Source of the DNA: Mesorhizobium sp. B2-3-12
GTDB taxonomy: Bacteria > Pseudomonadota > Alphaproteobacteria > Rhizobiales > Rhizobiaceae
Length of the DNA: 64,000 bases
Reading direction: 5' to 3'
Assembly (NCBI RefSeq): GCF_006442205.1
Contig: NZ_VFVR01000001.1
Span: forward strand, 496,001-560,000
Each line of letters begins with the position of its first letter. The first letter of the stretch is position 1. The notes below the pieces were generated by a model. That model was not told the origin of the DNA. It made no database searches and saw only the letters and a program-made list of their open reading frames with translations. This document shows positions 1 to 64,000 of the stretch, in pieces. The position numbers and the translations under genes are program-made.

Positions 1-383
1 AGGACCGGCAGGCAATCGGCTGATATGCCGTAGCGCAACAGGTCGAAGGCATGCAGCCGCGCCATCAGCCAGGCGGCCCGGGCACCGGCGTCGTGATCGT
101 CGCGCCAAAGCGCGCCAAGCGCACCGCCGGCCGGGTAGTTCGGCGCCAGCGGCGGCCGCAGGCGTTGCACCCTGCCGCCTTCCTGGTCGATGAACACCAG
201 CGCATCGGGACGGCCGATGCAGTCACGCATCTCGGCGACCAGATCGCGGATCTGCTCGGCCTCGCCGATGTTGCGGGCAAACAGGATGAAGGCCCATGGG
301 CATTCATTGCGATAGAAATTGATTTCCTCGCGGGTGAGCGATTTCCCGGCACAGCCGAGGATCATGGATTTTGATTCGGTCAT
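1..383 (-). CDS. nagZ: Beta-N-acetylhexosaminidase NagZ (partial, N-terminal part)
   Basis: The minus strand from 383 encodes about 127 residues that run off the window edge, so only the N-terminal third is present. It starts MTESKSMILGCAGKSLTREE and carries the glycoside hydrolase family 3 signature: a region ending CPWAFILFARN, then VFIDQEGGRVQRLRPP, which binds GlcNAc in NagZ. NagZ removes GlcNAc from anhydromuropeptides in the cytoplasm during peptidoglycan recycling. The ATG at 381-383 follows a weak purine-rich AGACTCCTGAA. Upstream on the same strand lies a SPOR-domain protein, the usual rhizobial neighbour, but a strong terminator hairpin separates them, so nagZ probably has some independent transcription. 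Confidence 0.88.
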   Translation of the reverse strand, partial: MTESKSMILGCAGKSLTREEINFYRNECPWAFILFARNIGEAEQIRDLVAEMRDCIGRPDALVFIDQEGGRVQRLRPPLAPNYPAGGALGALWRDDHDAGARAAWLMARLHAFDLLRYGISADCLPV

Positions 384-494
384 TTCAGGAGTCTAGGGCT
401 TCGCGCGACCAAAGGGAATCATCCCCGACCGCATGCGGCGGGCTGCAAGACAAGCTTCCACATGAAAAAGTCAGGCATATGAATGTCGCCATAC

Positions 495-526
495 AAAAAA
501 CCGGCGCGGCCTTGGGCCGCGCCGGC
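495..526 (-). terminator. Intrinsic terminator after the SPOR-domain gene
   Basis: An 11-bp perfect GC-rich stem (501-511 with 515-525) closes a three-base loop. Read on the minus strand, the stem is followed by six T residues. It lies about 20 bp past the stop codon of the SPOR protein gene and about 110 bp before nagZ. Confidence 0.85.
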
Positions 527-547
527 TTTGAAGAAGTCGATCGAGGT

Positions 548-3500
548 CTAGCGCGATACGAAGCAGTTGCCGCCCGCGGCCTTGTAGCTGGTGCACAAAT
601 TGATGGCATCGTTGCGCGACTGGGCGGGAACGCGGACTCGGTAGAACGTGCCCTTGCCGGCAATCTCGGCCTTGACGATGTTGGCCGTGCGGCCGGAAAG
701 CACGCTGCCATAGCGGCGCTGCAGATCCTGATAGGTCGACTGGGCGCTATCCACCGTCGGCTGCGAAGCGATCTGTATCGACCACGAACCGTTGCCGGTC
801 GCGGTCGAGGCCGGATCGATGGACGCGACCTGATCGGGCTTGACTTCGCCGACCACGTCGACCGGCTGGTCGGACGGACGCTGCGGCGCGATCGCCACCT
901 TGGCCGGCGTGTTGGCCGACTGCGCCTTGGCTTCAGCCTTGGCGGGCTTGGCGGCGGGCTTCAGGGCCGGCTCGTCGTCGGCCTGCGCGGCGGCGGGCGC
1001 CACGGTGCCAGTCTGGTCGGTGCCAGTCTGGTCCGCGCCAGTCTGGTCGGCTCCGGCAGGCGCGACATGCTGCGGCGCCGGATCGGTCGGCTCGGCCGCG
1101 GCCACCTGCGGTGCCGCCGGGGCCGGATCCTCGCGGGCCACCAGCGAGCCGTCGGACTTGACCACCATGGTCCTGACCTTGCGCGGCGCAACGGCAACGA
1201 CATCGTTGTTGTTGCCCTTGTCGGCGTCCTGCAGGACCTGCGCGATGCGATCCTCCGACTTCGGCGCTGGCGCCGCGGTGTCGGCCGGGGCCGCGCCTGC
1301 GGTCGAAGCATCCCCACCGCCATCCGTACCGGCGGCGGCGTTCTGGTCGGCGGAAAGATCGACGGCGCGGGCCGGGTCCTTCGCCTGCACGTCCACCGGT
1401 TCCTCGGTGTTGGTGACGAGCTTCTGCTGGACCGGCTCGGCCGGCTTCGCGCCCTTGACCACCGCGTCATAAACCTTGTTGTCCTGGTTCGGCACCACGG
1501 TGCCGCCCGGGTTTTCCGGCTTGACCTTGATCGGCGAATTGTCGGCCTTGACGATCACCGGAGCTTCGCTGCCGCCCTTGCCGCCGAAAGACAGCGCAAA
1601 GGCGCCAAGGCCGCCAGCGACCGCGACGGCACCGACAATCGCGGCAATGAACAGGCCGCGCCGGCCCGACGGCCTGGCGGCTTCCCGCTCGCCCAGGCCC
1701 GGAACCGACATCGCTTCGTCCAGTTCGGGATCGTAGTCGAGTTCGTTGACGGCAAAATCGTCCGCCTGCGAAACCGGCTGGCTGCCGGGCAGGTTGTCGA
1801 GATCGAAACCTTCGGCGGCGTCGGCATAGCCCGAGGCCGACGCGCGGGCAGGCGCTTCGGCCGGCCGTGCCGCATAGGTCCGCGCTTCCGGCTGATAGGT
1901 CGGCCTGGGCTCTTCGTATGCCCGATTGTCCTCATATCCCGGATTGGCCGCGCCATATCCCGGATTGGCCGCGCCATATTCCGAATTGAACCCGGCATTG
2001 TAGGATTCGTCGGCATAGGCGGCGTTGCCGGCAGGCGCAGGCGCGACCTCGACCGAATTCATCTCGGTCAAAAGGCTGGCGAATTCGGCGTCGAGATCGT
2101 CATAACCGGCTGCCGCCGGCTCATCTTCCTCGAAATGCAATTCCGGAATGTCGAGATCGTCAGCCAGCGCCACGACACGCTCCGGCACATCGACCGTCTC
2201 GACATCGGGCATCTCTTCATAAGGCGAGGGCTGCCGCGCCTGCGGTGCCGAAGCGGGAGCCATATAGGGGGCAGCCGCAACCGGCTCGGCCGATCGGTAG
2301 GAGGGCACGGTGGCCACTTCCGGTACCGCCGTCCTGGCCGCCATCGAGGCGACAGGTTGCGCGGCAAATGACGGCTGTTGCGGAACGGGTGTCACGCGGC
2401 TCCAGGAACGGGCCGGCTCCGACGGTGCGGATCGATCCGCCAGCCAATCGAGCGAATCGGGTTGATCCTGGCGGGACGCCGTTTCGTCACGCGGATCCAT
2501 ATCCTTGGCCATCGCGGCGTCGAACGCATCATTGTCGAAATCGACATTGCCTTGTTCAGCGGCATCCGAGCCGAAATCCCGATCCTGAAGCTCGTCGAGC
2601 AGCAGGTCGTCGAGGTCGGCGCCGGCGGCACGGATAGGATCGGAGTGATGCACATCCTCGGATACGGGCTCTTCGAGGTCCCAGTCGAGCTCACCGACAA
2701 GATCGGCGGGCTCATCCGCAGTCTTTGCAGTCGCGGCGAGAGGCGGTTGAACGAGCGCGGCGGCCGGCTGCTGGGTCGCGACGGGCTGAGCCATGGCTGG
2801 CTCCTTGGCCGACGGCAGCGTGCGTGCGGTCATGGCGCCGAGAAGCGCGTTCAACTCGTCTTCGAGGCTTCGTTCGTCCGCAACGGGGGCTTGCGCCGGC
2901 GGCGCAATGCTTGCCACGGGCGCTGCCGGCTGCGCGGGGGCCGCGGCGATCTCGGCAACGGGCTCTTCGGCAGGCACGGCAAACGCGTCGTCCAGATTCA
3001 GGTCGAAAGCGTCATCCGAAACGGCGTCGGCGCCTGGAATTTCGTCCTGCGTCTCGACGGCATCGGCGAGCAACTCGTGCGCCGGCTCCTCATCGAAAGC
3101 GACCGGTTCATCCGCTCGAACGTCAAAATCCATGTCGACGTCGGCCATGGCATCGTCGAAGTGGCCGACGAAATCCTCATCGGAGATCGCCTGGGTTTCA
3201 TTCGCGGCGGCCTGCACCGGTTCAGCATATTCGACAGCGGCCGCATGGCGCTGATCAATGGAATGGTCGTCGAGCATCAACTCGTCTTCGAGTGAGATCG
3301 CGACGGCGTCGTCAAATTCATCATCGGAGGCCGGCCCGACGGCAGGCGGCGCCTCGACAACCGCAGCCTCGGCAACGGCGTGCCGGGTCTCGGCGGCCTC
3401 GTCCTCGATACGGAAATCCCGGTCGAGCGAGGCGGCGAGCTCGTCCTCCATCGGCAGATCGTCGTCAAAAGGCGAAACGTCCTCGAGCGAACTGGCGACG

Positions 3501-3934
3501 GCATTGTCGAAATCGCCGTCGAAGGCGGGCTCAACGGATGGCACGGCTTGCGCCGCGCCGGCGTTGCCATGGCTGGCAACGGCCGCATGGTCGTCGACAT
3601 CAGTCAAGTCCAGGTGGAAATCATCGTCGAGAGACAGCGCAAGATCGTCGTCCGCAACATCGACGGCCACAGGCTCGAATGCCGGCTCATGAGCTTCGAC
3701 AAGCGGAGCAGCCACGCTGTCGGCAGCGTCGAATTCGCCCATCAGTTCCTTTTCGAGGTCGATGTCGAAATCGCCCTCTCCCGCGGATGGACCGGTGACA
3801 TCGGCTTTCGGCTGGGCCGGCGCCTTGACCGGCTGGCGTGGGTCGAATCCCATGATCCTGGTCAGTTCCGCGAACGGATCATCGTCGGCGATGTCGTTGT
3901 TGTCGGCTACTCTCAGCTGGGTTCTGTCTGCCAT
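548..3934 (-). CDS. Large acidic SPOR-domain inner-membrane protein
   Basis: The 1128-residue product has three parts. Residues 1 to about 770 are a long, very acidic, low-complexity cytoplasmic region with many DD/DE pairs. A single hydrophobic segment (GLFIAAIVGAVAVAGGLGAF) is the transmembrane helix. A Pro/Ala/Lys-rich periplasmic linker leads to a C-terminal SPOR domain beginning GSWSIQIASQPTVDSAQ. SPOR domains bind denuded septal peptidoglycan, so a cell-division or envelope role is inferred. The start MADRTQLRVADNN at 3934 is preferred; another ATG lies eight codons upstream at 3958. It is downstream of argS by about 100 bp, in the conserved dgt-argS-SPOR order. Two short tandem repeats lie inside the gene. 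Confidence 0.85.
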   Translation of the reverse strand: MADRTQLRVADNNDIADDDPFAELTRIMGFDPRQPVKAPAQPKADVTGPSAGEGDFDIDLEKELMGEFDAADSVAAPLVEAHEPAFEPVAVDVADDDLALSLDDDFHLDLTDVDDHAAVASHGNAGAAQAVPSVEPAFDGDFDNAVASSLEDVSPFDDDLPMEDELAASLDRDFRIEDEAAETRHAVAEAAVVEAPPAVGPASDDEFDDAVAISLEDELMLDDHSIDQRHAAAVEYAEPVQAAANETQAISDEDFVGHFDDAMADVDMDFDVRADEPVAFDEEPAHELLADAVETQDEIPGADAVSDDAFDLNLDDAFAVPAEEPVAEIAAAPAQPAAPVASIAPPAQAPVADERSLEDELNALLGAMTARTLPSAKEPAMAQPVATQQPAAALVQPPLAATAKTADEPADLVGELDWDLEEPVSEDVHHSDPIRAAGADLDDLLLDELQDRDFGSDAAEQGNVDFDNDAFDAAMAKDMDPRDETASRQDQPDSLDWLADRSAPSEPARSWSRVTPVPQQPSFAAQPVASMAARTAVPEVATVPSYRSAEPVAAAPYMAPASAPQARQPSPYEEMPDVETVDVPERVVALADDLDIPELHFEEDEPAAAGYDDLDAEFASLLTEMNSVEVAPAPAGNAAYADESYNAGFNSEYGAANPGYGAANPGYEDNRAYEEPRPTYQPEARTYAARPAEAPARASASGYADAAEGFDLDNLPGSQPVSQADDFAVNELDYDPELDEAMSVPGLGEREAARPSGRRGLFIAAIVGAVAVAGGLGAFALSFGGKGGSEAPVIVKADNSPIKVKPENPGGTVVPNQDNKVYDAVVKGAKPAEPVQQKLVTNTEEPVDVQAKDPARAVDLSADQNAAAGTDGGGDASTAGAAPADTAAPAPKSEDRIAQVLQDADKGNNNDVVAVAPRKVRTMVVKSDGSLVAREDPAPAAPQVAAAEPTDPAPQHVAPAGADQTGADQTGTDQTGTVAPAAAQADDEPALKPAAKPAKAEAKAQSANTPAKVAIAPQRPSDQPVDVVGEVKPDQVASIDPASTATGNGSWSIQIASQPTVDSAQSTYQDLQRRYGSVLSGRTANIVKAEIAGKGTFYRVRVPAQSRNDAINLCTSYKAAGGNCFVSR
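1005..1049. repeat. 15-bp tandem repeat, three copies, inside the SPOR gene
   Basis: Three near-identical 15-bp units (GTGCCAGTCTGGTCG type) run head to tail in frame and encode the GADQT/GTDQT repeats of the periplasmic linker. Confidence 0.85.
1933..1980. repeat. 21-bp tandem repeat inside the SPOR gene
   Basis: Two perfect 21-bp units (1933-1953, 1954-1974) plus a partial third encode repeated GYGAANP in the cytoplasmic region. The unit is a multiple of three, so copy-number change would keep the frame. Confidence 0.85.
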
Positions 3935-4037
3935 TATTGTTCCCGAACTCGCACTCATTCGGACGCCATGGACGTCGCGCAGGGTTGGCCCTTACCAGCG
4001 CAATGTGGGCAAAAGGTGACAGGTTTTTTAGTCAAAC

Positions 4038-5795
4038 CTAACGCATTTCGGTGGGCGCGGCGGCTCCGATCAACGTCAGGCCGGACGTCAACACGTCCGA
4101 AACAGCCTGCACCAGCCCTAGTCTGGCATGCGTCAATTGTCGGTCGTTAACCTTAACAAAACGTAAGTCCGGATTATCCGTGCCACGGTTCCAGTGCCCG
4201 TGGAAACTGGAAGCCAGATCATAGAGATAAAATGCCAGCCGATGCGGCTCGAGCGCAAGGGCCGCGGACTCGATCAGGCGCGGATATTCCGCAAGCTTCC
4301 TGATCAGCCCGATTTCACCTTCATCGGTCAGCGACCTCGCCGCGGCCGCCAGGCTGTTGCGGTCGAAATTCGCCTCCCCCAACTGTTCGCTCGCCTGCCG
4401 GAACACCGAATGGCAGCGCGCCGAGGCGTACTGGACGTAAAACACCGGATTGTCCTTCGACTGCTCGGTCACCTTGGCGAAGTCGAAGTCGAGCGGCGCA
4501 TCGCTCTTGCGGTAAAGCATCATGAAGCGGATCGCATCGCGTCCGACTTCTTCCACCACTTCGCGCAGAGTCACGAAATCGCCGGACCGTTTCGACATCC
4601 GCACCGGCTCCCCTTCGCGAAACAGCTTCACCAAGTTGCACAGCAAAACGGTGAGCTTGACCTCGTCGCCGGCAATCGCCCGGGCCAAGGCTTCCAAGCG
4701 CTTGACGTAGCCGCCATGGTCGGCGCCAAGCACATAGATCAGGTCGACAAAGCCGCGATCGACCTTGTCCTTCAGATACGCCACATCGGCGGCGAAATAG
4801 GTGAACGCGCCATCGGACTTGACCAGCGCCCGGTCCATGTCGTCGCCGACGGCGGTCGAGCGGAACAGCGTCTGTTCGCGGTCTTCCCAGTCGTCAGGCT
4901 TCTCGCCCTTGGGCGGCGGCAGCTTGCCCTTGTAGATATGGCCCTTCAGCGTCAGGTCGTTGATCGCCGAGCGGATCTTCCGGGCATTGTCGGCGTGCAG
5001 CGTGCGTTCTGAAAAGAAGACGTCGTGGTGCACGTTGAGCAACGCCAGATCCTCACGGATCATCGCCATCATCGCATCGATGGTGCGGTCCTTGACGATG
5101 GCCAGCGCCTCGTCGTCCGGCATCTGCAGCAAGGAACGACCGAACTCCCTGACCAGGGCCTCGCCGACGGAGACAAGATAGTCACCGGGATAAAGCCCCG
5201 CCGGAATCTCGCCGATATCTTCTCCAAGCGCTTCGCGGTAGCGCAGCATCGCCGAGCGCCCAAGCACGTCGATCTGTGAGCCGGCGTCGTTGATGACATA
5301 TTCCTTGGTCACGTCGTAACCGGCGAACGCCATCAGATTGGCGAGCGCGTCACCAACGACGGCACCCCGGCAATGGCCGACATGCATCGGCCCGGTCGGA
5401 TTGGCCGAGACATATTCAACATTGGTCTTGCGGCCGGCGCCGATCGTCGAGCGGCCGTAGTTGCGCCCCTCGCCCAGAAGCGCCGACAGGTGCGCCTGCC
5501 AGAAGCCGTCCTGGAGTCGGAGATTGACGAAGCCGGGACCGGCCACCTCGGCGGCGGCGACATCCTTGTCGGTCCGCAGCGCTTCCGCCAATTTCTCGGC
5601 CAGCGCACGCGGGTTCTGGCCGGTTGGCTTGGCCAGCACCATTGCCGCATTGGTCGCGAGGTCGCCATGGCTGGCGTCGCGCGGCGGCTCGACCGCGATG
5701 CGCGACAGATCAGGCGAAACGCCGTCCTTGTCTTTCAGGTCGAGCGCTTCGACAGCCTTTACGACTCGCGCGGTGAAATCGGCGAAGATGTTCAT
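4038..5795 (-). CDS. argS: Arginyl-tRNA synthetase
   Basis: The 585-residue class I synthetase charges tRNA-Arg. The HIGH box is HVGH at residues 138-141 within [16 protein letters not shown], and the second signature appears as RMSKRSGDF, close to the ArgS form of KMSKS. The C-terminal anticodon-binding helical domain runs to the end ([17 protein letters not shown]). Length is normal. The ATG at 5795 begins [11 protein letters not shown]. dgt lies just upstream and the SPOR gene downstream, all on the same strand, which suggests co-transcription. Confidence 0.97.
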
Positions 5796-5856
5796 GGTGT
5801 ATGCTCTGGCGGCTTTACGACGAATCCAGCCCTTTGGCCGGCAAATCGAGCCCGCC

Positions 5857-7071
5857 CTAGCTCAAATCCGGGGTGCGGTCAAACAAACGCCTGTGTTCCT
5901 TGAGGGCATAGGTGTCGGTCATGCCGGCCAGAAAATCGGCGACGCTGCGCGCCTTGATGCGATCCTCCGCCCGGTCCAACCCTTCGCGCCAGCCGTCCGG
6001 CATGGCGCGCGGGTCGGCGAAATAGGCGTCGAACAGGTCCCTGACGATCTGCTCGGCGTCCGCACGTACCCGCATCACCTCCTGGTGCCGGTAGAGATGC
6101 TTGTAGAGAAAGGCCTTCAGTTCCTTCTCAGCTTGCGCCATCTCGGCCGAAAAGGTCACCATCGTCTCGCCCGCCGCCCTCACCGCGTCGGCGCTTCCTG
6201 GGTTGACACGCTCCAGATTGGCGGTCGTCGACTTGATCACATCCTCGACCATGGCCGTGATCTGGCGCCGCATCAGTTCGTGGCCGGTGCGCACGTCGTC
6301 GAGCCTGGGATAGCGCTCGCGCACCCCATTCAGGATCGTTCCAGGGAGCGAAACGGCCTTCAGCATGTCCAGCGTCAGCAGCCCTGCCCGCAGCCCATCG
6401 TCGATGTCATGCGTGTTATAGGCGATGTCGTCGGCGATCGCCGCGCACTGCGCCTCGATGCCGGCGAACCGGTCGAGCTCGAGATCCTGCAATTGCGAAT
6501 AGTCGCGGATCGCCTGCGGGACCGGCCCCTTCAGGCCCTTGCCATTGCCGTCGGTGAGCGGACCATTGTGCTTGACCAGGCCTTCCAGCGTCTCCCAGCT
6601 CAGATTGAGCCCATCGAACTCGGCGTAGCGCGCCTCCAGGCGCGTCACGATGCGCAGCGATTGCGCGTTGTGGTCGAAGCCGCCCCACGCCGCCATCTTC
6701 TCGTTCAACGCGTCCTCGCCTGTGTGGCCAAAGGGCGTGTGGCCGAAATCATGCACCAGCGCCACCGCCTCGGCGAGATCCTCGTCGCCGCGCAGCGCAC
6801 GCGCCAATGCACGCGCGATCTGCGCCACTTCGATCGAATGGGTGAGCCTGGTGCGGTAGTGGTCGCCTTCATGGGCGATGAAGACTTGCGTCTTGTGCTT
6901 CAGCCGCCGAAACGCCGTCGAATGAATGATCCGGTCGCGGTCGCGCTGGAACGGCGTGCGGGTCGGACTTTCGACCTCGTCGAACAGCCGGCCGCGCGAG
7001 CGCGCCGGATCGGTGGCGTAGGCCGCGCGCGGCCGATAGCCGAATCCGATGTCGCCAAGCTCATTTGTCAT
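5857..7071 (-). CDS. dgt: Deoxyguanosinetriphosphate triphosphohydrolase-like protein
   Basis: The 404-residue protein belongs to the HD-domain dGTPase family, which hydrolyses dNTPs to nucleosides and tripolyphosphate. Metal-binding HD features are visible: [10 protein letters not shown], then [16 protein letters not shown], and later [14 protein letters not shown]. The start [15 protein letters not shown] at 7071 matches the family; the frame is open for 56 more codons upstream but these overlap divergent erpA and lack family similarity. It is 61 bp upstream of argS on the same strand and 76 bp from the erpA start on the opposite strand. Confidence 0.93.
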
Positions 7072-7147
7072 GGCTGATGCCGCCGCAGTTGACTTGCCCC
7101 GTCGCGCTTCATACCTATCATGTGAAACCGAAAGCAAGGTGACGCCC

Positions 7148-7495
7148 ATGGGCGCTGATGCCAAGACCGCCATGAAAGTCGAGATGACCGAGGCCGCCGC
7201 CAAGCGGATCGCCAGGATTGTTTCGGCCGAAGCCGGCAAGACGGCGCTACGCGTTTCGGTCGAAGGCGGCGGCTGCTCCGGATTCTCCTACAAATTCGAT
7301 CTGGTCGATGCGCGCAATGACGACGACGTCGCCATCGAGAAGGACGGCGCCACGGTGCTGATCGACGATCTGTCCCTGGTCTATATGGGCGGCTCGGTGA
7401 TCGACTTCGTCGACGATCTTATGGGCCAGTCCTTCCAGATCAGAAACCCGAACGCGGTTGCCTCCTGCGGCTGCGGCACCAGTTTTTCCATCTAG
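7148..7495 (+). CDS. erpA: Iron-sulfur cluster insertion protein ErpA (A-type carrier)
   Basis: A 115-residue A-type carrier of the HesB/IscA/ErpA family, which passes Fe-S clusters to apo-enzymes. The three conserved cysteines are present: C43 in [10 protein letters not shown] and C107/C109 in [11 protein letters not shown] at 7148 follows AAGGTGACGCCC; a second in-frame ATG is at 7172. It is divergent from dgt, an arrangement common in rhizobia. Confidence 0.92.
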
Positions 7496-7505
7496 CGATA
7501 TCGTT

Positions 7506-7898
7506 ATGGCTATAATCGGCGCGGTCCGTCAGGTCGCGCTATCGGCCGGGCGCGACCTCGACATCACCCTCGCCTTCTGGCGCGACGTGCTCGGCATGGG
7601 CGTGCATGCACGCTACGATCCGCCCGGCATCGCCTTCATGATGGCTGGCGACGTCAGGCTGCTGTTCACCGACGGCATCCCGGCCGGCATCGTCTATCTC
7701 GACATAGCGGGCCTCGAAGCCTTCCACGCCGAGGCAAAAGCCGCAGGCGTTCCGTTCACCGCACCACCTGCTCTCGTCCATCGCGACACTGAAGGCCAGT
7801 TCGGTCCGGCGGGGGAAAGCGAGTGGATGGCCTTTCTAAAGGACCCGGCAGGCAATACGATCGGTTTAGTCGAACGCCTTGCGCCGGAAGAACACTGA
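7506..7898 (+). CDS. VOC (glyoxalase/bleomycin-resistance) superfamily protein
   Basis: The 130-residue protein has a single VOC domain: an opening RQVALSAGRDLDITLAFWRDVLGM strand-helix and the closing FLKDPAGNTIGLVE strand typical of the fold. VOC proteins bind a metal and act as lyases, dioxygenases or drug-binding proteins; the substrate cannot be told here. Start MAIIGAVRQ at 7506 lies 10 bp after the erpA stop, and xthA follows 7 bp after its stop, so it is probably co-transcribed with both. Confidence 0.82.
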   Translation: MAIIGAVRQVALSAGRDLDITLAFWRDVLGMGVHARYDPPGIAFMMAGDVRLLFTDGIPAGIVYLDIAGLEAFHAEAKAAGVPFTAPPALVHRDTEGQFGPAGESEWMAFLKDPAGNTIGLVERLAPEEH

Positions 7899-7905
7899 GG
7901 TCGCC

Positions 7906-8700
7906 ATGAAAATCGTCACCTGGAACATCAACGGCGTGCGCGCCCGCATCGGCAACCTCACCCATTGGCTGAGCGAGAGCGCGCCCGACATCGTTTGCCT
8001 GCAGGAGATCAAGACGGTCGACGAACAGTTCCCGCGCGCCGAGATCGAGGCGCTTGGCTACAATGTCGAGACCCATGGTCAGAAAGGTTTCAACGGTGTC
8101 GCGCTGCTGTCGAAGCTTCCTTTCGACGAGGTCATCAGAGGCCTGCCGGGCGACGACACCGACGAACAGGCACGTTTCATCGAAGGCGTGTTCTCGACCG
8201 ACAAGGGTGCGCTGCGCGTCGCCTCGCTCTATCTGCCAAACGGCAACCCGATCGATGACGAGAAGAAGTTTCCCTACAAGCTGTCCTGGATGGCGCGGCT
8301 GGAGCGCTGGGCGCAGGAGCGCCTGAGGTTGGAAGAGGCGCTGGTGCTGGCCGGGGACTACAATGTCATTCCCGAGCCGATCGACGCGCGGTTCCCGGAG
8401 AACTGGTTGGGCGATGCGCTCTTCCAGCCGCAAACACGGCAGGCCTTCCGGCGGCTGCTCAATCTCGGCTTCACCGAAGCCGTGCGCGCGGTCACCGATG
8501 CGCCCGATGCCTACACGTTCTGGGACTATCAGGCCGGTGCCTGGCAGAAGAACAACGGCATCCGCATCGACCACCTGCTGCTGTCGCCGGAAGCCGCGAA
8601 CCGGTTCTCGTCGGCCTCGATCGAAAAGCATGTGCGCGCCTGGGAAAAACCGTCCGATCACGTCCCGGTGGCGATCGACCTTGCCCTGCAGCCGGCCTGA
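7906..8700 (+). CDS. xthA: Exodeoxyribonuclease III
   Basis: The 264-residue protein is an ExoIII/AP endonuclease of the endonuclease/exonuclease/phosphatase superfamily, acting in base excision repair. Signatures in order: KIVTWNINGVRAR, IVCLQEIK with the catalytic Glu, LAGDYNVIPEPIDA, NNGIRIDHLLLS, and the final KPSDHVPVAIDL with the catalytic His. ATG at 7906 follows TGAGGTCGCC, a good ribosome-binding site. Confidence 0.95.
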   Translation: MKIVTWNINGVRARIGNLTHWLSESAPDIVCLQEIKTVDEQFPRAEIEALGYNVETHGQKGFNGVALLSKLPFDEVIRGLPGDDTDEQARFIEGVFSTDKGALRVASLYLPNGNPIDDEKKFPYKLSWMARLERWAQERLRLEEALVLAGDYNVIPEPIDARFPENWLGDALFQPQTRQAFRRLLNLGFTEAVRAVTDAPDAYTFWDYQAGAWQKNNGIRIDHLLLSPEAANRFSSASIEKHVRAWEKPSDHVPVAIDLALQPA

Positions 8701-8792
8701 CGCAGCCCCTTCTGCCGCCGAATCACCCGGACCTCGTGTCGCCACAATCGGGCGCATGATGGGAAATCATCATGGCGGCGGCCGGGGTTCCC

Positions 8793-9092
8793 ATGACCAT
8801 TCGATTTTCGCTTTATCCGATCGGCCTGGCATTCGCCACGGCCGCGATCGTGCCGGCCTTCGCCGCGCCGGAATGCCTTGCCAATGGAAAATCCTATCCG
8901 GTCGGCCAGGTCGCCTGTCTGGCGGTTGCCGACCAAAGTCATCTGGCGCGCTGCGACATGGTGCTCAACAACACGTCCTGGACGAAGATTGGGGATAGCT
9001 GCCCGTCAAACACCACGGCGCCGCACCTGCATGTCACGCCGATCTCGACACCAGCGCCAAGCATGGTGCCGACGGAGCCGACCGAAAACTGA
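8793..9092 (+). CDS. Small secreted cysteine-containing protein, function unknown
   Basis: This 99-residue product starts MTIRFSLYPIGLAFATA and has a clear signal peptide cleaved near AFAAPE. The mature part of about 75 residues contains four or more cysteines (ECLANG, VACLAV, RCDMV, DSCPS), suggesting disulfides in the periplasm, and a Pro/Thr-rich tail. A start seven codons upstream (8772) is possible. I do not recognise the family. It is convergent with exoR. Confidence 0.65.
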   Translation: MTIRFSLYPIGLAFATAAIVPAFAAPECLANGKSYPVGQVACLAVADQSHLARCDMVLNNTSWTKIGDSCPSNTTAPHLHVTPISTPAPSMVPTEPTEN

Positions 9093-9153
9093 TTTTCCCG
9101 AGATCGTCTCGTCGGCAAGCAACAGACGAGGCCTGGAACGCCAGCGCTGCCCC

Positions 9154-9172
9154 GCCGGGAATTTCTCCCGGC
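9154..9172. terminator. Hairpin between convergent secreted-protein gene and exoR
   Basis: A 7-bp perfect stem (9154-9160 with 9166-9172) and five-base loop sits just past the exoR stop and about 60 bp past the convergent gene. It lacks a long T tract, so a termination role is tentative. Confidence 0.45.
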
Positions 9173-9181
9173 CGTTCAGCC

Positions 9182-10030
9182 CTACTGATCGGCGTTGTTG
9201 CCCTTGGTCAGGATATCGTCGGCTAGCGAGATAGCGGTGCGGCGGTCGGCCTCGCCGGCGGCGGCGAAAGCCTCTTCCTGCATGCCGCGAATCCAGGGCT
9301 GATCGGCCGGCGACGCGCGCTCAAGGGCCGCGGTCATCATCGCCAGGCCGCGCACGATCTTGCCGCTCTGGAACAGCAAATGGCCAAGCGTCGCCTGCGC
9401 GCCGGCATGGCCCTTCTCGGCGGCGAGCTGGAACCAGCGCCCGGCCTGCTTGACGCTGGCCTTCACGCCGCCCTCGCCCTTCAGGAACATCTGCCCCATC
9501 TCGAACTGGGCGTTCGGATTACGGTAGTTGGCGGCGGCGCGCATGTAGTATTCCTGCGCCGCCACCTCGTTCTCGGTGACCGGGCTGCCGGGAATGCCCG
9601 TGCGCAGATAGTCGCCCAGCGCCACCAGCGCGTCGGAGACATAGCTTTCTTCCGGCGAGCCGGGCTCGACGTCCTGGTCGACGATCTCCGAGAAGAACTT
9701 GAACGCCTCATAGTCGTCGCGGGCCACGCCGTCGCCCTCGGCATACATGCGGGCAAGCTTCCAGGTGGCGCCGATCTGGCCGTTCTCGGCGGCATATTTG
9801 TAGGCCTCGGCGGCCTGCTCCTTATGGCCGCTCTTGTAGGCGGAGAACCCGAACTGGAACACCGCCCAGGGGCTCGACTGCGGCTTCACCCCGGTCTTGT
9901 CGTCGAACACCTTGTCGTCGAAGGCCATGGCCTGGCCCACGGCGCCAAAGATCGCGACCGCGACCAGTGCCGGCAGGACAGATGACCTCAACAACTCTGG
10001 TGTTGACCTCAACAACTCAGATATCCGCAT
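9182..10030 (-). CDS. exoR: ExoR-type exopolysaccharide regulator, Sel1-repeat protein
   Basis: The 282-residue protein has an N-terminal signal segment ([22 protein letters not shown]), then [43 protein letters not shown] in Sel1-type helical repeats. Ordered repeats ([47 protein letters not shown]) and [10 protein letters not shown] near the C-terminus match rhizobial ExoR, the periplasmic inhibitor of the ExoS/ChvI system that controls succinoglycan, motility and acid response. Its ATG at 10030 lies inside the 3' end of ilvD, implying translational coupling. A 21-bp duplication extends the signal-peptide n-region ([13 protein letters not shown]). Confidence 0.87.
9983..10018. repeat. 21-bp-period duplication at the exoR/ilvD overlap
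   Basis: TGACCTCAACAACTC occurs at 9983-9997 and again at 10004-10018. The upstream (10 kb) copy contains most of the ilvD stop codon and exoR codons 5-9; the other lies only in exoR. Confidence 0.85.
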
Positions 10031-11741
10031 AGCAGTGTGTTTCTTGCGCACCGCCCGGATGGGTGACCGCGCCATCCCTGGCGGACCCTACCGTCTGTGC
10101 GTATTTCCATATCGCGCCCGACTGATAGTCGGTCGTGCGCGCCTTCCATGTCTTGGCCCGCGCCGAGAGCTCGCTCTGCGACAGCGCCACCTCGATCGTG
10201 CCGTTCACCGCGTCGATCGTGATCACGTCGCCATCCCGGAGGAGACCGATCGGGCCGCCAACCGCTGCTTCCGGGCCGACATGGCCGATGCAGAAGCCGC
10301 GCGTCGCGCCGGAGAAACGGCCGTCGGTGATCAGCGCCACCTTGCCGCCCATCCCCTGGCCATAGAGTGCCGCCGTGGTCGACAGCATCTCGCGCATGCC
10401 AGGACCGCCGCGCGGCCCTTCATAGCGGATGACCAGAACCTCGCCTTCCCGATAGGCGCGGTTCGTCACCGCCTCGAAACATTCCTCTTCCGAATCGAAG
10501 CAGCGCGCCGGGCCGGAGAATTTCAACTCCGCCATGCCCGCGACCTTCACGATCGCGCCTTCTGGGGCAAGGTTTCCCTTCAACCCCACGACACCGCCGG
10601 TTTGGGTAATGGGTCTGTTGGCCGGGCGGACCACGTCTTGATGCTCATTCCACGCAACGTGCTGCATGTTTTCGGCCAAAGTACGGCCAGTGACCGTCAT
10701 GCAATCGCCATGCAGATAGCCATGGTCGAGCAGCGTCTTCATCAGCAGCGGAATGCCGCCGGCCTCGAACATATCCTTGGCGACATATTTGCCGCCTGGC
10801 TTGAGGTCGGCGATGTAAGGCGCCTTCTCGAAGATGCGCGCGACGTCGAACAGGTCGAACTTGATCCCCGCCTCATGGGCGATCGCCGGCAGATGCAGCG
10901 CGGCATTGGTCGAGCCACCGGTGGCCGAAACCACGGTCGCCGCATTCTCCAGCGCCTTCAGCGTGACGATGTCGCGCGGCCGGATGTTTTTCGCGATCAG
11001 CTCCATGATCTTTTCGCCGGAGGCGAAATTGAAACGGTCGCGCATTTCGTAAGGCGCCGGCGCGCCGCAGGAATAGGGCAGAGCCAAGCCGATCGCCTCG
11101 GCGACAGTGGCCATGGTATTGGCGGTGAACTGGGCACCGCACGAACCGGCCGAGGGACAGGCCGCCTGCTCGATTTCGAGCAGTTCGGCATCACCGATCG
11201 TGCCGACCGAGTGCTGGCCGACCGCCTCGAACACATCCTGCACGGTGATCTGGCGGCCGCGATAGCTGCCGGGCAGGATCGAACCGCCATAGATGAAGAT
11301 CGACGGCACGTTGAGCCGCACCATGGCCATCATCATGCCGGGCAGCGACTTGTCGCAGCCGGCGAGGCCGACCAGCGCGTCGTAGCAATGGCCGCGCATG
11401 GTGAGCTCGACCGAATCGGCGATGACCTCGCGCGACACCAGCGAGGACTTCATGCCCTGGTGGCCCATGGCGATGCCATCGGTGACGGTGATGGTGCAGA
11501 ATTCGCGCGGCGTGCCGTTGGCGGCTGCCACGCCCTTCTTGACCACCTGCGCCTGGCGCATCAGCGATATGTTGCAGGGTGCTGCTTCGTTCCAGCAAGA
11601 GGCGACGCCGACCAGCGGCTGCGCGATTTCGGTCGCCGACAGGCCCATGGCATAGAGATAGGACCGGTGCGGCGCACGTGCCGGACCGACAGTCACATGG
11701 CGGCTAGGGAGCTTAGCCTTTGAAATGACCTTGGCGTCCAT
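10017..11741 (-). CDS. ilvD: Dihydroxy-acid dehydratase
   Basis: The 574-residue enzyme dehydrates dihydroxy acids in isoleucine, valine and pantothenate synthesis. It has the IlvD/Edd signatures: [31 protein letters not shown] and [17 protein letters not shown] supply the Fe-S cluster cysteines, and the C-terminal [14 protein letters not shown] is intact. The start [15 protein letters not shown] at 11741 follows GGAAGAGA. The C-terminus overlaps exoR by 14 bp. No other branched-chain gene is nearby. Confidence 0.96.
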
Positions 11742-11984
11742 TCTCTTCCTTGCCGCGGGCGGTGCGGCCTGCCCCATCGCCGAGCCTTTTGGCGCGTGTC
11801 CCGAGACAAGTTCGAGGTGCGCCGGGTTTATGGCGGGAAATGGGCAATTTCCCCGGCCCGACTTCTAGCGCGGGGGTTGTTCAGAAAGTGTTGCCAAAAC
11901 GTCACATTCGCAGAAGGCGCAACCGGCCCGACGTATAGGCTTCGCAGGTCGGATGAGGGGCTCGCCGGCAGTCCCCGCCTAAAC

Positions 11985-12014
11985 GAAAAAGGCCGGGCAT
12001 TGCCCGGCCTTTTT
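11985..12014 (-). terminator. Terminator after the first FadL-type gene
   Basis: A perfect GGCCGGGC/GCCCGGCC stem with flanking A and T tracts lies about 20 bp past the stop of the transporter gene. It could also act on the plus strand. Confidence 0.85.
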
Positions 12015-12032
12015 CGAAGCATTTTCACAGCC

Positions 12033-13253
12033 TTAGAATTTGATCTTGAGACCGCCGGAAATTGCCGTGACCAGATCGTTGCCAAAGTCGTAGCTGACAT
12101 CGGTGCCGGCTGGATAACCATTGGCATCAACTACCACTCCAGAGTGGCCGCTGGTCAGCACCCCGATTGCTCCCGCCAGACGGAGTTCGATGTTGGGTCG
12201 CGGCGTATAGGCGACACCCCCGCCCAAGGTCCATGTATCGGTCTGGTCGCCATAGCCGTGCGACGTGCCACGATCCCAGGAGATTTGCGCGGCACCGCTC
12301 CACTGCTCGTTGAACTGATGGCCAATGCCGCCGGTGACCGTCCAGCCATCACGATACATCAGGTCGAGCGAGGTGAGCCTGACTGGGTATGGAGAAACCG
12401 TCGTGCATCCGAAGGCCTTGGTCTCCGACGAGCAAATCGGAACACTCTGCAGCACACTCCAATTGACCCATTTGACCGAACCGAAAGCTAGCCAGCCCGG
12501 CGCGATGCCGGACTGCAGTTTCAATTCCAATGAATCCGGCATCGACTGGGTTGGGCCATAGATGTCCGCCACGCTGCCGCCGATGTTCAGAGTGCCCGAA
12601 ATATTATCGAGCTTGACCTGTGAGTTGTAGACAAGGCTGGCGCGCAACGCGATATCGGGGATCTCGTAGGCGATGCCGGCTCGCCAGCCCCAACCGCTGC
12701 TGGTCAGATCCACACGACCAAGCGTCGTGCCAAGAAGTGGGCTAGCGTAGCTTTCCTTGAAGCCGTAGACCTCCTGGTAGAAGACACCGCCGATGAAACG
12801 AAGCTGTCCTTTGCCAGCATCCATCTTGTAGGAGCAGGTTCCTGCATAGTTGTTGCTTTTGATTTGAGTGTTGGTGTTGGAATAGGAGCCGTTCCAGATA
12901 CCCGGGTTTGAACTTGCGCCCCAGGGCTGCGAATAGTCCAGCATACAGTCGACGCCATGGCCAAGCGCTGCCTTGACCCCGACGTAAGGCACCCAGTACC
13001 CCTCGGTGTTGCGAGCAGTGCTCTTGCCCGTCAGGCCGCCGCCTGATGTGTCCACCGCGTTCTTGAGGTCGCGTTGTGGCATCACATAAGTCGCCCCCAC
13101 ATCCGACGCGAACGGTGCCGGATCAAACAAAAGGTCGATGTCGTAGCCGCCACGCTCCAGGCCGCCGGCATGGGCTGCGTTCATCGCGGTGCCAATCACG
13201 GCGAGGGAAAAACACCCCGCCCCTACCAGTGCTTTCAGACGCGACTTGTCCAT
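12033..13253 (-). CDS. OmpP1/FadL-family outer-membrane transporter (copy 1)
   Basis: The 406-residue protein begins MDKSRLKALVGAGCFSLAVIG with a signal peptide cut after AAHA, then GGLERGGYDIDLLFDPAPFASDVGATYVMPQRD, typical of FadL-type 14-strand barrels that import hydrophobic compounds such as long-chain fatty acids or aromatics. It ends in the aromatic KIKF expected for a barrel protein. Shared motifs with its neighbour: GWRAGIAYEIPDIALRA, SGIAPGWLAFGSVKWVNWSVLQ and YRDGWTVTGGIGHQFN. ATG at 13253 follows GGGAGGGACTC. It has its own terminator and a promoter region matching that of the paralogue. Confidence 0.85.
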   Translation of the reverse strand: MDKSRLKALVGAGCFSLAVIGTAMNAAHAGGLERGGYDIDLLFDPAPFASDVGATYVMPQRDLKNAVDTSGGGLTGKSTARNTEGYWVPYVGVKAALGHGVDCMLDYSQPWGASSNPGIWNGSYSNTNTQIKSNNYAGTCSYKMDAGKGQLRFIGGVFYQEVYGFKESYASPLLGTTLGRVDLTSSGWGWRAGIAYEIPDIALRASLVYNSQVKLDNISGTLNIGGSVADIYGPTQSMPDSLELKLQSGIAPGWLAFGSVKWVNWSVLQSVPICSSETKAFGCTTVSPYPVRLTSLDLMYRDGWTVTGGIGHQFNEQWSGAAQISWDRGTSHGYGDQTDTWTLGGGVAYTPRPNIELRLAGAIGVLTSGHSGVVVDANGYPAGTDVSYDFGNDLVTAISGGLKIKF

Positions 13254-13680
13254 GAGTCCCTCCCCAAATCGAGTACAACCCAAGCAAGAACCAATTTGCA
13301 TGGGTTACGCAACTGCGATTTCAAGAGGCGTACATGTACAAATACTGCGGATGAATTCTGCCCCGATGACGCCGAGGCCCACAGCCTGCCGAAAACCGCC
13401 GTTTCGCGTGCAGCTCGCTTGGAAGAAACTAGAAAATGGTGCCGGACCGTCCCGAAACGCGGCAATCTGGCGGTCAATCGCCCCGATGTTACATTATGGC
13501 AACAATCGGCTGAAAACTTCCGTTTACGTCAACGGAACTATGTGCATGAAAGCTAATATTCCATCCGCAGCCAATCCAACACCCGCAAGGCTGTTCTATC
13601 TGCGGGATGGAACGGATCGTCAAACAAGAAAGGCCGGGCAAATACCCGGCCATTCTTGCGAAATATGTTGGACGTCTGGA
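13254..13680 (-). promoter_or_regulatory. Upstream region of FadL copy 1 and terminator of copy 2
   Basis: This 427-bp gap has no gene that I can support. Two blocks are shared with the region ahead of copy 2: GGCGTACATGTA (13327-13338), about 75 bp before the start codon, and a distal block with GTTACATTATGGCAACAAT (13489-13507) followed by AAAACTTCCGTTTACGTCAA. The distance between blocks is 164 bp in both regions. The distal block contains an inverted repeat (TGTT/AACA arms around ACATTATGGC). Which block is promoter and which is operator cannot be told; a long leader is possible. Bases 13628-13657 hold the copy 2 terminator. Confidence 0.6.
13628..13657 (-). terminator. Terminator after the second FadL-type gene
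   Basis: A GGCCGGG/CCCGGCC stem (13633-13639 with 13646-13652), extended by flanking AAGAAA and TTCTT, lies about 25 bp past the stop at 13681. Confidence 0.75.
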
Positions 13681-14811
13681 TTACCACTTGATGCTGTAAC
13701 CGCCCGAGACCGCGTAACCCCAGTCGCCCTGGACAGTACGATCGAATATCGGGCCATATTTGGTTTCCGACACCGACGCCAGGTAAATGGCAGCAACGCC
13801 CAGGCGAAGTTCGCCGCCCAGTTTGTCCTTCATCGAAACACCGGTGCCGATGGTATAGCTGTCACCGGTCAAATCCCAACCCGTGCTGACACCCCGGTCA
13901 TAGGTCGCAAAGACGGTTCCGGAAAACTGATCGTTGAATTTGTGGCCAATGCCGCCTGTGACGGTCCACCCATCGCGCCAGAAATATTGATTGCCGTTGG
14001 TCAATCCTAGGGCCGGCACATTGAGGATAAGCTGCTCAGTGACAGACCAATCCGTCCACTTCACGCTACCATAAGCGAGCCAGCCCGGAGCAATACCGGT
14101 TTGCGCCTTGAACTCCACGCTCTGTGGAAAATTCGCCTTGCCCGTGGCGGAGCCAGCAGGAAAGCCAAAATAAGTCGCCGAACCGCTGGCATTGATGTCT
14201 ACTCCGGAGCGATACATCAACTGCGTGCGGAGCGCGATCTCCGGAATCTCGTACGCGATGCCTGCACGCCAGCCGAAATTGCTGTCGTGCAATGAAACGC
14301 CGAGCCTCGAATTGGAAGTGCCAAGCGGAGCTCCCGCAACGAGATTATAGTCGGTGGTTTCATTGTAGACGCCACCAATGATCCAGATACGTCCCTTGCT
14401 GAGATCGAACTTCAACCCGCAAGTGGCGCCGTACTCATACATGGTGAAGTCTTCATTCAACTTGCCGAGCGTACCGCTTGAACGCGACCATGTCGCGTTG
14501 CCGCCAAATGATTGCGTAAGAGTACCTGCGCACGACAGGCTATCCGAGAGCTTGAATTTAACCGCGGCCGAGGGGATCACATAGCTGTCGGAGAAATTCT
14601 CTCCGACCAGATACGGATTGGCCACGTTGGTCGAATACTTTCTGGTCGGCGCGACGTAGGTCACGCTCGTACGCATGTTGAAATTGCCATCCTCGAAAAG
14701 GATATCGGTATCGGCCGTGCCGCGCGAGAACCCGCCAGCGTGTGCCGAACCCATCAAGGCCACCGAAAAGCACCCTGCCCCCAGCAGTGCTTTCAGACGC
14801 AAATTGTTCAT
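13681..14811 (-). CDS. OmpP1/FadL-family outer-membrane transporter (copy 2)
   Basis: This 376-residue paralogue starts MNNLRLKALLGAGCFSVALMG with a signal peptide ending SAHA, then GGFSRGTADTDILFEDGNFNMRTSVTYVAP. Conserved stretches with copy 1 include GWRAGIAYEIPEIALRTQLMYR, GIAPGWLAYGSVKWTDWSV and WRDGWTVTGGIGHKFNDQ. It ends SGGYSIKW, an outer-membrane barrel terminus. ATG at 14811 follows GGGGAGGACATCC. Copies share the core but differ widely in loops, so different ligands are plausible. Confidence 0.85.
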   Translation of the reverse strand: MNNLRLKALLGAGCFSVALMGSAHAGGFSRGTADTDILFEDGNFNMRTSVTYVAPTRKYSTNVANPYLVGENFSDSYVIPSAAVKFKLSDSLSCAGTLTQSFGGNATWSRSSGTLGKLNEDFTMYEYGATCGLKFDLSKGRIWIIGGVYNETTDYNLVAGAPLGTSNSRLGVSLHDSNFGWRAGIAYEIPEIALRTQLMYRSGVDINASGSATYFGFPAGSATGKANFPQSVEFKAQTGIAPGWLAYGSVKWTDWSVTEQLILNVPALGLTNGNQYFWRDGWTVTGGIGHKFNDQFSGTVFATYDRGVSTGWDLTGDSYTIGTGVSMKDKLGGELRLGVAAIYLASVSETKYGPIFDRTVQGDWGYAVSGGYSIKW

Positions 14812-15170
14812 GGATGTCCTCCCCGAATAACTAGTGGTTCAAGCTAGAACCAATTCAGGTTAACGGCGCAACAACGAATTCCAGGGCGTACATGTATATG
14901 TCCGCTAAACGCATTTTCGACAAAATGCAGAGGGACCGGCCCAAGCTCAAAAAGGGCCTGATGCCCACTCAGCCAAGCGAAAAAATATACAAAAAAGGCC
15001 CGAAAAGGCTCCAAAACAGCGGTTTTAGGGGAAACAGGCCCCATTGTTACATTATGGCAACAATGGGGCAAAAACTTCCGTTTACGTCAAAATTAACGCA
15101 ACGGAATGCCGATTTTCGAGGCGAAAGACCACCCATTTTAGAGGGCGCTAAAGTCTCGCGAATCTGCTCT
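14812..15170 (-). promoter_or_regulatory. Upstream region of FadL copy 2
   Basis: No gene is visible in these 359 bp. GGCGTACATGTA recurs at 14885-14896 and the distal block at 15042-15092, exactly as ahead of copy 1. Here the inverted repeat is perfect (CCATTGTT and AACAATGG around ACATTATGGC, 15041-15066), followed by TTCCGTTTACGTCAA, read on the minus strand as TTGACGTAAACGGAA. Confidence 0.6.
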
Positions 15171-17954
15171 TCAGCCGGCGTCACGTACCCTGGTCAATGC
15201 CACCGAAAGCTTGTCTTGGGCGTCGCGATACTCGGCCAGCTTTTCGCGTTCGGCCTCGACGACCTCGGCCGGCGCACTGGCGACGAACCGTTCGTTGGAC
15301 AGCTTCTTGTGCAGGCGCGCGATTTCCTCGGTCACCTTGACCAGTTCCTTCTGCAGCCGCGCGGCCTCCGCGGTGAGGTCGATCAGGCTGCCAAGCGGCA
15401 GGCAGATCGTCGCCTCGTTGAGCACGATCTGCGCAGAACCCTTGGGTGCCGCATCGGCGAGCGAGACGTCGCCGACACGCGCCAGCCGCTTGATCGCCGA
15501 GTCCTCGCGAGCCAGCCGTTCGCGCGTCACCGCGTTGGCCCCGACCACGACCAGCGGCGCTATTGCCGCCGGCGGCACATTCATCTCCGAGCGCACCGAG
15601 CGGATGCCTGAGACGAGGTCGACCAGCCAGTTGATGTCGGCGGCCGCCTCGGCGTCCTCGAAATCCGGCGAGGGCCAGGTGGCATGGCACAGCAGCGAGG
15701 CGCGTTCCCTGCCCTCACCCGCCGTCTGCGCCCACAGCTCCTCGGTCATGAACGGCATCATCGGATGCAACAGCTTGTAGATCTCGTCGAGCACGAAAGC
15801 GACGCAGGCGCGGCTCTCGGCCTTGGCCGCCTCGTCCGTGCCCATGAACACCGGCTTCAGCAATTCCAGATACCAGTCGCAGAACAGGTTCCAGACAAAG
15901 CGATAGGCGGCTCCCGCCGCCTCGTTGAAGCGGTATGAGGTGATGCCGTCGGTGACCTCGCGCGCGGCGCGTGTCAGCTCGGTCAGGATCCAGCGATTGA
16001 CCGCGAGCTTTGCGTCGTTCAGCCAGAAATCGTCATTGCGCGCGACTTCGTTCATCTCGGCGAAGCGCGTGGCGTTCCACAGCTTGGTGCCAAAATTGCG
16101 ATAGCCGGCGATGCGCGCCGGGTCGAGTTTCACGTCGCGTCCCTGCGCCGCCATCACGGTCAGCGTGAAGCGCAGCGCATCGGCGCCATATTCGTCGATC
16201 AGGTCGAGCGGATCGATGACGTTGCCTTTCGACTTCGACATCTTGGCGCCGTTCTTGTCGCGCACCAGCGCATGCACATAGACGGTGTGGAACGGCTCCT
16301 CGTCCATGAAGTGCAGGCCCATCATCATCATGCGGGCGACCCAGAAGAAGATGATGTCGAAGCCGGTCACCAGCACGTCGGTCTGGTAGTAGGTCTTCAG
16401 TTCCGGCGTCTGGTCCGGCCAGCCGAGCGTCGAGAACGGCCAAAGCGCCGACGAGAACCAGGTGTCGAGCACGTCTTCGTCGCGCGTCAGGATCTCGCCC
16501 GGCTTGAAATTCTCCAGCTTGTCCTCGACCCATGCCTTCCAGGGGCCTTCGAGCGCCAGATAATATTCGATCGCCGCGCCCAGCGCCTCTTCCTCGGACT
16601 TCTCGACAAAGACGCGCCCGTCCGGTCCGTACCAGGCCGGGATCTGATGCCCCCACCACAGCTGGCGCGAAATACACCAGGGCTGGATATTCTCCATCCA
16701 GTCGAAATAGGTCTTCTCCCAGTTCTTAGGCACGAAATTGGTGCGCCCCTCGCGCACCGAGGCGATCGCCGGCTTGGCCAGTTCCGCCGCGTTGGCGTAC
16801 CACTGCTCGGTCAGGTACGGCTCGATCGGCACACCGCCGCGGTCGCCGTGCGGCACGGCATGGCGATGCGGCTCGACCTTTTCGAGGAAGCCGCCGGCCT
16901 CCATCAGCTCGACGATCTTCTTGCGCGCGACGAAACGGTCGAGACCGTCGAGCTCGTCCCAGACAGCCTGGCGCTCCGGCGTCACATCGAGACCGGCGAG
17001 GAAGTCCTCATTATCCCTGAGCTTGATGGCGGCTTCGACGGTCAGGATGTTGATCGCCGGCAGCTTCTGGCGCTTGCCGACCTCGAAGTCGTTGAAATCA
17101 TGCGCCGGCGTGATCTTGACCGCGCCCGACCCCTTTTCGGGATCGGAATACTCGTCCGCCACGACGGGGATCTTGCGCCCGACGATCGGCAGGACGACAT
17201 TCTTGCCGATGAGATGCTGGAACCGCTCGTCGCCGGGATGAACAGCGACAGCCGTATCGCCAAGCATCGTCTCGGGGCGCGTCGTCGCCACGACGATGAA
17301 GGTCTTCGGGTTTTCCGGATCGAAGGCCGCGCCTTCGATCGGATAGCGGAAATGCCAGAGATTGCCGTTGACCTCCTGCTGCTCGACCTCAAGGTCGGAG
17401 ATCGCGGTCAACAGTTTCGGGTCCCAGTTCACAAGGCGCTTGTCCTTGTAGATCAGCCCTTGCTTGTAGAGCGTGACGAACACTTCGAGCACGGCCTTGG
17501 ACAGGCCCTCGTCCATGGTGAAGCGTTCACGCGACCAGTCGGCGGAGGCGCCGAGGCGCTTCAGCTGGTTGAAGATCAACCCACCCGATTCAGCCTTCCA
17601 CTCCCACACCTTCTCGATGAATTCCTCGCGCGTGAGGTCGCGGCGATGGATCTGCTTTTCCATCAGCCGGCGTTCGACCACCATCTGCGTGGCGATGCCG
17701 GCATGGTCCATGCCGGGCTGCCACAGCACGTTCTTGCCACGCATACGCTCGAAGCGAACCAGAATGTCCTGCAGCGTGTTGTTGAGCGCATGGCCCATAT
17801 GCAGCGACCCGGTGACGTTGGGCGGCGGAATGACGATGGTGAAGGCCTCGGCCCCCTCCTCGGCGCCGGCGCCGGCGCGAAACGCGTCGGCTTCCTCCCA
17901 CACCTTGGCGATCTTCGGCTCGACGGTTTTTGCGTCGTAGGTCTTTTCAAGCAT
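15171..17954 (-). CDS. valS: Valyl-tRNA synthetase
   Basis: The 927-residue class I synthetase charges tRNA-Val and edits misactivated threonine. The HIGH motif is HMGH at residues 52-55 in PPNVTGSLHMGHALN, and the KMSKS loop reads AKMSKSKGNVIDPLD. The C-terminal tail is the ValS coiled coil (AARLQKELVKVTEEIARLHKKL). The start MLEKTYDAKTVEPK at 17954 fits the family; the frame is open 100 codons further upstream, but that part overlaps the divergent VOC gene and has no ValS character. Confidence 0.97.
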   Translation of the reverse strand: MLEKTYDAKTVEPKIAKVWEEADAFRAGAGAEEGAEAFTIVIPPPNVTGSLHMGHALNNTLQDILVRFERMRGKNVLWQPGMDHAGIATQMVVERRLMEKQIHRRDLTREEFIEKVWEWKAESGGLIFNQLKRLGASADWSRERFTMDEGLSKAVLEVFVTLYKQGLIYKDKRLVNWDPKLLTAISDLEVEQQEVNGNLWHFRYPIEGAAFDPENPKTFIVVATTRPETMLGDTAVAVHPGDERFQHLIGKNVVLPIVGRKIPVVADEYSDPEKGSGAVKITPAHDFNDFEVGKRQKLPAINILTVEAAIKLRDNEDFLAGLDVTPERQAVWDELDGLDRFVARKKIVELMEAGGFLEKVEPHRHAVPHGDRGGVPIEPYLTEQWYANAAELAKPAIASVREGRTNFVPKNWEKTYFDWMENIQPWCISRQLWWGHQIPAWYGPDGRVFVEKSEEEALGAAIEYYLALEGPWKAWVEDKLENFKPGEILTRDEDVLDTWFSSALWPFSTLGWPDQTPELKTYYQTDVLVTGFDIIFFWVARMMMMGLHFMDEEPFHTVYVHALVRDKNGAKMSKSKGNVIDPLDLIDEYGADALRFTLTVMAAQGRDVKLDPARIAGYRNFGTKLWNATRFAEMNEVARNDDFWLNDAKLAVNRWILTELTRAAREVTDGITSYRFNEAAGAAYRFVWNLFCDWYLELLKPVFMGTDEAAKAESRACVAFVLDEIYKLLHPMMPFMTEELWAQTAGEGRERASLLCHATWPSPDFEDAEAAADINWLVDLVSGIRSVRSEMNVPPAAIAPLVVVGANAVTRERLAREDSAIKRLARVGDVSLADAAPKGSAQIVLNEATICLPLGSLIDLTAEAARLQKELVKVTEEIARLHKKLSNERFVASAPAEVVEAEREKLAEYRDAQDKLSVALTRVRDAG

Positions 17955-18219
17955 GGGAAAACGGTCCGCGCTGTCGGGAATTTTGCTGGTTCGGTGTAAA
18001 TCGGAAGGTCTTGGCCAAGTCAACCGCGAGGGCAGCCTGGGATCATCACAAGCAGATAGGGCCGAGGTAGGCCGAGGGAAGGCTGTAGTCCGTATGACAT
18101 TCGCGCCCTTGACCGCCACACGCCACGGCAATAGCCTACAGGCGCTGCTGTAGGGCGCATCGGCTTCCGGCCGGAGGGGCATTGCCCGCCTACGCCACCT
18201 CAACCCCACAAATGCGCCC

Positions 18220-18852
18220 ATGCAGACCCTCGAACACCACAAGAAACAGGCCAAGCTCTATCTGAAATGGCACCGCGAGCGGTACTATCCCGTCGCCGCC
18301 GTGATCGGATGGCTCTTGCCGCGTTTTCACGATCTCAGCGACAGCCAAATCCTCGATCACGGTTTCAAGCTTGCCGATGCCCAGGAACTTGTCGCCAGGA
18401 AGTCAGGGTTCGAAAGCTGGGAGGCGCTGAAGGGAGGCCTTCAAGCCGTGACAGATCATGCGGCAACAGACGCCGAAAAACCGCATCTTGCCTTTGCCGA
18501 GCCGCAGCTCTTTGTCCGCGACATCGTAACGGCCTGTAATTTCTACCGGCAAAAGCTCGGCTTCGAGACGCGCTTCACCTATGGTGAGCCGCCCTTCTAC
18601 GCCCAAATCATCCGCGACGGCGCACGGCTCAACCTGCGTCATGTCGACAAGCCTCCACTCGCCGCCAGTTCGGCCGATGACCTGCTGGCGGCAACGATCG
18701 TTGTCGACAACATTAAGGCTCTGTTTCTGGAATATCAGGCGGCCACGGCCCCGTTCCACCAGACATTGCGGACCGAACCCTGGGGCGCCCGCACGTTCAT
18801 CGTGAAGGACCCCGACGGCAACCTCATCTGCTTCGCGACCAGCGCGGGCTGA
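18220..18852 (+). CDS. VOC-domain protein with N-terminal helical extension
   Basis: The 210-residue protein has two parts. Residues 1-70 (HHKKQAKLYLKWHRERYYPV, then KLADAQELVARKSGFESWEALKGGL) resemble a helical segment seen ahead of ankyrin or glyoxalase domains in other bacteria. Residues 85-208 form a VOC domain (EPQLFVRDIVTACNFYRQKLGFE; RTFIVKDPDGNLICFAT). Such proteins often bind drugs or aldehydes; the substrate is unknown. The ATG at 18220 lacks an obvious ribosome-binding site, so the start is uncertain. Confidence 0.75.
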   Translation: MQTLEHHKKQAKLYLKWHRERYYPVAAVIGWLLPRFHDLSDSQILDHGFKLADAQELVARKSGFESWEALKGGLQAVTDHAATDAEKPHLAFAEPQLFVRDIVTACNFYRQKLGFETRFTYGEPPFYAQIIRDGARLNLRHVDKPPLAASSADDLLAATIVVDNIKALFLEYQAATAPFHQTLRTEPWGARTFIVKDPDGNLICFATSAG

Positions 18853-18862
18853 TCTCATCGAC

Positions 18863-18890
18863 AAAAACGCCGCCTCATGGGCGGCGTTTC
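18863..18890. terminator. Bidirectional terminator between VOC fusion gene and popZ
   Basis: AAACGCCGCC (18865-18874) pairs perfectly with GGCGGCGTTT (18880-18889) across a five-base loop. A and T tracts flank both sides and the stem lies between convergent genes. Confidence 0.85.
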
Positions 18891-18911
18891 GAGAGTGGTC
18901 GTTGGCGGAGA

Positions 18912-19772
18912 TTACTGCGCCCCGCGCGCCACGCGCTCGATTTCCTCGCGCACCAGCCTTTCGACCAGCGTCGGCAGATTGTTATCCAGCCAATCCTGCA
19001 GCATCGGCCGCAGCATTTCTTCGGCCATCTCGTCGAATGTCTTCTTGCCGCGGCTGGCAAAGGCGTCGGACAGTTCGCCGAAGGCGGCCGCGACCTGCCG
19101 GCCGGTATGTTCGGAAACAATCGCGGGACGCACCGCGTGCGCTTCGTTTGCCGCCGCGCGCGCCTGGGCCGTGCCCGTTGGAGCATCGCTTGACGAAGAC
19201 CGCTCGATCGCGGGTTCCGCCGCCGGCTCGCTTGCCGACACCTCCGGCTGGGACGCTGGCTTGCGGATGCTCCGGTCCGGCATCGCCTTGGCTTGCTCGC
19301 CAACGGCCGCGATCTCGCGACGCCAATCGGCGACGACGGCTTCGCTTGTCGCAACCTCCGCGGCAGCCGCCGGCGCGTCGCGGCTGGCGGCAGGCGCTGG
19401 CTCCGCGGCGACCCGCGCGCTGACCTCGGCCAGCGTTGTCGGCGTCCTGCCCAAAGCCGGATCGGCACGCGGCGGCACTTCCATGCGTGCGATCTCCGGC
19501 CGTACGGCCGGCGCCTGGACTTCAGCCATCACCGCCGATTTCCCGACCTCGGGGGCGGCATGCAGTTCGGCGCGGAACGCATCGATGTCGGCGGCGGCAA
19601 CAGCACTCGGTGCGGGTTCCAGGTCCTGCCGCAACTCATCGGGCCGCGACTCTTCGGCGTCGCCGGGCTGCTTGCGGCCGCTGTCGCTGTCTTCGATAAT
19701 CCTCCTGATGGAAGCCAGTATCTCTTCCATCGAAGGTTCGCGCTGCACGCTGCTTGCCGTTGCCATCGTCAC
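18912..19772 (-). CDS. popZ: PopZ-like polar organizing protein (DUF2497)
   Basis: The 286-residue protein has the PopZ layout: a short N-terminal helix EPSMEEILASIRRIIEDSD, a long acidic Pro/Ala-rich disordered middle, and a C-terminal oligomerisation region MAEEMLRPMLQDWLDNNLPTLVERLVREEIERVARG. In alphaproteobacteria PopZ forms polar condensates that anchor chromosome origins and recruit signalling proteins. Start at 19772 (MTMATASS) or two codons later. valS lies upstream in many relatives; here the VOC gene intervenes on the opposite strand. Confidence 0.9.
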   Translation of the reverse strand: MTMATASSVQREPSMEEILASIRRIIEDSDSGRKQPGDAEESRPDELRQDLEPAPSAVAAADIDAFRAELHAAPEVGKSAVMAEVQAPAVRPEIARMEVPPRADPALGRTPTTLAEVSARVAAEPAPAASRDAPAAAAEVATSEAVVADWRREIAAVGEQAKAMPDRSIRKPASQPEVSASEPAAEPAIERSSSSDAPTGTAQARAAANEAHAVRPAIVSEHTGRQVAAAFGELSDAFASRGKKTFDEMAEEMLRPMLQDWLDNNLPTLVERLVREEIERVARGAQ

Positions 19773-20022
19773 ATCCGCCGCCCTTGTGACCCGTTGCAGG
19801 TTTTCCGCTCCGGCAAGAGCCGGATTCGAATCATGACGGCAGCGTAACCGACGGATCGCCGCACGAGAATCCCCAATCTGGGGATATGTGGGATTTCAAC
19901 AGATTAGAGCGATTCCGCCAAAGCCGTATGACGGTTCCCCGTCAGCACTCGACACAAGGCCAGCGGCAGCCGGGTGTGCCCGATTGAACTGCCCGCCCTG
20001 GAAACGCCGTTCGAACGGAGGC

Positions 20023-21408
20023 CTAGCGACCATCCGGCGTGCGCAGGCCGATCCACTTGTCCTTGACGGCGTTGTAGTGCTCTTCGGGCCTGTACTTCGT
20101 CACCGCCAAGCCTAGCCGGTCGACCGACAGGCGGCCGACCGCAGAGAGGATGGCATAGCTCGCCACGACCACATCGTGTTCGGAATTGGCCTGGTTGATC
20201 TTGGCGGTGATCACGGTGGCCTGCGCATTGAGCACGTCGAGCGTGGTGCGCTGGCCGACATTGCGCTCCTCGATGACGCCGTTCAGCGCCAATTGCGCCG
20301 CGTCGATCACCTGCCTGTTGGCGGATACGCTTTGCTGCGCGGCGGTGTATTGCGACCATGCCGTGGCGACGGCCTGGCGAACCTGGTCGCGGCTGACGTC
20401 GACCTGGATACGCGCCTGGCCGAGCGACTCCTTGTTCTGCCGCACGATCGCCGAGGTCCGGCCGCCGGAATAGATCGGGATGGTCAGCGTCGCACCGATA
20501 TTGGCCGAGGTCGAATTGCCGTTGGAACCCGTCACGTCGGGGATGGAGTTGCGGTAGTTTTCCGAAACGCCGGCCGAAGCCGACAATTGCGGCAACAGCG
20601 CGCCCTCCGACGATTTCACCGAAAACGCCGCGGCGTCGACCAGATGCTGGGTGGCAAGGATGGCCGGGTGTTCGGCCGAGCCGATGGCGATCGCGGCGCC
20701 GAGGCTCGACGGCAGCAGCCGGCCCAAGGGCGAAGCGGCCTTGAGCTTGCCTGGCTCGTCACCGACGACCTGATGATAGGTTGCGGCACTTGCCAGCGCC
20801 TGCGCGCGGGCAGCGCTCAGCGACGCCACCGCGGAAGCGCGCGACGCATCGGCCTGCGCGACGTCGGTGCGCGTGCCTTCGCCGACCTCGAAGCGCGAGC
20901 GCGCCGCGCGCGCCTGCTCGGTCAGGAACTGCAGGTTCTGCTCGGTCAGCACCGCGATCTGCCGGTCGCGAATCACGTCCATATAGGCCGTGGCCGCATT
21001 GAACAGCGTGTTCTCCTCGGTGTTGCGCAGGCTTTCCACCGACGCCTTGACCTGGGATTCGGCGGCCGCGACGTTGTTTCTCGTCTGGAAGCCGTCGAAC
21101 AGCGACTGGTTGATCTGGATGCCGTAGCTGCCGCTTGTCAGCTTCGAATTGCCGCCGCCATTTGCCTGGCGCGTGTTCGTGTAGTCGATATTGGCGGAAC
21201 CCGTAACCGTCGGCCGCCAGCCCGATTTGGCGATGGCCACGCTCTCGTCGGTGACACGCACACCGGCACGCGATGCATTCAGCGTGGAATTGTACTGGTA
21301 GGCTTTTGCAAGAGCACCGGTGATGGTCTCGGCCGAAGCGCCGAGCGGGGATAGCGCGGTCGCCGAAACGAGGACGGCGGTGAAAAGTGACTTGCGTACT
21401 GACGGCAC
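20023..21408 (-). CDS. tolC: TolC-family outer-membrane efflux protein
   Basis: The 461-residue protein begins with a signal peptide (LFTAVLVSATALSPLGASA) followed by ETITGALAKAYQYNSTLNASRAGVRVTDE, the standard TolC opening. Two outer-membrane efflux repeats follow, with SGSYGIQINQSLFDGFQTRN and GATLTIPIYSGGRTSAIVRQNKESLGQA as the paired half signatures. TolC forms the trimeric exit duct for type I secretion and RND or MFS pumps. pcm lies upstream on the same strand, a conserved rhizobial pairing. Confidence 0.92.
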   Translation of the reverse strand: MPSVRKSLFTAVLVSATALSPLGASAETITGALAKAYQYNSTLNASRAGVRVTDESVAIAKSGWRPTVTGSANIDYTNTRQANGGGNSKLTSGSYGIQINQSLFDGFQTRNNVAAAESQVKASVESLRNTEENTLFNAATAYMDVIRDRQIAVLTEQNLQFLTEQARAARSRFEVGEGTRTDVAQADASRASAVASLSAARAQALASAATYHQVVGDEPGKLKAASPLGRLLPSSLGAAIAIGSAEHPAILATQHLVDAAAFSVKSSEGALLPQLSASAGVSENYRNSIPDVTGSNGNSTSANIGATLTIPIYSGGRTSAIVRQNKESLGQARIQVDVSRDQVRQAVATAWSQYTAAQQSVSANRQVIDAAQLALNGVIEERNVGQRTTLDVLNAQATVITAKINQANSEHDVVVASYAILSAVGRLSVDRLGLAVTKYRPEEHYNAVKDKWIGLRTPDGR

Positions 21409-21589
21409 GGTTTAACCCTCATTCGTTTTCCATGGGAACCGCGCCGCGCCAGCTTCTCCCTTTGAGCAGCCCGAACGGCGTGTTTCATGTTCCCTGTCGC
21501 GCAGCCCAAAGTGCCCCCAGTCTGGGATTAGCGACGATAGTTCAAATCCAAGCGACCATGACAAAGCCTTTGCTGCAAGGCCAAATCAT

Positions 21590-22258
21590 TCAGAATTCAA
21601 AAGCATGCTCACGTTCGAATCCGGGTAGTGGCTTAATTGCCGCATTAAATGCCCTTCTCCCGGTTACAACCCCCCCAGCCTTGAAAAAAAGTCGCGCCAC
21701 GCCCGAATTTCCCTGGCCTTCGACCGCGACCAGGCGGCCGCCTTCGGCGAGTTGGTCAAGCAGCGGAGCCGGCACTTTGCCGACACTGCCGCCGACGAAG
21801 ATGACATCGTAAGGCGCCTTGGCCGCATGGCCTTGCGCCAGCGCGCCCTGGACCACGGTCACATTGCCGCAGCCAAGGCCGGAAAGGGTCGACGCGGCGG
21901 TTTGCGCCAAGGCCGAATCGCTTTCGAGCGCCACGACAGACCGCGCCAGGCGCGATAAGATCGCCGAGGCATAGCCGGTCCCGCAACCGACATCGAGCGC
22001 CGAATCGGTCGGGTTGATCTCGGCCAGTTGCATCAGCTTGGCCAGCGGCGAGGCTTCCATCAGGTAGCGCGCGCCATCCGGGCCGTCGGCGATGCGGATG
22101 TCCTCGTCGATATAGGCGAGATCGCGCTGGCGCTCGCCGACGAAAACCTCGCGCGGCACGACAAGCATGGCTTCCAGCAGCGGCGCGCTGGTCACGTCGG
22201 TGGTGCGAACCTGACCGTCGACCATCTTGACGCGAAGTTCGGAAAATTCAGCGCTCAT
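21590..22258 (-). CDS. pcm: Protein-L-isoaspartate O-methyltransferase
   Basis: The 222-residue SAM-dependent methyltransferase carries LREAM-like LLEAMLVVPREVFVGERQRDLAYIDEDI, then the SAM-binding motif ALDVGCGTGYASAILSRLA and APYDVIFVGGSVGKVPAPLLDQLAEGGRLV. It repairs damaged aspartyl residues in the cytoplasm. It resembles the shorter alphaproteobacterial form often placed ahead of tolC. ATG at 22258 follows GAGGGTTGGAAC. About 180 bp separate it from tolC. Confidence 0.87.
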   Translation of the reverse strand: MSAEFSELRVKMVDGQVRTTDVTSAPLLEAMLVVPREVFVGERQRDLAYIDEDIRIADGPDGARYLMEASPLAKLMQLAEINPTDSALDVGCGTGYASAILSRLARSVVALESDSALAQTAASTLSGLGCGNVTVVQGALAQGHAAKAPYDVIFVGGSVGKVPAPLLDQLAEGGRLVAVEGQGNSGVARLFFKAGGVVTGRRAFNAAIKPLPGFEREHAFEF

Positions 22259-22346
22259 GTTCCAACCCTCGCTTTCCGCGGCACGATCGCGGTCCATTGG
22301 ATAGGAACTTCAGGCTCCGGCGCTGGCGCGCGGGAGCCTGGGGCAT

Positions 22347-22420
22347 TGGAGGCCTCGCCCGGAATCGAACCGGGGTGCAAGGATTTGCAGTCCTCTGCGT
22401 AACCACTCCGCCACGAGGCC
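22347..22420 (-). tRNA. tRNA-Cys (GCA)
   Basis: The minus strand folds as a cloverleaf: acceptor GGCCTCG pairs with CGAGGCC, the anticodon loop is CTGCAAA (GCA), and the T loop is GGTTCGAATCC. The discriminator is T, as expected for Cys, and CCA is encoded (74 nt). Confidence 0.97.
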
Positions 22421-22631
22421 TCGTTGCTCCCGGCGTTCCACCCGGTTCCAATAGGTTGCGGCGAAAATGGCGTCAAGCGGCCACCACGCATTCCGCGCGG
22501 TTTCCTCGGCATGAATCTGACCCTCCGCATAGAAGCGTCGCGCACTACGGCGACGACGAACATTAGCAGATCATTATGTGTAATGGGAAATCACGAGAGA
22601 CGCCACGCGCTTGCAGGCGTTGCCTGCCCGC

Positions 22632-22892
22632 TCAATCAGGCCGGCGCCGCCGCTCCCACCAGACGACAAAACGGCGGCGGTGGCGCCGCACCATGGCAAA
22701 TTCATAGGAGAGTACCAGCAATCCGAGCGGCACCATCCAAAAACCGAGAATCGGCAGGAAGCCGAGAATGCCGCCAATGGTCAAAAGCACGCCGATGGCG
22801 ATTCTCAGCCCGCGCGACCGCGGCATGGTGAATTGCCGCCCGAAAACCGAGATCTTTCGTGCTGGTGCCCGGTTTTCGTCCGCTGCGGTCAT
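22632..22892 (-). CDS. Small two-helix membrane protein
   Basis: About 86 residues with two hydrophobic helices joined by a short turn (GLRIAIGVLLTIGGILGFLP and LGFWMVPLGLLVLSYEFAM), then a strongly basic tail (VRRHRRRFVVWWERRRRPD). The LPxLGFWMVPLGL pattern resembles putative PGPGW-type transmembrane proteins; function is unknown. The start is uncertain: ATGs at 22892, 22931 and 22970 are all in frame and none has a clear ribosome-binding site. Confidence 0.65.
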   Translation of the reverse strand: MTAADENRAPARKISVFGRQFTMPRSRGLRIAIGVLLTIGGILGFLPILGFWMVPLGLLVLSYEFAMVRRHRRRFVVWWERRRRPD

Positions 22893-23114
22893 CGTGAATG
22901 GCTGGCCTGTCCTGGGGCTCGACAATGTCATTTTACGAAAGCCGCGACCGCCCTTTCGGTTCCGCGCCATCGTCAAGACGGCTAATATGAGGGCGGGCAA
23001 GGCCTATTGCGAGAAACCGCTGCGCGAAAAAGTCTAGGAAAAATGCGAAATGCTTCTTTGCAAAGCCGAAACGGGTTTGCTATAGGCTGCGCCACTTGCT
23101 CAAAGAGCCTCCGT

Positions 23115-23189
23115 TCCCCGGTAGCTCAGTGGTAGAGCAACCGGCTGTTAACCGGTTGGTCGCTGGTTCGAATCCGGCCCGGGGAGCCA
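23115..23189 (+). tRNA. tRNA-Asn (GTT)
   Basis: Acceptor TCCCCGG pairs with CCGGGGA; the anticodon loop CTGTTAA gives GTT; the T loop is GGTTCGAATCC; discriminator G and CCA are encoded (75 nt). Confidence 0.97.
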
Positions 23190-23285
23190 CCTTCCATACG
23201 AAGCCCTCATTTCTCACGTTTTCAGGCCTTTCCTGGCGGTCCACACGATGCGATCAGCCAACTGCCCCGGCCGTTACCGCGAAGC

Positions 23286-23354
23286 TCAGGCGGGAGAGGA
23301 CCCGTTTTCCACGACGAGCATGGTGCATGCATCGCATTGCCCGTGGTCGCAGCT
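23286..23354 (-). pseudogene. Remnant of a molybdo-flavoenzyme [2Fe-2S] subunit
   Basis: The minus strand encodes CDHGQCDACTMLVVENG before a stop at 23286. The segment CDHGQCxACTxLV is the plant-type [2Fe-2S] signature of xanthine-dehydrogenase/YagT-like small subunits. The residues around it do not match the family, so only about 20 codons survive. The rest of the 312-bp gap between tRNA-Asn and the DUF427 gene (23190-23502) shows nothing else that I can support. Confidence 0.55.
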
Positions 23355-23502
23355 TTCTTCGCCCCGGTCGATCCAGTTTGGTCGTGCAAGGCGGCAGGAT
23401 TTCCGGAGGGACCGGAACCTCAATCCACTGCTGCGCATTTCGACTTCATCCGTGGAAGACAATGTCATCCGACCATCAAGTCGCTGGCCAAGGAGAATTC
23501 AG

Positions 23503-23913
23503 ATGCAAGGTTCAGAAGCGATTTCCAGGCGCCCTATCGGCGGCATGAGCATAGAACCATTCCTCGGCACGGTGACGGTCCGGTTTTCCGACGCCATAGT
23601 CGCCGCCACCGACCGAGCGAAAGTTCTTCGGGAGGAAGGTCATGAGCCGGTATTCTATATCCCCTTCGAGGATATCTATTTCGACCTTTTCGAAAAGACC
23701 AACACCACCAGCGAGTGCGCGCTGAAGGGCACCGCGAGCTATTGGCGTGTTCATGCTGTCGGCGGCTCGGCCGACGACTTCATGTGGGCGTATGAGACGC
23801 CGGATACCGCGGCCCTGGCCATCGCGCGTCATGGCGCCTTTGATCCGAAAAGGGCCCGTATTGACGTCGACCCCAAGGAGGACAAGCGGCATACTCCACA
23901 TGTGATGGAGTAG
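23503..23913 (+). CDS. DUF427 domain protein
   Basis: The 136-residue product carries one DUF427 domain: VRFSDAIVAATDRAKVLREEGHEPVFYIPFEDIYFDLFEKTNTTSECALKG, then TASYWRV and a final HGAFDPKRARIDV strand. The domain is a compact beta fold of uncertain function. ATG at 23503 follows AAGGAGAATTCAG, a strong ribosome-binding site, so the longer upstream reading frame is not used. Confidence 0.85.
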   Translation: MQGSEAISRRPIGGMSIEPFLGTVTVRFSDAIVAATDRAKVLREEGHEPVFYIPFEDIYFDLFEKTNTTSECALKGTASYWRVHAVGGSADDFMWAYETPDTAALAIARHGAFDPKRARIDVDPKEDKRHTPHVME

Positions 23914-24035
23914 GACGACGTCTCCACCATCCGAATGCCCGACCTCATCGGCGATATTGTCTCGCCGATGAGGTCCAATCGAAGCCGTTCTTGATAGAAA
24001 AGCGGATGCCGTCAGTGCCGCTGCCGTTGTCGCGG

Positions 24036-24335
24036 TTAGACGGCCACCCCGCCGCGGCCTGATTTGGTGCCGTCCATCCAGGGCAGCGGTGCAAGCGGCT
24101 CGTGCAGAATCCTGACGGATCTCGCAAATCCAGCGACGGCATCGCGCGCGACCGAGAGTGGAATCTGGCCGTCGTAAGCACGCTGGCAGGCCCGGAAGGC
24201 CGTTTCGAAGATTGGCCCCCGCCGCTCCCGGGGCCACTCGTCCAGGAAGTCGAATGCATCCTCGAGGCTGCCTAACTCTTGAATGAACTGGCCATTCTTG
24301 ACCAACACCGGTCCATCGAATGTCCTGTCGCCCAT
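24036..24335 (-). CDS. DUF982 domain protein
   Basis: This 99-residue protein starts MGDRTFDGPVLVKNGQFIQELGSLEDAFDFLDEWP and continues RGPIFETAFRACQRAYDGQIPLSVARDAVAGFARS. This is the DUF982 fold, a small helical family greatly expanded in rhizobia, with no assigned function. GGAGG five bases before the ATG at 24335 decides the start. It is 46 bp downstream of the next gene in the Hsp20 operon, so it is likely heat-induced. Confidence 0.8.
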   Translation of the reverse strand: MGDRTFDGPVLVKNGQFIQELGSLEDAFDFLDEWPRERRGPIFETAFRACQRAYDGQIPLSVARDAVAGFARSVRILHEPLAPLPWMDGTKSGRGGVAV

Positions 24336-24381
24336 ATGGTCCTCCATTCGGTTGAACGATTTGATTTGCTGGTTCGGCTTT

Positions 24382-24834
24382 TCACGCGACGGCATGCTCA
24401 GGCTCCGCGAACATGCCGCCATCGCCACGTCTGGGCGGGACGCCGGCAAATGCCGGAACCGGCGGTGGATCATCATCATCGTCATCTCGCCAGGGGTATC
24501 GCAGCCAGTGGCGCCTGGTTTCGTTGCGACGCCGGCCTGAAGACGGACGGCGGTCAAACGATGCCCCGACCGGCGGCTTGCGCCCAATCTCGTCCAGGGC
24601 GTGGAGCGCACGAAGAATCTCGCTGACTTGCGCAACGGCACCGCTGTCCAATTGACGTAGGGTGGGATTGTCAGGAACCGCATGGGCGTCTGAAGCCCAG
24701 AAGGCGAGCAGAGCCCGCTTTTCGCCGATCGCCATGTCCTCGTTCAGGACGTCCTCGGGCCTACGAATCGCAGCGAATTCCGCAGCGTGATCTGTCGGTT
24801 TGGACTCGTGAAAACTGTATGCTTGGGATCTCAT
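24382..24834 (-). CDS. Conserved rhizobial hypothetical protein in Hsp20 operon
   Basis: The 150-residue protein has a helical core PEDVLNEDMAIGEKRALLAFWASDAHAVPDNPTLRQL followed by VSEILRALHALDEIG, a pattern that I recall from rhizobial small proteins near heat-shock genes but cannot assign to a function. The C-terminal third is disordered: an Arg-rich segment, a run of six aspartates, then PPPVP. Start MRSQAYSF at 24834 has GGAGA six bases upstream. Only 66 bp separate it from hsp20. Confidence 0.7.
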   Translation of the reverse strand: MRSQAYSFHESKPTDHAAEFAAIRRPEDVLNEDMAIGEKRALLAFWASDAHAVPDNPTLRQLDSGAVAQVSEILRALHALDEIGRKPPVGASFDRRPSSGRRRNETRRHWLRYPWRDDDDDDPPPVPAFAGVPPRRGDGGMFAEPEHAVA

Positions 24835-24900
24835 CTCCATTCTCCGCGATCTGTGCCTCCCGGCCAAGCCGGGAGGCGGACCACAGACTGAGGTTCACTG

Positions 24901-25383
24901 TCAGGCTGCCTTGCGCTGCGGCTCTGCATCCATGGACTGCTTGTTGCCGCCATCCTGAAGCGGAACCGCTCTGGCTTCGGAACCGATCGCGATGCGCCGA
25001 GGCTTGAGTTCCTCGGGCACTTCGCGGACCAGCTCCACCGTCAGCAGGCCATTATGGATATTGGCCGCCTTGACCTTGACGTGGTCCGCGAGTTTGAACG
25101 CCTGTTTGAAGTTGCCTATCGCCAGGCCACGGTGGAGGATTTCCCGATTTTGCTGATCGGGCTTCCTCTGCCCGATTACCAACAATTCAGGGCCGTTCTG
25201 CACAAGCTCCACTTCATCAGGCCCGAAACCGGCGACGGCCATCGTGATGCGATAGTCGTTGTCGCCATTCTTCTCGATGTTGTAGGGCGGCCAGTCGGAG
25301 CGCACGCTGTTTTCGAGCATGTCGAACAGCCGGTCGAAGCCGACCGTGGTGCGGTAAAGAGGGGAATAATCAAAGCTTCTCAT
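24901..25383 (-). CDS. Small heat-shock protein Hsp20 (IbpA type)
   Basis: The 160-residue chaperone has the class A rhizobial sHSP opening MRSFDYSPLYRTTVGFDRLFDML, an alpha-crystallin domain (YRITMAVAGFGPDEVELVQNGPELLVIGQR to HNGLLTVELVREVPEELKPRRIAI) and the AFKLADHVKVKAANIHNGLL strand pattern. It holds unfolded proteins for refolding. The SD GGAGG eight bases before ATG 25383 is placed in a ROSE-type hairpin, and an RpoH-like promoter lies upstream. Two small genes follow closely. Confidence 0.93.
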   Translation of the reverse strand: MRSFDYSPLYRTTVGFDRLFDMLENSVRSDWPPYNIEKNGDNDYRITMAVAGFGPDEVELVQNGPELLVIGQRKPDQQNREILHRGLAIGNFKQAFKLADHVKVKAANIHNGLLTVELVREVPEELKPRRIAIGSEARAVPLQDGGNKQSMDAEPQRKAA

Positions 25384-25466
25384 AGCCATATCCTCCGTAA
25401 AGCAACATGGTTTGGGGTCGCCGCGGCGTCGCCGCGACGCGGTCTGTCGAGCCGAAGCCTCGACGG
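25384..25466 (-). promoter_or_regulatory. ROSE-type RNA thermometer in the hsp20 leader
   Basis: Next to the start codon, CAUGUUGCUUUACGGAGGAUAUG (25387-25409, minus strand; 23 nt shown here as U-form parts CAUGUUGCU and GGAGGAUAUG) folds so that UUGCU pairs with the SD, leaving one bulged G opposite the GG pair, which is the hallmark of ROSE elements. Two further GC-rich hairpins (GTCGAG/CTCGAC and GCGTC/GACGC) lie upstream. Melting on heating would free the SD. Confidence 0.8.
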
Positions 25467-25472
25467 AAAACG

Positions 25473-25501
25473 ATCTGGGAATCACGGTTTTTCTGTTCAA
25501 G
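25473..25501 (-). promoter_or_regulatory. RpoH (sigma-32)-type promoter of hsp20 operon
   Basis: On the minus strand CTTGAA (25496-25501) and CCCAGAT (25473-25479) are spaced 16 bp apart, close to the alphaproteobacterial heat-shock consensus CTTGAA-N17-CCCATAT. A start near 25466 would give a leader of about 83 nt. Confidence 0.75.
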
Positions 25502-25635
25502 AGGTCGCTCGAAAAATTTTTAGGAGCCGCGTCACGGCCATTCGTGATCGGGCATGTATCAGGCCTTCGCGGCGACAGCCTTCCCTTGCACGTTCCCGCC
25601 GCGGCGCGATAGATGCTGCGTTAAGGGAGGACATC

Positions 25636-26067
25636 ATGCGGAAAATCCTGGCATCGGCGTTGCTGGCTGCGGCCGCGCTTTATGCAAATTGTGCCCTGGC
25701 GTTCGACAGCAGCGGAACCCCGGTCGTCGTGACACCGCTCGCATCACGCACCACCACGGCATCCGGCCAGCCGATCACGCTGCCGCAAAAGAACGTGCAG
25801 GTGCTGGTCTCGACCTACGACATCGCGCCCGGCGCGACCTTGCCGGTCCATCGCCACCCCTTCCCGCGCTACGCCTATGTCGAGGCCGGAACGCTGAAGG
25901 TCACCAATGTCGAGACCGGCAACGCCAACACCTACAAGACAGGCGATTTCATCATCGAGATGATCGGCCAGTGGCACCAGGCCACCAACATTGGTGACGG
26001 GCCGGTCAAGCTCCTGGTGATCGATCAGGTCGAGGAAGGCGCCAAGAACACGGAATTGCGCCAGTAG
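25636..26067 (+). CDS. Periplasmic cupin-domain protein
   Basis: The 143-residue product has a signal peptide (ILASALLAAAALYANCALA) and then one cupin barrel with LVSTYDIAPGATLPVHRHPFPRYAYVEAGTLKV, where two His and a Tyr/Glu region would bind a metal, and the second motif GDFIIEMIGQWHQATNIG. Exported single-domain cupins may bind or isomerise small molecules; the ligand is unknown. ATG 25636 follows GGGAGGACATC. It is divergent from hsp20. Confidence 0.82.
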   Translation: MRKILASALLAAAALYANCALAFDSSGTPVVVTPLASRTTTASGQPITLPQKNVQVLVSTYDIAPGATLPVHRHPFPRYAYVEAGTLKVTNVETGNANTYKTGDFIIEMIGQWHQATNIGDGPVKLLVIDQVEEGAKNTELRQ

Positions 26068-26243
26068 CCGCCAAGACTATATCCCGAAGGCAAGAACGTC
26101 AGCCGCCTTCCCGCGTTGTCCCACGTGCAGGACGGGCAAGCAGGGAAATCTCGCCTGGTCCAAATGGCGGCGTGGGGTTCACGCTTTCGCGTCAGCCGTC
26201 CCGGTGCTAGGGCTCTCCACGGCATCATGAACTGGATCGACCC

Positions 26244-27002
26244 TTGACCACGCAAACCCGCCCGCCGCTGATCGAAATCTGTGTCGAAGGCATCGACGGC
26301 CTGCTCGCCGCGCAAGCCGCCGGCGCCGACCGGGTCGAACTCTGCGCCAGCCTCGTCGAGGGCGGCATCACGCCCAGCCTCGGCACGGTGCGCGCCGCGC
26401 TCGATCAGGCAACCGTGCCGTTCCACGTCATGGTGCGGCCGCGTGGCGGCGATTTTCTCTACAGCGAGGGTGAATATCGCTCGATGCTTGCCGACGTTGC
26501 CGCGCTCAGCGAGCTAGGCGTGCCCGGCGTGGTGTTCGGCTGCCTGAATGCCGATGGCACCATCGACGAGCAGCGCATGGTCGAACTGACCGAGGCTGCC
26601 GGCTCCCTGAACGTCACTTGCCACCGCGCCTTCGACATGACGAGCGATCCCGCCGAGGCGCTGGAAGCGCTGATCCGCTGCAAGGTCGGCCGTGTGCTGA
26701 CCAGCGGCCAGCGCGACACCGCGATCGAAGGCTTGCCGTTGCTGGCGGACCTGGTGCGCCAGGCCGGCGGACGCATCATCATCCTTGGCTGCGGCGGCCT
26801 CGATCTCGGCAACATCGCCGAGGTGCGCGCCAAGACAGGCCTCGTCGAAATGCATTTCGCCGCCCTCAAGGACGTGCCGAGCGCCATGCGCTACCGCAAT
26901 CCGAAGGTCGGCATGGGCGGCTCCGATCTCGACCGTGAATATCGCAACACGCTGACCGATACGCCGCTGGTGGCGGCGACGATCACGGCGGCCAAGGCAT
27001 GA
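26244..27002 (+). CDS. cutC: CutC family protein
   Basis: The 252-residue TIM-barrel protein opens LIEICVEGIDGLLAAQAAGADRVELCASLVEGGITPS and contains HVMVRPRGGDFLYSE and the CHRAFDMTSD motif, all CutC signatures. CutC was linked to copper handling in E. coli, though that role is disputed and some members are now viewed as hydrolases or copper-binding proteins. The start appears to be TTG at 26244 with a weak GGATCGA upstream; no ATG in frame lies near. The stop overlaps the next start (ATGA). Confidence 0.88.
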   Translation: MTTQTRPPLIEICVEGIDGLLAAQAAGADRVELCASLVEGGITPSLGTVRAALDQATVPFHVMVRPRGGDFLYSEGEYRSMLADVAALSELGVPGVVFGCLNADGTIDEQRMVELTEAAGSLNVTCHRAFDMTSDPAEALEALIRCKVGRVLTSGQRDTAIEGLPLLADLVRQAGGRIIILGCGGLDLGNIAEVRAKTGLVEMHFAALKDVPSAMRYRNPKVGMGGSDLDREYRNTLTDTPLVAATITAAKA

Positions 27003-27487
27003 CCTCTCCCATAGACCACATAGCGCAGGACGATGGAGCCGCCATTCTGGCGCTCAACAACGAGCACGCCGCCGAATTGTCGTGGCTCGAAGCCGAACGG
27101 CTGTCCTTCCTGCTCGGCGAGGCATTTTATGCGCGCCGCATCGGCGATCTCGAGGCCTTCATCATGACCTTCGACCAGGATGCGAACTACGACAGCCCGA
27201 ATTTCGTCTGGTTCCGCGAGCGTTACGAACGCTTCGTCTATGTCGACCGCGTCGTCGTCGCGGCGCATGCAAGGGGCCGCGGCCATGCGCGCCGGCTCTA
27301 TCAGGACTTGTTCGACCATGCGCAGAGCGCCGGCCACACGCTGGTCACCTGCGAGGTCAACACCGATCCGCCCAACCCGGCCTCGGACGCCTTCCACGCC
27401 GTCCTCAGCTTCGCCGAAGTCGGCGACGCGGTGATCCATGGCGGCAAGAAGGCGGTGCGTTATTATGTCAGGCAGATCGCCACCTGA
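26999..27487 (+). CDS. GNAT-family N-acetyltransferase
   Basis: The 162-residue protein shows the GNAT fold with VYVDRVVVAAHARGRGHARRLYQDLFDHA, where the R/Q-x-x-G-x-A type acetyl-CoA loop (ARGRGHARRL) is clear. It starts MTSPIDHIAQDDGAAILALNNEHAAELSWLE, seen in a broad alphaproteobacterial subgroup. Substrate unknown. Its ATG overlaps the cutC stop by four bases, so the two are translationally coupled. Confidence 0.85.
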   Translation: MTSPIDHIAQDDGAAILALNNEHAAELSWLEAERLSFLLGEAFYARRIGDLEAFIMTFDQDANYDSPNFVWFRERYERFVYVDRVVVAAHARGRGHARRLYQDLFDHAQSAGHTLVTCEVNTDPPNPASDAFHAVLSFAEVGDAVIHGGKKAVRYYVRQIAT

Positions 27488-27518
27488 TCCGGTGGCGACC
27501 GCCATCGGCGGCGCTCAT

Positions 27519-28541
27519 TCACCAATTGCGGTTGAGCCATTCGCGCGCTGGCCGCTCGATGAGGTAGTAGCTGCAGAGCGCGCAGGCAAAGACGCCGGCC
27601 AGCATCGGCCATGGGTTGCTGCCCTGCTCGTAGACGAATTTGTAGAAGGGCTGCTGCCACAGATAGAGCGAATACGACCACAGGCCCAGCGTCGTCATCG
27701 GCAGGGATGATAGCCATCCGGAAAACAGCCGCGTGCTGAAATCCAGCGCGTTGACGGCGAGCGCCAGCAACGGCACCGCGAGCAGGTAGTGGATCGGTGT
27801 GGGGACCTGGTCCATGAACAGGAGGACCGCGCCGGCGGCCGCTGCCAAGGCGACATAGGGTCCCTTCAACAAGGACGGCAGCTTGCCATCGGCCTTGAGC
27901 AAGCAGATCGCCGCCGACAGCAGGATCGAGGCGATGTGCACATCGGTGCGCCAGTACGTGGTTTCATAGTCCATGTGCAGGAACCAGTAGGAAACCGCGC
28001 CATTGGCCATGGCCAGCGCAGCCAGGACCAGCAGCAGCGGTACGACACGGTCGCGGCTCGCAACGACCGCGCTGATCGCCGCCAGGATGATGTAGGCATG
28101 CTCTTCGATGCAGAGCGACCAGATGTGGTCGAGCGCGCCGGCCCGGTTCAGGAGAATTCCGGCATAATTGTAGGTGAATGTCAGCGCGGTCAGGGCCGCC
28201 TTCCATTTGAAGGCGATGAACGTGCCGGAGAGCGCGACCATGGCGGCGACGACGAAGACCAGCAGCGCCGGATAGATGCGCGAGAAGCGGCGCTTGAAGA
28301 ATTTCTTCAGCGGATAGCGTTCGATGAACAGGATCTCGGCCATCAGCCGGCCGCTGAGAACGAAGAAGAATTCGACGCCCAGCACACCCAGATTGATGCC
28401 GGGAACGGGGAAAAAATGCCCGATCAGCACGAGCGCGATCGACAGACCGCGCCAGCCATCGAGATAGGCCAGCCGTGTCTTGGCCGATCGGTCGGCGGTC
28501 GCTCGGGACGGAACCATATCTGTCGCGGAAATTTCGGACAT
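27519..28541 (-). CDS. Acyltransferase 3 (OafA/YrhL) membrane protein
   Basis: The 340-residue multispanning protein (about ten helices) starts MSEISATDMVPSRATADR. It has the acyltransferase 3 motifs: LAYLDGWRGLSIALVLIGHFF with the catalytic His, EFFFVLSGRLMAEILF, FFKRRFSRIYPALL and HIWSLCIEEHAYI. Such enzymes O-acetylate cell-surface polysaccharide, lipopolysaccharide or Nod factor. Nothing next to it identifies the substrate. ATG 28541 follows GAAGGGATCGGC. Confidence 0.88.
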   Translation of the reverse strand: MSEISATDMVPSRATADRSAKTRLAYLDGWRGLSIALVLIGHFFPVPGINLGVLGVEFFFVLSGRLMAEILFIERYPLKKFFKRRFSRIYPALLVFVVAAMVALSGTFIAFKWKAALTALTFTYNYAGILLNRAGALDHIWSLCIEEHAYIILAAISAVVASRDRVVPLLLVLAALAMANGAVSYWFLHMDYETTYWRTDVHIASILLSAAICLLKADGKLPSLLKGPYVALAAAAGAVLLFMDQVPTPIHYLLAVPLLALAVNALDFSTRLFSGWLSSLPMTTLGLWSYSLYLWQQPFYKFVYEQGSNPWPMLAGVFACALCSYYLIERPAREWLNRNW

Positions 28542-28750
28542 GCCGATCCCTTCGCTTTGGCATGCGAACGGGCACGGCGGTAGACAGTCCGAACCCGGCT
28601 CGCATTCCCGCCCCAACCCATACTGCAGTGCAATAAAAGTTTGTGCAAGTGCGAGATGATCGCCGATACGATTTCTGGCAGTAGTGGCCGGAATGGCTTC
28701 GAGCGGCCGAACTTGCACGGAACTGGGCAGCCACAGGCAACAACAACGAA

Positions 28751-28776
28751 AAAGGGGCCGTGACAGCCCCTTTGCT
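28751..28776 (-). terminator. Terminator of the cox operon
   Basis: AAAGGGGC and GCCCCTTT form a stem; on the minus strand the stem ends in TTTTT. It lies about 25 bp past the coxM stop. Confidence 0.8.
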
Positions 28777-28796
28777 CGTTCGCAATTGTTCTCGCG

Positions 28797-29594
28797 TCAG
28801 GCGTTGGCTGCCGCCACCGCGCGCTTGGCCATGACCGCGATCAGATTGGCGCGGTAGTCGGCGGAGGCGTGAATGTCGCTCATCAGGGTCTTCGCCGGCA
28901 CTTTCACACCGTTGAGCGAAGCAGCGTCGAAGCTCTTGGCAAGCGCTGCCTCGATCTCCTTCGAGCGGAAGACGCCGTCGTCGCCGGCGCCGGTGACGGC
29001 AACGCTGACCCCATCCTTGCCCTTGGCCACGAACACGCCGACGATCGCGTAGCGCGAGGCCGGGTTGCGGAATTTCTCGTAGGCAGCCTTTGCCGGCGCG
29101 GTGAAGGAGACCGCCGTGACGATCTCGCCCTCCTTCAAGGCGGTTTCGAACAGCCCCTTGAAGAACTTGTCGGCCGGTATGTCGCGCTTGTTGGTGAGGA
29201 TGGTGGCGCCCAGCGCCAGGAGCGCGGCCGGATAGTCCGCCGCCGGATCGTTGTTGGCGATTGAGCCACCGATCGTGCCCTTGTGGCGCACCGCCGGATC
29301 GCCGATCAGCGACGCCAGATGGGCAAGCGCCGGGCAGGCCTTGCGCAGCTTCTCGTCCTTGGCAACGTCGAAATGCGTGGTGGCGGCGCCGATCGTGACC
29401 GTCTTGCCCGACACCTTGACGCCCTGCAGGTCCTTGATGCGCGACAGGTCGACCAGATCGGAAGGTGCCGCCAGCCGCGTCTTCATGGCGGGAATCAAGG
29501 TCATGCCGCCCGACAGCAGCTTGGCGTCCCCATTCTTCACGAGCTTGGCGGCTTCTGCGACCGAGGCGGCACGGTGATAATTGACTGCGTACAT
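28797..29594 (-). CDS. coxM: Carbon-monoxide-dehydrogenase-type FAD subunit (CoxM)
   Basis: The 265-residue protein is the FAD-binding medium subunit of molybdenum hydroxylases. It opens MYAVNYHRAASVAEAAKLV, with the FAD motif AKLLSGGMTLIPAMKTRL (xxAGGTSL type) and the second LIGDPAVRHKGTIGGSIANNDPAADYPAALLAL. It passes electrons from the [2Fe-2S] subunit to the quinone pool. Good GGGGAGGATCCC before ATG 29594. It is the last gene of coxS-coxL-coxM, the order typical of form II clusters. Confidence 0.92.
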   Translation of the reverse strand: MYAVNYHRAASVAEAAKLVKNGDAKLLSGGMTLIPAMKTRLAAPSDLVDLSRIKDLQGVKVSGKTVTIGAATTHFDVAKDEKLRKACPALAHLASLIGDPAVRHKGTIGGSIANNDPAADYPAALLALGATILTNKRDIPADKFFKGLFETALKEGEIVTAVSFTAPAKAAYEKFRNPASRYAIVGVFVAKGKDGVSVAVTGAGDDGVFRSKEIEAALAKSFDAASLNGVKVPAKTLMSDIHASADYRANLIAVMAKRAVAAANA

Positions 29595-29608
29595 GGGATC
29601 CTCCCCTA

Positions 29609-29711
29609 AGTGGTCAGGCAGTAGTGAGTAGTCAGTAGTCGGTAGGGAGCAGGGAGTGGCCGCCGGAGGTGGCACGCTGTCCTATTCGTTACTCACTACT
29701 CCCTACTCACT
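29609..29711. repeat. Palindromic GTAGTGAGTAG-type element in the coxL-coxM spacer
   Basis: The left arm (GTAGTGAGTAGTCAGTAG, from 29621, continuing GGTAGGGAGCAGGGAG) is complementary to the right arm (ACTCACTACTCCCTACTCAC, 29691-29710). It fills nearly all the spacer between coxL and coxM. A related element sits in the other cox spacer. Confidence 0.75.
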
Positions 29712-32056
29712 CATTTCGCGGCGCGGATCGCGGCCCACACGGTGGACGGCGAGGCCGGCATGGCGATGTCGGTGATCCCGATGGCGTCGGTGATGGCATT
29801 GATCACCGCCGGCGGCGAACCGATGGCACCGGCCTCGCCGCAACCCTTGATGCCGAGCGGGTTGCTCGGACATGGGGTGTTCGAGGTCGAGACCTTGAAC
29901 GACGGCAGGTCGCCCGCACGCGGCATCGTATAATCCATGTAGCTTGCCGTCAGCAGTTGTCCGCTGTCGTCGTAGTGAGCGCCTTCCAGCAGCGCCTGGC
30001 CGACGCCCTGGGCGATGCCGCCATGCACCTGGCCCTCGACGATCATCGGATTGATGATGTTGCCGAAATCGTCCGCCGCCACGAACTGGACGATCTCTGT
30101 CGTTCCGGTTTCCGGATCGATCTCGACCTCGCAGATGTAGCAGCCCGCCGGGAAGGTGAAGTTCGCCGGGTCGTAGAACGCCGTTTCCTTCAGTCCCGGC
30201 TCCATGCCGGCAGGCAGATTGTGCGCGGTATAGGCAGCCAAAGCCACCTGAAACCACGGCAGGCTCTTGTCGGTGCCGGCGACCTTGACCTCGCCATTCT
30301 CGATGACGATGTCGCCCTCGTCGGCTTCGAGCAGGTGGGCCGCGATCTTCTTGGCCTTGGCCTCGACCTTGTCGAGCGCCTTTGATATCGCCGACATGCC
30401 GACGGCGCCCGAGCGCGAGCCGTAGGTGCCCATGCCCATCTGCACCTTGTCGGTGTCGCCGTGGACGATCGACACCGAATCGATCGGCACGCCAAAACGC
30501 TGGTTGACCAGTTGCGCGAAGGTCGTCTCGTGCCCCTGGCCATGGCTGTGCGAGCCGGTCAGCACCTCGATGGTGCCGACGGCGTTGACCCTTACCTCGG
30601 CCGATTCCCACAGGCCGACGCCGGCGCCGAGCGAGCCGACCGCCGCCGACGGCGCGATGCCGCAAGCCTCGATGTAGCAGCTCATGCCGATGCCGCGCAG
30701 TCTGCCTTGTTTCGCCGCCGCGGCCTTACGTTTGGCAAAGCCGGCATAGTCGGCGGTTTTCATCGCCGCGTCGAGCGAGGCCGCATAGTCGCCGGCGTCA
30801 TAGTTCATGATCACCGGCGTCTGGTGCGGAAACGTCGTGATGAAGTTCTTGCGCCTGAGATCCGCCGGGGAGACGCCGAGTTCGCGTGCCGCGGCCTCCA
30901 TGGTGCGTTCCAGCAGATAGGTGGCTTCCGGCCGCCCTGCCCCGCGATAGGCATCGACGGGCGCCGTATTGGTGTAGACGGTCCGCACATTGGCATGGAT
31001 GGCGGGAATGTCGTACTGCCCCGACAAGAGCGTCGCATAGAGATAGGTCGGCACGCAGGACGAGAACAGCGACATGTAGGCGCCGAGATTGGCGATCGTG
31101 TCGACCTTGAAACCCGTGATCCTGTTGTTCTTGTCGAAGGCCATCTCCACCGTCGAGACATGGTCGCGGCCATGTGCGTCGGTGAGGAAACTTTCGGTGC
31201 GATCGGCGACCCATTTGACCGGCACGCCGGTCTTCTTCGAGGCCCACAGACAGACGATTTCTTCCGGGTAGATGTAGATCTTGGAGCCGAAGCCGCCGCC
31301 GACATCCGGCGCGATGACGCGCAGCTTGTTTTCGGGAGCGACATTGTAGAAGGCGCTCATCACCAGCCGCGCGACATGCGGGTTCTGCGATGTCGTCCAG
31401 CAGGTGTAATGATCCTCGGCCTTGTCGTAATGGCCAAGTGCGGCGCGCGGCTCCATGGCGTTCGGCACCAGCCGGTTGTTGACGATCTTCATGCGGGTGA
31501 CGTGCGCCGCCGCCTTGATGGCGGCATCGGTCGTCTTGGCGTCGCCGATCTCCCAATCGAAGATCAGATTGTTTTCGGCCTCGTCATGGACCTGCGGCGC
31601 GCCCTTCTCGAGTGCCTTGGTCGCATCGACGACGGCCTTCAATTCCTTGTAGGTGATCTCGACGGCCTCGGCCGCGTCGCGTGCCTGGCCCTTGGTTTCG
31701 GCCACCACCACCACGATGGCATCGCCGACATAACGGACCTTGTCGACGGCCAGTGGCGACCATGCGCCCATCTTCATCGGCGAGCCGTCCTTGGAATGGA
31801 TCATCCAGCCGCAGATCAGGTTGCCGATGCCGTCGGCCTTGAGTTCCTTGCCCGTCAGCACGCCGATGACGCCCGGCATGGCTTGCGCCGCCTTCACGTC
31901 GATCTTCTTGATTTGCGCATGCGCGTGCGGGCTGCGCACGAAGACCGCGTGCTTCATGCCTGGCACCACCATGTCGTCGACATAGCGGCCGGCGCCGGTG
32001 ATGAACCTTTTGTCTTCCTTGCGCGCCACCCGAGCGCCAACACCTTCGATACCCAT
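29711..32056 (-). CDS. coxL: Form II CO-dehydrogenase-type molybdopterin subunit (CoxL)
   Basis: The 781-residue large subunit starts [29 protein letters not shown], the normal CoxL opening, and contains the molybdenum-cofactor regions [15 protein letters not shown] and [19 protein letters not shown] and a late [22 protein letters not shown] with the catalytic Glu. The active-site loop is AYRGAGR, the form II signature, not the AYxCSFR of true form I CO dehydrogenase. Form II enzymes may oxidise CO slowly or other substrates. Accessory coxDEFG genes are absent here. Confidence 0.92.
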
Positions 32057-32076
32057 CAGAAATTCCTCCGGAATTT

Positions 32077-32152
32077 AGGGGAGTAGGGCAGTAGGGGAGT
32101 AAGGAAGTGCCAATGGCCTATTCCCTTACTCCCCTATTCCCTTACTCCCCTA
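32077..32152. repeat. Long palindromic element in the coxS-coxL spacer
   Basis: Left arm AGGGGAGTAGGGCAGTAGG (32077 on) and right arm built of two copies of CTATTCCCTTACTCCC (32118-32150) pair over about 27 bp with two mismatches. It ends at the coxS stop codon. Confidence 0.8.
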
Positions 32153-32656
<504 letters not shown>

Positions 32657-32953
32657 AGCCCCTCCCTGGGTGTCAACCTTGGTCATCACGCCGCCGACGA
32701 GCCGTTGGCGCTTCGGCCACGCGTTATTCGTACACCGCACAATGCACAAAAAACAGCACGACGGAAAAGGCGGATCATTGTACTTTCGGTCATGGCAAGG
32801 CCAGCGATGCATTCCCCTCGCCCATTGCCAAAACGCCGATTGGAAGCAACAATATCCCTCGACGCCCGCGCATCCTGAAGCGCATAAAAACAGCGTCGGA
32901 GGAAATGCGGGAGAACGCCGCTGACCAGTTCACTGACGCGCTACGCATGCGGC

Positions 32954-34090
32954 TTGTCGGCGCTGACGACGGACGAGCCCGATCCGGATGTTTTTGCACG
33001 CGCGATGGCGGCGGAAGCTGCCGCAATCAATGCGGGCTTTGCCCTTGTGTTCTTTTCCCAGAGCCTCGTCGAGGCCGGCGCCCTGTCTCGGGCACTCTCG
33101 GTCCACGCCCCGTGTCTCCGTCATGCCGGCTGTTCCACCGCCGGCGAGATCACGCCGCAGGGGCTCGAGGAAGGCCACATGCTGGCGATGCTGCTGCCCT
33201 CGGCATCCTTCACGGCGGTCAGCACGATGGTCGAGAATTTGTCGACTTCGGGCATGGACGGGATCACCGAAGAGGTCGAGGCCCTGCGGCGCACGCTGCG
33301 CGCCCGGCTCGGCGGCGAGCGGACCAGGAACACCTTCGCGCTCTGCTTTATCGACGGGCTGTCCTATGCCGAGGAAGCGGTGAGCTCGGCCATCCACTGG
33401 GGTCTCGACGATATACCGCTGCTCGGCGGCTCGGCCGGCGACGATTTGAAGTTCGAGACGACTCGCCTGATCTCCAACGGCAAGGTCTCGTCCGACAGCG
33501 CCATCATCGTGCTGGTCGCCACGGAAATTCCGTTCCACGTCTTCAAGACCGACAATTTCATTCCCACCGACGAAAAGCTGGTGGTGACCGCCTCCGATCC
33601 CGATCACCGCATCGTGCGGGAGTTCAACGCCACAAATGCCGCGGAGGAATATGCCGCTTCGGTCGGCATCCTCCCGCAGACCCTGACGCCGCTCAGCTTC
33701 GCCTCGCATCCCGTGGTGGTGAAGGTGGGCGGGGAATATTACTGCCGCTCGATCCAGCGGATGCACGCGGATGGCTCGCTGTCGTTCTTCTGCGCCATCG
33801 ACGACGGCGTCGTGCTGTCGATCGCCCAGCCCAAGGACATGGTGGAATCGACGCGCGCAGCCTTGCGCGAGGTCAAGGAAAGGCTGGGCGGCATCGATAT
33901 GATCCTTGGCTTCGACTGCGTGCTGCGCCGGCTGGATGCGCGCAACCGGCAGGTCTTTCGCGATATTTCGGAGCTTTACCGGGTCAACAATGTCGTAGGC
34001 TTCGGCACCTATGGCGAACAATACCGGTCGATGCACCTGAACCAGACTTTCACCGGCATCGCCTTCGGTGATCGCCAGGCGGCTGAATAG
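32954..34090 (+). CDS. FIST-domain sensory protein (NosP-like)
   Basis: The product of about 378 residues has the FIST_N/FIST_C layout: NAGFALVFFSQSLVEAGAL, APCLRHAGCSTAGEITPQGLEEGHMLAMLLP, DDIPLLGGSAGDDLKF in the N half and LGGIDMILGFDCVLRRLDARNR and NVVGFGTYGEQYRSMHLNQTFTGI in the C half. FIST proteins of the NosP group bind haem and sense nitric oxide, partnered with NahK-like kinases; the next gene is such a kinase. The start is unclear: TTG 32954 has no ribosome-binding site, while CTG 32921 has GGGAG upstream and extends the frame by 11 codons. Confidence 0.83.
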   Translation: MSALTTDEPDPDVFARAMAAEAAAINAGFALVFFSQSLVEAGALSRALSVHAPCLRHAGCSTAGEITPQGLEEGHMLAMLLPSASFTAVSTMVENLSTSGMDGITEEVEALRRTLRARLGGERTRNTFALCFIDGLSYAEEAVSSAIHWGLDDIPLLGGSAGDDLKFETTRLISNGKVSSDSAIIVLVATEIPFHVFKTDNFIPTDEKLVVTASDPDHRIVREFNATNAAEEYAASVGILPQTLTPLSFASHPVVVKVGGEYYCRSIQRMHADGSLSFFCAIDDGVVLSIAQPKDMVESTRAALREVKERLGGIDMILGFDCVLRRLDARNRQVFRDISELYRVNNVVGFGTYGEQYRSMHLNQTFTGIAFGDRQAAE

Positions 34091-34103
34091 GCGGCGAAAC
34101 AGC

Positions 34104-35444
34104 ATGCCGCTCAGGGACATAAACGATCTCGACAGGCTGAAGAAGATCAACGCCGCGCTGGTGAGCCGCGTCGAGCGCTCGATGGACCAGCAAGGCAACG
34201 CCTTCTCGCTGTTCCAGACCGCGATCTCGCTGGAAAACCGGGTGCGCACGCGCACCGAGGAACTGCATTCGACCTTGCGCAGGCTGGAGCAGTCGAACAT
34301 CGACCTCAGCGCAGCCAAGGAAAACGCCGAGCTGGCGAACCTGTCCAAGACAAGGTTCCTCGCTGCCGCCAGCCATGACGTGCTGCAGCCGCTGAACGCG
34401 GCCCACCTCTCCGTCTCGGCGCTTGCCGAGGTGCAGACCAGCGAGGAGGGAAAAAAGCTCGTACGCCAGGTCGAGCGTTCGTTGGAAACGATGGAGGACC
34501 TGCTGCGCACCTTGCTCGACATTTCCAAGCTCGATGCCGGCGTGGTGCAGCCAGATATCGGCGACGTCAGCCTGGAGGCGCTGTTTTCGTCGCTGCGTTC
34601 GGATTTCCAGCCGGTGGCGGAAATGAAGCGGCTGTCGCTGAAATTCCGGCCGGTCAATGCCGTGGTCCGCTCGGACCGGACGCTGCTGCGCCGCATCCTG
34701 CAGAACATCCTCTCCAACGCGCTGGGGTATACACGCTCGGGCGGCGTCCTTGTCGGCACCAGGCATCGCGGCGACACCATCCGCATCGATGTCGCCGACA
34801 CGGGCTGCGGCATACCCGAGGACCAGCGCGAGGCGGTGTTCGAGGAGTTCCATCGCGGCACCTTGCCTGCCAATGCCGAGCTCGACGGCGGCGGCCTTGG
34901 GCTGGGGCTTGCCATCGTGCGCCGCATGGCCGGCGCGCTTGGCCACCCCGTGACCTTCTCATCGAAGGTTGGGCGCGGCACGATCTTCCACATCGATGTC
35001 CCCGTCGGCATCGGCGCGCCGGCCGACGCCATCGCCAGCGCCACCAGCCTTGAGCGGTCGCGCGGCTACGGCCTGTTCGGCACCAAGGTGCTGCTGGTCG
35101 AGAACGACGCCGAGGTGCTGGAAGCCATGACCTTCCTGCTCGAACGCTGGCAGTGCCTGGTGCGCGCCGCGACCTCGACCGACGATGCGCTGGACATGCT
35201 CGGCGATACCGACTGGGTGCCTGACATCGTCATCGCCGACCAGCATCTCGACGGCGGCGACCTCGGCACCGCCACCATATCGGAGGTCCGCGACTATCTC
35301 GGCCGCGCCGTGCCGGCGCTGATCGTCACCGCCGACAGTTCCGAGGCCGTCGCCAAGGCTGCCCGCGCCGGCGGCATCGAGCTGATGCGCAAGCCGGTGA
35401 AGCCCGCGCAACTAAGGGCATTGCTGGCACATTTGCTGGCTTAG
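34104..35444 (+). CDS. Hybrid sensor histidine kinase (NahK/ErcS'-like)
   Basis: The 446-residue protein has no membrane segment. A coiled coil (ENRVRTRTEELHSTLRRLEQSN, residues 44-75) precedes a HisKA domain with phosphoacceptor H91 in FLAAASHDVLQPLNAAHL, an ATPase domain (N box ILQNILSNALGYT, G boxes near 232 and 263-268), and a C-terminal receiver with phosphoacceptor D379 and K430. The SHDxLQPLNAA form is the subgroup found with FIST sensors. Start MPLRDINDLD at 34104 is 13 bp after the FIST stop, so the sensor and kinase are co-expressed. Confidence 0.88.
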   Translation: MPLRDINDLDRLKKINAALVSRVERSMDQQGNAFSLFQTAISLENRVRTRTEELHSTLRRLEQSNIDLSAAKENAELANLSKTRFLAAASHDVLQPLNAAHLSVSALAEVQTSEEGKKLVRQVERSLETMEDLLRTLLDISKLDAGVVQPDIGDVSLEALFSSLRSDFQPVAEMKRLSLKFRPVNAVVRSDRTLLRRILQNILSNALGYTRSGGVLVGTRHRGDTIRIDVADTGCGIPEDQREAVFEEFHRGTLPANAELDGGGLGLGLAIVRRMAGALGHPVTFSSKVGRGTIFHIDVPVGIGAPADAIASATSLERSRGYGLFGTKVLLVENDAEVLEAMTFLLERWQCLVRAATSTDDALDMLGDTDWVPDIVIADQHLDGGDLGTATISEVRDYLGRAVPALIVTADSSEAVAKAARAGGIELMRKPVKPAQLRALLAHLLA

Positions 35445-35468
35445 GTTTCCCTAAGGGAGGGTAATGGC

Positions 35469-36152
35469 TCAAAACCCCACCTGATCCCGAAACAGCTCGG
35501 CGCTATCCAGCTTCGACACCTCAATCACCGCCTGTGTGCGGCTATAGACGTTGAGCTTGCGCAATATCTCCGAGACATGCGCCTTCACCGTCGTCTCGCC
35601 GACCTGCAACTCGTAAGCGATCTGTTTGTTGAGCAGGCCCTGGCGCAGCATCTGCAGGACACGCAATTGCTGCGGCGTCAGTTTGGAAAGCCGCTGCAGC
35701 ATGTCGGCGCGGTCGGTGCTGTCGGCGCCCGGCGGCAGGCCTTCATAGGTTTCCGGTACGTAGATCGCGCCGTCCATCACCGAGCGTATGGCGGCGGCGA
35801 GATCGCTCTTGCGCGCCGATTTCGGGATGAAGCCGGCCGCACCATAGGACAGCGCTTCGGAAATGATCCTCGGCTCCTCATAGCCCGACACGATCACCAC
35901 CGGCAGGCGCGGATAGCGGGTCCTGAGCTGCAGCAGCCCGTCGAAGCCATGCACGTCGGGCATGCTGAGGTCGAGAAGCGCCAGGTCGAAAGGCTTTGCG
36001 TCTGCCAGCAGATCCAGCGCCTCGGTGATCGAGCGCGCCTCGACCGTATCGACTTCCGGATAAGCCATCTGCACGGCGCTGTGCAGCGCCTCGCGAAACA
36101 GCGGATGGTCGTCGATGATGAGGAACCGGGCGCGATCGGTAGCGGCTGTCAT
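35469..36152 (-). CDS. LuxR/FixJ-family response regulator
   Basis: The 227-residue protein has an N-terminal receiver (acidic D14/D15, phosphoacceptor D61 in ALLDLSMPD, K111 in IPKSARKS) and a C-terminal LuxR-type helix-turn-helix (LTPQQLRVLQMLRQGLLNKQIAYELQVGETTVKAHVSEILRKL). It is convergent with the hybrid kinase gene, 24 bp apart, and is a plausible output partner, though the kinase has its own receiver and phosphotransfer may need another protein. ATG 36152 begins MTAATDRARF; an earlier ATG at 36182 is possible. Confidence 0.88.
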   Translation of the reverse strand: MTAATDRARFLIIDDHPLFREALHSAVQMAYPEVDTVEARSITEALDLLADAKPFDLALLDLSMPDVHGFDGLLQLRTRYPRLPVVIVSGYEEPRIISEALSYGAAGFIPKSARKSDLAAAIRSVMDGAIYVPETYEGLPPGADSTDRADMLQRLSKLTPQQLRVLQMLRQGLLNKQIAYELQVGETTVKAHVSEILRKLNVYSRTQAVIEVSKLDSAELFRDQVGF

Positions 36153-36379
36153 GGGCTCGTTCCGGTTTACCGGCCACACCATAGTCTCCTGACCATGGCC
36201 GGATTATTGGCAATTAGTCTATCGCCGATTGAACAGGATTTATCGCTGCAAAAATGATGGGAAGCCTGAATTCCTTATACAGCCGTGGCGCAGCCCATGC
36301 TTTATGAAAAGCGACGCCTTGCCCGCCCTCCGAATTCGGCCGAATGTGCCCGCCAACTCCCCAAAACACAGAGACCGCC

Positions 36380-37075
36380 ATGACCGCCTTTGTCCTTCCC
36401 GCCGCGCCAACGCCTTCCGTCGCCATTGCGGGTTCGGACGAACGCTTTGCCGTGCGGCGTATTTTCTGCGTCGGCCGCAACTATGCCGCGCATGCGCGCG
36501 AGTTCGGCAATGACGAGCGCGATCCGCCCTTCTTCTTCACGAAGCCGGCGGACGCGGTGGTCGACTCGGGCACGCAGATTCCCTACCCGCCGCTGACCGA
36601 AAACCTCCACTTCGAGATCGAGCTGGTGGTGGCGATCGGTACATCAGGCTTTCGCATTTCCCGGGACAAGGCGCTGGACCATGTCTGGGGCTACGGCGTC
36701 GGCATCGACCTCACCCGCCGCGATTTGCAGGATGTCGCCAAGAAGGCGGCGCGGCCCTGGGACTGGTCGAAGGCCTTCGACCGTTCCGCGCCTTGCGGCC
36801 CGTTGGTTGCCGCGCAAAAATCTTGGCACCCGGCCAAGGGGCGTATCTGGCTCGCCGTCGACGGGGCGGTGAAACAGGACGCCGACCTTGCCGAACTGAT
36901 CTGGCCGGTGGCCGACATCGTCTCGATCTGCAGCGAGGGCGTGGAACTTCAGGCCGGCGACCTGATCTTCACCGGCACGCCGGCGGGCGTCGGCGCGGTC
37001 AAGCCGGGCGAGACGATATCAGGCGGTGTCGACGGCATCGGCACGATCGAAGTGACCATCAGCCAGCCGAAGTGA
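36380..37075 (+). CDS. Fumarylacetoacetate hydrolase family protein (fumarylpyruvate hydrolase-like)
   Basis: The 231-residue enzyme has the FAH fold: IFCVGRNYAAHAREFGNDERDPPFFFTKPADAVVD, then LHFEIELVVAIG with the metal-binding Glu residues (E-x-E) and the late GDLIFTGTPAGVGAVKPGE. The short single-domain form cleaves fumarylpyruvate or related 3-acylpyruvates. It overlaps maiA by one base (TGATG), which supports a two-step pathway: cis-trans isomerisation by the MaiA protein and hydrolysis by this one. No ring-cleaving dioxygenase is in the window. Confidence 0.87.
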   Translation: MTAFVLPAAPTPSVAIAGSDERFAVRRIFCVGRNYAAHAREFGNDERDPPFFFTKPADAVVDSGTQIPYPPLTENLHFEIELVVAIGTSGFRISRDKALDHVWGYGVGIDLTRRDLQDVAKKAARPWDWSKAFDRSAPCGPLVAAQKSWHPAKGRIWLAVDGAVKQDADLAELIWPVADIVSICSEGVELQAGDLIFTGTPAGVGAVKPGETISGGVDGIGTIEVTISQPK

Positions 37076-37725
37076 TGAGCGACCTCGTCCTGCACAACTA
37101 CTTTCGCTCCTCCACCTCCTACCGGGTGCGGATCGCCCTGGAGATGAAGGGGCTGAGCTATGACTATGTCCCGCATCATCTGCGCCATGGCGAGCATCTG
37201 GAAGCGGCCTATCTTGCGGTCAATCCGCAGGGGCTGGTGCCGGCATTGGTGCTCGACGACGGCACGCTTGTGACGCAGTCGCTGGCCATCATCGAATATC
37301 TCGACGAGATCCGGCCCGCGCCGCCGCTGCTGCCTGGGGATGCGCTGGGACGCGCCCGCGTCAGGATGCTGGCGCAGATTATCGCTTGCGACATCCATCC
37401 GGTGAACAATCTGCGCGTGCTGACCTCACTGCGCACCCTGTTCGGCGCCGGCGACCAGGATGTCGCCAACTGGTTCCGGCATTGGGTCAATGAAGGTTTT
37501 GGGCCACTCGAGACATTGCTGACGGCTTCGCCCGAAACCGGCACATTCTGTCACGGCGACACGCCGGGGCTGGCCGACATCTGCCTTGTCGCGCAGGTCA
37601 CCAGCAACGCCCGCTTTGGCGTCGATATGACGTCCTACCCAACAATCGCGCGCATCAATGCCGCCTGCATGGCGCTACCCGCCTTCCAGAACGCCGCGCC
37701 AATGAATCAGATCGACGCCGAGTAA
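37075..37725 (+). CDS. maiA: Maleylacetoacetate/maleylpyruvate isomerase (zeta-class GST)
   Basis: The 216-residue protein is a zeta-class glutathione transferase. It opens LVLHNYFRSSTSYRVRIALEMKGLSYDYVP, where SSxSxRVRIAL is the glutathione-binding signature, and has NPQGLVPALVLDDGTLVTQSLAIIEYLDE and the C-terminal ACDIHPVNNLRVL. It isomerises maleyl- to fumaryl-keto acids in tyrosine or gentisate breakdown. The upstream partner suggests the gentisate-type route. Confidence 0.9.
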   Translation: MSDLVLHNYFRSSTSYRVRIALEMKGLSYDYVPHHLRHGEHLEAAYLAVNPQGLVPALVLDDGTLVTQSLAIIEYLDEIRPAPPLLPGDALGRARVRMLAQIIACDIHPVNNLRVLTSLRTLFGAGDQDVANWFRHWVNEGFGPLETLLTASPETGTFCHGDTPGLADICLVAQVTSNARFGVDMTSYPTIARINAACMALPAFQNAAPMNQIDAE

Positions 37726-37927
37726 GGTTCACCGGCCGGCGCGCGGCATCAGTACCCAGGACAGCAGCGCCAGCAAGCCGATACCGGGTGCCGCAGCCAG
37801 GAAAACAGGTAAACGCCGTTCCTGGTTCGACGGACCGGCCGCCCTGGTGGCATCGATTTCCGCTTGACCAGGCAAGGAATCGGCTATCTTCCCGGTGACG
37901 CATGCCGTCTCAAGGGTGGAGTGACCG

Positions 37928-38968
<1,041 letters not shown>

Positions 38969-38973
38969 GGTCC

Positions 38974-39864
38974 CTACGCGGCAGCGCGCCTTGGCAGATC
39001 CTGCCTGGCGAACTTCTTCGCCCCGAACACGCAGGCCACCACGCCGAGCGTGACGACAATCATCAGCGGGCTGACCTGCTCGTGCAGCAAGGTCGCCGCC
39101 AATGCGAGCCCGAAAAACGGCTGCAACAGCTGCAACTGACCGACCGCCGCGATGCCACCTTGCGCCAGGCCGCGATACCAGAAGACGAAGCCGATCAGCA
39201 TGCTGAACAGCGAGACATAGGCCAGGCCGATCCAGGCGTTGGCCCCAACCGGGGCGAAGGACGGCGGCAAGGTGACGAGGGTCAGCACCAGCATGACCGG
39301 TAGTGACAGCACCAGCGCCCAGCAGATCACCTGCCAGCCGCCGAGCCTGCGTGACAGTGCGGCACCTTCCGCGTAGCCCAGGCCGCAGACGATGATGGCC
39401 GCAAGCATCAGCCCATCGCCGACCGGCGAGGCCGTCACGCCTTGCGCAAGCGCGAAGCCCGCGACCAGCGCACTGCCGAGGCATGAGAACAGCCAGAAGG
39501 CCGGCCTCGGCCTTTCGCCTCCACGCAGCACGCCGAAGATCGCCGTCGCCAGCGGCAGCAGGCCAACGAAGATGATGGAGTGGGCCGCGGTGACGTGTTT
39601 GAGGGCCAATGCCGTCAGCAAGGGAAAGCCGACCACAACCCCCAGCGCAACGATGATGAGGGACAGGATGTCATGACGCTGCGGGCGCTTCTCGCGGAAC
39701 ACGAGCAGCAGCACGAGACCGAGCAGACCGGCTATGACAGCGCGGGCCGAGGTCACGAAGGTCGGGTCGATATCCATCACCGCCACCCGCGTCGCCGGCA
39801 GCGAGCCTGAGAAGATCAGCACGCCCACGAATCCGTTCAACCAGCCACTCGCCGTCTTGTCCAT
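38974..39864 (-). CDS. EamA-family (DMT) exporter
   Basis: The 296-residue protein has ten predicted helices in two EamA repeats: FVGVLIFSGSLPATRVAVMDIDPTFVTSARAVIAGLLGL opens the first, and WIGLAYVSLFSMLIGFVFWYRGLAQGGIAAVGQLQLLQPFFGLALA closes the second. Relatives export amino acids or other metabolites. It is divergent from a MocR-type regulator with a shared 105-bp spacer, a pairing that suggests the regulator controls this exporter. Confidence 0.87.
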   Translation of the reverse strand: MDKTASGWLNGFVGVLIFSGSLPATRVAVMDIDPTFVTSARAVIAGLLGLVLLLVFREKRPQRHDILSLIIVALGVVVGFPLLTALALKHVTAAHSIIFVGLLPLATAIFGVLRGGERPRPAFWLFSCLGSALVAGFALAQGVTASPVGDGLMLAAIIVCGLGYAEGAALSRRLGGWQVICWALVLSLPVMLVLTLVTLPPSFAPVGANAWIGLAYVSLFSMLIGFVFWYRGLAQGGIAAVGQLQLLQPFFGLALAATLLHEQVSPLMIVVTLGVVACVFGAKKFARQDLPRRAAA

Positions 39865-39927
39865 TGCAGGCTCCGTTTGTTTCGCCCTCTATCGGCCCGT
39901 GGCTATGGCGCCACCAGAGACAATGCA

Positions 39928-39975
39928 GTACAATTCGACAAAACTGTAATGGTTTTCTGGGAGGTACAGTTGGAC
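39928..39975 (+). promoter_or_regulatory. Candidate MocR operator (two direct and one inverted repeat)
   Basis: GTACAATTCGAC (39928-39939) and GTACAGTTGGAC (39964-39975) match at 10 of 12 positions, and AACTGTA (39942-39948) is the inverse of the TACAGTT core. MocR/GabR proteins commonly bind two direct plus one inverted repeat. The last copy covers the SD-start region of the regulator gene. Confidence 0.5.
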
Positions 39976-41364
39976 GCAAAGCTCGACGGTGTCGGAACCC
40001 TCGTCGAAGGCGTCATGGCCACCATCCGCCAGCGGATCGCCGCGCGCAGCCTGACTCCTGGGGCAAGACTGCCCTCTATCCGCGCCTTCGCCAAATCCAT
40101 GCAGGTTTCGAAATCCACGGTGGTCGAGGCCTATGAGCGCCTAGCGGCCGAAGGCGCGATCCGGTCCCGGCCCGGCTCCGGTTTCTACGCCGCCGGCTCG
40201 CTGGCACCGTTGTCGCTGGCCGAGATCGGCCCCCGGCTCGATCGCGCCGTCGATCCGCTATGGGTTTCGCGCCAGTCGCTGGAGGCTGGCGAGGAGGTGC
40301 TGAAGCCCGGCTGCGGCTGGATGCCGGCTTCATGGATGCCGCAGGCTGGGCTGCGCCGGGCATTGCGTACGGTGGCGCGGGCCGACGATATCGCGCTCGC
40401 CGATTACGGCACGCCGCTCGGCCTGCCGCCACTGCGGCAATTGCTGGCGCGCCGCATGGCCGGGCACGGCATCGAAGCTTCGCCCGAACAGATCATGCTG
40501 ACGGAATCGGGCACCCAGGCGATCGACCTGCTCTGCCGGTTCCTGATCAAGCCCGGCGACACAGTGCTGGTCGACGATCCCTGCTATTTCAATTTCCACG
40601 CCTTGCTGCGCGCCCATCAGGCCAAGGTCGTCAGCGTTCCCTACACGCCGTCGGGGCCTGATATCGAGCTGTTCGCGCACGCGCTGGCGGAGCATCGGCC
40701 GCGCCTCTACATCACCAACTCCGCTATCCACAACCCGACCGGCGCGATCCTGTCTCCGGTGACGGCGCACCGCTTGCTCAAGCTTGCCGACCAGGCCGAC
40801 CTGACCATCGTCGAGGATGACATCTTCGCCGATTTCGAACACAGCCCTGCCCCGAGGCTTGCGGCATTCGATGGCCTCAGCCGCGTCGTCCATATCGGCA
40901 GTTTCTCAAAGACGTTGTCCGCCTCGGTCCGCTGCGGCTTCATCGCCGCGCCCCGCGACTGGATCGAAGGCCTGACCGACCTCAAGATCGCCACGACCTT
41001 CGGCGGCGGACGGCTGGCGGCCGAACTGGTGTTCACCTTGCTCAGGGACGGCAGCTACCGCAAGCATATGGATTTACTGCGCGCACGGCTCGCGCGCGCC
41101 ATGGGTGAGACGAGCGCCCGGTTGAAGTCGATCGGCATCACGCCCTGGATCGAGCAGCCGGCCGGGCTCTTTCTGTGGTGTAGCCTGCCGGACGGGGTGG
41201 ATGCGGCCGACGTCGCCCGCCGCGCCTTGGCCGACAACATCGTGCTGGCACCCGGCAATGCATTCAGCCTGTCGCAATCCGCCAGCCGCTTCCTGCGCTT
41301 CAACGTCGCCCAGTGCACGGACGAGCGGATTTTCAAGGTGCTCGAAACGGCGATGTCGCGCTGA
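39970..41364 (+). CDS. MocR/PdxR-type GntR regulator with aminotransferase domain
   Basis: The 464-residue protein has an N-terminal winged helix (GARLPSIRAFAKSMQVSKSTVVEAYERLAAEGAIRSRPGSGFYAA) fused to a fold type I aminotransferase-like domain with the PLP-binding lysine in HIGSFSKTLSASVRCGFI and the NPTGAILSP loop. Such proteins use PLP and an amino compound as effectors. The TTG at 39970 follows GGGAGGTACAG and is preferred; ATG 39949, seven codons upstream, has no ribosome-binding site. Divergent from the EamA exporter. Confidence 0.88.
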   Translation: MDAKLDGVGTLVEGVMATIRQRIAARSLTPGARLPSIRAFAKSMQVSKSTVVEAYERLAAEGAIRSRPGSGFYAAGSLAPLSLAEIGPRLDRAVDPLWVSRQSLEAGEEVLKPGCGWMPASWMPQAGLRRALRTVARADDIALADYGTPLGLPPLRQLLARRMAGHGIEASPEQIMLTESGTQAIDLLCRFLIKPGDTVLVDDPCYFNFHALLRAHQAKVVSVPYTPSGPDIELFAHALAEHRPRLYITNSAIHNPTGAILSPVTAHRLLKLADQADLTIVEDDIFADFEHSPAPRLAAFDGLSRVVHIGSFSKTLSASVRCGFIAAPRDWIEGLTDLKIATTFGGGRLAAELVFTLLRDGSYRKHMDLLRARLARAMGETSARLKSIGITPWIEQPAGLFLWCSLPDGVDAADVARRALADNIVLAPGNAFSLSQSASRFLRFNVAQCTDERIFKVLETAMSR

Positions 41365-41368
41365 TCGC

Positions 41369-42259
41369 TCAGCGACCCGCACAGACTTCCCGCACGCAGT
41401 CCCGCAACCAGCGCTGCGCCGGATCCGCATCGAGACGCGGATGCCAGAGCAGGGAGATAGTGACGTCCAGGGGCGTGACCGGCAGCGCAAAACTGTGCAT
41501 GCCGGCGCGCGCTCCTGTCGTATGGCGCTCGGGCACGCTGGCGATAAGATCAGAGGCCCGCGCCATGGCAAGTGCCGCCGAGAACCCGGAGACCATGCAC
41601 ACGACCGTCCGCTGCAAGCCAAGTCCGCGCAAGGCCTCGTCGATCGGCCCCGTCTCGCGGCCGCGCCGCGAGACGCTGATGTGACGCCCCGCCGCGTAGC
41701 GTTCGGGCGTCACCATGGCCTCGGTCAGGGGATGGCCGGCTCGCACGGCGCCGACGAAGCGGTCGCGAAACAGCGCCTGGATGCGCACTTCCGGCCCGGT
41801 CTCGCCGGCAACGCCGATTTCCAGATCGATCGCCGCTTCGCGCAGCGACATCGCATCCTTGTCCGACTTCGGCGCGAACCGCAGCCGCACCGCTGGCGCA
41901 TCGGCCTCGATGCGGGTGACGAGGCGAGGCCCGAACTCCTCGACGAAGCTTTCGTTGGTGCGCAACGTGAAGATCCGATCCAGGCTCCGGGGATCAAGCA
42001 ATTCGGCGGGGCGCAGCAACCCTTCCGCGTCCTGGACGACGCGGCCGACCTGTCGCCGCAACTCTTCCGCGCGCGGTGTCGCCACCAAGCCGCGCCCGGC
42101 GCGCACCAGCAGAGGATCGCCCGTTGCCTCGCGCAGCCGCGCCAGCGTCCGGCTCATCGCCGAGGGGCTGAGCCGCAGCCGGCGCGCCGCGCGTGCCACG
42201 CTGCCTTCGGCCAGCAGAACGTCGAGAGCAAAGAGCAGATTGAGATCGGGCGATGTCAT
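41369..42259 (-). CDS. LysR-family transcriptional regulator
   Basis: The 296-residue protein starts MTSPDLNLLFALDVLLAEGSVARAARRLRLSPSAMSRTLARLREATGDPLLVR, the LysR winged helix, followed by a substrate-binding domain (LDRIFTLRTNESFVEEFGPRL). It is divergent from a DHA2-type MFS exporter across a 131-bp spacer that contains an AT-rich CATATCATATG palindrome (42274-42284), a reasonable LysR site. Convergent with the MocR gene, 4 bp apart. Confidence 0.9.
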   Translation of the reverse strand: MTSPDLNLLFALDVLLAEGSVARAARRLRLSPSAMSRTLARLREATGDPLLVRAGRGLVATPRAEELRRQVGRVVQDAEGLLRPAELLDPRSLDRIFTLRTNESFVEEFGPRLVTRIEADAPAVRLRFAPKSDKDAMSLREAAIDLEIGVAGETGPEVRIQALFRDRFVGAVRAGHPLTEAMVTPERYAAGRHISVSRRGRETGPIDEALRGLGLQRTVVCMVSGFSAALAMARASDLIASVPERHTTGARAGMHSFALPVTPLDVTISLLWHPRLDADPAQRWLRDCVREVCAGR

Positions 42260-42390
42260 GGATCGATCATAGCATATCATATGGCGTCCGACGCACGAAT
42301 ATGATGCAAATGCTGCGCCTTCCGCCGCATCAGACACAGGACTAGATCTCCGACAACTCCGATTCCGGAGCAGACAGAAAGGAGATCGCC

Positions 42391-43842
42391 TTGGCAGTCG
42401 CTGAGCAAAATCGGGAACTGATATCGGCGCCGCAACCGACCCGGTCCGTCGGCCTGGCGCTGGCGAGCCTGTCGCTCGCCACGCTGCTGTCGTCATTGGG
42501 AACCAGCATTGCCAGCGTCGGCCTGCCTTCGCTGATGCAAGCCTTCGATGCATCGTTCCAGGCCGTGCAATGGGTGGTTCTCGCCTATCTGCTCGCCATC
42601 ACCACACTGATCGTCGGCGCTGGGCGGCTGGCCGACATGTTCGGGCGCCGGCCATTGCTGCTTGGCGGCATCGCGCTGTTCACGCTGGCATCGGTCGTCT
42701 GCGGCCTGGCGCCGACGCTCTGGCTGCTGATCGCGGCGCGGGCCGTGCAGGGGCTTGGCGCCGCGCTGATGATGGCGCTGACGCTGGCCTTCGTTGCGCA
42801 AACCGTGAGCAAGGAACGAACCGGCAGTGCCATGGGCCTGCTCGGTGCCATGTCAGCCGTCGGCACGACGCTCGGGCCGTCGCTTGGCGGCTTGTTGATC
42901 GCCGGCCTCGGCTGGCGGGCGATCTTTCTCGTCAATGTCCCGCTGGGCCTCCTGACCTTCGCTCTCGCCTGGCGTGGCTTGCCGGCACGCGGCGGAACAA
43001 TGGAGGCCGGTCGAGGCACGTTTGACGTGATCGGCACCGCCCTGCTGGCCCTTACCTTGGGCGCCTATGCCCTGGCATTGACGCTTGGCCGAGGCAATTT
43101 CGGCGTGCTCAATCTGGGCCTGCTGGTCGCGGCCGGTGTCGGCGTCATCTTATTCGCCATGGCGCAGGCAAAAGCGAAGATGCCTCTTGTCCAACCAGCG
43201 AGGCCCCGCGACCCGCGGCTGAGTGCCGGCCTCGCCACGAGCTTGATCGTCGCCACGGTGATGATGGCAACCTTGGTGGTTGCTCCGTTCTACCTGACGC
43301 GCGCGCTCGGATTGGATGCCGGGATGGTCGGCATGGTGCTGTCGACCGGACCGCTTGTCTCGACCCTGTCGGCGCTGCTGGCTGGACGCCTGACCGATCG
43401 CTTCGGAGCCCACGGGATGACGGCCACCGGCTTGGCGATCCTCGCCACGGGGACGCTCCTGTTGTCGCTTGCGCTGACGCGCCTCGGCATTGCCAGCTAT
43501 GTCGTTCCAATCGCCGTCACCTGCTTCGGCTACGCCCTCTTCCAGACCGCCAACAACGCAGCCGTCATGGGCGGTGTAAGCGCAAACGAACGTGGCGTCG
43601 TTTCCGGCCTGCTCAACCTGTCGCGCAATCTCGGCCTCATCACCGGCGCATCGCTGATGGGCGCCATATTCGCGATGGCGTCGAGTGACGCCCGGCATGG
43701 GATCGGGCAACAACTCTCGAGTTCCGCGGCCGCTGCCCGAGGCATGCAGATCACCTTTCGGACAGCCACGGCCCTGGCGCTGGCCGCGCTGGTGATCGCC
43801 CTCCTCTCCGTCCGCGCCGGGCGAAAATCCAACCTGCCTTGA
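42391..43842 (+). CDS. MFS multidrug exporter, DHA2 (EmrB/QacA) family
   Basis: The 483-residue protein has about fourteen helices and the DHA2 motifs: LGTSIASVGLPSLMQAFDASFQAVQWVVLAYLL, the loop GRLADMFGRRPLLLGG, and MGLLGAMSAVGTTLGPSLGGLL (motif C). It likely expels hydrophobic drugs by proton antiport. The start is TTG 42391 after AAAGGAGATCGCC, a strong site. Divergent from the LysR gene, which is the probable regulator. Confidence 0.9.
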   Translation: MAVAEQNRELISAPQPTRSVGLALASLSLATLLSSLGTSIASVGLPSLMQAFDASFQAVQWVVLAYLLAITTLIVGAGRLADMFGRRPLLLGGIALFTLASVVCGLAPTLWLLIAARAVQGLGAALMMALTLAFVAQTVSKERTGSAMGLLGAMSAVGTTLGPSLGGLLIAGLGWRAIFLVNVPLGLLTFALAWRGLPARGGTMEAGRGTFDVIGTALLALTLGAYALALTLGRGNFGVLNLGLLVAAGVGVILFAMAQAKAKMPLVQPARPRDPRLSAGLATSLIVATVMMATLVVAPFYLTRALGLDAGMVGMVLSTGPLVSTLSALLAGRLTDRFGAHGMTATGLAILATGTLLLSLALTRLGIASYVVPIAVTCFGYALFQTANNAAVMGGVSANERGVVSGLLNLSRNLGLITGASLMGAIFAMASSDARHGIGQQLSSSAAAARGMQITFRTATALALAALVIALLSVRAGRKSNLP

Positions 43843-43952
43843 GCCGCGACCGTCTGAAGGCTCATGGAGCCGCGAAGGTTGCCGAGCCGGTTCCAGATTG
43901 GTACTGACCGGCACGCGGACTCGGGTCCGCGACGCCAATTCGGGACAGTGTT

Positions 43953-43982
43953 ATGGGAACCACCAAGTCAGCAGACAAGTAA
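43953..43982 (+). CDS. CmlA/FloR-type leader peptide
   Basis: A nine-codon frame encodes MGTTKSADK and stops. It closely resembles the cmlA leader peptide MSTSKNADK, which controls chloramphenicol efflux genes by drug-dependent ribosome stalling. It lies 105 bp ahead of a FloR-like exporter and is followed at once by a hairpin. The ribosome-binding site is weak (CGGGACAG). Confidence 0.75.
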   Translation: MGTTKSADK

Positions 43983-44077
43983 GCCGCGACAACACCTCGT
44001 TGTTGCGGCCTTCTGCCCCGTCAAATCAGACCATTCATGAAACGGCAGATCGCCGCCAAATCTCACCATTTGTGCGG
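43983..44077 (+). promoter_or_regulatory. Candidate translational attenuator of the phenicol exporter
   Basis: Hairpin 1 pairs GCCGCGACAAC (43983-43993) with GTTGTTGCGGC (43999-44009), 11 bp with one G-U. It starts directly after the leader stop. Hairpin 2 pairs CCGCCAAAT (44053-44061) with ATTTGTGCGG (44068-44077) and ends in the weak SD of the exporter. The 3' arm of hairpin 1 can alternatively pair with GCCGC of hairpin 2. Confidence 0.6.
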
Positions 44078-44087
44078 ATGCTCAATC

Positions 44088-45305
44088 ATGCCTTTTCAAA
44101 AACAACCCTCCCCGACATGGGCTTATGCCTTGCCCTCGGCACTCCTGCTGATGGCGCCTTTCGACATCCTTGCTTCGCTGGCCATGGATATCTATTTGCC
44201 GGTGGTTCCGGCGATGCCGGAGGCTCTCGGCACATCGCCCGCCATCATTCAGCTGACCCTCAGCCTCTATATGGTGACCCTCGGCCTCGGCCAGGTCGTG
44301 TTCGGCCCGGTCTCCGACCGGGTCGGCAGGCGCCCGGTGCTGATCGGTGGCGGGCTGCTGTTCGCGGGCGCTTCCGTCCTGCTCTCCGTCACGTCGCACG
44401 GCACGCCCTTTGTCGTACTGCGTGTCGTGCAGGCCATGGGCGCATCGGCTGTTCTGGTCGCAACCTTCGCCACGGTCCGGGATGTCTATGCCGGACGGCC
44501 GGAGGGCACCGTCATCTATGGACTGTTCAGTTCCATGCTGGCATTCGTGCCGGCATTAGGACCGGTCGCCGGCGCCCTGATCGCCAAGGGATTCGGCTGG
44601 CGTGCCATCTTCGTCACGCTCGCTATCCTGGCCGCGGCGGCCACGCTCAACGCGTGGCTGCGATGGCATGAGACGCGGCCCTCGAACAGCTCGGGTCCAC
44701 GTCCTGCATTCGGCACGATCCTGGGCAGCTTCGCCTTCTGGACCTACACGCTCGGCTTCGCCACGGCGATGGGCACGTTCTTCGTGTTCTTCTCGACGGC
44801 GCCCAGGGTGCTGATCGATCGCGCCGGCTTCTCGCAGATCGCCTTCAGCGTCGCCTTTGCCACGGCGGCACTGGTGATGATCGCAACGACGCGATTTGCC
44901 AGGTCGTTCATCGCCCGATGGGGCGTGCCCGGCAGCCTCGCCCGCGGCATGGCGATGTTGCTTCTCGGCGCGGCGATGCTGGCACTGGGCCAGATCTTCG
45001 CCGCCCCTTCCTTCACGACCTTCGTCCTGCCCATGTGGGTGATGGCCGTGGGCATCGTCTTTGCCGGATCGGTCACCGCCAATGGCGCGCTCGAAGCCTT
45101 CGGCGATCTCGCGGGCGCTGCCGTGGCACTCTATTTCTGCGTCCAGAGCCTGATCGTCGGCATCGCCGGAACGTTGTTCGTGCTCCTGCTTGGCGGCGAC
45201 ACGGCGTGGCCCCTGGCCTGCTATGCCGCCATTTTCGCGGTGATAACGCTGCTTGCGCTCGAGCTTTTGCGGAGCATGCAGGCAAGGCAGGACAGCAACA
45301 GCTGA
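44088..45305 (+). CDS. FloR/CmlA-type phenicol (florfenicol/chloramphenicol) MFS exporter
   Basis: The 405-residue, twelve-helix DHA1 protein begins MPFQKQPSPTWAYALPSALL and then LLMAPFDILASLAMDIYLPVVPAMP, near identical to FloR as I recall it. Further FloR-like blocks: IQLTLSLYMVTLGLGQVVFG, MLAFVPALGPVAGALIAKGF, MGTFFVFFSTAPRVLIDRAG and VALYFCVQSLIV. FloR exports florfenicol and chloramphenicol. The start at 44088 fits FloR; ATG 44037 is in frame but without an SD. The leader peptide and hairpins upstream suggest drug-induced translation. Base composition matches the neighbours, so it looks resident, not newly acquired. Confidence 0.85.
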   Translation: MPFQKQPSPTWAYALPSALLLMAPFDILASLAMDIYLPVVPAMPEALGTSPAIIQLTLSLYMVTLGLGQVVFGPVSDRVGRRPVLIGGGLLFAGASVLLSVTSHGTPFVVLRVVQAMGASAVLVATFATVRDVYAGRPEGTVIYGLFSSMLAFVPALGPVAGALIAKGFGWRAIFVTLAILAAAATLNAWLRWHETRPSNSSGPRPAFGTILGSFAFWTYTLGFATAMGTFFVFFSTAPRVLIDRAGFSQIAFSVAFATAALVMIATTRFARSFIARWGVPGSLARGMAMLLLGAAMLALGQIFAAPSFTTFVLPMWVMAVGIVFAGSVTANGALEAFGDLAGAAVALYFCVQSLIVGIAGTLFVLLLGGDTAWPLACYAAIFAVITLLALELLRSMQARQDSNS

Positions 45306-45319
45306 AGGAAATGACGCAC

Positions 45320-45348
45320 GGGGCCTGATGGACCGCCGTTCAGGCCCC
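45320..45348. terminator. Hairpin between the exporter and the maoC-like gene
   Basis: GGGGCCTGA (45320-45328) pairs with TCAGGCCCC (45340-45348). It overlaps the stop codon of the convergent gene; no T tract follows, so termination is tentative. Confidence 0.5.
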
Positions 45349-45837
45349 TGCCCGTTTGCGGCGTTCGTAAAGCATGACGAGTGTTTCAGCCATCAGCGCC
45401 GGTTTTTCCTCGCCTTCGATCTCGACCGTGTTGGCGGCCTTCATCAGGTATTGGCCGGGGCCCCGGTCTTCCATGGAGAGCAGCGTCGTGCGCAGGCGGA
45501 TGCGTGCGCCGACCCTGACCGGCGCCAGGAAACGCACCTTGTCGAAACCATAGTTGAAGGCGGCCTGCGTATTCTCGGGCACGATCCCCATTTCGAGGGC
45601 CAGCGCGCCAATGATCGACAATGTCAGATAACCATGCGCGATCGTCGTGCGAAACGGGCTTTGCCGCCGCGCCCGTTCAGGATCGACGTGGATCCATTGA
45701 TGGTCGCCGGTGCATTCGGCGAATTGGTTGATACGGTTCTGGTCGACCGTGGTCCATTCCGAGACGCCGAGCTCCTGTCCGGACATCGTTCTCAACTGCT
45801 CATAGGTTGGCGGCGTTTTAGGCCGTGCTTCCGTCAT
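45340..45837 (-). CDS. MaoC-family dehydratase ((R)-enoyl-CoA hydratase type)
   Basis: The 165-residue hot-dog protein has the hydratase-2 catalytic motif FAECTGDHQWIHVDPERAR (Asp-x-x-x-x-His) and then FRTTIAHGYLTLSIIGAL. It hydrates enoyl-CoA to (R)-3-hydroxyacyl-CoA, feeding polyhydroxyalkanoate or beta-oxidation. Start MTEARPKTPPTYEQL at 45837. The phasin gene 257 bp upstream on the same strand supports a link with storage granules. Confidence 0.87.
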   Translation of the reverse strand: MTEARPKTPPTYEQLRTMSGQELGVSEWTTVDQNRINQFAECTGDHQWIHVDPERARRQSPFRTTIAHGYLTLSIIGALALEMGIVPENTQAAFNYGFDKVRFLAPVRVGARIRLRTTLLSMEDRGPGQYLMKAANTVEIEGEEKPALMAETLVMLYERRKRAGA

Positions 45838-46093
45838 TCCTGCTTTCCCGATCGCTTCCGAAGCTTCCGGATCACGACCGGCGGCCTCTGTCAATTCGTC
45901 CTGCCTGAATCCGTTCCGGCGGATTCGAGCTCACTCGTGCCATGGCTTAGCATGCGATGGCAGGCCGAATTCGGATTTTCCAACCTTCTGGGGCTGCGGG
46001 AGCTTATGGCGTGGCGCTAATGCAACTATGTGCAAGGTCGCGGAATTGCGAACCTGGCGTCTGCCGGAAGACGAAGCGATAGGTCCAAACAAC

Positions 46094-46522
46094 CTACTTC
46101 TTTTCGTAACCGGAGCGGACCTCTTCCATCGCCTCCTTGATGCGCGCGCGCAGGATGTCGATCGATTCGGTACCCGATTTCCTCGCCAATTCAGCCACTT
46201 CACCGGCGTTCTTGAGCGCGGCCTCGAAGGATTTCCTGGCAAACTCCGTCTGCTTGGCCATGAGCTCCTGCGGATTGCCCGGTGCGCGGTAGCTCTGCGC
46301 CATGTCGGCGATCTCGCGCAGCGTGGCCTGCAGCATTTCGCGTTGCCTCGACAGCAGCGAGGTCGCCCCGGCGGCGCCGGCCTGCGCCGATTTCTCCAGC
46401 GCCTCGAGGTTCTTGCGGTGATGCCCGAGGATCGCCTCGACATCGACGTTGGGCAGCTTCAGGTCACGGCCGAACCTGCCGAACATTTCCGTGAAGGAAT
46501 CGGATTCCGATTGTCTGGCCAT
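46094..46522 (-). CDS. Phasin family protein
   Basis: The 142-residue helical protein (FGRFGRDLKLPNVDVEAILGHHRKNLEALEKSAQAG, QEMLQ-like REMLQATLREIADMAQ, KQTEFARKSFEAALKNAGEVAELARKS) matches phasins, which coat polyhydroxybutyrate granules. It is coiled-coil prone and lacks a signal peptide. GGGGAGAAGACAATC precedes ATG 46522. The gap of 199 bp up to the MaoC start codon side holds no further gene that I can support. Confidence 0.86.
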   Translation of the reverse strand: MARQSESDSFTEMFGRFGRDLKLPNVDVEAILGHHRKNLEALEKSAQAGAAGATSLLSRQREMLQATLREIADMAQSYRAPGNPQELMAKQTEFARKSFEAALKNAGEVAELARKSGTESIDILRARIKEAMEEVRSGYEKK

Positions 46523-46628
46523 GATTGTCTTCTCCCCTTTGCCGCGGTCGCGGACGCCCTCGTCGGGGAGAATAGCACTCGAACGCCTCATGTCCATTTC
46601 GAACACGGGCCTGCGCGATCGATACGGA

Positions 46629-47924
46629 TCAATTGACCGGGAGCAGCCGTTCGATCGTGTAGAGCACTATGCCCGCCAGCCCGCCGATGATCATGCCGTT
46701 GAACCTGATATATTGCAGGTCCCTGCCGATGTTCATCTCGATCAGCCGCGTCAGTTGCGCCAGATCCCAGCGCTTGACCTGGTCGGCGATGAACTTCGAC
46801 ACCCCGCTTTTCTGGCTTTCCACGAAGGACGCCAGCGCCACCACGAACCCCTGGTTCATATCGGCCCGGATCTGCGCATCGCCGGCAAGGTGGCGGCCGA
46901 CCTCGACGAACATGTTGGCGAGATGCTCCCGGATCAGGGAATTCGACGCCTTGGCGTCCTGCTCGATGAACAGGCTGAGGCTCTCCCACATGTCGCCGGC
47001 CAGCGCTTTGACCTCGGGCCTGGCGAGGAAATCGCGCTTCATCTTTTCCGCGCGCTTGGCATACTGCTTCGAGGTCCGCAGCCGCTCGACGAAGCCTTGC
47101 GCGAAACGGTCGAATTCGGCCCGCATCGGATGGTCGGGATCGGCCCGCACCTCGTCCAGCAAGGAGCCCGCCGAGGCGACGATCTTCTTCAGCAGATAGG
47201 CGTCGGCGCGGAACAGGTTGAACAGCGACGGCAGTTCCTCGTGGATCTTGTCGCGCATCGTCGCCAGCGCCTGTTCGTCGTTGAGGAAGCGGCCGATGAC
47301 CTTGATGAACTCGTCGAACAGTTTCTGGTGGCGGCGATCGTCGGTGAGCGCCGACAGGAGTTCGGCGGCCAGCGGCGCCAGCGGCACCTTTTCGATCTGT
47401 TCGAGCATCCGGCTGGTGACAAACCCGCGCAGGCCCGATTGTTCGACGGCCGCAAGTGTCCGCGGCACCAGCCGCACGACGAAGCGCGACAGGCCGGCGG
47501 CGCGCTCGGCATCGGCCAGCCAGTCGGCGACGAGCGCCGAAAAATCGACCTCGGCGAGTTTTTCGCGCACCGGTTCCGGCGCCAGGAAATTGACCTCGAT
47601 GAAACGCCCGAGATTGTCGGCGATGCGGTCCTGGTTTTCCGGAATGATGGCGGTGTGCGGGATCGGCAGCCCGAGCGGCCGCTTGAACAGCGCCACCACC
47701 GCATACCAGTCGGCAAGGCCGCCAATGGTCGCCGCCTCGGCGAAGGCGGCGACGAAGCCGAGCCACGGATAGCTGCCCTGGAAGGACTTGGCCAAGGCAA
47801 AGACCAGCACGCAGAGCGCCAGTGCCGCCGTGGCGACGAACTTTGTCCGCCGCAGCGCGGAAAGCTTGGCGGCTGCGTCGGCATCGAACCGCACTGGGGC
47901 CAGGGACTGGGTCGATTGAGCCAT
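46629..47924 (-). CDS. DUF445 membrane protein
   Basis: The 431-residue protein has an N-terminal membrane helix (FVATAALALCVLVFALAKSF), the DUF445 signature WLGFVAAFAEAATIGGLADWYAVVALFKRPLGLPIPHTAIIP, a long helical middle, and a C-terminal helix (MIIGGLAGIVLYTIERLLP). Both ends would sit in the inner membrane with the helical part in the cytoplasm or periplasm. Function is unknown. ATG 47924 is preceded by GAGGAGCGGCC. Confidence 0.87.
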   Translation of the reverse strand: MAQSTQSLAPVRFDADAAAKLSALRRTKFVATAALALCVLVFALAKSFQGSYPWLGFVAAFAEAATIGGLADWYAVVALFKRPLGLPIPHTAIIPENQDRIADNLGRFIEVNFLAPEPVREKLAEVDFSALVADWLADAERAAGLSRFVVRLVPRTLAAVEQSGLRGFVTSRMLEQIEKVPLAPLAAELLSALTDDRRHQKLFDEFIKVIGRFLNDEQALATMRDKIHEELPSLFNLFRADAYLLKKIVASAGSLLDEVRADPDHPMRAEFDRFAQGFVERLRTSKQYAKRAEKMKRDFLARPEVKALAGDMWESLSLFIEQDAKASNSLIREHLANMFVEVGRHLAGDAQIRADMNQGFVVALASFVESQKSGVSKFIADQVKRWDLAQLTRLIEMNIGRDLQYIRFNGMIIGGLAGIVLYTIERLLPVN

Positions 47925-48022
47925 GGACGGCCGCTCCTCGTCGATCTCAGCCTATTTAGGGATTCGACCGCCAGAATGCCCGTGACGCGATTCCCCGGGT
48001 TTTGCCCGGCACGCACATAAAG

Positions 48023-48071
48023 TTGACGATAATATTCAGCTATAATGCGAAGCCAGTCTGGAATTATTCCA
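48023..48071 (+). promoter_or_regulatory. rirA upstream region with TGGAATTATTCCA palindrome
   Basis: A TATAAT box (48041-48046) lies downstream of TTGACG (48023-48028) at a non-ideal 12-bp spacing. The perfect 13-bp palindrome TGGAATTATTCCA (48059-48071) resembles the Irr-binding ICE box (TTAGAA-x-x-TTCTAA type). It sits about 120 bp before the rirA start. Confidence 0.45.
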
Positions 48072-48189
48072 AGGTATAGGCCATATTCCGCCGAGGCCAG
48101 TAGCGCGACTCCGAAAATCCGGGTGAAGCCGCGCCGGCAAAGTCTAGACCCTGGCATGGTTTACCAAGCCAGCGCTTTGTGAGGATGAA

Positions 48190-48654
48190 ATGCGGCTTAC
48201 CCGCCAAACCAACTATGCCATGCGCATCCTGATGTATTGTGCCGCCAACAATGACCGGTTGAGCCGCATCCCGGAAATCGCGACCGCCTATTCGGTGTCG
48301 GAACTGTTCCTGTTCAAGATCCTGCAGCCCCTGGTCGAGAACGGCCTGGTCGAGACGGTGCGCGGCAGGAACGGAGGGGTACGGCTCGGCCGTGCCGCCG
48401 AAGCGATCAGCCTGTTCGACGTCGTGCGCGTGACCGAGGAAAGCTTTGCCATGGCGGAGTGCTTCGAGAACGACGCCGCGGAATGTCCGCTGGTCGACAG
48501 CTGCGCATTGAACTCGGCGCTTCGCGAGGCGCTCAACGCCTTCTTCGCCGTGCTTGCCCGTTACACCATCGCCGATCTGGTCGCGGCACGGCCGAATGTC
48601 CGCAATCTGCTTGGCATCGACATGCTGGTGGAACGCCGCGCCCCGGCTGCTTGA
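48190..48654 (+). CDS. rirA: Rhizobial iron regulator RirA (Rrf2 family)
   Basis: The 154-residue Rrf2 protein begins MRLTRQTNYAMRILMYCAAN and has the RirA winged helix (LSRIPEIATAYSVSELFLFKILQPL and VRGRNGGVRLG). Cysteines 91, 99 and 105 (ECFEND, ECPLV, DSCAL) are at the positions that hold the [4Fe-4S] cluster in known RirA. RirA represses iron-uptake genes when iron is sufficient. It is convergent with hmuV, next to the haem operon it would be expected to control. Confidence 0.95.
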   Translation: MRLTRQTNYAMRILMYCAANNDRLSRIPEIATAYSVSELFLFKILQPLVENGLVETVRGRNGGVRLGRAAEAISLFDVVRVTEESFAMAECFENDAAECPLVDSCALNSALREALNAFFAVLARYTIADLVAARPNVRNLLGIDMLVERRAPAA

Positions 48655-48675
48655 TCCCCGTCGCGCTGCCTGAAA

Positions 48676-49467
48676 TCAACCGACCGCCGATTGCGGCAGC
48701 ACGAATGGCATGTTGCCGGCCGGCAGCACGCCGACCTTGAGCCGGCAATCGAACACCTTCTCGATCAGATCGTCACTCAGTACGTCGCGCGGCGAACCGG
48801 TCGCGGCCAGCCGGCCGCGATGCATGACGAAAATCCGGTCGGCGAACATCGCCGTCAGATTGAGATCATGCAGGATAGCGACCACGCCGCCGCCTCTTCT
48901 GGCGAAGTCGCGGGCGATGGTCATGATGATCAGTTGGTGCTTGATGTCGAGGCTGGACACCGGCTCGTCGAGGAAGAGATAACGCGGCCTGCCGTCGAGC
49001 ACCGGCGCCCAGACCTGGCACAGCACCCGCGCGAGTTGGACGCGCTGTTGCTCGCCGCCTGAAAGCTCCTGGTAGAAACGCCCGGCAAAGCCGTCGAGAT
49101 CGACCCGCGCCAGCGCGCGCTCGGGCAGCCGCGTATCCTCGCCCGGCAAGGCACCCGAGCGGCCGCCGACAAGGCCAAGCTTGACGACTTCCCGCACCGT
49201 GAACGGGAACGACAGCACCGTCGCCTGCGGCAGCACGGCCCGCTGGACGGCAACCTCCACCGGCTTCATCGCCGAGAGGTCGCCGCCGTTGAGAATGACG
49301 GTTCCGGCATAGGCGAGTTCGCCCGACAGCGCCTTGAGGAAGGTCGTCTTGCCCGAACCATTAGGGCCGACGATGGCCGCGATTTCGCCCGGGCGGGCGT
49401 CGAAATCGACATTGGCGACAATACGCTTGCCGGCGATATCGACCGAAACGTCCCTTGCCTCGATCAT
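48676..49467 (-). CDS. hmuV: Hemin ABC transporter ATPase HmuV
   Basis: The 263-residue ATPase has Walker A IVGPNGSGKTTFL, signature ELSGGEQQRVQLARVLCQ, Walker B RYLFLDEPVSSLD and the switch His in AILHDLNLTAMFA. It powers haem import through HmuU. Start MIEARDVSVDIAG at 49467. Downstream of hmuU by 38 bp and last in hmuPSTUV. Confidence 0.95.
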   Translation of the reverse strand: MIEARDVSVDIAGKRIVANVDFDARPGEIAAIVGPNGSGKTTFLKALSGELAYAGTVILNGGDLSAMKPVEVAVQRAVLPQATVLSFPFTVREVVKLGLVGGRSGALPGEDTRLPERALARVDLDGFAGRFYQELSGGEQQRVQLARVLCQVWAPVLDGRPRYLFLDEPVSSLDIKHQLIIMTIARDFARRGGGVVAILHDLNLTAMFADRIFVMHRGRLAATGSPRDVLSDDLIEKVFDCRLKVGVLPAGNMPFVLPQSAVG

Positions 49468-49505
49468 CCCAACCTCACAAACCCGAGCCTCACAAATCCC
49501 AAGTC

Positions 49506-50606
49506 TCACAAATCGACCACGCCGCGCTTGCGCAGCAATATCCACAGGAAGAATGGCGCGCCGGCGATTGCCGTGACGATGCCGATCGGCAATTCGGCCG
49601 GCGCCACGATGGTGCGGGCGACCGCGTCGGCAAGCAGCAGCAACGAGGCGCCGAGCAGCGCCGAGGCCGGCAGCAGATAGCGATTGTCCGGGCCAATCAG
49701 CAGGCGCAGCAGGTGCGGCACCACGATGCCGACGAAGCCGATGCCGCCGCTGACGGCCACCGACGCGCCGACTGCCGCCGAAACACCGACAATGGCCGTG
49801 TATTTCAGCCGCTGCACCGGAATGCCGAGATGGCCGGCGGTGGCCTCGCCGAGCGCCAGCGCGTTGAGGCCGCGGGCCAGGAACGGCATCGCCGCGAGCG
49901 CCAGGACGATGATGGGCCCGACGGAAGCGATCTTGGCCCATGTCGCACCGCCGAGCGATCCCAGTGACCAGAAGGTCAGATCGCGCAGCTGGCCATCGTC
50001 GGCCATGAAGATCAGGATTCCGGTCAGCGCCATGGCGAGCGCCGCCAGGGCGATGCCCGCGAGCAACATGGTGGCGACCGAGGTTTGCCCGCGTCGCGTG
50101 GCGACCTGATAAAGCACCAATGTCGTTGCAAGACCGCCGAAGAATGCCGCGAGCGGCAACGCAAGCGTTCCGAGCAATGCGGTCACCGGCGCCAGAATGG
50201 TCCCGCCCAGCACGATGATCGCCACCGCGCCGAGGCTGGAGCCGGCTGAAACCCCGATCAGGCCGGGGTCGGCGAGCGGATTGCGGAACAATCCCTGCAT
50301 GACGGCGCCACAGACAGCGAGAGCCGCCCCCACCAGCATGCCCAGGATAACGCGCGGCAGCCGGATGTCGTAGACGATCAGTTCGTCACGGGCGTTGCGT
50401 GCCGCATCGCCGGAGACGGTGCCAAGGAGCCAATCCCTGATGACGTTCACGGCGGATGCGTCCGACGCCCCTGCCGTGAGCGAAAGCAAGACGGCGATTG
50501 CCAGGCCGAGGCACAGCAAAAGGATGACCGCGCGGGCGCGTGCCGAACGATCGCCTTCGGACACACCCGTCACCTTGACCGTACCGGCGATCGATTGATC
50601 GACCAT
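49506..50606 (-). CDS. hmuU: Hemin ABC transporter permease HmuU
   Basis: The 366-residue FecCD-family permease has about ten helices: VYDIRLPRVILGMLVGAALAVCGAVMQGLFRNPLADPGLIGVSAGSSLGAV is the FecCD core, followed later by GGIGFVGIVVPHLLRLLIGPDNRYLLP. It moves haem across the inner membrane. ATG 50606 is 5 bases after the hmuT stop, so translation is coupled. Confidence 0.95.
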   Translation of the reverse strand: MVDQSIAGTVKVTGVSEGDRSARARAVILLLCLGLAIAVLLSLTAGASDASAVNVIRDWLLGTVSGDAARNARDELIVYDIRLPRVILGMLVGAALAVCGAVMQGLFRNPLADPGLIGVSAGSSLGAVAIIVLGGTILAPVTALLGTLALPLAAFFGGLATTLVLYQVATRRGQTSVATMLLAGIALAALAMALTGILIFMADDGQLRDLTFWSLGSLGGATWAKIASVGPIIVLALAAMPFLARGLNALALGEATAGHLGIPVQRLKYTAIVGVSAAVGASVAVSGGIGFVGIVVPHLLRLLIGPDNRYLLPASALLGASLLLLADAVARTIVAPAELPIGIVTAIAGAPFFLWILLRKRGVVDL

Positions 50607-50611
50607 GATGC

Positions 50612-51505
50612 TCAGTCCGTGCCCTGCGCGCCGTAGAGCGAAACCGTGAGATCGTGGATGGCGTCGGCCGTGCGCGGCCCGAAGCCGAGCAGGTAGCCGC
50701 CCCACATGCTGATCAACTTGCGGCCGGTGCCCGCCGGGGTCGAAGCAATGGCGGGGTTGGCAAACAACTCCTCTTCGGAGATTGGCGGCCCACCTCCCTT
50801 CATCGTCAGGATGACATCCGGCCTGGCGGTCACGATCGCCTCGTCGGACACCGGCTTGTAGCCGGAGAAGCCCTCGACCGCGTTGACCGCGCCGGCGAGC
50901 TTGATGATGCCCTCTGCGGCGGTGTCGCTGCCCGCGGCAAGAATCTTGCCGCCTTGCGTCGAGAGCACGAAAAGGACGCGCTTGCGCTCGTTGATCGAGG
51001 CTGCCTGTTTTTCGGCGGCCGAGAGCTTCGCATCCGTCTCGGCGACCAGCCTGTCGGCCTTGGCGTCGACACCCAGCGCCTTACCCACGACCCGGATCTT
51101 CTCCAGAATGCCTTCATGGGTGAAATGCTCGGGCACCTCTATGTAAGCCACCCTCGACTTCTTGAGCACGTCGATCGCTTCCTGCGGGCCGCTGCCGTGG
51201 AGCGCCAGAATGCCGGACGGATTGACCGAAAGAACGCCCTCGGGCGACAGCTGGCGCATATAGCCGACATCGGGAAGCTTCGATGCTTCCTCGGGATAAG
51301 AACTCGTCGAATCGCGTGCAACCAGGCGGCCCTCCTCGCCGAGCGCATAGACGATTTCGGTGATCGAACCGCCGATGGAGGCGATCCGCGACGTGTCGGA
51401 AAAGACCGTTGCGCCTTCGTTGGCGCCGACGGGCAAGGCCGTCAAAGCGAGCAAGGCGCCAACCATCGGCGCCAGCGCGGCGCGTAAACTGAAAACAACA
51501 TGCAT
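50612..51505 (-). CDS. hmuT: Periplasmic hemin-binding protein HmuT
   Basis: The 297-residue class III binding protein has a signal peptide (LRAALAPMVGALLALTALPVGA) and the HmuT motifs SIGGSITEIVYALGEEGRLVARDSTSSYPEEASKLPDVGYMRQLSPEGVLSVNP (read in parts of under 20) and PDVILTMKGGGPPISEE. It carries haem from the receptor to HmuU. Start 51505 is 11 bases after the hmuS stop. Confidence 0.95.
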   Translation of the reverse strand: MHVVFSLRAALAPMVGALLALTALPVGANEGATVFSDTSRIASIGGSITEIVYALGEEGRLVARDSTSSYPEEASKLPDVGYMRQLSPEGVLSVNPSGILALHGSGPQEAIDVLKKSRVAYIEVPEHFTHEGILEKIRVVGKALGVDAKADRLVAETDAKLSAAEKQAASINERKRVLFVLSTQGGKILAAGSDTAAEGIIKLAGAVNAVEGFSGYKPVSDEAIVTARPDVILTMKGGGPPISEEELFANPAIASTPAGTGRKLISMWGGYLLGFGPRTADAIHDLTVSLYGAQGTD

Positions 51506-51516
51506 TGGGTTCTTCC

Positions 51517-52578
51517 TCAGGCTGCCGTCGGGTTTGGAAGGCGCGGCAGGTGCTCGGCCAGGAAGCGCCAGTCGTCGCGCTCGCTTTCGCCCTCGTGGCG
51601 CTTGCCGAAGAACTGGATGATCATCTCGCCATTGGCGCCATAGACCTCGAGCGATGTGACATGACCGTCCTTGGTCGGCTTGCGCACCGCCCAGACCTCA
51701 TGGATGTGGTCCGTGCGCAGATGCAGGTGGAAGGTCACGTCGAGCACGTTGATCCACGGCCCCATCGGCTTGATCGACTTGACCGGGCCGGAATGGATCT
51801 GGATGCAGCCGCGGTTGCCCACAAAACACATGATCGGCATCTCGCCTTCGGCGGCGTGGTGGAACATGGCGCGCACCGCGTCATTGTCGAGCAGCCAGGC
51901 ATAGTCCTGGCCGACCATCCGCACCGCCTGGCGGCGGCTGAGCTTCAACGTCTTCAGCATGCCGAAGAACTGGTGCACGTCCGTCAGCCGGCTCCAGCGG
52001 TCGCGCAGATCGTCCAGGCTCGCGGTCGATGTCGCGGTCTCGCTTTCCTCGTCGAGAACGGACCCTGAAATGTCGATAGTCGGCTCCTGGTTCGATGATT
52101 CCAGCGAGGCGACCAGCTTCTGGTAGGCATACAGACTGGACGCCGGTCGCAGATGCACCTTGTGCACCGCCTCGCCCGCCGCATCGAAGAACTGCAGGCT
52201 GCGGCGGATGTCGTCGCCGTCGCGCTTTTCCACGGCAAAGCCGTGTGCCCAGACTTTCGGGAAGATGCGCAGGTCGATGTTCTCGCCGAGCACCATGGCA
52301 TTGTGGTTGCCGGTGACGACCTTGTCGTAGACGCCGATCTTCTCGTGCACGGCACTTTCGTTGCGGGTCAGCGCCATGACCTCGCCAACGGCCTCGAGGC
52401 CGGTCAGAAGGTCGTTGACGCGGGGTTCGACGCGCACGACGCCATCGCCGCAATGCGCGGCCACCAGTTCGGCCTCCGAAATGCCGAGCTGGCCGGCCAG
52501 GTCACGCTCGCGCGTTTTCGGATTCTCCGCCCGTGCCCGCCGGATTTCATGCGGGGCGGGTTTTACGCGCTGATCCAT
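51517..52578 (-). CDS. hmuS: Hemin-degrading/haem-handling factor HmuS
   Basis: The 353-residue cytoplasmic protein is made of two HmuS/HemS repeats: ALTRNESAVHEKIGVYDKV in the first and MFHHAAEGEMPIMCFVGNRGCIQIHSGPVK in the second. HemS-type proteins bind haem taken in by HmuTUV and pass it on or degrade it. ATG 52578 (MDQRVKPAPHEIRRAR) is 22 bp after hmuP. Confidence 0.94.
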   Translation of the reverse strand: MDQRVKPAPHEIRRARAENPKTRERDLAGQLGISEAELVAAHCGDGVVRVEPRVNDLLTGLEAVGEVMALTRNESAVHEKIGVYDKVVTGNHNAMVLGENIDLRIFPKVWAHGFAVEKRDGDDIRRSLQFFDAAGEAVHKVHLRPASSLYAYQKLVASLESSNQEPTIDISGSVLDEESETATSTASLDDLRDRWSRLTDVHQFFGMLKTLKLSRRQAVRMVGQDYAWLLDNDAVRAMFHHAAEGEMPIMCFVGNRGCIQIHSGPVKSIKPMGPWINVLDVTFHLHLRTDHIHEVWAVRKPTKDGHVTSLEVYGANGEMIIQFFGKRHEGESERDDWRFLAEHLPRLPNPTAA

Positions 52579-52600
52579 GTCTTACCCCTGTCGCCTTGTC

Positions 52601-52807
52601 TTACTTGTTGAGAATGAGCTTGCCCTGCCGGGTGATCTTCAACCGGTAGAGCGCGCCATGATGCTCGATGCCGATCTCGTGCTCGCCCTGGAACAGCGTG
52701 TTGCTGGACAGCGTTCGCACCGCGAGCGGAATCCGATCGAAACGCGCCGAGGCCTCGTCGGAGCGGCGGACGCGATAGCGAAAATCGTTGGGATTGTGCG
52801 TGTTCAT
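52601..52807 (-). CDS. hmuP: Hemin uptake protein HemP/HmuP
   Basis: The 68-residue protein ends in the HemP signature SSNTLFQGEHEIGIEHHGALYRLKITRQGKLILNK, with an N-terminal basic segment (RYRVRRSDEAS). In Bradyrhizobium HmuP is a co-activator of haem-receptor transcription. It is the first gene of hmuPSTUV and divergent from the receptor. GAAGGGATCGACCCAG precedes ATG 52807. Confidence 0.93.
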   Translation of the reverse strand: MNTHNPNDFRYRVRRSDEASARFDRIPLAVRTLSSNTLFQGEHEIGIEHHGALYRLKITRQGKLILNK

Positions 52808-52870
52808 CTGGGTCGATCCCTTCCTGTGCCGGGCATCTGGCTAGGCGTTGCGAAATTGCCGATTCATTTC

Positions 52871-52905
52871 TTGACTTGAATAATCATGTTTACTAGTCAG
52901 TGCAA
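52871..52905. promoter_or_regulatory. Overlapping divergent promoters between hmuP and the haem receptor
   Basis: Plus strand: TTGACT (52871-52876) and TAGTCA (52894-52899) are 17 bp apart. Minus strand: TTGCAC (52900-52905) and TATTCA (52877-52882) are also 17 bp apart. The two promoters interleave in one AT-rich stretch, so one bound regulator such as RirA or Irr could block both. Confidence 0.55.
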
Positions 52906-53006
52906 TACCGGACTAAATGAGTCAACATTTAAGATGCCGGATACGAGCAAAAATGCCAGCAAGCCCCGGGCCAGCCAGCATGGAACCTGGGATTTGGAGT
53001 TGGGGC

Positions 53007-55068
53007 ATGGGGTTGATGATTTGGGAACGGCGCGGCCGCTCGGCGGCGAACGGTGCGGCGGCTTTGCTCGCAAGCGTGGCGGTGGTCGCCCTGTCCGCGC
53101 CGTTCGCGCACGCGCAACAGGCGACGCGGCCGGCGGGCGAGCAGGCCGATCAATCGAAGAAGACTGACCAGGAAAAAGCAGCCCCCGCCGGCGCGACGCT
53201 GCTCGACAAGATCCTGGTGCTGAGCCGCACCGGCGAGACCGCGATCCAATCGCTGGCCTCGGCAAGCCATGTCGATCAGGAACAGCTCGATCGGCGCATG
53301 GCCACGACGCCGAACGAGATGCTGCTCGGTGTGCCGGGTGTCGCCACGCAGGCCGATGCCAGGCGTGTCAGCACCAGCATCAACATCCGCGGCCTGCAGG
53401 ATTTCGGCCGCGTCGCTGTCATCGTCGATGGCGCGCGCCAGAATTTCCAGCGCTCCGACCACGGCACGCAGTCGACCTTCTACATCGATCCCGAGCTCGT
53501 CAAATCCGTCGACGTGATCCGTGGTCCGGTCGCCAACACCTATGGTTCGGGCGCCATTGGCGGTGTCGTGTTCTTCGACACCAAGGATGCCCAGGACTTT
53601 CTCAAGCCGGAAGAGACCTGGGCCGGTGCCGTCACTGGACGCTACGAGAGCAACGGCAAGGGCTGGACTACCAGTGCCACCGGTGCCTACCGCATCAATG
53701 AAAACTGGGACGTGTTGGGCAACATCGTCTACCGCGACTACGACAACTACAGGGATGGCGATGGCGACACTGTCAACGGCACTGGCTTCGACGTGCTGAG
53801 CGGCCTGCTCAAGACCACCATCCGGCCGACCGAGAACAGTGAGCTGAAGCTTGGCTGGGTCGGCTCGAGCGACGGCTGGGACGAGACCAGCGGCGGCGTG
53901 CCTGTGAATGATGCCGACCTGAAGTCGAACACCTTCACGGCCCGCTACAACATCACGGACGAGGACAAGAGCTGGCTCGATCTCCACATCAACACCTCCT
54001 ACAACAAGACCAATCTCGATCTGACCAGTCTTGTCCCGCAGAACCGCTTCGATCCGGTGACCGGTCTTCCCGTGGTGCTGCCGGCAGGGTCGCGGTCGAC
54101 ATTCGATGTCGGCACGACCGGCATCGATATCTGGAACACGTCACGGTTCGAAACGAGCGGCATCGCGCATGAACTGACCTATGGCGGCGACTGGGTCGGC
54201 GACAATGTCGAGACCGGCGGCGCGGCCGGCGGCGACAGTTTCTACACCCCATCGGGCAAGCGGAATGTGTCGGGCGCCTACGTCCAGGACAAACTCACCT
54301 GGGAATGGCTCGAAGTCATCGCCGGCTTGCGCTACGACAGCTACAGCCTGAAGGACGACACGCACGATATTTCCGGCGACAGGCTATCGCCGCGCGTCAC
54401 GGTCGGTGTCTCGCCTTTCGAGAGCGCCGGGCTTGCGGGCCTGCAATTCTACGGCACCTACGCGGAAGGTTACCGCTCGCCGTCGATCACGGAGACGCTG
54501 ATCAGCGGCAATCATCCCGCCGGCGTCAGCTTCCCGTTCCTGCCCAATCCAAATCTGCGTGACCCTGTCACCGTTCGCTCCAGGCAGCGGCTGCCCGTTC
54601 GGCCCCGGCATCCCGATCTGCTTCCAATATCAGAATTTCGCCAAGGCCAAGATCGACGGCTTCGAGTTGGAAGGCGTCTACGACGCGGCATGGGGCTATG
54701 CCGGGCTTTCCGCCTCGATCACCAACGGTCACACCGTTTCCTACAAGGGCGTGGAAGCCGACCTCGCCACCATCCCCTCCTCTCAGGTCACCGCTCAGTT
54801 GGGCCTGCGCTTCCTCGAGGACAAGCTGACCGTTGGCGGTGAAGTGCAGTACAATGGCAAGCCGAAGGGCAATGCGGTGGCCACGGACTACACGCTGGTC
54901 AACGCCTTCGCCAGCTATCAGGCGACCGACAATCTGAAGGTCGATTTCCGCGCCGACAATCTGTTCGACGTCAAATACGCCAACCCGCTCAACGGCAGCA
55001 CGACAGTCGCGGTCTATGAACCCGGCATCACGCTGAAACTGGCGGCAACCATGCGTTTTGGAGGCTGA
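53007..55068 (+). pseudogene. hmuR: TonB-dependent haem receptor, frameshifted with apparent internal deletion
   Basis: The first part (53007 to about 54560) has a signal peptide, the plug (ILVLSRTGETAIQSLA; TSINIRGLQDFGRVAVIVDG; GPVANTYGSGAIGGV) and barrel strands up to GYRSPSITETL and FLPNPNLR, the FRAP/NPNL haem-receptor motifs with the intervening His. From 54559 the homology continues in another frame as VTLSPFAPGSGCPFGPGIP and runs normally to AATMRF at 55068. About 40-60 residues expected after NPNL seem to be missing as well, so a deletion of non-triplet length is likelier than a one-base error. Read as is, the first frame runs on to 54842 with nonsense sequence. Start MGLMIWERRGRS at 53007 follows TTGGAGTTGGGGC. 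Confidence 0.8.
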
Positions 55069-55074
55069 TCTGCC

Positions 55075-55512
55075 ATGACGAGCTTGACGGCATCGCTTCG
55101 TCTGCTGACCTCGACGCTGGCGATGTCGCTTGCGACGCTTCCGGCGTGGACTGAGCAGTCCGCGCCGGTCCTGACCCTCGAACTCAATGCCGCGCAGCCT
55201 TCGGAAAAGGGCTGCCGGCTGACCTTCCTGGTCAACAACAGTCTCGGCGCCGACGTCACCAAGGCGGCGTTCGAGATCGCGTTGTTCAACGAGGCCGGGG
55301 TCGTCGACCGGCTGACCGTGCTCGACTTCAAGGACCTGCCTTCCGGCAAGACAAAGGTGACGCGTTTTGACCTCGCCGGCACCGACTGCACCAAGGTCAG
55401 CCGCGTGCTGATCAACAGCGCGACCGAATGCGTGGGCTCAGGCGTCGAGCCGGCCGCCTGCATGCGCAAGCTGAAGACGGACACCAAGACCGGCATCGCT
55501 TTCGGCGTCTGA
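55075..55512 (+). CDS. Secreted protein between haem receptor and tonB, function unknown
   Basis: The 145-residue product has a signal peptide (MTSLTASLRLLTSTLAMSLATLPAWT) and a mature domain of about 118 residues with a beta-rich pattern (LTLELNAAQPSEKGCRLTFLVNN; FEIALFNEAGVVDRLTVLDFKDLP) and four cysteines (GCRL, TDCTK, TECVG, AACMR). I do not recognise a named family. It starts 6 bp after the receptor and precedes tonB, so a periplasmic role in haem uptake is inferred from position. Confidence 0.75.
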   Translation: MTSLTASLRLLTSTLAMSLATLPAWTEQSAPVLTLELNAAQPSEKGCRLTFLVNNSLGADVTKAAFEIALFNEAGVVDRLTVLDFKDLPSGKTKVTRFDLAGTDCTKVSRVLINSATECVGSGVEPAACMRKLKTDTKTGIAFGV

Positions 55513-55513
55513 G

Positions 55514-56641
55514 GTGGGGCTGCATCAAGCATCCCTGGGAAAGACCGAGGCCCGCCCGCTGGGCAGCGTCCCGATGTCCCGGAGCGGGGCAATCGATGTT
55601 GATTTGACAAGTCGGCGCCGGCCGCTGCAATTTCCGCCGCGCGACATGCAGGAAATCAGTCCCCTCCCCGACGCCGGCGACGAGTTGGCCATCGTGCCCG
55701 CAGAGCCGATCGGCTGGACGCCACCCGCAGCCAAAGGCAGATGGCCGGCGGCGATCGTCGCGTCCTGCCTGCTTCACGCCGGCGTGGTGGCGGCTTTCCT
55801 GATCTCGCCCAAAGGCGCTGCCGACTTGCCGGATACGGCGCAGTCGCAAGGCAGCGACCAGGCCGGCGACAAGGTGGCGGGCAGCGCGCTGGACCGCGAA
55901 TCGCAGGCGATGAACGTCACACTGGTGCCCAACCCACAACCGGCCAAACCGGCACCGTCTCGTCCCGCTTCGTCGCCCCAACCACCACCGGCCCGGCAAG
56001 CCGCGGCCTCGCCCGAGAAGCCGCTCGAGCCGTCTCAACCTGTCCGTGAAGCGGCCAGGCCACCGTCACCCGAGCCGGCAAGGCAGGCCTCGTCAACGCC
56101 CGATATACTGGTGACCGACGTCCCTCGCGATGACAATCAGAGCGTTGCGGCAAAAATCGAAGAGCCGGCACAGCCGGAGGTTCAACCCGAAACCCCAGAG
56201 ACAGTCGCCGCCATCGCACAACCTCCTGTGCCCAGCCCCAGGCCAAGTCCGCCAGCCGTCGCGGCAAGCGAAGTGGACGACAAGCGCGGCACGGCCGACG
56301 GCCAAGTCCGTTCCGCGCGGACGGCTAGCAAAGGCAAAAAGCAAAAAGAGGTGGGCAGCGCCACGGAGGACAGCTATCGCAGCGACGTCATCCGCAAGCT
56401 CAGCGGGGTCAATCGTGCAGTGCCTCCAGCGGTGCAGCTCACAGCGCTCAACAATGCTGTCGTGACATTCGTCATCGGCAGCCGCGGCGGCATCGACGAT
56501 CTGCGTATCCTGCAAAGCTCCGGATCGCCAAACTTCGATCAGGTCGTGCTCGGCATCGTGCGCAAGGCAGCGCCCTTCCCGCCCATCCCACCCAAGGTAG
56601 GCAACAGCCTGGTGTTCACAGGCGCAATTGGACCGTTCTGA
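55514..56641 (+). CDS. tonB: TonB energy-transducing protein
   Basis: The product of up to 375 residues has one membrane helix (WPAAIVASCLLHAGVVAAFLIS), a long Pro-rich periplasmic spacer, and a C-terminal TonB domain (SYRSDVIRKLSGVNRAVPPAVQL; NNAVVTFVIGSRGGIDDLRILQSSGSPNFDQVVLGIVRKAAPFPPIP in parts). It couples the proton gradient to the outer-membrane receptor. The start is uncertain: GTG 55514 immediately follows the previous stop, and ATG at 55574 or 55646 are alternatives. Its presence in the haem locus suggests a dedicated TonB. Confidence 0.9.
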   Translation: MGLHQASLGKTEARPLGSVPMSRSGAIDVDLTSRRRPLQFPPRDMQEISPLPDAGDELAIVPAEPIGWTPPAAKGRWPAAIVASCLLHAGVVAAFLISPKGAADLPDTAQSQGSDQAGDKVAGSALDRESQAMNVTLVPNPQPAKPAPSRPASSPQPPPARQAAASPEKPLEPSQPVREAARPPSPEPARQASSTPDILVTDVPRDDNQSVAAKIEEPAQPEVQPETPETVAAIAQPPVPSPRPSPPAVAASEVDDKRGTADGQVRSARTASKGKKQKEVGSATEDSYRSDVIRKLSGVNRAVPPAVQLTALNNAVVTFVIGSRGGIDDLRILQSSGSPNFDQVVLGIVRKAAPFPPIPPKVGNSLVFTGAIGPF

Positions 56642-56705
56642 GGTCCTGCCTTGCCGCTCAAACCATTCGCCAATCAGCGCGATCCAACGATCAGAAAGGA
56701 ATTCC

Positions 56706-57020
56706 ATGTACATCGCCATGAACCGCTTCAAGGTGCGGACCGGCTCCGAGGCCGATTTCGAAGCCGTGTGGAAGAACCGCGATTCCAGCCTTGCCGAGAT
56801 GAAAGGCTTTCGCGAGTTCCATCTGCTGCGCGGCCCGGTCAACGAGACCGAAGGTTATACGCTGTTTGCGTCGCACACGGTGTGGGCGAGCCATGAGGAT
56901 TTCGTCGCCTGGACCAGATCGGAGAATTTTCGCGCCGCCCACCGCAATGTCGGCACGACGAAAGTCCACTATCTCGGCCACCCGCAATTCGAGGGCTTTT
57001 CCGTCGTCGAGGGTGCTTGA
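56706..57020 (+). CDS. hmuQ: Haem-degrading monooxygenase HmuQ (ABM/IsdG-type)
   Basis: The 104-residue ABM-fold protein starts MYIAMNRFKVRTGSEADFEAVWKNRDSSLAEMKGF and continues FHLLRGPVNETEGYTLFASHTVWASHEDFVAWTRSENFRAAHRN, ending YLGHPQFEGFSVVEG. This matches rhizobial HmuQ, which opens the haem ring to release iron. AGAAAGGAATTCC precedes ATG 56706. It lies 65 bp after tonB on the same strand. Confidence 0.9.
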   Translation: MYIAMNRFKVRTGSEADFEAVWKNRDSSLAEMKGFREFHLLRGPVNETEGYTLFASHTVWASHEDFVAWTRSENFRAAHRNVGTTKVHYLGHPQFEGFSVVEGA

Positions 57021-57032
57021 GAACCGGCCAGT

Positions 57033-60000
57033 CTACGCCGCGGCAAGCAGGCTGGCATTGCCGCCCGCCGCAGTGGTGTCGACGCAGACGGCCCGCTCAT
57101 GCGCATAAGCAGCCGGATAAAGCACTTCGCTGACCAGCGGCACGATCGGGCCCGAACGCTCGGCGATCACCTTGCGCACGATACGCGCCGCCTCGGGCGT
57201 GCCAGAGAAGGCAACGACGTCGACACGCAGCGAGCGCGCCTCGACGGGATCGGGGCGGCCGTCGATGGCCGCCAGCGGCAGGCCTTTGCCGGTCAACGCG
57301 GAGAGCGCCGCCGGGGCGCCTGGCGCGACGGCCAGCACCGCATTGCCGGCGGCAAGTGCCTGAATGGTCTGCGCCAGCAGCGTGTCGCCGTCCGGACCCA
57401 GGCACAGCACCCGGCCGCGCGGCGATAGCGACAGCGTGTTGGCCTCGCCGGTCGGCCCGGGCAAATCGACCTGGCCGAAATCGATGCTAGCCGCCGCACC
57501 GATCGCCGCCGCGCCCTTGCCGCGCAGATGCTTCCTCAGGATGGCGATCCGGTCCGGCCGCGTCGACCAGCCGCCGAGCGTCGGATCGGGCAGGTTGTCG
57601 GCAAGTTCGGTCGCCGTCACCTTGTGGCCCTCGCCGACTTCCGTGCCGGCTTCCGGTCCCTTGCGGAAACGCCTGAGATAGTGCGGCCCGCCGGCCTTCG
57701 GTCCGGTGCCCGAAAGCCCTTCGCCGCCAAAGGGCTGCGAGCCGACGACGGCGCCGATCTGGTTGCGGTTGACGTAGATGTTGCCGGCATGAATGCCGTC
57801 GACGAAATGCTGGACGCGACCCTCGATGCGGGTGTGCAGGCCGAAGGTCAGGCCATAACCCTTGCGGTTGATGGCGGCGATGACGCTGTCGATCTGGTCG
57901 GCGTCGAAACTGGCGACATGCAGCACCGGCCCGAACACTTCGCGCTCCATCTCCTCGATGCCCTTGACCCGGAAGACATGCGGCGCAACGAAGCGCCCGT
58001 CTTTCGGGGCTTCGAGCTTGGCGAGCAGCCGGCCCTGCAGGCCCATCTTCGTGCAGTAGTCGCGGATGGAGCTTTGCGCCTCGTCGTCGATGACCGGGCC
58101 GACATCGGTCGAGATCAGCCAGGGATCGCCGATGTTGAGCGCTTCCATGGCGCCCTTCAGCATCTCCAGCATCTTCTTCTCGACGTCCTTTTGCACATAG
58201 AGCACGCGCAGCGCCGAACAGCGCTGGCCGGCACTCTGGAAGGACGAGGCCAGGATATCGCGCACCGCCTGTTCGGGCAGCGCGGTGGAATCGACGATCA
58301 TGGCGTTGAGACCACCGGTCTCGGCGATCAGCATGGCATCAGGCGCCGCCGTCTCGGCCAGCTGTTTTTCGATCAGCTTGGCGACCTCGGTCGACCCGGT
58401 GAAGCAGACGCCGGCGATGCGCGGATCCGCCGTCAGCGGAGCGCCGACAGAGGGACCGTCACCCGGCAGAAGCTGGATGATATCTTCCGGCACGCCGGCC
58501 TCGCGCAGCATCTCGACGGCGCGGAAGGCGATCAGCGGTGTCTGCTCGGCGGGCTTGGCGATCACCGAATTGCCGGTGACGAGTGCTGCCGCGATTTGGC
58601 CGGTGAAGATGGCGAGCGGGAAATTCCATGGCGAGATGCACACGATGGCGCCCCGCGCCTGCGTGCCGGCCTCGGCATTCGCCGCTTCCGCCGCGTAGTA
58701 GCGCAGGAAGTCGACGGCCTCGCGCACCTCGGCCACGCCGTCGGCAAGCGACTTGCCGGCCTCGCGGGTGGCGAGCGCGAAGAACTCGACCGCGTTGGCC
58801 TCGTAAAGGTCGGCCGCGCGGTTGAGGATCGCGGCACGCTCGGCAACCGGCCGTTTTGCCCAGGCCGGCTGCGCCTCGACAGCGATGCGCACGGCGGTCG
58901 CGACCTGCTTGGCGGCGGCCTCATGAACCGTGCCGACGACCTCGGAAGGCTTTGCCGGATTGACGATCGGGCGTTGCTTGCCATAGCCGGCGGCGCGCGT
59001 GATCGGCTTGGCGTGCCAGCGATCCAGCCCGGCAAAAGCCGCTTTGGCCTTGTCGATTGCAGCCAGCGTCACCGTGTCGGTAATGTCGAATCCTTTCGAG
59101 TTGCGGCGCCCGATCCCAAAGATCTGGGATGGCCGGGCAATCGCCGGATTGGCGGCGGGACCCTGGCTCTCGATCGTCTCCAGCGGATCGCGCGCGATAT
59201 CTTCCGGCTCGACTTCCTCATCGGTCAGCTGATGCACGAAAGAGGAGTTGGCGCCATTTTCCAGCAGCCGGCGGACCAGATAGGCAAGCAGGTCCGAATG
59301 CGCGCCGACTGGCGCATAGATGCGGCAGCGCGTGCCCTCCGACCGGCGCACGGTTTCGTGCAAGGCCTCGCCCATGCCATGCAGGCGCTGGAACTCGAAG
59401 GTGTCGCGGTTGTCGGCCATGGACAGGATGGCGGCGACGGTGTGGGCATTGTGGGTCGCGAACTGCGGATAGATGCGGTCGGTCATGCCAAGCAGTTTCT
59501 TCGCGCATGCCATGTAGGAAACGTCGGTGTTGGCCTTGCGCGTGAAGACGGGATAACCAGTGAGCCCAAGCGTCTGCGCCCGCTTGATCTCGGTGTCCCA
59601 ATACGCGCCTTTCACCAGCCGCACCATGATGTTGCGGTTGTACTTTTTCGCCAGCGCATAGAGCCAGTCGATGGTGAAGGCCGCGCGCGGCCCATAGGCC
59701 TGCACAACGACGCCAAAACCGTTCCAGCCAGAAAGTTCCGGTTCGGCAAGCACCCGCTCGATCACATCGAGCGACAGATCGAGGCGATCCGCCTCCTCGG
59801 CATCGATGTTGAGTCCCATCCGCGAATGCCTAGCCGCGAGCGCCAGCGACAGCAGCCGCTCGGCCATCACGGGCAGCATTTCTTCCTTCTGCGCCACCTC
59901 GTAGCGCGGATGCAACGCCGAGAGCTTGACCGAGATGCCGTGGTTGTGGCGGATATCGGGGCCGTTGGAGCCGGCATCGAGCGAGGAAATGGCGTCGGCA

Positions 60001-60641
60001 TAGGCCTTGTGATAACGCAGCGCATCCGCCTCGGTGCGGGCGGCCTCGCCCAGCATGTCGAAGGAATAGAGATAACCCTTCTGCGTCATCGACCGGCCGC
60101 GCTTGACGGCTTCCGCGATGGTGCGGCCGAGCACGAACTGCTCGCCCATCTCGCGCATGGCGGCGGCCACCGCCTTGCGGATGACCGGCTCTCCCAGACG
60201 GCGCACCATCGAGCGCAGCGTGCCTTCGATGCCGCCCTCGCCTTCATCTAGCACGCGGCCGGTCAGCATCAGCGCCCAGGTCGAGGCGTTGACGAAGATC
60301 GAGCTCGAACCGCCGGAATGCGCCGACCAGTCGTGCGGCGCGATTTTGTCTGCGATAAGATCATCCATCGTCTCGGTGTCGGGCACGCGCAGCAGCGCCT
60401 CGGCCAGGCACATCAGCGCCACGCCTTCCTTGGTGGAGAGCCCGTAGGCCGAAAGAAAAACTTCCATCAGCCGGGGATCGGTGGAGCCCCGCACCGCCCG
60501 CACCAAATCGGCCGCGCGGGTCGAGATCGCCTTGCGGTCTGCGGCCGACAGGCCTGTCGCCGTGGCCAACCGTCTGACAGCCTCGTCTTCGTCGGGCAAA
60601 TAATTGGCGCGGATCTGCTGGCGGATGGCGTCGAGCGGCAT
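57033..60641 (-). CDS. putA: Bifunctional proline dehydrogenase/P5C dehydrogenase PutA
   Basis: The 1202-residue enzyme turns proline into glutamate. The proline dehydrogenase half (GVSVKLSALHP-type HNHGISVKLSALHPRYE; MVRLVKGAYWDTEIKRAQ) is followed by the P5C dehydrogenase half with catalytic Glu (LIAETGGLNAMIVD) and Cys (SAGQRCSALRVLYV), then a C-terminal extension. There is no ribbon-helix-helix DNA-binding domain at the N-terminus, so it is not itself a repressor; the divergent Lrp-type gene fills this role. Start MPLDAIRQQIRANYL at 60641 follows CAGGACCGCC. Confidence 0.96.
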   Translation of the reverse strand: MPLDAIRQQIRANYLPDEDEAVRRLATATGLSAADRKAISTRAADLVRAVRGSTDPRLMEVFLSAYGLSTKEGVALMCLAEALLRVPDTETMDDLIADKIAPHDWSAHSGGSSSIFVNASTWALMLTGRVLDEGEGGIEGTLRSMVRRLGEPVIRKAVAAAMREMGEQFVLGRTIAEAVKRGRSMTQKGYLYSFDMLGEAARTEADALRYHKAYADAISSLDAGSNGPDIRHNHGISVKLSALHPRYEVAQKEEMLPVMAERLLSLALAARHSRMGLNIDAEEADRLDLSLDVIERVLAEPELSGWNGFGVVVQAYGPRAAFTIDWLYALAKKYNRNIMVRLVKGAYWDTEIKRAQTLGLTGYPVFTRKANTDVSYMACAKKLLGMTDRIYPQFATHNAHTVAAILSMADNRDTFEFQRLHGMGEALHETVRRSEGTRCRIYAPVGAHSDLLAYLVRRLLENGANSSFVHQLTDEEVEPEDIARDPLETIESQGPAANPAIARPSQIFGIGRRNSKGFDITDTVTLAAIDKAKAAFAGLDRWHAKPITRAAGYGKQRPIVNPAKPSEVVGTVHEAAAKQVATAVRIAVEAQPAWAKRPVAERAAILNRAADLYEANAVEFFALATREAGKSLADGVAEVREAVDFLRYYAAEAANAEAGTQARGAIVCISPWNFPLAIFTGQIAAALVTGNSVIAKPAEQTPLIAFRAVEMLREAGVPEDIIQLLPGDGPSVGAPLTADPRIAGVCFTGSTEVAKLIEKQLAETAAPDAMLIAETGGLNAMIVDSTALPEQAVRDILASSFQSAGQRCSALRVLYVQKDVEKKMLEMLKGAMEALNIGDPWLISTDVGPVIDDEAQSSIRDYCTKMGLQGRLLAKLEAPKDGRFVAPHVFRVKGIEEMEREVFGPVLHVASFDADQIDSVIAAINRKGYGLTFGLHTRIEGRVQHFVDGIHAGNIYVNRNQIGAVVGSQPFGGEGLSGTGPKAGGPHYLRRFRKGPEAGTEVGEGHKVTATELADNLPDPTLGGWSTRPDRIAILRKHLRGKGAAAIGAAASIDFGQVDLPGPTGEANTLSLSPRGRVLCLGPDGDTLLAQTIQALAAGNAVLAVAPGAPAALSALTGKGLPLAAIDGRPDPVEARSLRVDVVAFSGTPEAARIVRKVIAERSGPIVPLVSEVLYPAAYAHERAVCVDTTAAGGNASLLAAA

Positions 60642-60804
60642 GGCGGTCCTGTGAAGCAAGCATCAGGGAGCGGACCGGCGGTCACCGGACCGAATGGCGC
60701 AAGCTAGCACAAGTGCTGGATTTCAGGCGGTCCGAAAAAATCGACATGGAAGTTCAATCGGTCTATCATATGGCCAGAAATCACGGATTTAGGCTACGTT
60801 TTCG

Positions 60805-61257
60805 ATGATAGAAGACCAATTGGACCGCATCGACAGGAACATCCTGTCAGCGCTGGCCGGCAATGGCCGGCTTTCCATGTCGGAGCTCGCGGCAAAGGTC
60901 GGTCTGTCCAAGACGCCGGTGCAGGCGCGCGTGAAGCGGCTGGAAAAGGACGGCTACATCAGAGGCTATCAGGCGATCATCGACCGCGAGCGCATGGGTG
61001 AAGGCCATGTCGCCTTCGTCCAGGTGAAATTGTCTGACACCCGATCCGCCGCGCTCGATGCTTTCAACCGGTCCGTCCAGGCCGTGCCGGAGATCGAGCA
61101 GTGCCACATGATGGCGTCGAGCTTCGATTATCTCCTGAAGGTCCGCACCCGGGACATCGCCGCCTACCGCCGCGTGCTCGGCGAGCGCATCTCGGCCTTG
61201 CCGCATGTCGCCCAGACCTCGACCTTCGTGGCGATGGAGACGGTGAAGGACAGATAG
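60805..61257 (+). CDS. putR: Lrp/AsnC-type regulator PutR
   Basis: The 150-residue protein has an N-terminal winged helix (LDRIDRNILSALAGNGRLSMSELAAKVGLSKTPVQARVKRLEKDGYIRGY) and a C-terminal RAM effector domain (VAFVQVKLSDTRSAALDAFNRSVQAVPEIEQCHMMASSFDYLLKVR). Divergent PutR proteins activate putA in response to proline. The 163-bp spacer would hold its binding sites. Confidence 0.92.
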   Translation: MIEDQLDRIDRNILSALAGNGRLSMSELAAKVGLSKTPVQARVKRLEKDGYIRGYQAIIDRERMGEGHVAFVQVKLSDTRSAALDAFNRSVQAVPEIEQCHMMASSFDYLLKVRTRDIAAYRRVLGERISALPHVAQTSTFVAMETVKDR

Positions 61258-61261
61258 GGGT

Positions 61262-61576
61262 TCAGTGGCCAGTACGTGACTTTGGCTTCCCGGGCTCAAA
61301 GCGGATGCGAAGCTTCGAGCCCGTCGCCTTGGCAAAACGCTGCAGGGTCCGAGTGGAAGGCATGTTTCGACCGCTCTCCAAGCGAGCAATCACCGCCTGC
61401 GTGGTGCCCATGGCGACAGCGACCTCTTCCTGCGTCATATCCGCTTCGCCACGGGCCTTGATCAAAGCTTCGGCGATCGCGAACTCCTCGTCCAGCGCCT
61501 CATATTCGGCAACGAACTCCGGGTCCTTGAACCACTCCTTTGCGGCGTCCTCAACGAGAATTGTTTTCCGGCTCAT
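61262..61576 (-). CDS. HigA-like antitoxin (XRE helix-turn-helix)
   Basis: The 104-residue protein has an N-terminal helical region and an XRE domain (DMTQEEVAVAMGTTQAVIARLESGRNMPSTRTLQRFAKATGSKL, residues 47-90). It overlaps the upstream toxin gene by four bases (ATGA), the toxin-first order of higBA systems. It would neutralise the toxin and repress the operon. Confidence 0.85.
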   Translation of the reverse strand: MSRKTILVEDAAKEWFKDPEFVAEYEALDEEFAIAEALIKARGEADMTQEEVAVAMGTTQAVIARLESGRNMPSTRTLQRFAKATGSKLRIRFEPGKPKSRTGH

Positions 61577-61896
61577 AGAACCTCCTTTGCTCGCTTGAGG
61601 GCCAGCTCGACCTCGCTTCGAGGCGTCTTCTGGGTCTTTTTAGCGAATACTCGCACCACAACCACTCGACGTTCGGCAGCAGTTACATAAATAGCACGGG
61701 CGATACCATCACGACCCTTCATGCGCATCTCCGAAAGCCTGCCTTCCAGATGCTTTACATAGGGCTCGTGGACCTTTTGCAGCCCATGCTCTTCGACCAA
61801 ACGCGATATTCGAAGGAAGCTGGCCAGGATATCTTTCGGCTGAGCTTCGAGCTCCTGCCTCACCTCAACATTGAGAAACGCAACGGTCCAGCTCAT
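61573..61896 (-). CDS. HigB-like toxin (Gp49/RelE superfamily)
   Basis: The 107-residue protein starts MSWTVAFLNVEVRQELEAQPKDILASFLRISRLVEEHGL and contains VKHLEGRLSEMRMKGRDGIARAIYVTAAERRVVVVRVFAKKTQKTPRSEVELALKRA, the Gp49-like RelE/HigB fold with its basic RNase face. HigB toxins cleave mRNA on the ribosome. The promoter would be in the AT-rich 57-bp spacer upstream. Confidence 0.87.
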   Translation of the reverse strand: MSWTVAFLNVEVRQELEAQPKDILASFLRISRLVEEHGLQKVHEPYVKHLEGRLSEMRMKGRDGIARAIYVTAAERRVVVVRVFAKKTQKTPRSEVELALKRAKEVL

Positions 61897-61953
61897 CGCA
61901 CGAAATATACCTTTTTTGCAATATTATTTCAACACCGACTTGCCCGCTGCCTC

Positions 61954-63153
61954 TCACTCCGCCAGCGTCTTTAAAAACGCTACCAGTTCCGCACGCTCGC
62001 GGTCAGAGAGTTCCAGCGGATGAACCTCGGAGGTGCCTTCGACGCTTGGTGCAGCCTTGGCATAGTGAGCCACCACTTCGTCGAGCGATGAAAACTGCCC
62101 GGCATGCATGTAAGGCGGCCGTGTCGCAGCCCCACGCAGCGATGGTGTCTTGTAGGCACGCACCAGTTCCGGCGCATCCTTGACCATGAAGCGCAGCTCG
62201 CCGCAGGCACTGGCGTCGCCGTCGCGATAGGCGCCGAAGCAGTTGAACGGATCGGCCTCGACCTGGGCCACCGCATCGACGCGCCCGCGATCCGGCGGCA
62301 GGTTCGCGACAGGCGGCACACCGGTGTTGTGAAAGCCATTGTCGGTGAAGCGCGGGCCGTTATGGCAGGTCACGCAATTGGCCTTGCCGATGAACAGCTT
62401 CAGCCCGAGGATTTCCTCCCGGGAAAAGATGGCATCGCCTTTCGGCTCGGCGCCCGTGGAAAGGTTCAGCGCGAAACGGTCGAAGCGCGTCGGCGCCGGC
62501 TCGATCGAGCGTTCGAAAGCGGCGATCGCTTTGCCGATATTGGCATAGACGCGGTTGATGGCGTCCCGCTGCGTATCGCTCATCGCGTTCCAGGCAGCCT
62601 TTTCGGCTTCGCTTCCGAGCGGGCTGGCATTCGGCGGAATGCCGGAAAAATCAGGCAATGGCCCAAAGATGCGCTCGTAGCGTTCGCCGAAACGCGCCTT
62701 CATGTAATGCGCGTAGGCGGTGCGGTTTCCCGCCTGTTCCAGCGGATTTTCGAGCGGTGTCAGCGCCTGCGCCCACAGGCTGTCGCGGCGGCCATCCCAG
62801 AAGAACCAGGGGTCGCGCGCCACACCGGCCAGCGGCATGGTGCGCCGGTTGGTGCGGCCGACGCCCACCGCCTGCGGCAGGTCGTCCTGGAACTGGCGGT
62901 CGATCTTGTGGCAGGTCGAGCAGGACACCGTGCCGTCGTGGCTCATCCCGACATCGAAGAACAGCGTCGAGCCGAGTGCCGCGGCGGCCGGCATATCGGC
63001 GAACCGGTTGGTGGTGTCGGGCTTCAGCGCCGGTAGCGTGTTCAGCGCGAGCGAAGCGATCGTCTGCTTCTCCGCATCGGAAAAATCCGGCTTGCCGCAA
63101 CCAGCAAGAATGGCGGCCATGGCCAGCGCCAGAGAGCAGAAAAGGCGCCTCAT
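61954..63153 (-). CDS. Di-haem cytochrome c peroxidase family lipoprotein
   Basis: The 399-residue protein has a lipoprotein signal peptide (lipobox LAGC, Cys 19) and two CxxCH haem sites: C78-C81-H82 and C260-C263-H264. It belongs to the CcpA/MauG family; FDVGMSHDGTVSCSTCHKIDRQFQD and PLAGVARDPWFFWDGRRDSL fit the peroxidase group. It would act in the periplasm, reducing peroxide or oxidising a protein partner. A FixH-like gene lies upstream on the same strand, 7 bp away. Confidence 0.9.
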   Translation of the reverse strand: MRRLFCSLALAMAAILAGCGKPDFSDAEKQTIASLALNTLPALKPDTTNRFADMPAAAALGSTLFFDVGMSHDGTVSCSTCHKIDRQFQDDLPQAVGVGRTNRRTMPLAGVARDPWFFWDGRRDSLWAQALTPLENPLEQAGNRTAYAHYMKARFGERYERIFGPLPDFSGIPPNASPLGSEAEKAAWNAMSDTQRDAINRVYANIGKAIAAFERSIEPAPTRFDRFALNLSTGAEPKGDAIFSREEILGLKLFIGKANCVTCHNGPRFTDNGFHNTGVPPVANLPPDRGRVDAVAQVEADPFNCFGAYRDGDASACGELRFMVKDAPELVRAYKTPSLRGAATRPPYMHAGQFSSLDEVVAHYAKAAPSVEGTSEVHPLELSDRERAELVAFLKTLAE

Positions 63154-63160
63154 CGACCGC

Positions 63161-63610
63161 TCACAGCACCACGTTGAACAGCACCGTATCGGAGCCCGCG
63201 CCGGACGATATGGCGAAACGCAGCTGCCACCATCCGCTCATGGTGAATTTCAGCCCCTCGATGCGGTAACGGCCCTCGCCGAGATAATCGGTGACCTGCG
63301 GGCTGGTCGGCAGACCGTGATTGTGTAGCGGCATGCCGCCGGAGATGGCGATCGCGGCGCGCTCCACCGAAGCCCCGGTCTTGGTTTTCAGCGTCAGCAG
63401 CCAGGCTTCCAGTTCGCCCTGCCGCACGACACCGCGTTCCGGCACCAAGCTCGCCACGTAGAGTCCATTGTCTGTTTTCTTCGTCCGCGAGACATCCGGT
63501 CCGAGCGGTTGCCCCGACTGCGGCGCGGTCAGGTAGACGGCCGCGAGTACGCCGGCCAGCAAAGCAGCCAGACCAAGACCTGCCAGGAGATAACGCCATA
63601 ACGATGCCAA
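63161..63610 (-). CDS. FixH/YtkA-like membrane-anchored protein
   Basis: The 149-residue protein has one N-terminal membrane helix (YLLAGLGLAALLAGVLAAVYL) and a periplasmic beta-sandwich (NGLYVASLVPERGVVRQGELEAWLLTLKTKTGA; GGMPLHNHGLPTSPQVTDYLGEGRYRIEGLKFTMSGWWQLRFAI). The HNHGLPTSP loop is the copper-site-like region of YtkA proteins. TTG at 63610 follows AGAGGAACCGG and is preferred; a frame of 33 more codons lies upstream. It probably works with the di-haem peroxidase next to it. Confidence 0.75.
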   Translation of the reverse strand: MASLWRYLLAGLGLAALLAGVLAAVYLTAPQSGQPLGPDVSRTKKTDNGLYVASLVPERGVVRQGELEAWLLTLKTKTGASVERAAIAISGGMPLHNHGLPTSPQVTDYLGEGRYRIEGLKFTMSGWWQLRFAISSGAGSDTVLFNVVL

Positions 63611-63761
63611 ACCGGTTCCTCTTCTGCGGACAACGCTCAGCCGAGCGGATCGCATCCCGCCAGCCTGTGGGAAAACGCTGTGGCGCAAAAATGCCTGCTT
63701 GCCAAGCATGGCGCTGCGTCCGGCAAAAAGCTACAGCACCGAAATCACTGGAGGATCGCAG

Positions 63762-64000
63762 ATGGTGGGAAACGGCATTGCGTCGATCGGCGAGTGCATG
63801 CTCGAACTGTCCGGCCAGACCGGGCCGAACTGGCGCATGGGGTTTGCCGGCGACACGTTCAACACGCTGTGGGCGCTGCATGCGCTGAGCGGCGACCGGC
63901 CCGCAACCTATGTCTCGGCGTTCGGCGACGATCCTTTCTCGCAAGGCCAGATCGCTTTCTTCGCCGAAAACGGCATCCGCATCGGCACCAGCCCGGTCAT
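63762..64000 (+). CDS. kdgK: PfkB-family sugar kinase, KdgK-like (partial)
   Basis: The window ends 239 bp into this gene. The visible part reads MVGNGIASIGECMLELSGQT, then MGFAGDTFNTLWALHALSGD and VSAFGDDPFSQG, as in 2-keto-3-deoxygluconate kinase of the PfkB family, which phosphorylates KDG for the Entner-Doudoroff pathway. GGAGGATCGCAG precedes ATG 63762. Divergent from the FixH-like gene. Confidence 0.78.
   Translation, partial: MVGNGIASIGECMLELSGQTGPNWRMGFAGDTFNTLWALHALSGDRPATYVSAFGDDPFSQGQIAFFAENGIRIGTSPV

Follow-up and report, generated by a model that had tools for sequence, protein, structure and literature searches.

Drug-stalled leader peptides free a masked ribosome site in the translational attenuators of cat, ermC and fexA, which are best studied in the Firmicutes. 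These three systems are named in PMC5890775 and in the excerpted text of PMC8876359, and their resistance genes and leaders are unrelated to those of the locus described here. In the cmlA attenuator of integron cassettes, two alternative stem-loop pairs have already been proposed (Stokes and Hall 1991, as cited in the excerpt of PMC8876359); the same excerpt describes a nine-codon leader and hairpins, with the ribosome site lying in one of them. A leader and inverted repeat have likewise been noted as a putative attenuator upstream of mobile floR, where stem-loop and ribosome site are reported not to overlap and the role of the structure was left open (PMC5890775, PMC8256890). The floR mRNA rises with chloramphenicol (PMC5890775), and among P. 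aeruginosa variants exposed to florfenicol or chloramphenicol one exhibited a strong rise and another a slight one (PMC8256890).

A chromosomal gene of the same CmlA/FloR family, MXAN_2566 of M. xanthus, is also chloramphenicol-induced: according to the excerpted text of PMC6617876, in the adapted culture it led all genes in upregulation (log2 5.60), which was not the case after 8 h, and a mutant lacking it showed no growth for 7 days in the presence of chloramphenicol, growing only later. The term 'leader' is absent from the main text of that paper. Among the matches listed in a search of the open-access literature, no paper on attenuators of chromosomal floR-like genes was found.

Layout of the locus

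The window analysed here is a stretch of 64,000 nt from Mesorhizobium sp. B2-3-12, in which a nine-codon frame on the forward strand (43953-43982) encodes the peptide MGTTKSADK followed by a stop codon. A GGGA motif at 43942-43945 on the same strand is a candidate Shine-Dalgarno sequence for this frame. The initial annotation had remarked on the likeness of the peptide to the cmlA leader, and this is confirmed by the plasmid cmlA copy (L115), the leader of which is MSTSKNADK; the plasmid copies of floR (L113, L117) and floR2 (L112), as well as L086, have the leader MGNSKSADK.

Arm 1 (GCCGCGACAAC, 43983-43993) starts directly after the leader stop and pairs with arm 2 (GTTGTTGCGGC, 43999-44009), forming a hairpin of 11 bp that includes one G-U pair (1:2). 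Arm 3 (44044-44062) has two potential partners on this strand. Its last ten nucleotides, 44053-44062, pair with arm 4 (CATTTGTGCGG, 44067-44077) in a second hairpin (3:4), in which nine of ten positions pair in the window; the first part, 44044-44056, can instead pair with 44005-44017, comprising the end of arm 2 and its extension, where 11 of 12 counted positions pair (2:3). Helix 2:3 is mutually exclusive with both 1:2 and 3:4, and this choice of pairings is conserved. Hairpin 3:4 covers the GCGG of the weak Shine-Dalgarno region GCGGATG (44074-44080, placed by alignment), so would mask the first half of the ribosome-binding site of the downstream gene; several distant members have GGAG or GGAGG in the same place. 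All of these structures had been anticipated in the initial annotation, and have been borne out. No intrinsic terminator-like site (a hairpin followed by a U run) was found between 43700 and 44150, and no Rfam covariance model matched between 43850 and 44150 at an E value of up to 1.

The gene behind the switch (44088-45305, forward strand) encodes an exporter of the major facilitator superfamily (MFS), 405 aa long, identified by BLAST, NCBIfam models and alignment. Its ATG at 44088 aligns with the conserved start of related exporters; a start at 44037, which gives the longer listed open reading frame, was rejected because this ATG is lost in the close relative L032. The protein scores 632.8 bits against NF033134, the equivalog model of CmlA/FloR family exporters (cut-off 450), and falls below the cut-offs of the exception models for FloR proper (NF000219, 574.2 bits, cut-off 700) and CmlA proper (NF000509, 383 bits, cut-off 875). 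It is 66.4% identical to a plasmid FloR over 402 aligned residues, rising to 68-70% in the best BLAST segment, and 47.1% identical to a CmlA over 401 residues. The closeness to FloR remarked on in the initial annotation corresponds to these levels of identity. Residues D23, R109 and E283 of FloR have been reported to matter for phenicol recognition (PMC5890775); the first two correspond to D26 and R112 of the window exporter, and for E283 the numbering of the paper and that of the FloR sequence compared here disagree.

Immediately upstream lies a DHA2-type MFS exporter (42391-43842, forward strand, assigned by Pfam), which is outside the switch; downstream, a gene for a MaoC-like dehydratase (45340-45894, reverse strand), assigned by Pfam and synteny, marks the conserved side of the site. 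As noted previously, the base composition of the exporter gene (GC 0.652, GC3 0.817) is similar to that of its neighbours, and a Pfam scan of ten neighbouring genes revealed no transposase or integrase. Relative to the cmlA system, the locus differs in being chromosomal rather than a mobile cassette, in having the weak GCGGATG in place of a strong AAGGAG, and in the sequence of helix 3:4. The floR attenuator of plasmids and ICEs has the same module, including an 11-bp inverted repeat, and differs from the window copy in its location and in the 66% identity of the exporters.

Conservation of the leader-hairpin module

Exporters with at least 45% identity were taken as members of the clade, which accounted for 94 of 117 loci and 72 distinct upstream sequences. 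A lack of leader conservation in orthologues had been set beforehand as an outcome that would refute the proposal, and it did not occur: in 93 of the 94 clade loci, the leader stop position is followed at once by the GCCGC hairpin. The one exception is L107, from Flavobacterium kayseriense, a floR-type gene in which the upstream attenuator has been replaced by unrelated sequence. Peptides matching the window leader at five or more of nine letters were found upstream of 87 of the 94 clade exporters; the remaining seven are L107, which lacks the module, and six loci with shorter, stop-less or diverged leaders. Upstream of 23 distantly related MFS genes (L008-L030, with identities of no more than 33%), the best likeness was four letters of nine. 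The module is also present at the homologue in M. dinghuensis (L090), a genus mate of M. xanthus.

A covariance model, R1, built from 44 representatives, was run against 398 genomes of the phylum and matched 14 of them. Searching these genomes at the protein level yielded 13 intact exporters with at least 45% identity, the next full-length match being only 36% identical, and these 13 genomes are all among the 14 matched by R1, a correspondence that is not fully independent, as R1 includes the window and also rows close to some of the 13. The fourteenth genome, G648, has no exporter at the matching site, and a further genome, G327, contains a broken exporter fragment (60%) with no attenuator match. 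Six R1 matches lack an exporter: L133, L134, L143, L194 and L195, with E values of 5e-6 to 1e-3, and L203. By eye, L133 and L134 are inside a GC-rich coding stretch and L143 sits at a palindrome, and these three were rejected as attenuators of other genes. Judging from these comparisons, the combination of leader and hairpins is beyond chance, and a short leader frame directly upstream of the exporter is conserved across the orthologues.

The proposed stall site

The ribosome would be expected to stall with Asp8 of the leader in the P site and Ala7 as the penultimate residue. The inferred positions were compared across 158 loci having the leader stop position plus GCCG pattern, such that the register is partly given by construction, whilst the residues are not; L193 was placed by hand, and L107, L203, six repeats of earlier places and L188, which duplicates a place already listed, were excluded. 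The inferred penultimate residue is Ala in 108 loci, Ser in 33 and Thr in 17, with no other residue at any of the 158, many of which nearly duplicate mobile floR and a few of which may represent one genome in two collections; among 73 representatives, the counts are 46, 23 and 4. The second base of this codon is always C, with the first and third bases varying, and the residue has changed at least eight times on the tree (114 rows with a leader). The inferred P-site residue is Asp in 139 loci, Val in 17, and Thr and Ala in one each.

Distant members have leaders such as MNNGNGPQTVR, MGANPLAVR, MHKTDR, MGNAKSSDE and MSTAKKAD, and lengths range from about six to 11 codons. The first base of the P-site codon lies 9 nt before the start of arm 1; this distance is unchanged even in L053 and L055, where the leader stop is lost, and in L193, where it is one codon early. 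The first part of arm 1, the 5' arm of hairpin 1:2, would therefore be expected to lie under a ribosome stalled at Asp8.

In the excerpted text of PMC8987054, stalling by chloramphenicol and linezolid is strongest when the penultimate residue is Ala, and weaker with Ser or Thr; the excerpt of PMC10192921 describes KNAD, the motif of the CmlA leader, as a chloramphenicol-induced arrest peptide. The leader thus seems to carry the stalling context of the drug. At this one position the residue has moved among Ala, Ser and Thr across the clade, and the resulting natural series of stall sites, which follows the ribosomal rule for chloramphenicol, may be of use for studying whether this residue affects how sensitive the switch is.

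Pairing and covariation of the helices

Two alignments were used to study the helices. A1 comprises 44 of 47 representatives (L006, L034 and L045, in which a long insert separates arms 2 and 3, having been excluded), and A2 comprises 66, with more distant members added; four of the 26 additions (L204, L206, L219 and L221) were left out owing to a wrong start call or a long insert. In A1, 99.6% of the cells of helix 1:2 are paired, 90.2% of those of 3:4 and 92.5% of those of 2:3; the corresponding values in A2 are 99.7%, 86.5% and 90.0%.

Hairpins devoid of covariation had been named in the initial annotation as a further refuting outcome, which did not occur, although the measures are mixed. 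On A2, the covariation score of 3:4 is 0.219, compared with 0.164 in shuffled alignments, and that of 2:3 is 0.135, compared with 0.107, neither being attained in any of 500 shuffles, although kinship alone can exceed shuffles without any structure. Versions of 3:4 slid along the alignment scored at most 0.123, and 2:3 contains 21 further pair types, compared with 14.4 in the shuffles (0 of 500 as high). Against this, 27 of 500 shuffles had at least as many doubly changed pairs as 2:3 on A2, and 76 of 500 at least as many as 3:4, and slid versions sometimes have more doubly changed cells, as when 2:3 is moved by three columns (24 against 12). On A1, helix 2:3 exhibited no covariation above the shuffles, its score being reached by 88 of 500 and its double changes by 420 of 500. 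The freedom of arm 3 to covary is limited by its being common to two helices. By some measures, then, and with distant members included, 2:3 and 3:4 appear to covary.

Folding predictions

Partition-function folding of the naked RNA was carried out for the 66 representatives, either free or with the first 13 nt blocked. In the free RNA, helix 1:2 has a probability of 0.99, the core of 2:3 0.02 and the outer part of 3:4 0.83; helix 3:4 is predicted to hide the ribosome site of the exporter. On blocking, the core of 2:3 rises to 0.74, exceeding 0.5 in 55 of 66 sequences, and outer 3:4 falls to 0.17. In six of the 66 the core of 2:3 does not rise by more than 0.1, amongst them the floR2-type L058 (2:3 0.00, outer 3:4 0.71).

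The predicted effect on the ribosome site itself is smaller. The five-nucleotide core of the Shine-Dalgarno sequence is less exposed in the free RNA than in shuffled controls (unpaired at 0.20 against 0.48), and on blocking goes to 0.26, with the controls going to 0.44; a gain of more than 0.1 is seen in 22 of 66 sequences, and closing in six. Across the region from -16 to -6, the unpaired fraction changes from 0.374 to 0.388, a shift that cannot be told apart from that in the shuffled control (p 0.07, n 69). Once freed, arm 2 pairs downstream at 0.88, and still does so at 0.66 when the downstream part is shuffled, hence part of this effect is generic. In naked-RNA folding, the predicted net opening of the ribosome site is therefore slight.

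A proposed mechanism

The locus is very probably a drug-sensing translational attenuator ahead of a resident phenicol exporter. In the absence of the drug, the leader would be freely translated, and helices 1:2 and 3:4 would form, the latter hiding part of the site at which ribosomes bind to translate the exporter. With a phenicol present, or a different inhibitor of the peptidyl transferase that obeys the same context rule, the ribosome would stall when Asp8 occupies the P site and Ala7 is the penultimate residue; covering most of arm 1, the stalled ribosome would leave arm 2 free to pair with arm 3, such that arm 4 would be released and the exporter translated. This would resemble the translational attenuation of cat, erm and cmlA, a parallel that the sequence comparisons make highly likely. 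The exchange of helix 3:4 for 2:3 is proposed here by comparison and goes beyond the published accounts of floR; it may account for control of the floR ribosome site by a leader whose known hairpin stops short of it.

This reading draws on the leader together with the register and residue rule found for it, on the three conserved helices with covariation by some measures, and on the helix exchange predicted when 13 nt are blocked. From these we infer that, in the cell, the drug stalls the ribosome and induces the exporter, and that the ribosome site is freed. The published responses of floR and MXAN_2566 mRNA are consistent with induction in related systems. The disagreement among covariation measures and the arm 2 control with shuffled downstream sequence have been counted against the mechanism.

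Origin of the exporter and its genomic site

A tree of 121 proteins was constructed by a quick method with SH-aLRT support values. Ten rows were labelled as mobile floR by their closeness to plasmid copies, only L113 itself coming from a plasmid record; two other plasmid rows, L112 and L117, are represented by L058 and L086, into which they had been merged. These ten rows and L101 constitute one shallow group (support 92), nested among chromosomal genes of the Hyphomicrobiales: it is found with L128, from the same order (91), and with L099 of Nitratireductor aestuarii (95), and together with further Rhizobium and Mesorhizobium genes these make up a group of 22 rows (support 99). Holding 80 chromosomal rows together apart from mobile floR was rejected (AU p 0.0005), the group having been named after the tree was seen. 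The CmlA-type rows occupy a separate deep branch (support 100), in which the module is also present.

The nearest relatives of the window exporter by sequence are from Mesorhizobium, and on the tree it belongs to a Mesorhizobium clade of eight (support 100). It had been suggested that the window might hold an ancestral version of the mobile resistance gene; the family model upholds its membership of the CmlA/FloR family, but the tree does not uphold this ancestry, placing it as a cousin of mobile floR rather than its ancestor. We lean towards the view that the four-arm switch and leader are older than the split between CmlA and FloR and have passed down proteobacterial chromosomes as a unit with the exporter; the lineages of mobile floR and of cmlA would then each, independently, have taken a ready-made phenicol sensor along. 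The comparisons link floR, a mobile resistance gene of wide spread, together with its switch to chromosomal exporters in soil bacteria.

In many Mesorhizobium genomes the exporter is found near PdxR, LysR-DHA2 and MaoC-phasin-DUF445 genes, the order of which varies. None of these neighbours was detected within the available flanking DNA of L007, L035 and nine listed loci from outside Mesorhizobium. Within a sample of 41 genomes, MaoC is present in all 25 from the same genus, and a model scan located the attenuator at two of these MaoC loci, in the window genome (G000) and G004. In the other four genomes with the exporter, it is no more than 3 kb from MaoC (G014, G015 and G018) or about 79 kb away (G005). 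Of the 19 same-genus genomes lacking the exporter, 15 have PdxR or DHA2 adjoining MaoC with no attenuator between them. Across the genus, 35 of 146 genomes have a model match at an E value of 0.001 or better, one of them weak; the matches include G1001 and G013, the latter at an E value of 5.5e-4. The exporter is thus, on the evidence of synteny, resident, as the initial annotation had supposed, at a mostly syntenic chromosomal site in Mesorhizobium, but patchily distributed.

In the clade of the window exporter, the DHA2-type exporter and a divergently oriented gene for a LysR regulator (41369-42553) lie between PdxR and the leader. Elsewhere in the genus, the DHA2 and LysR genes flank the exporter on its opposite side or, where the exporter is missing, lie next to MaoC.

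Alternative explanations

The leader and hairpins might act on the level of the transcript, by way of attenuation of transcription or stabilisation of the mRNA through Rho access or decay. The induction of both floR and MXAN_2566 has been published as a change in mRNA level, such that stability or Rho may contribute, and the small net opening of the ribosome site in silico points the same way; yet the stretch around the leader contains no intrinsic terminator-like site, and a conserved helix over the Shine-Dalgarno region would be needless were control purely by decay or Rho, making this explanation distinctly unlikely. Somewhat unlikely, too, is that the leader senses in nature a peptidyl-transferase inhibitor that is not a phenicol, for instance a soil product with a preference for Ala, Ser or Thr. 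The residue rule is not specific to phenicols, as linezolid obeys it as well (PMC8987054, in excerpt), but the family is named for the export of chloramphenicol, and MXAN_2566 is both induced by chloramphenicol and protective against it (excerpt of PMC6617876).

Two further explanations are recent acquisition and chance. The patchy distribution, and the many exporter-free sites at which MaoC adjoins PdxR or DHA2 directly, are what might be expected had the exporter been acquired recently from mobile floR with the leader carried along. Such a transfer is nevertheless very improbable: 34% of residues differ between the window protein and FloR, mobile floR is itself the shallow, nested group, the tree that sets the chromosomal rows apart from it being rejected, the exporter keeps related neighbours in diverged species, and its GC and GC3 match those of the genes around it. 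Short open reading frames and hairpins are common in GC-rich DNA, and in general such DNA might yield an arrangement of this sort by coincidence. This is scarcely credible here, given the 93 of 94 clade loci, the 13 of 13 exporter genomes in the phylum sample and the residue rule without exception at 158 loci; a chance reading frame was rejected on the basis of the control MFS genes and the phylum sample. A translational attenuator responding to phenicols remains the reading preferred here.

Variant loci

A number of loci depart from the common arrangement. The spacing between arms 2 and 3 is about 50-70 nt longer in L006, L034, L045, L219 and L221, with the arms themselves kept. In genus g247, outside the class (L171-L187, L139, L141 and L142), the leaders end in SDE, AVR or TVR, one being of the CmlA type, and the exporters are scattered over different places of the tree. 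Leaders resembling that of cmlA (MSTSKNADK) are found ahead of floR-type exporters in L058, from Comamonas, and L137; because the upstream sequence of L058 resembles the cmlA locus L115, recombination at the common leader is suggested.

Some exporters of the same genus appear to have decayed behind their attenuators. In L202 and L217 the exporter match is in two separate pieces and looks broken. L203, on the reverse strand of the same-genus genome G980, is an orphan attenuator between PdxR and MaoC with leader and arms intact, behind which the exporter has been deleted down to about its first 18 codons.
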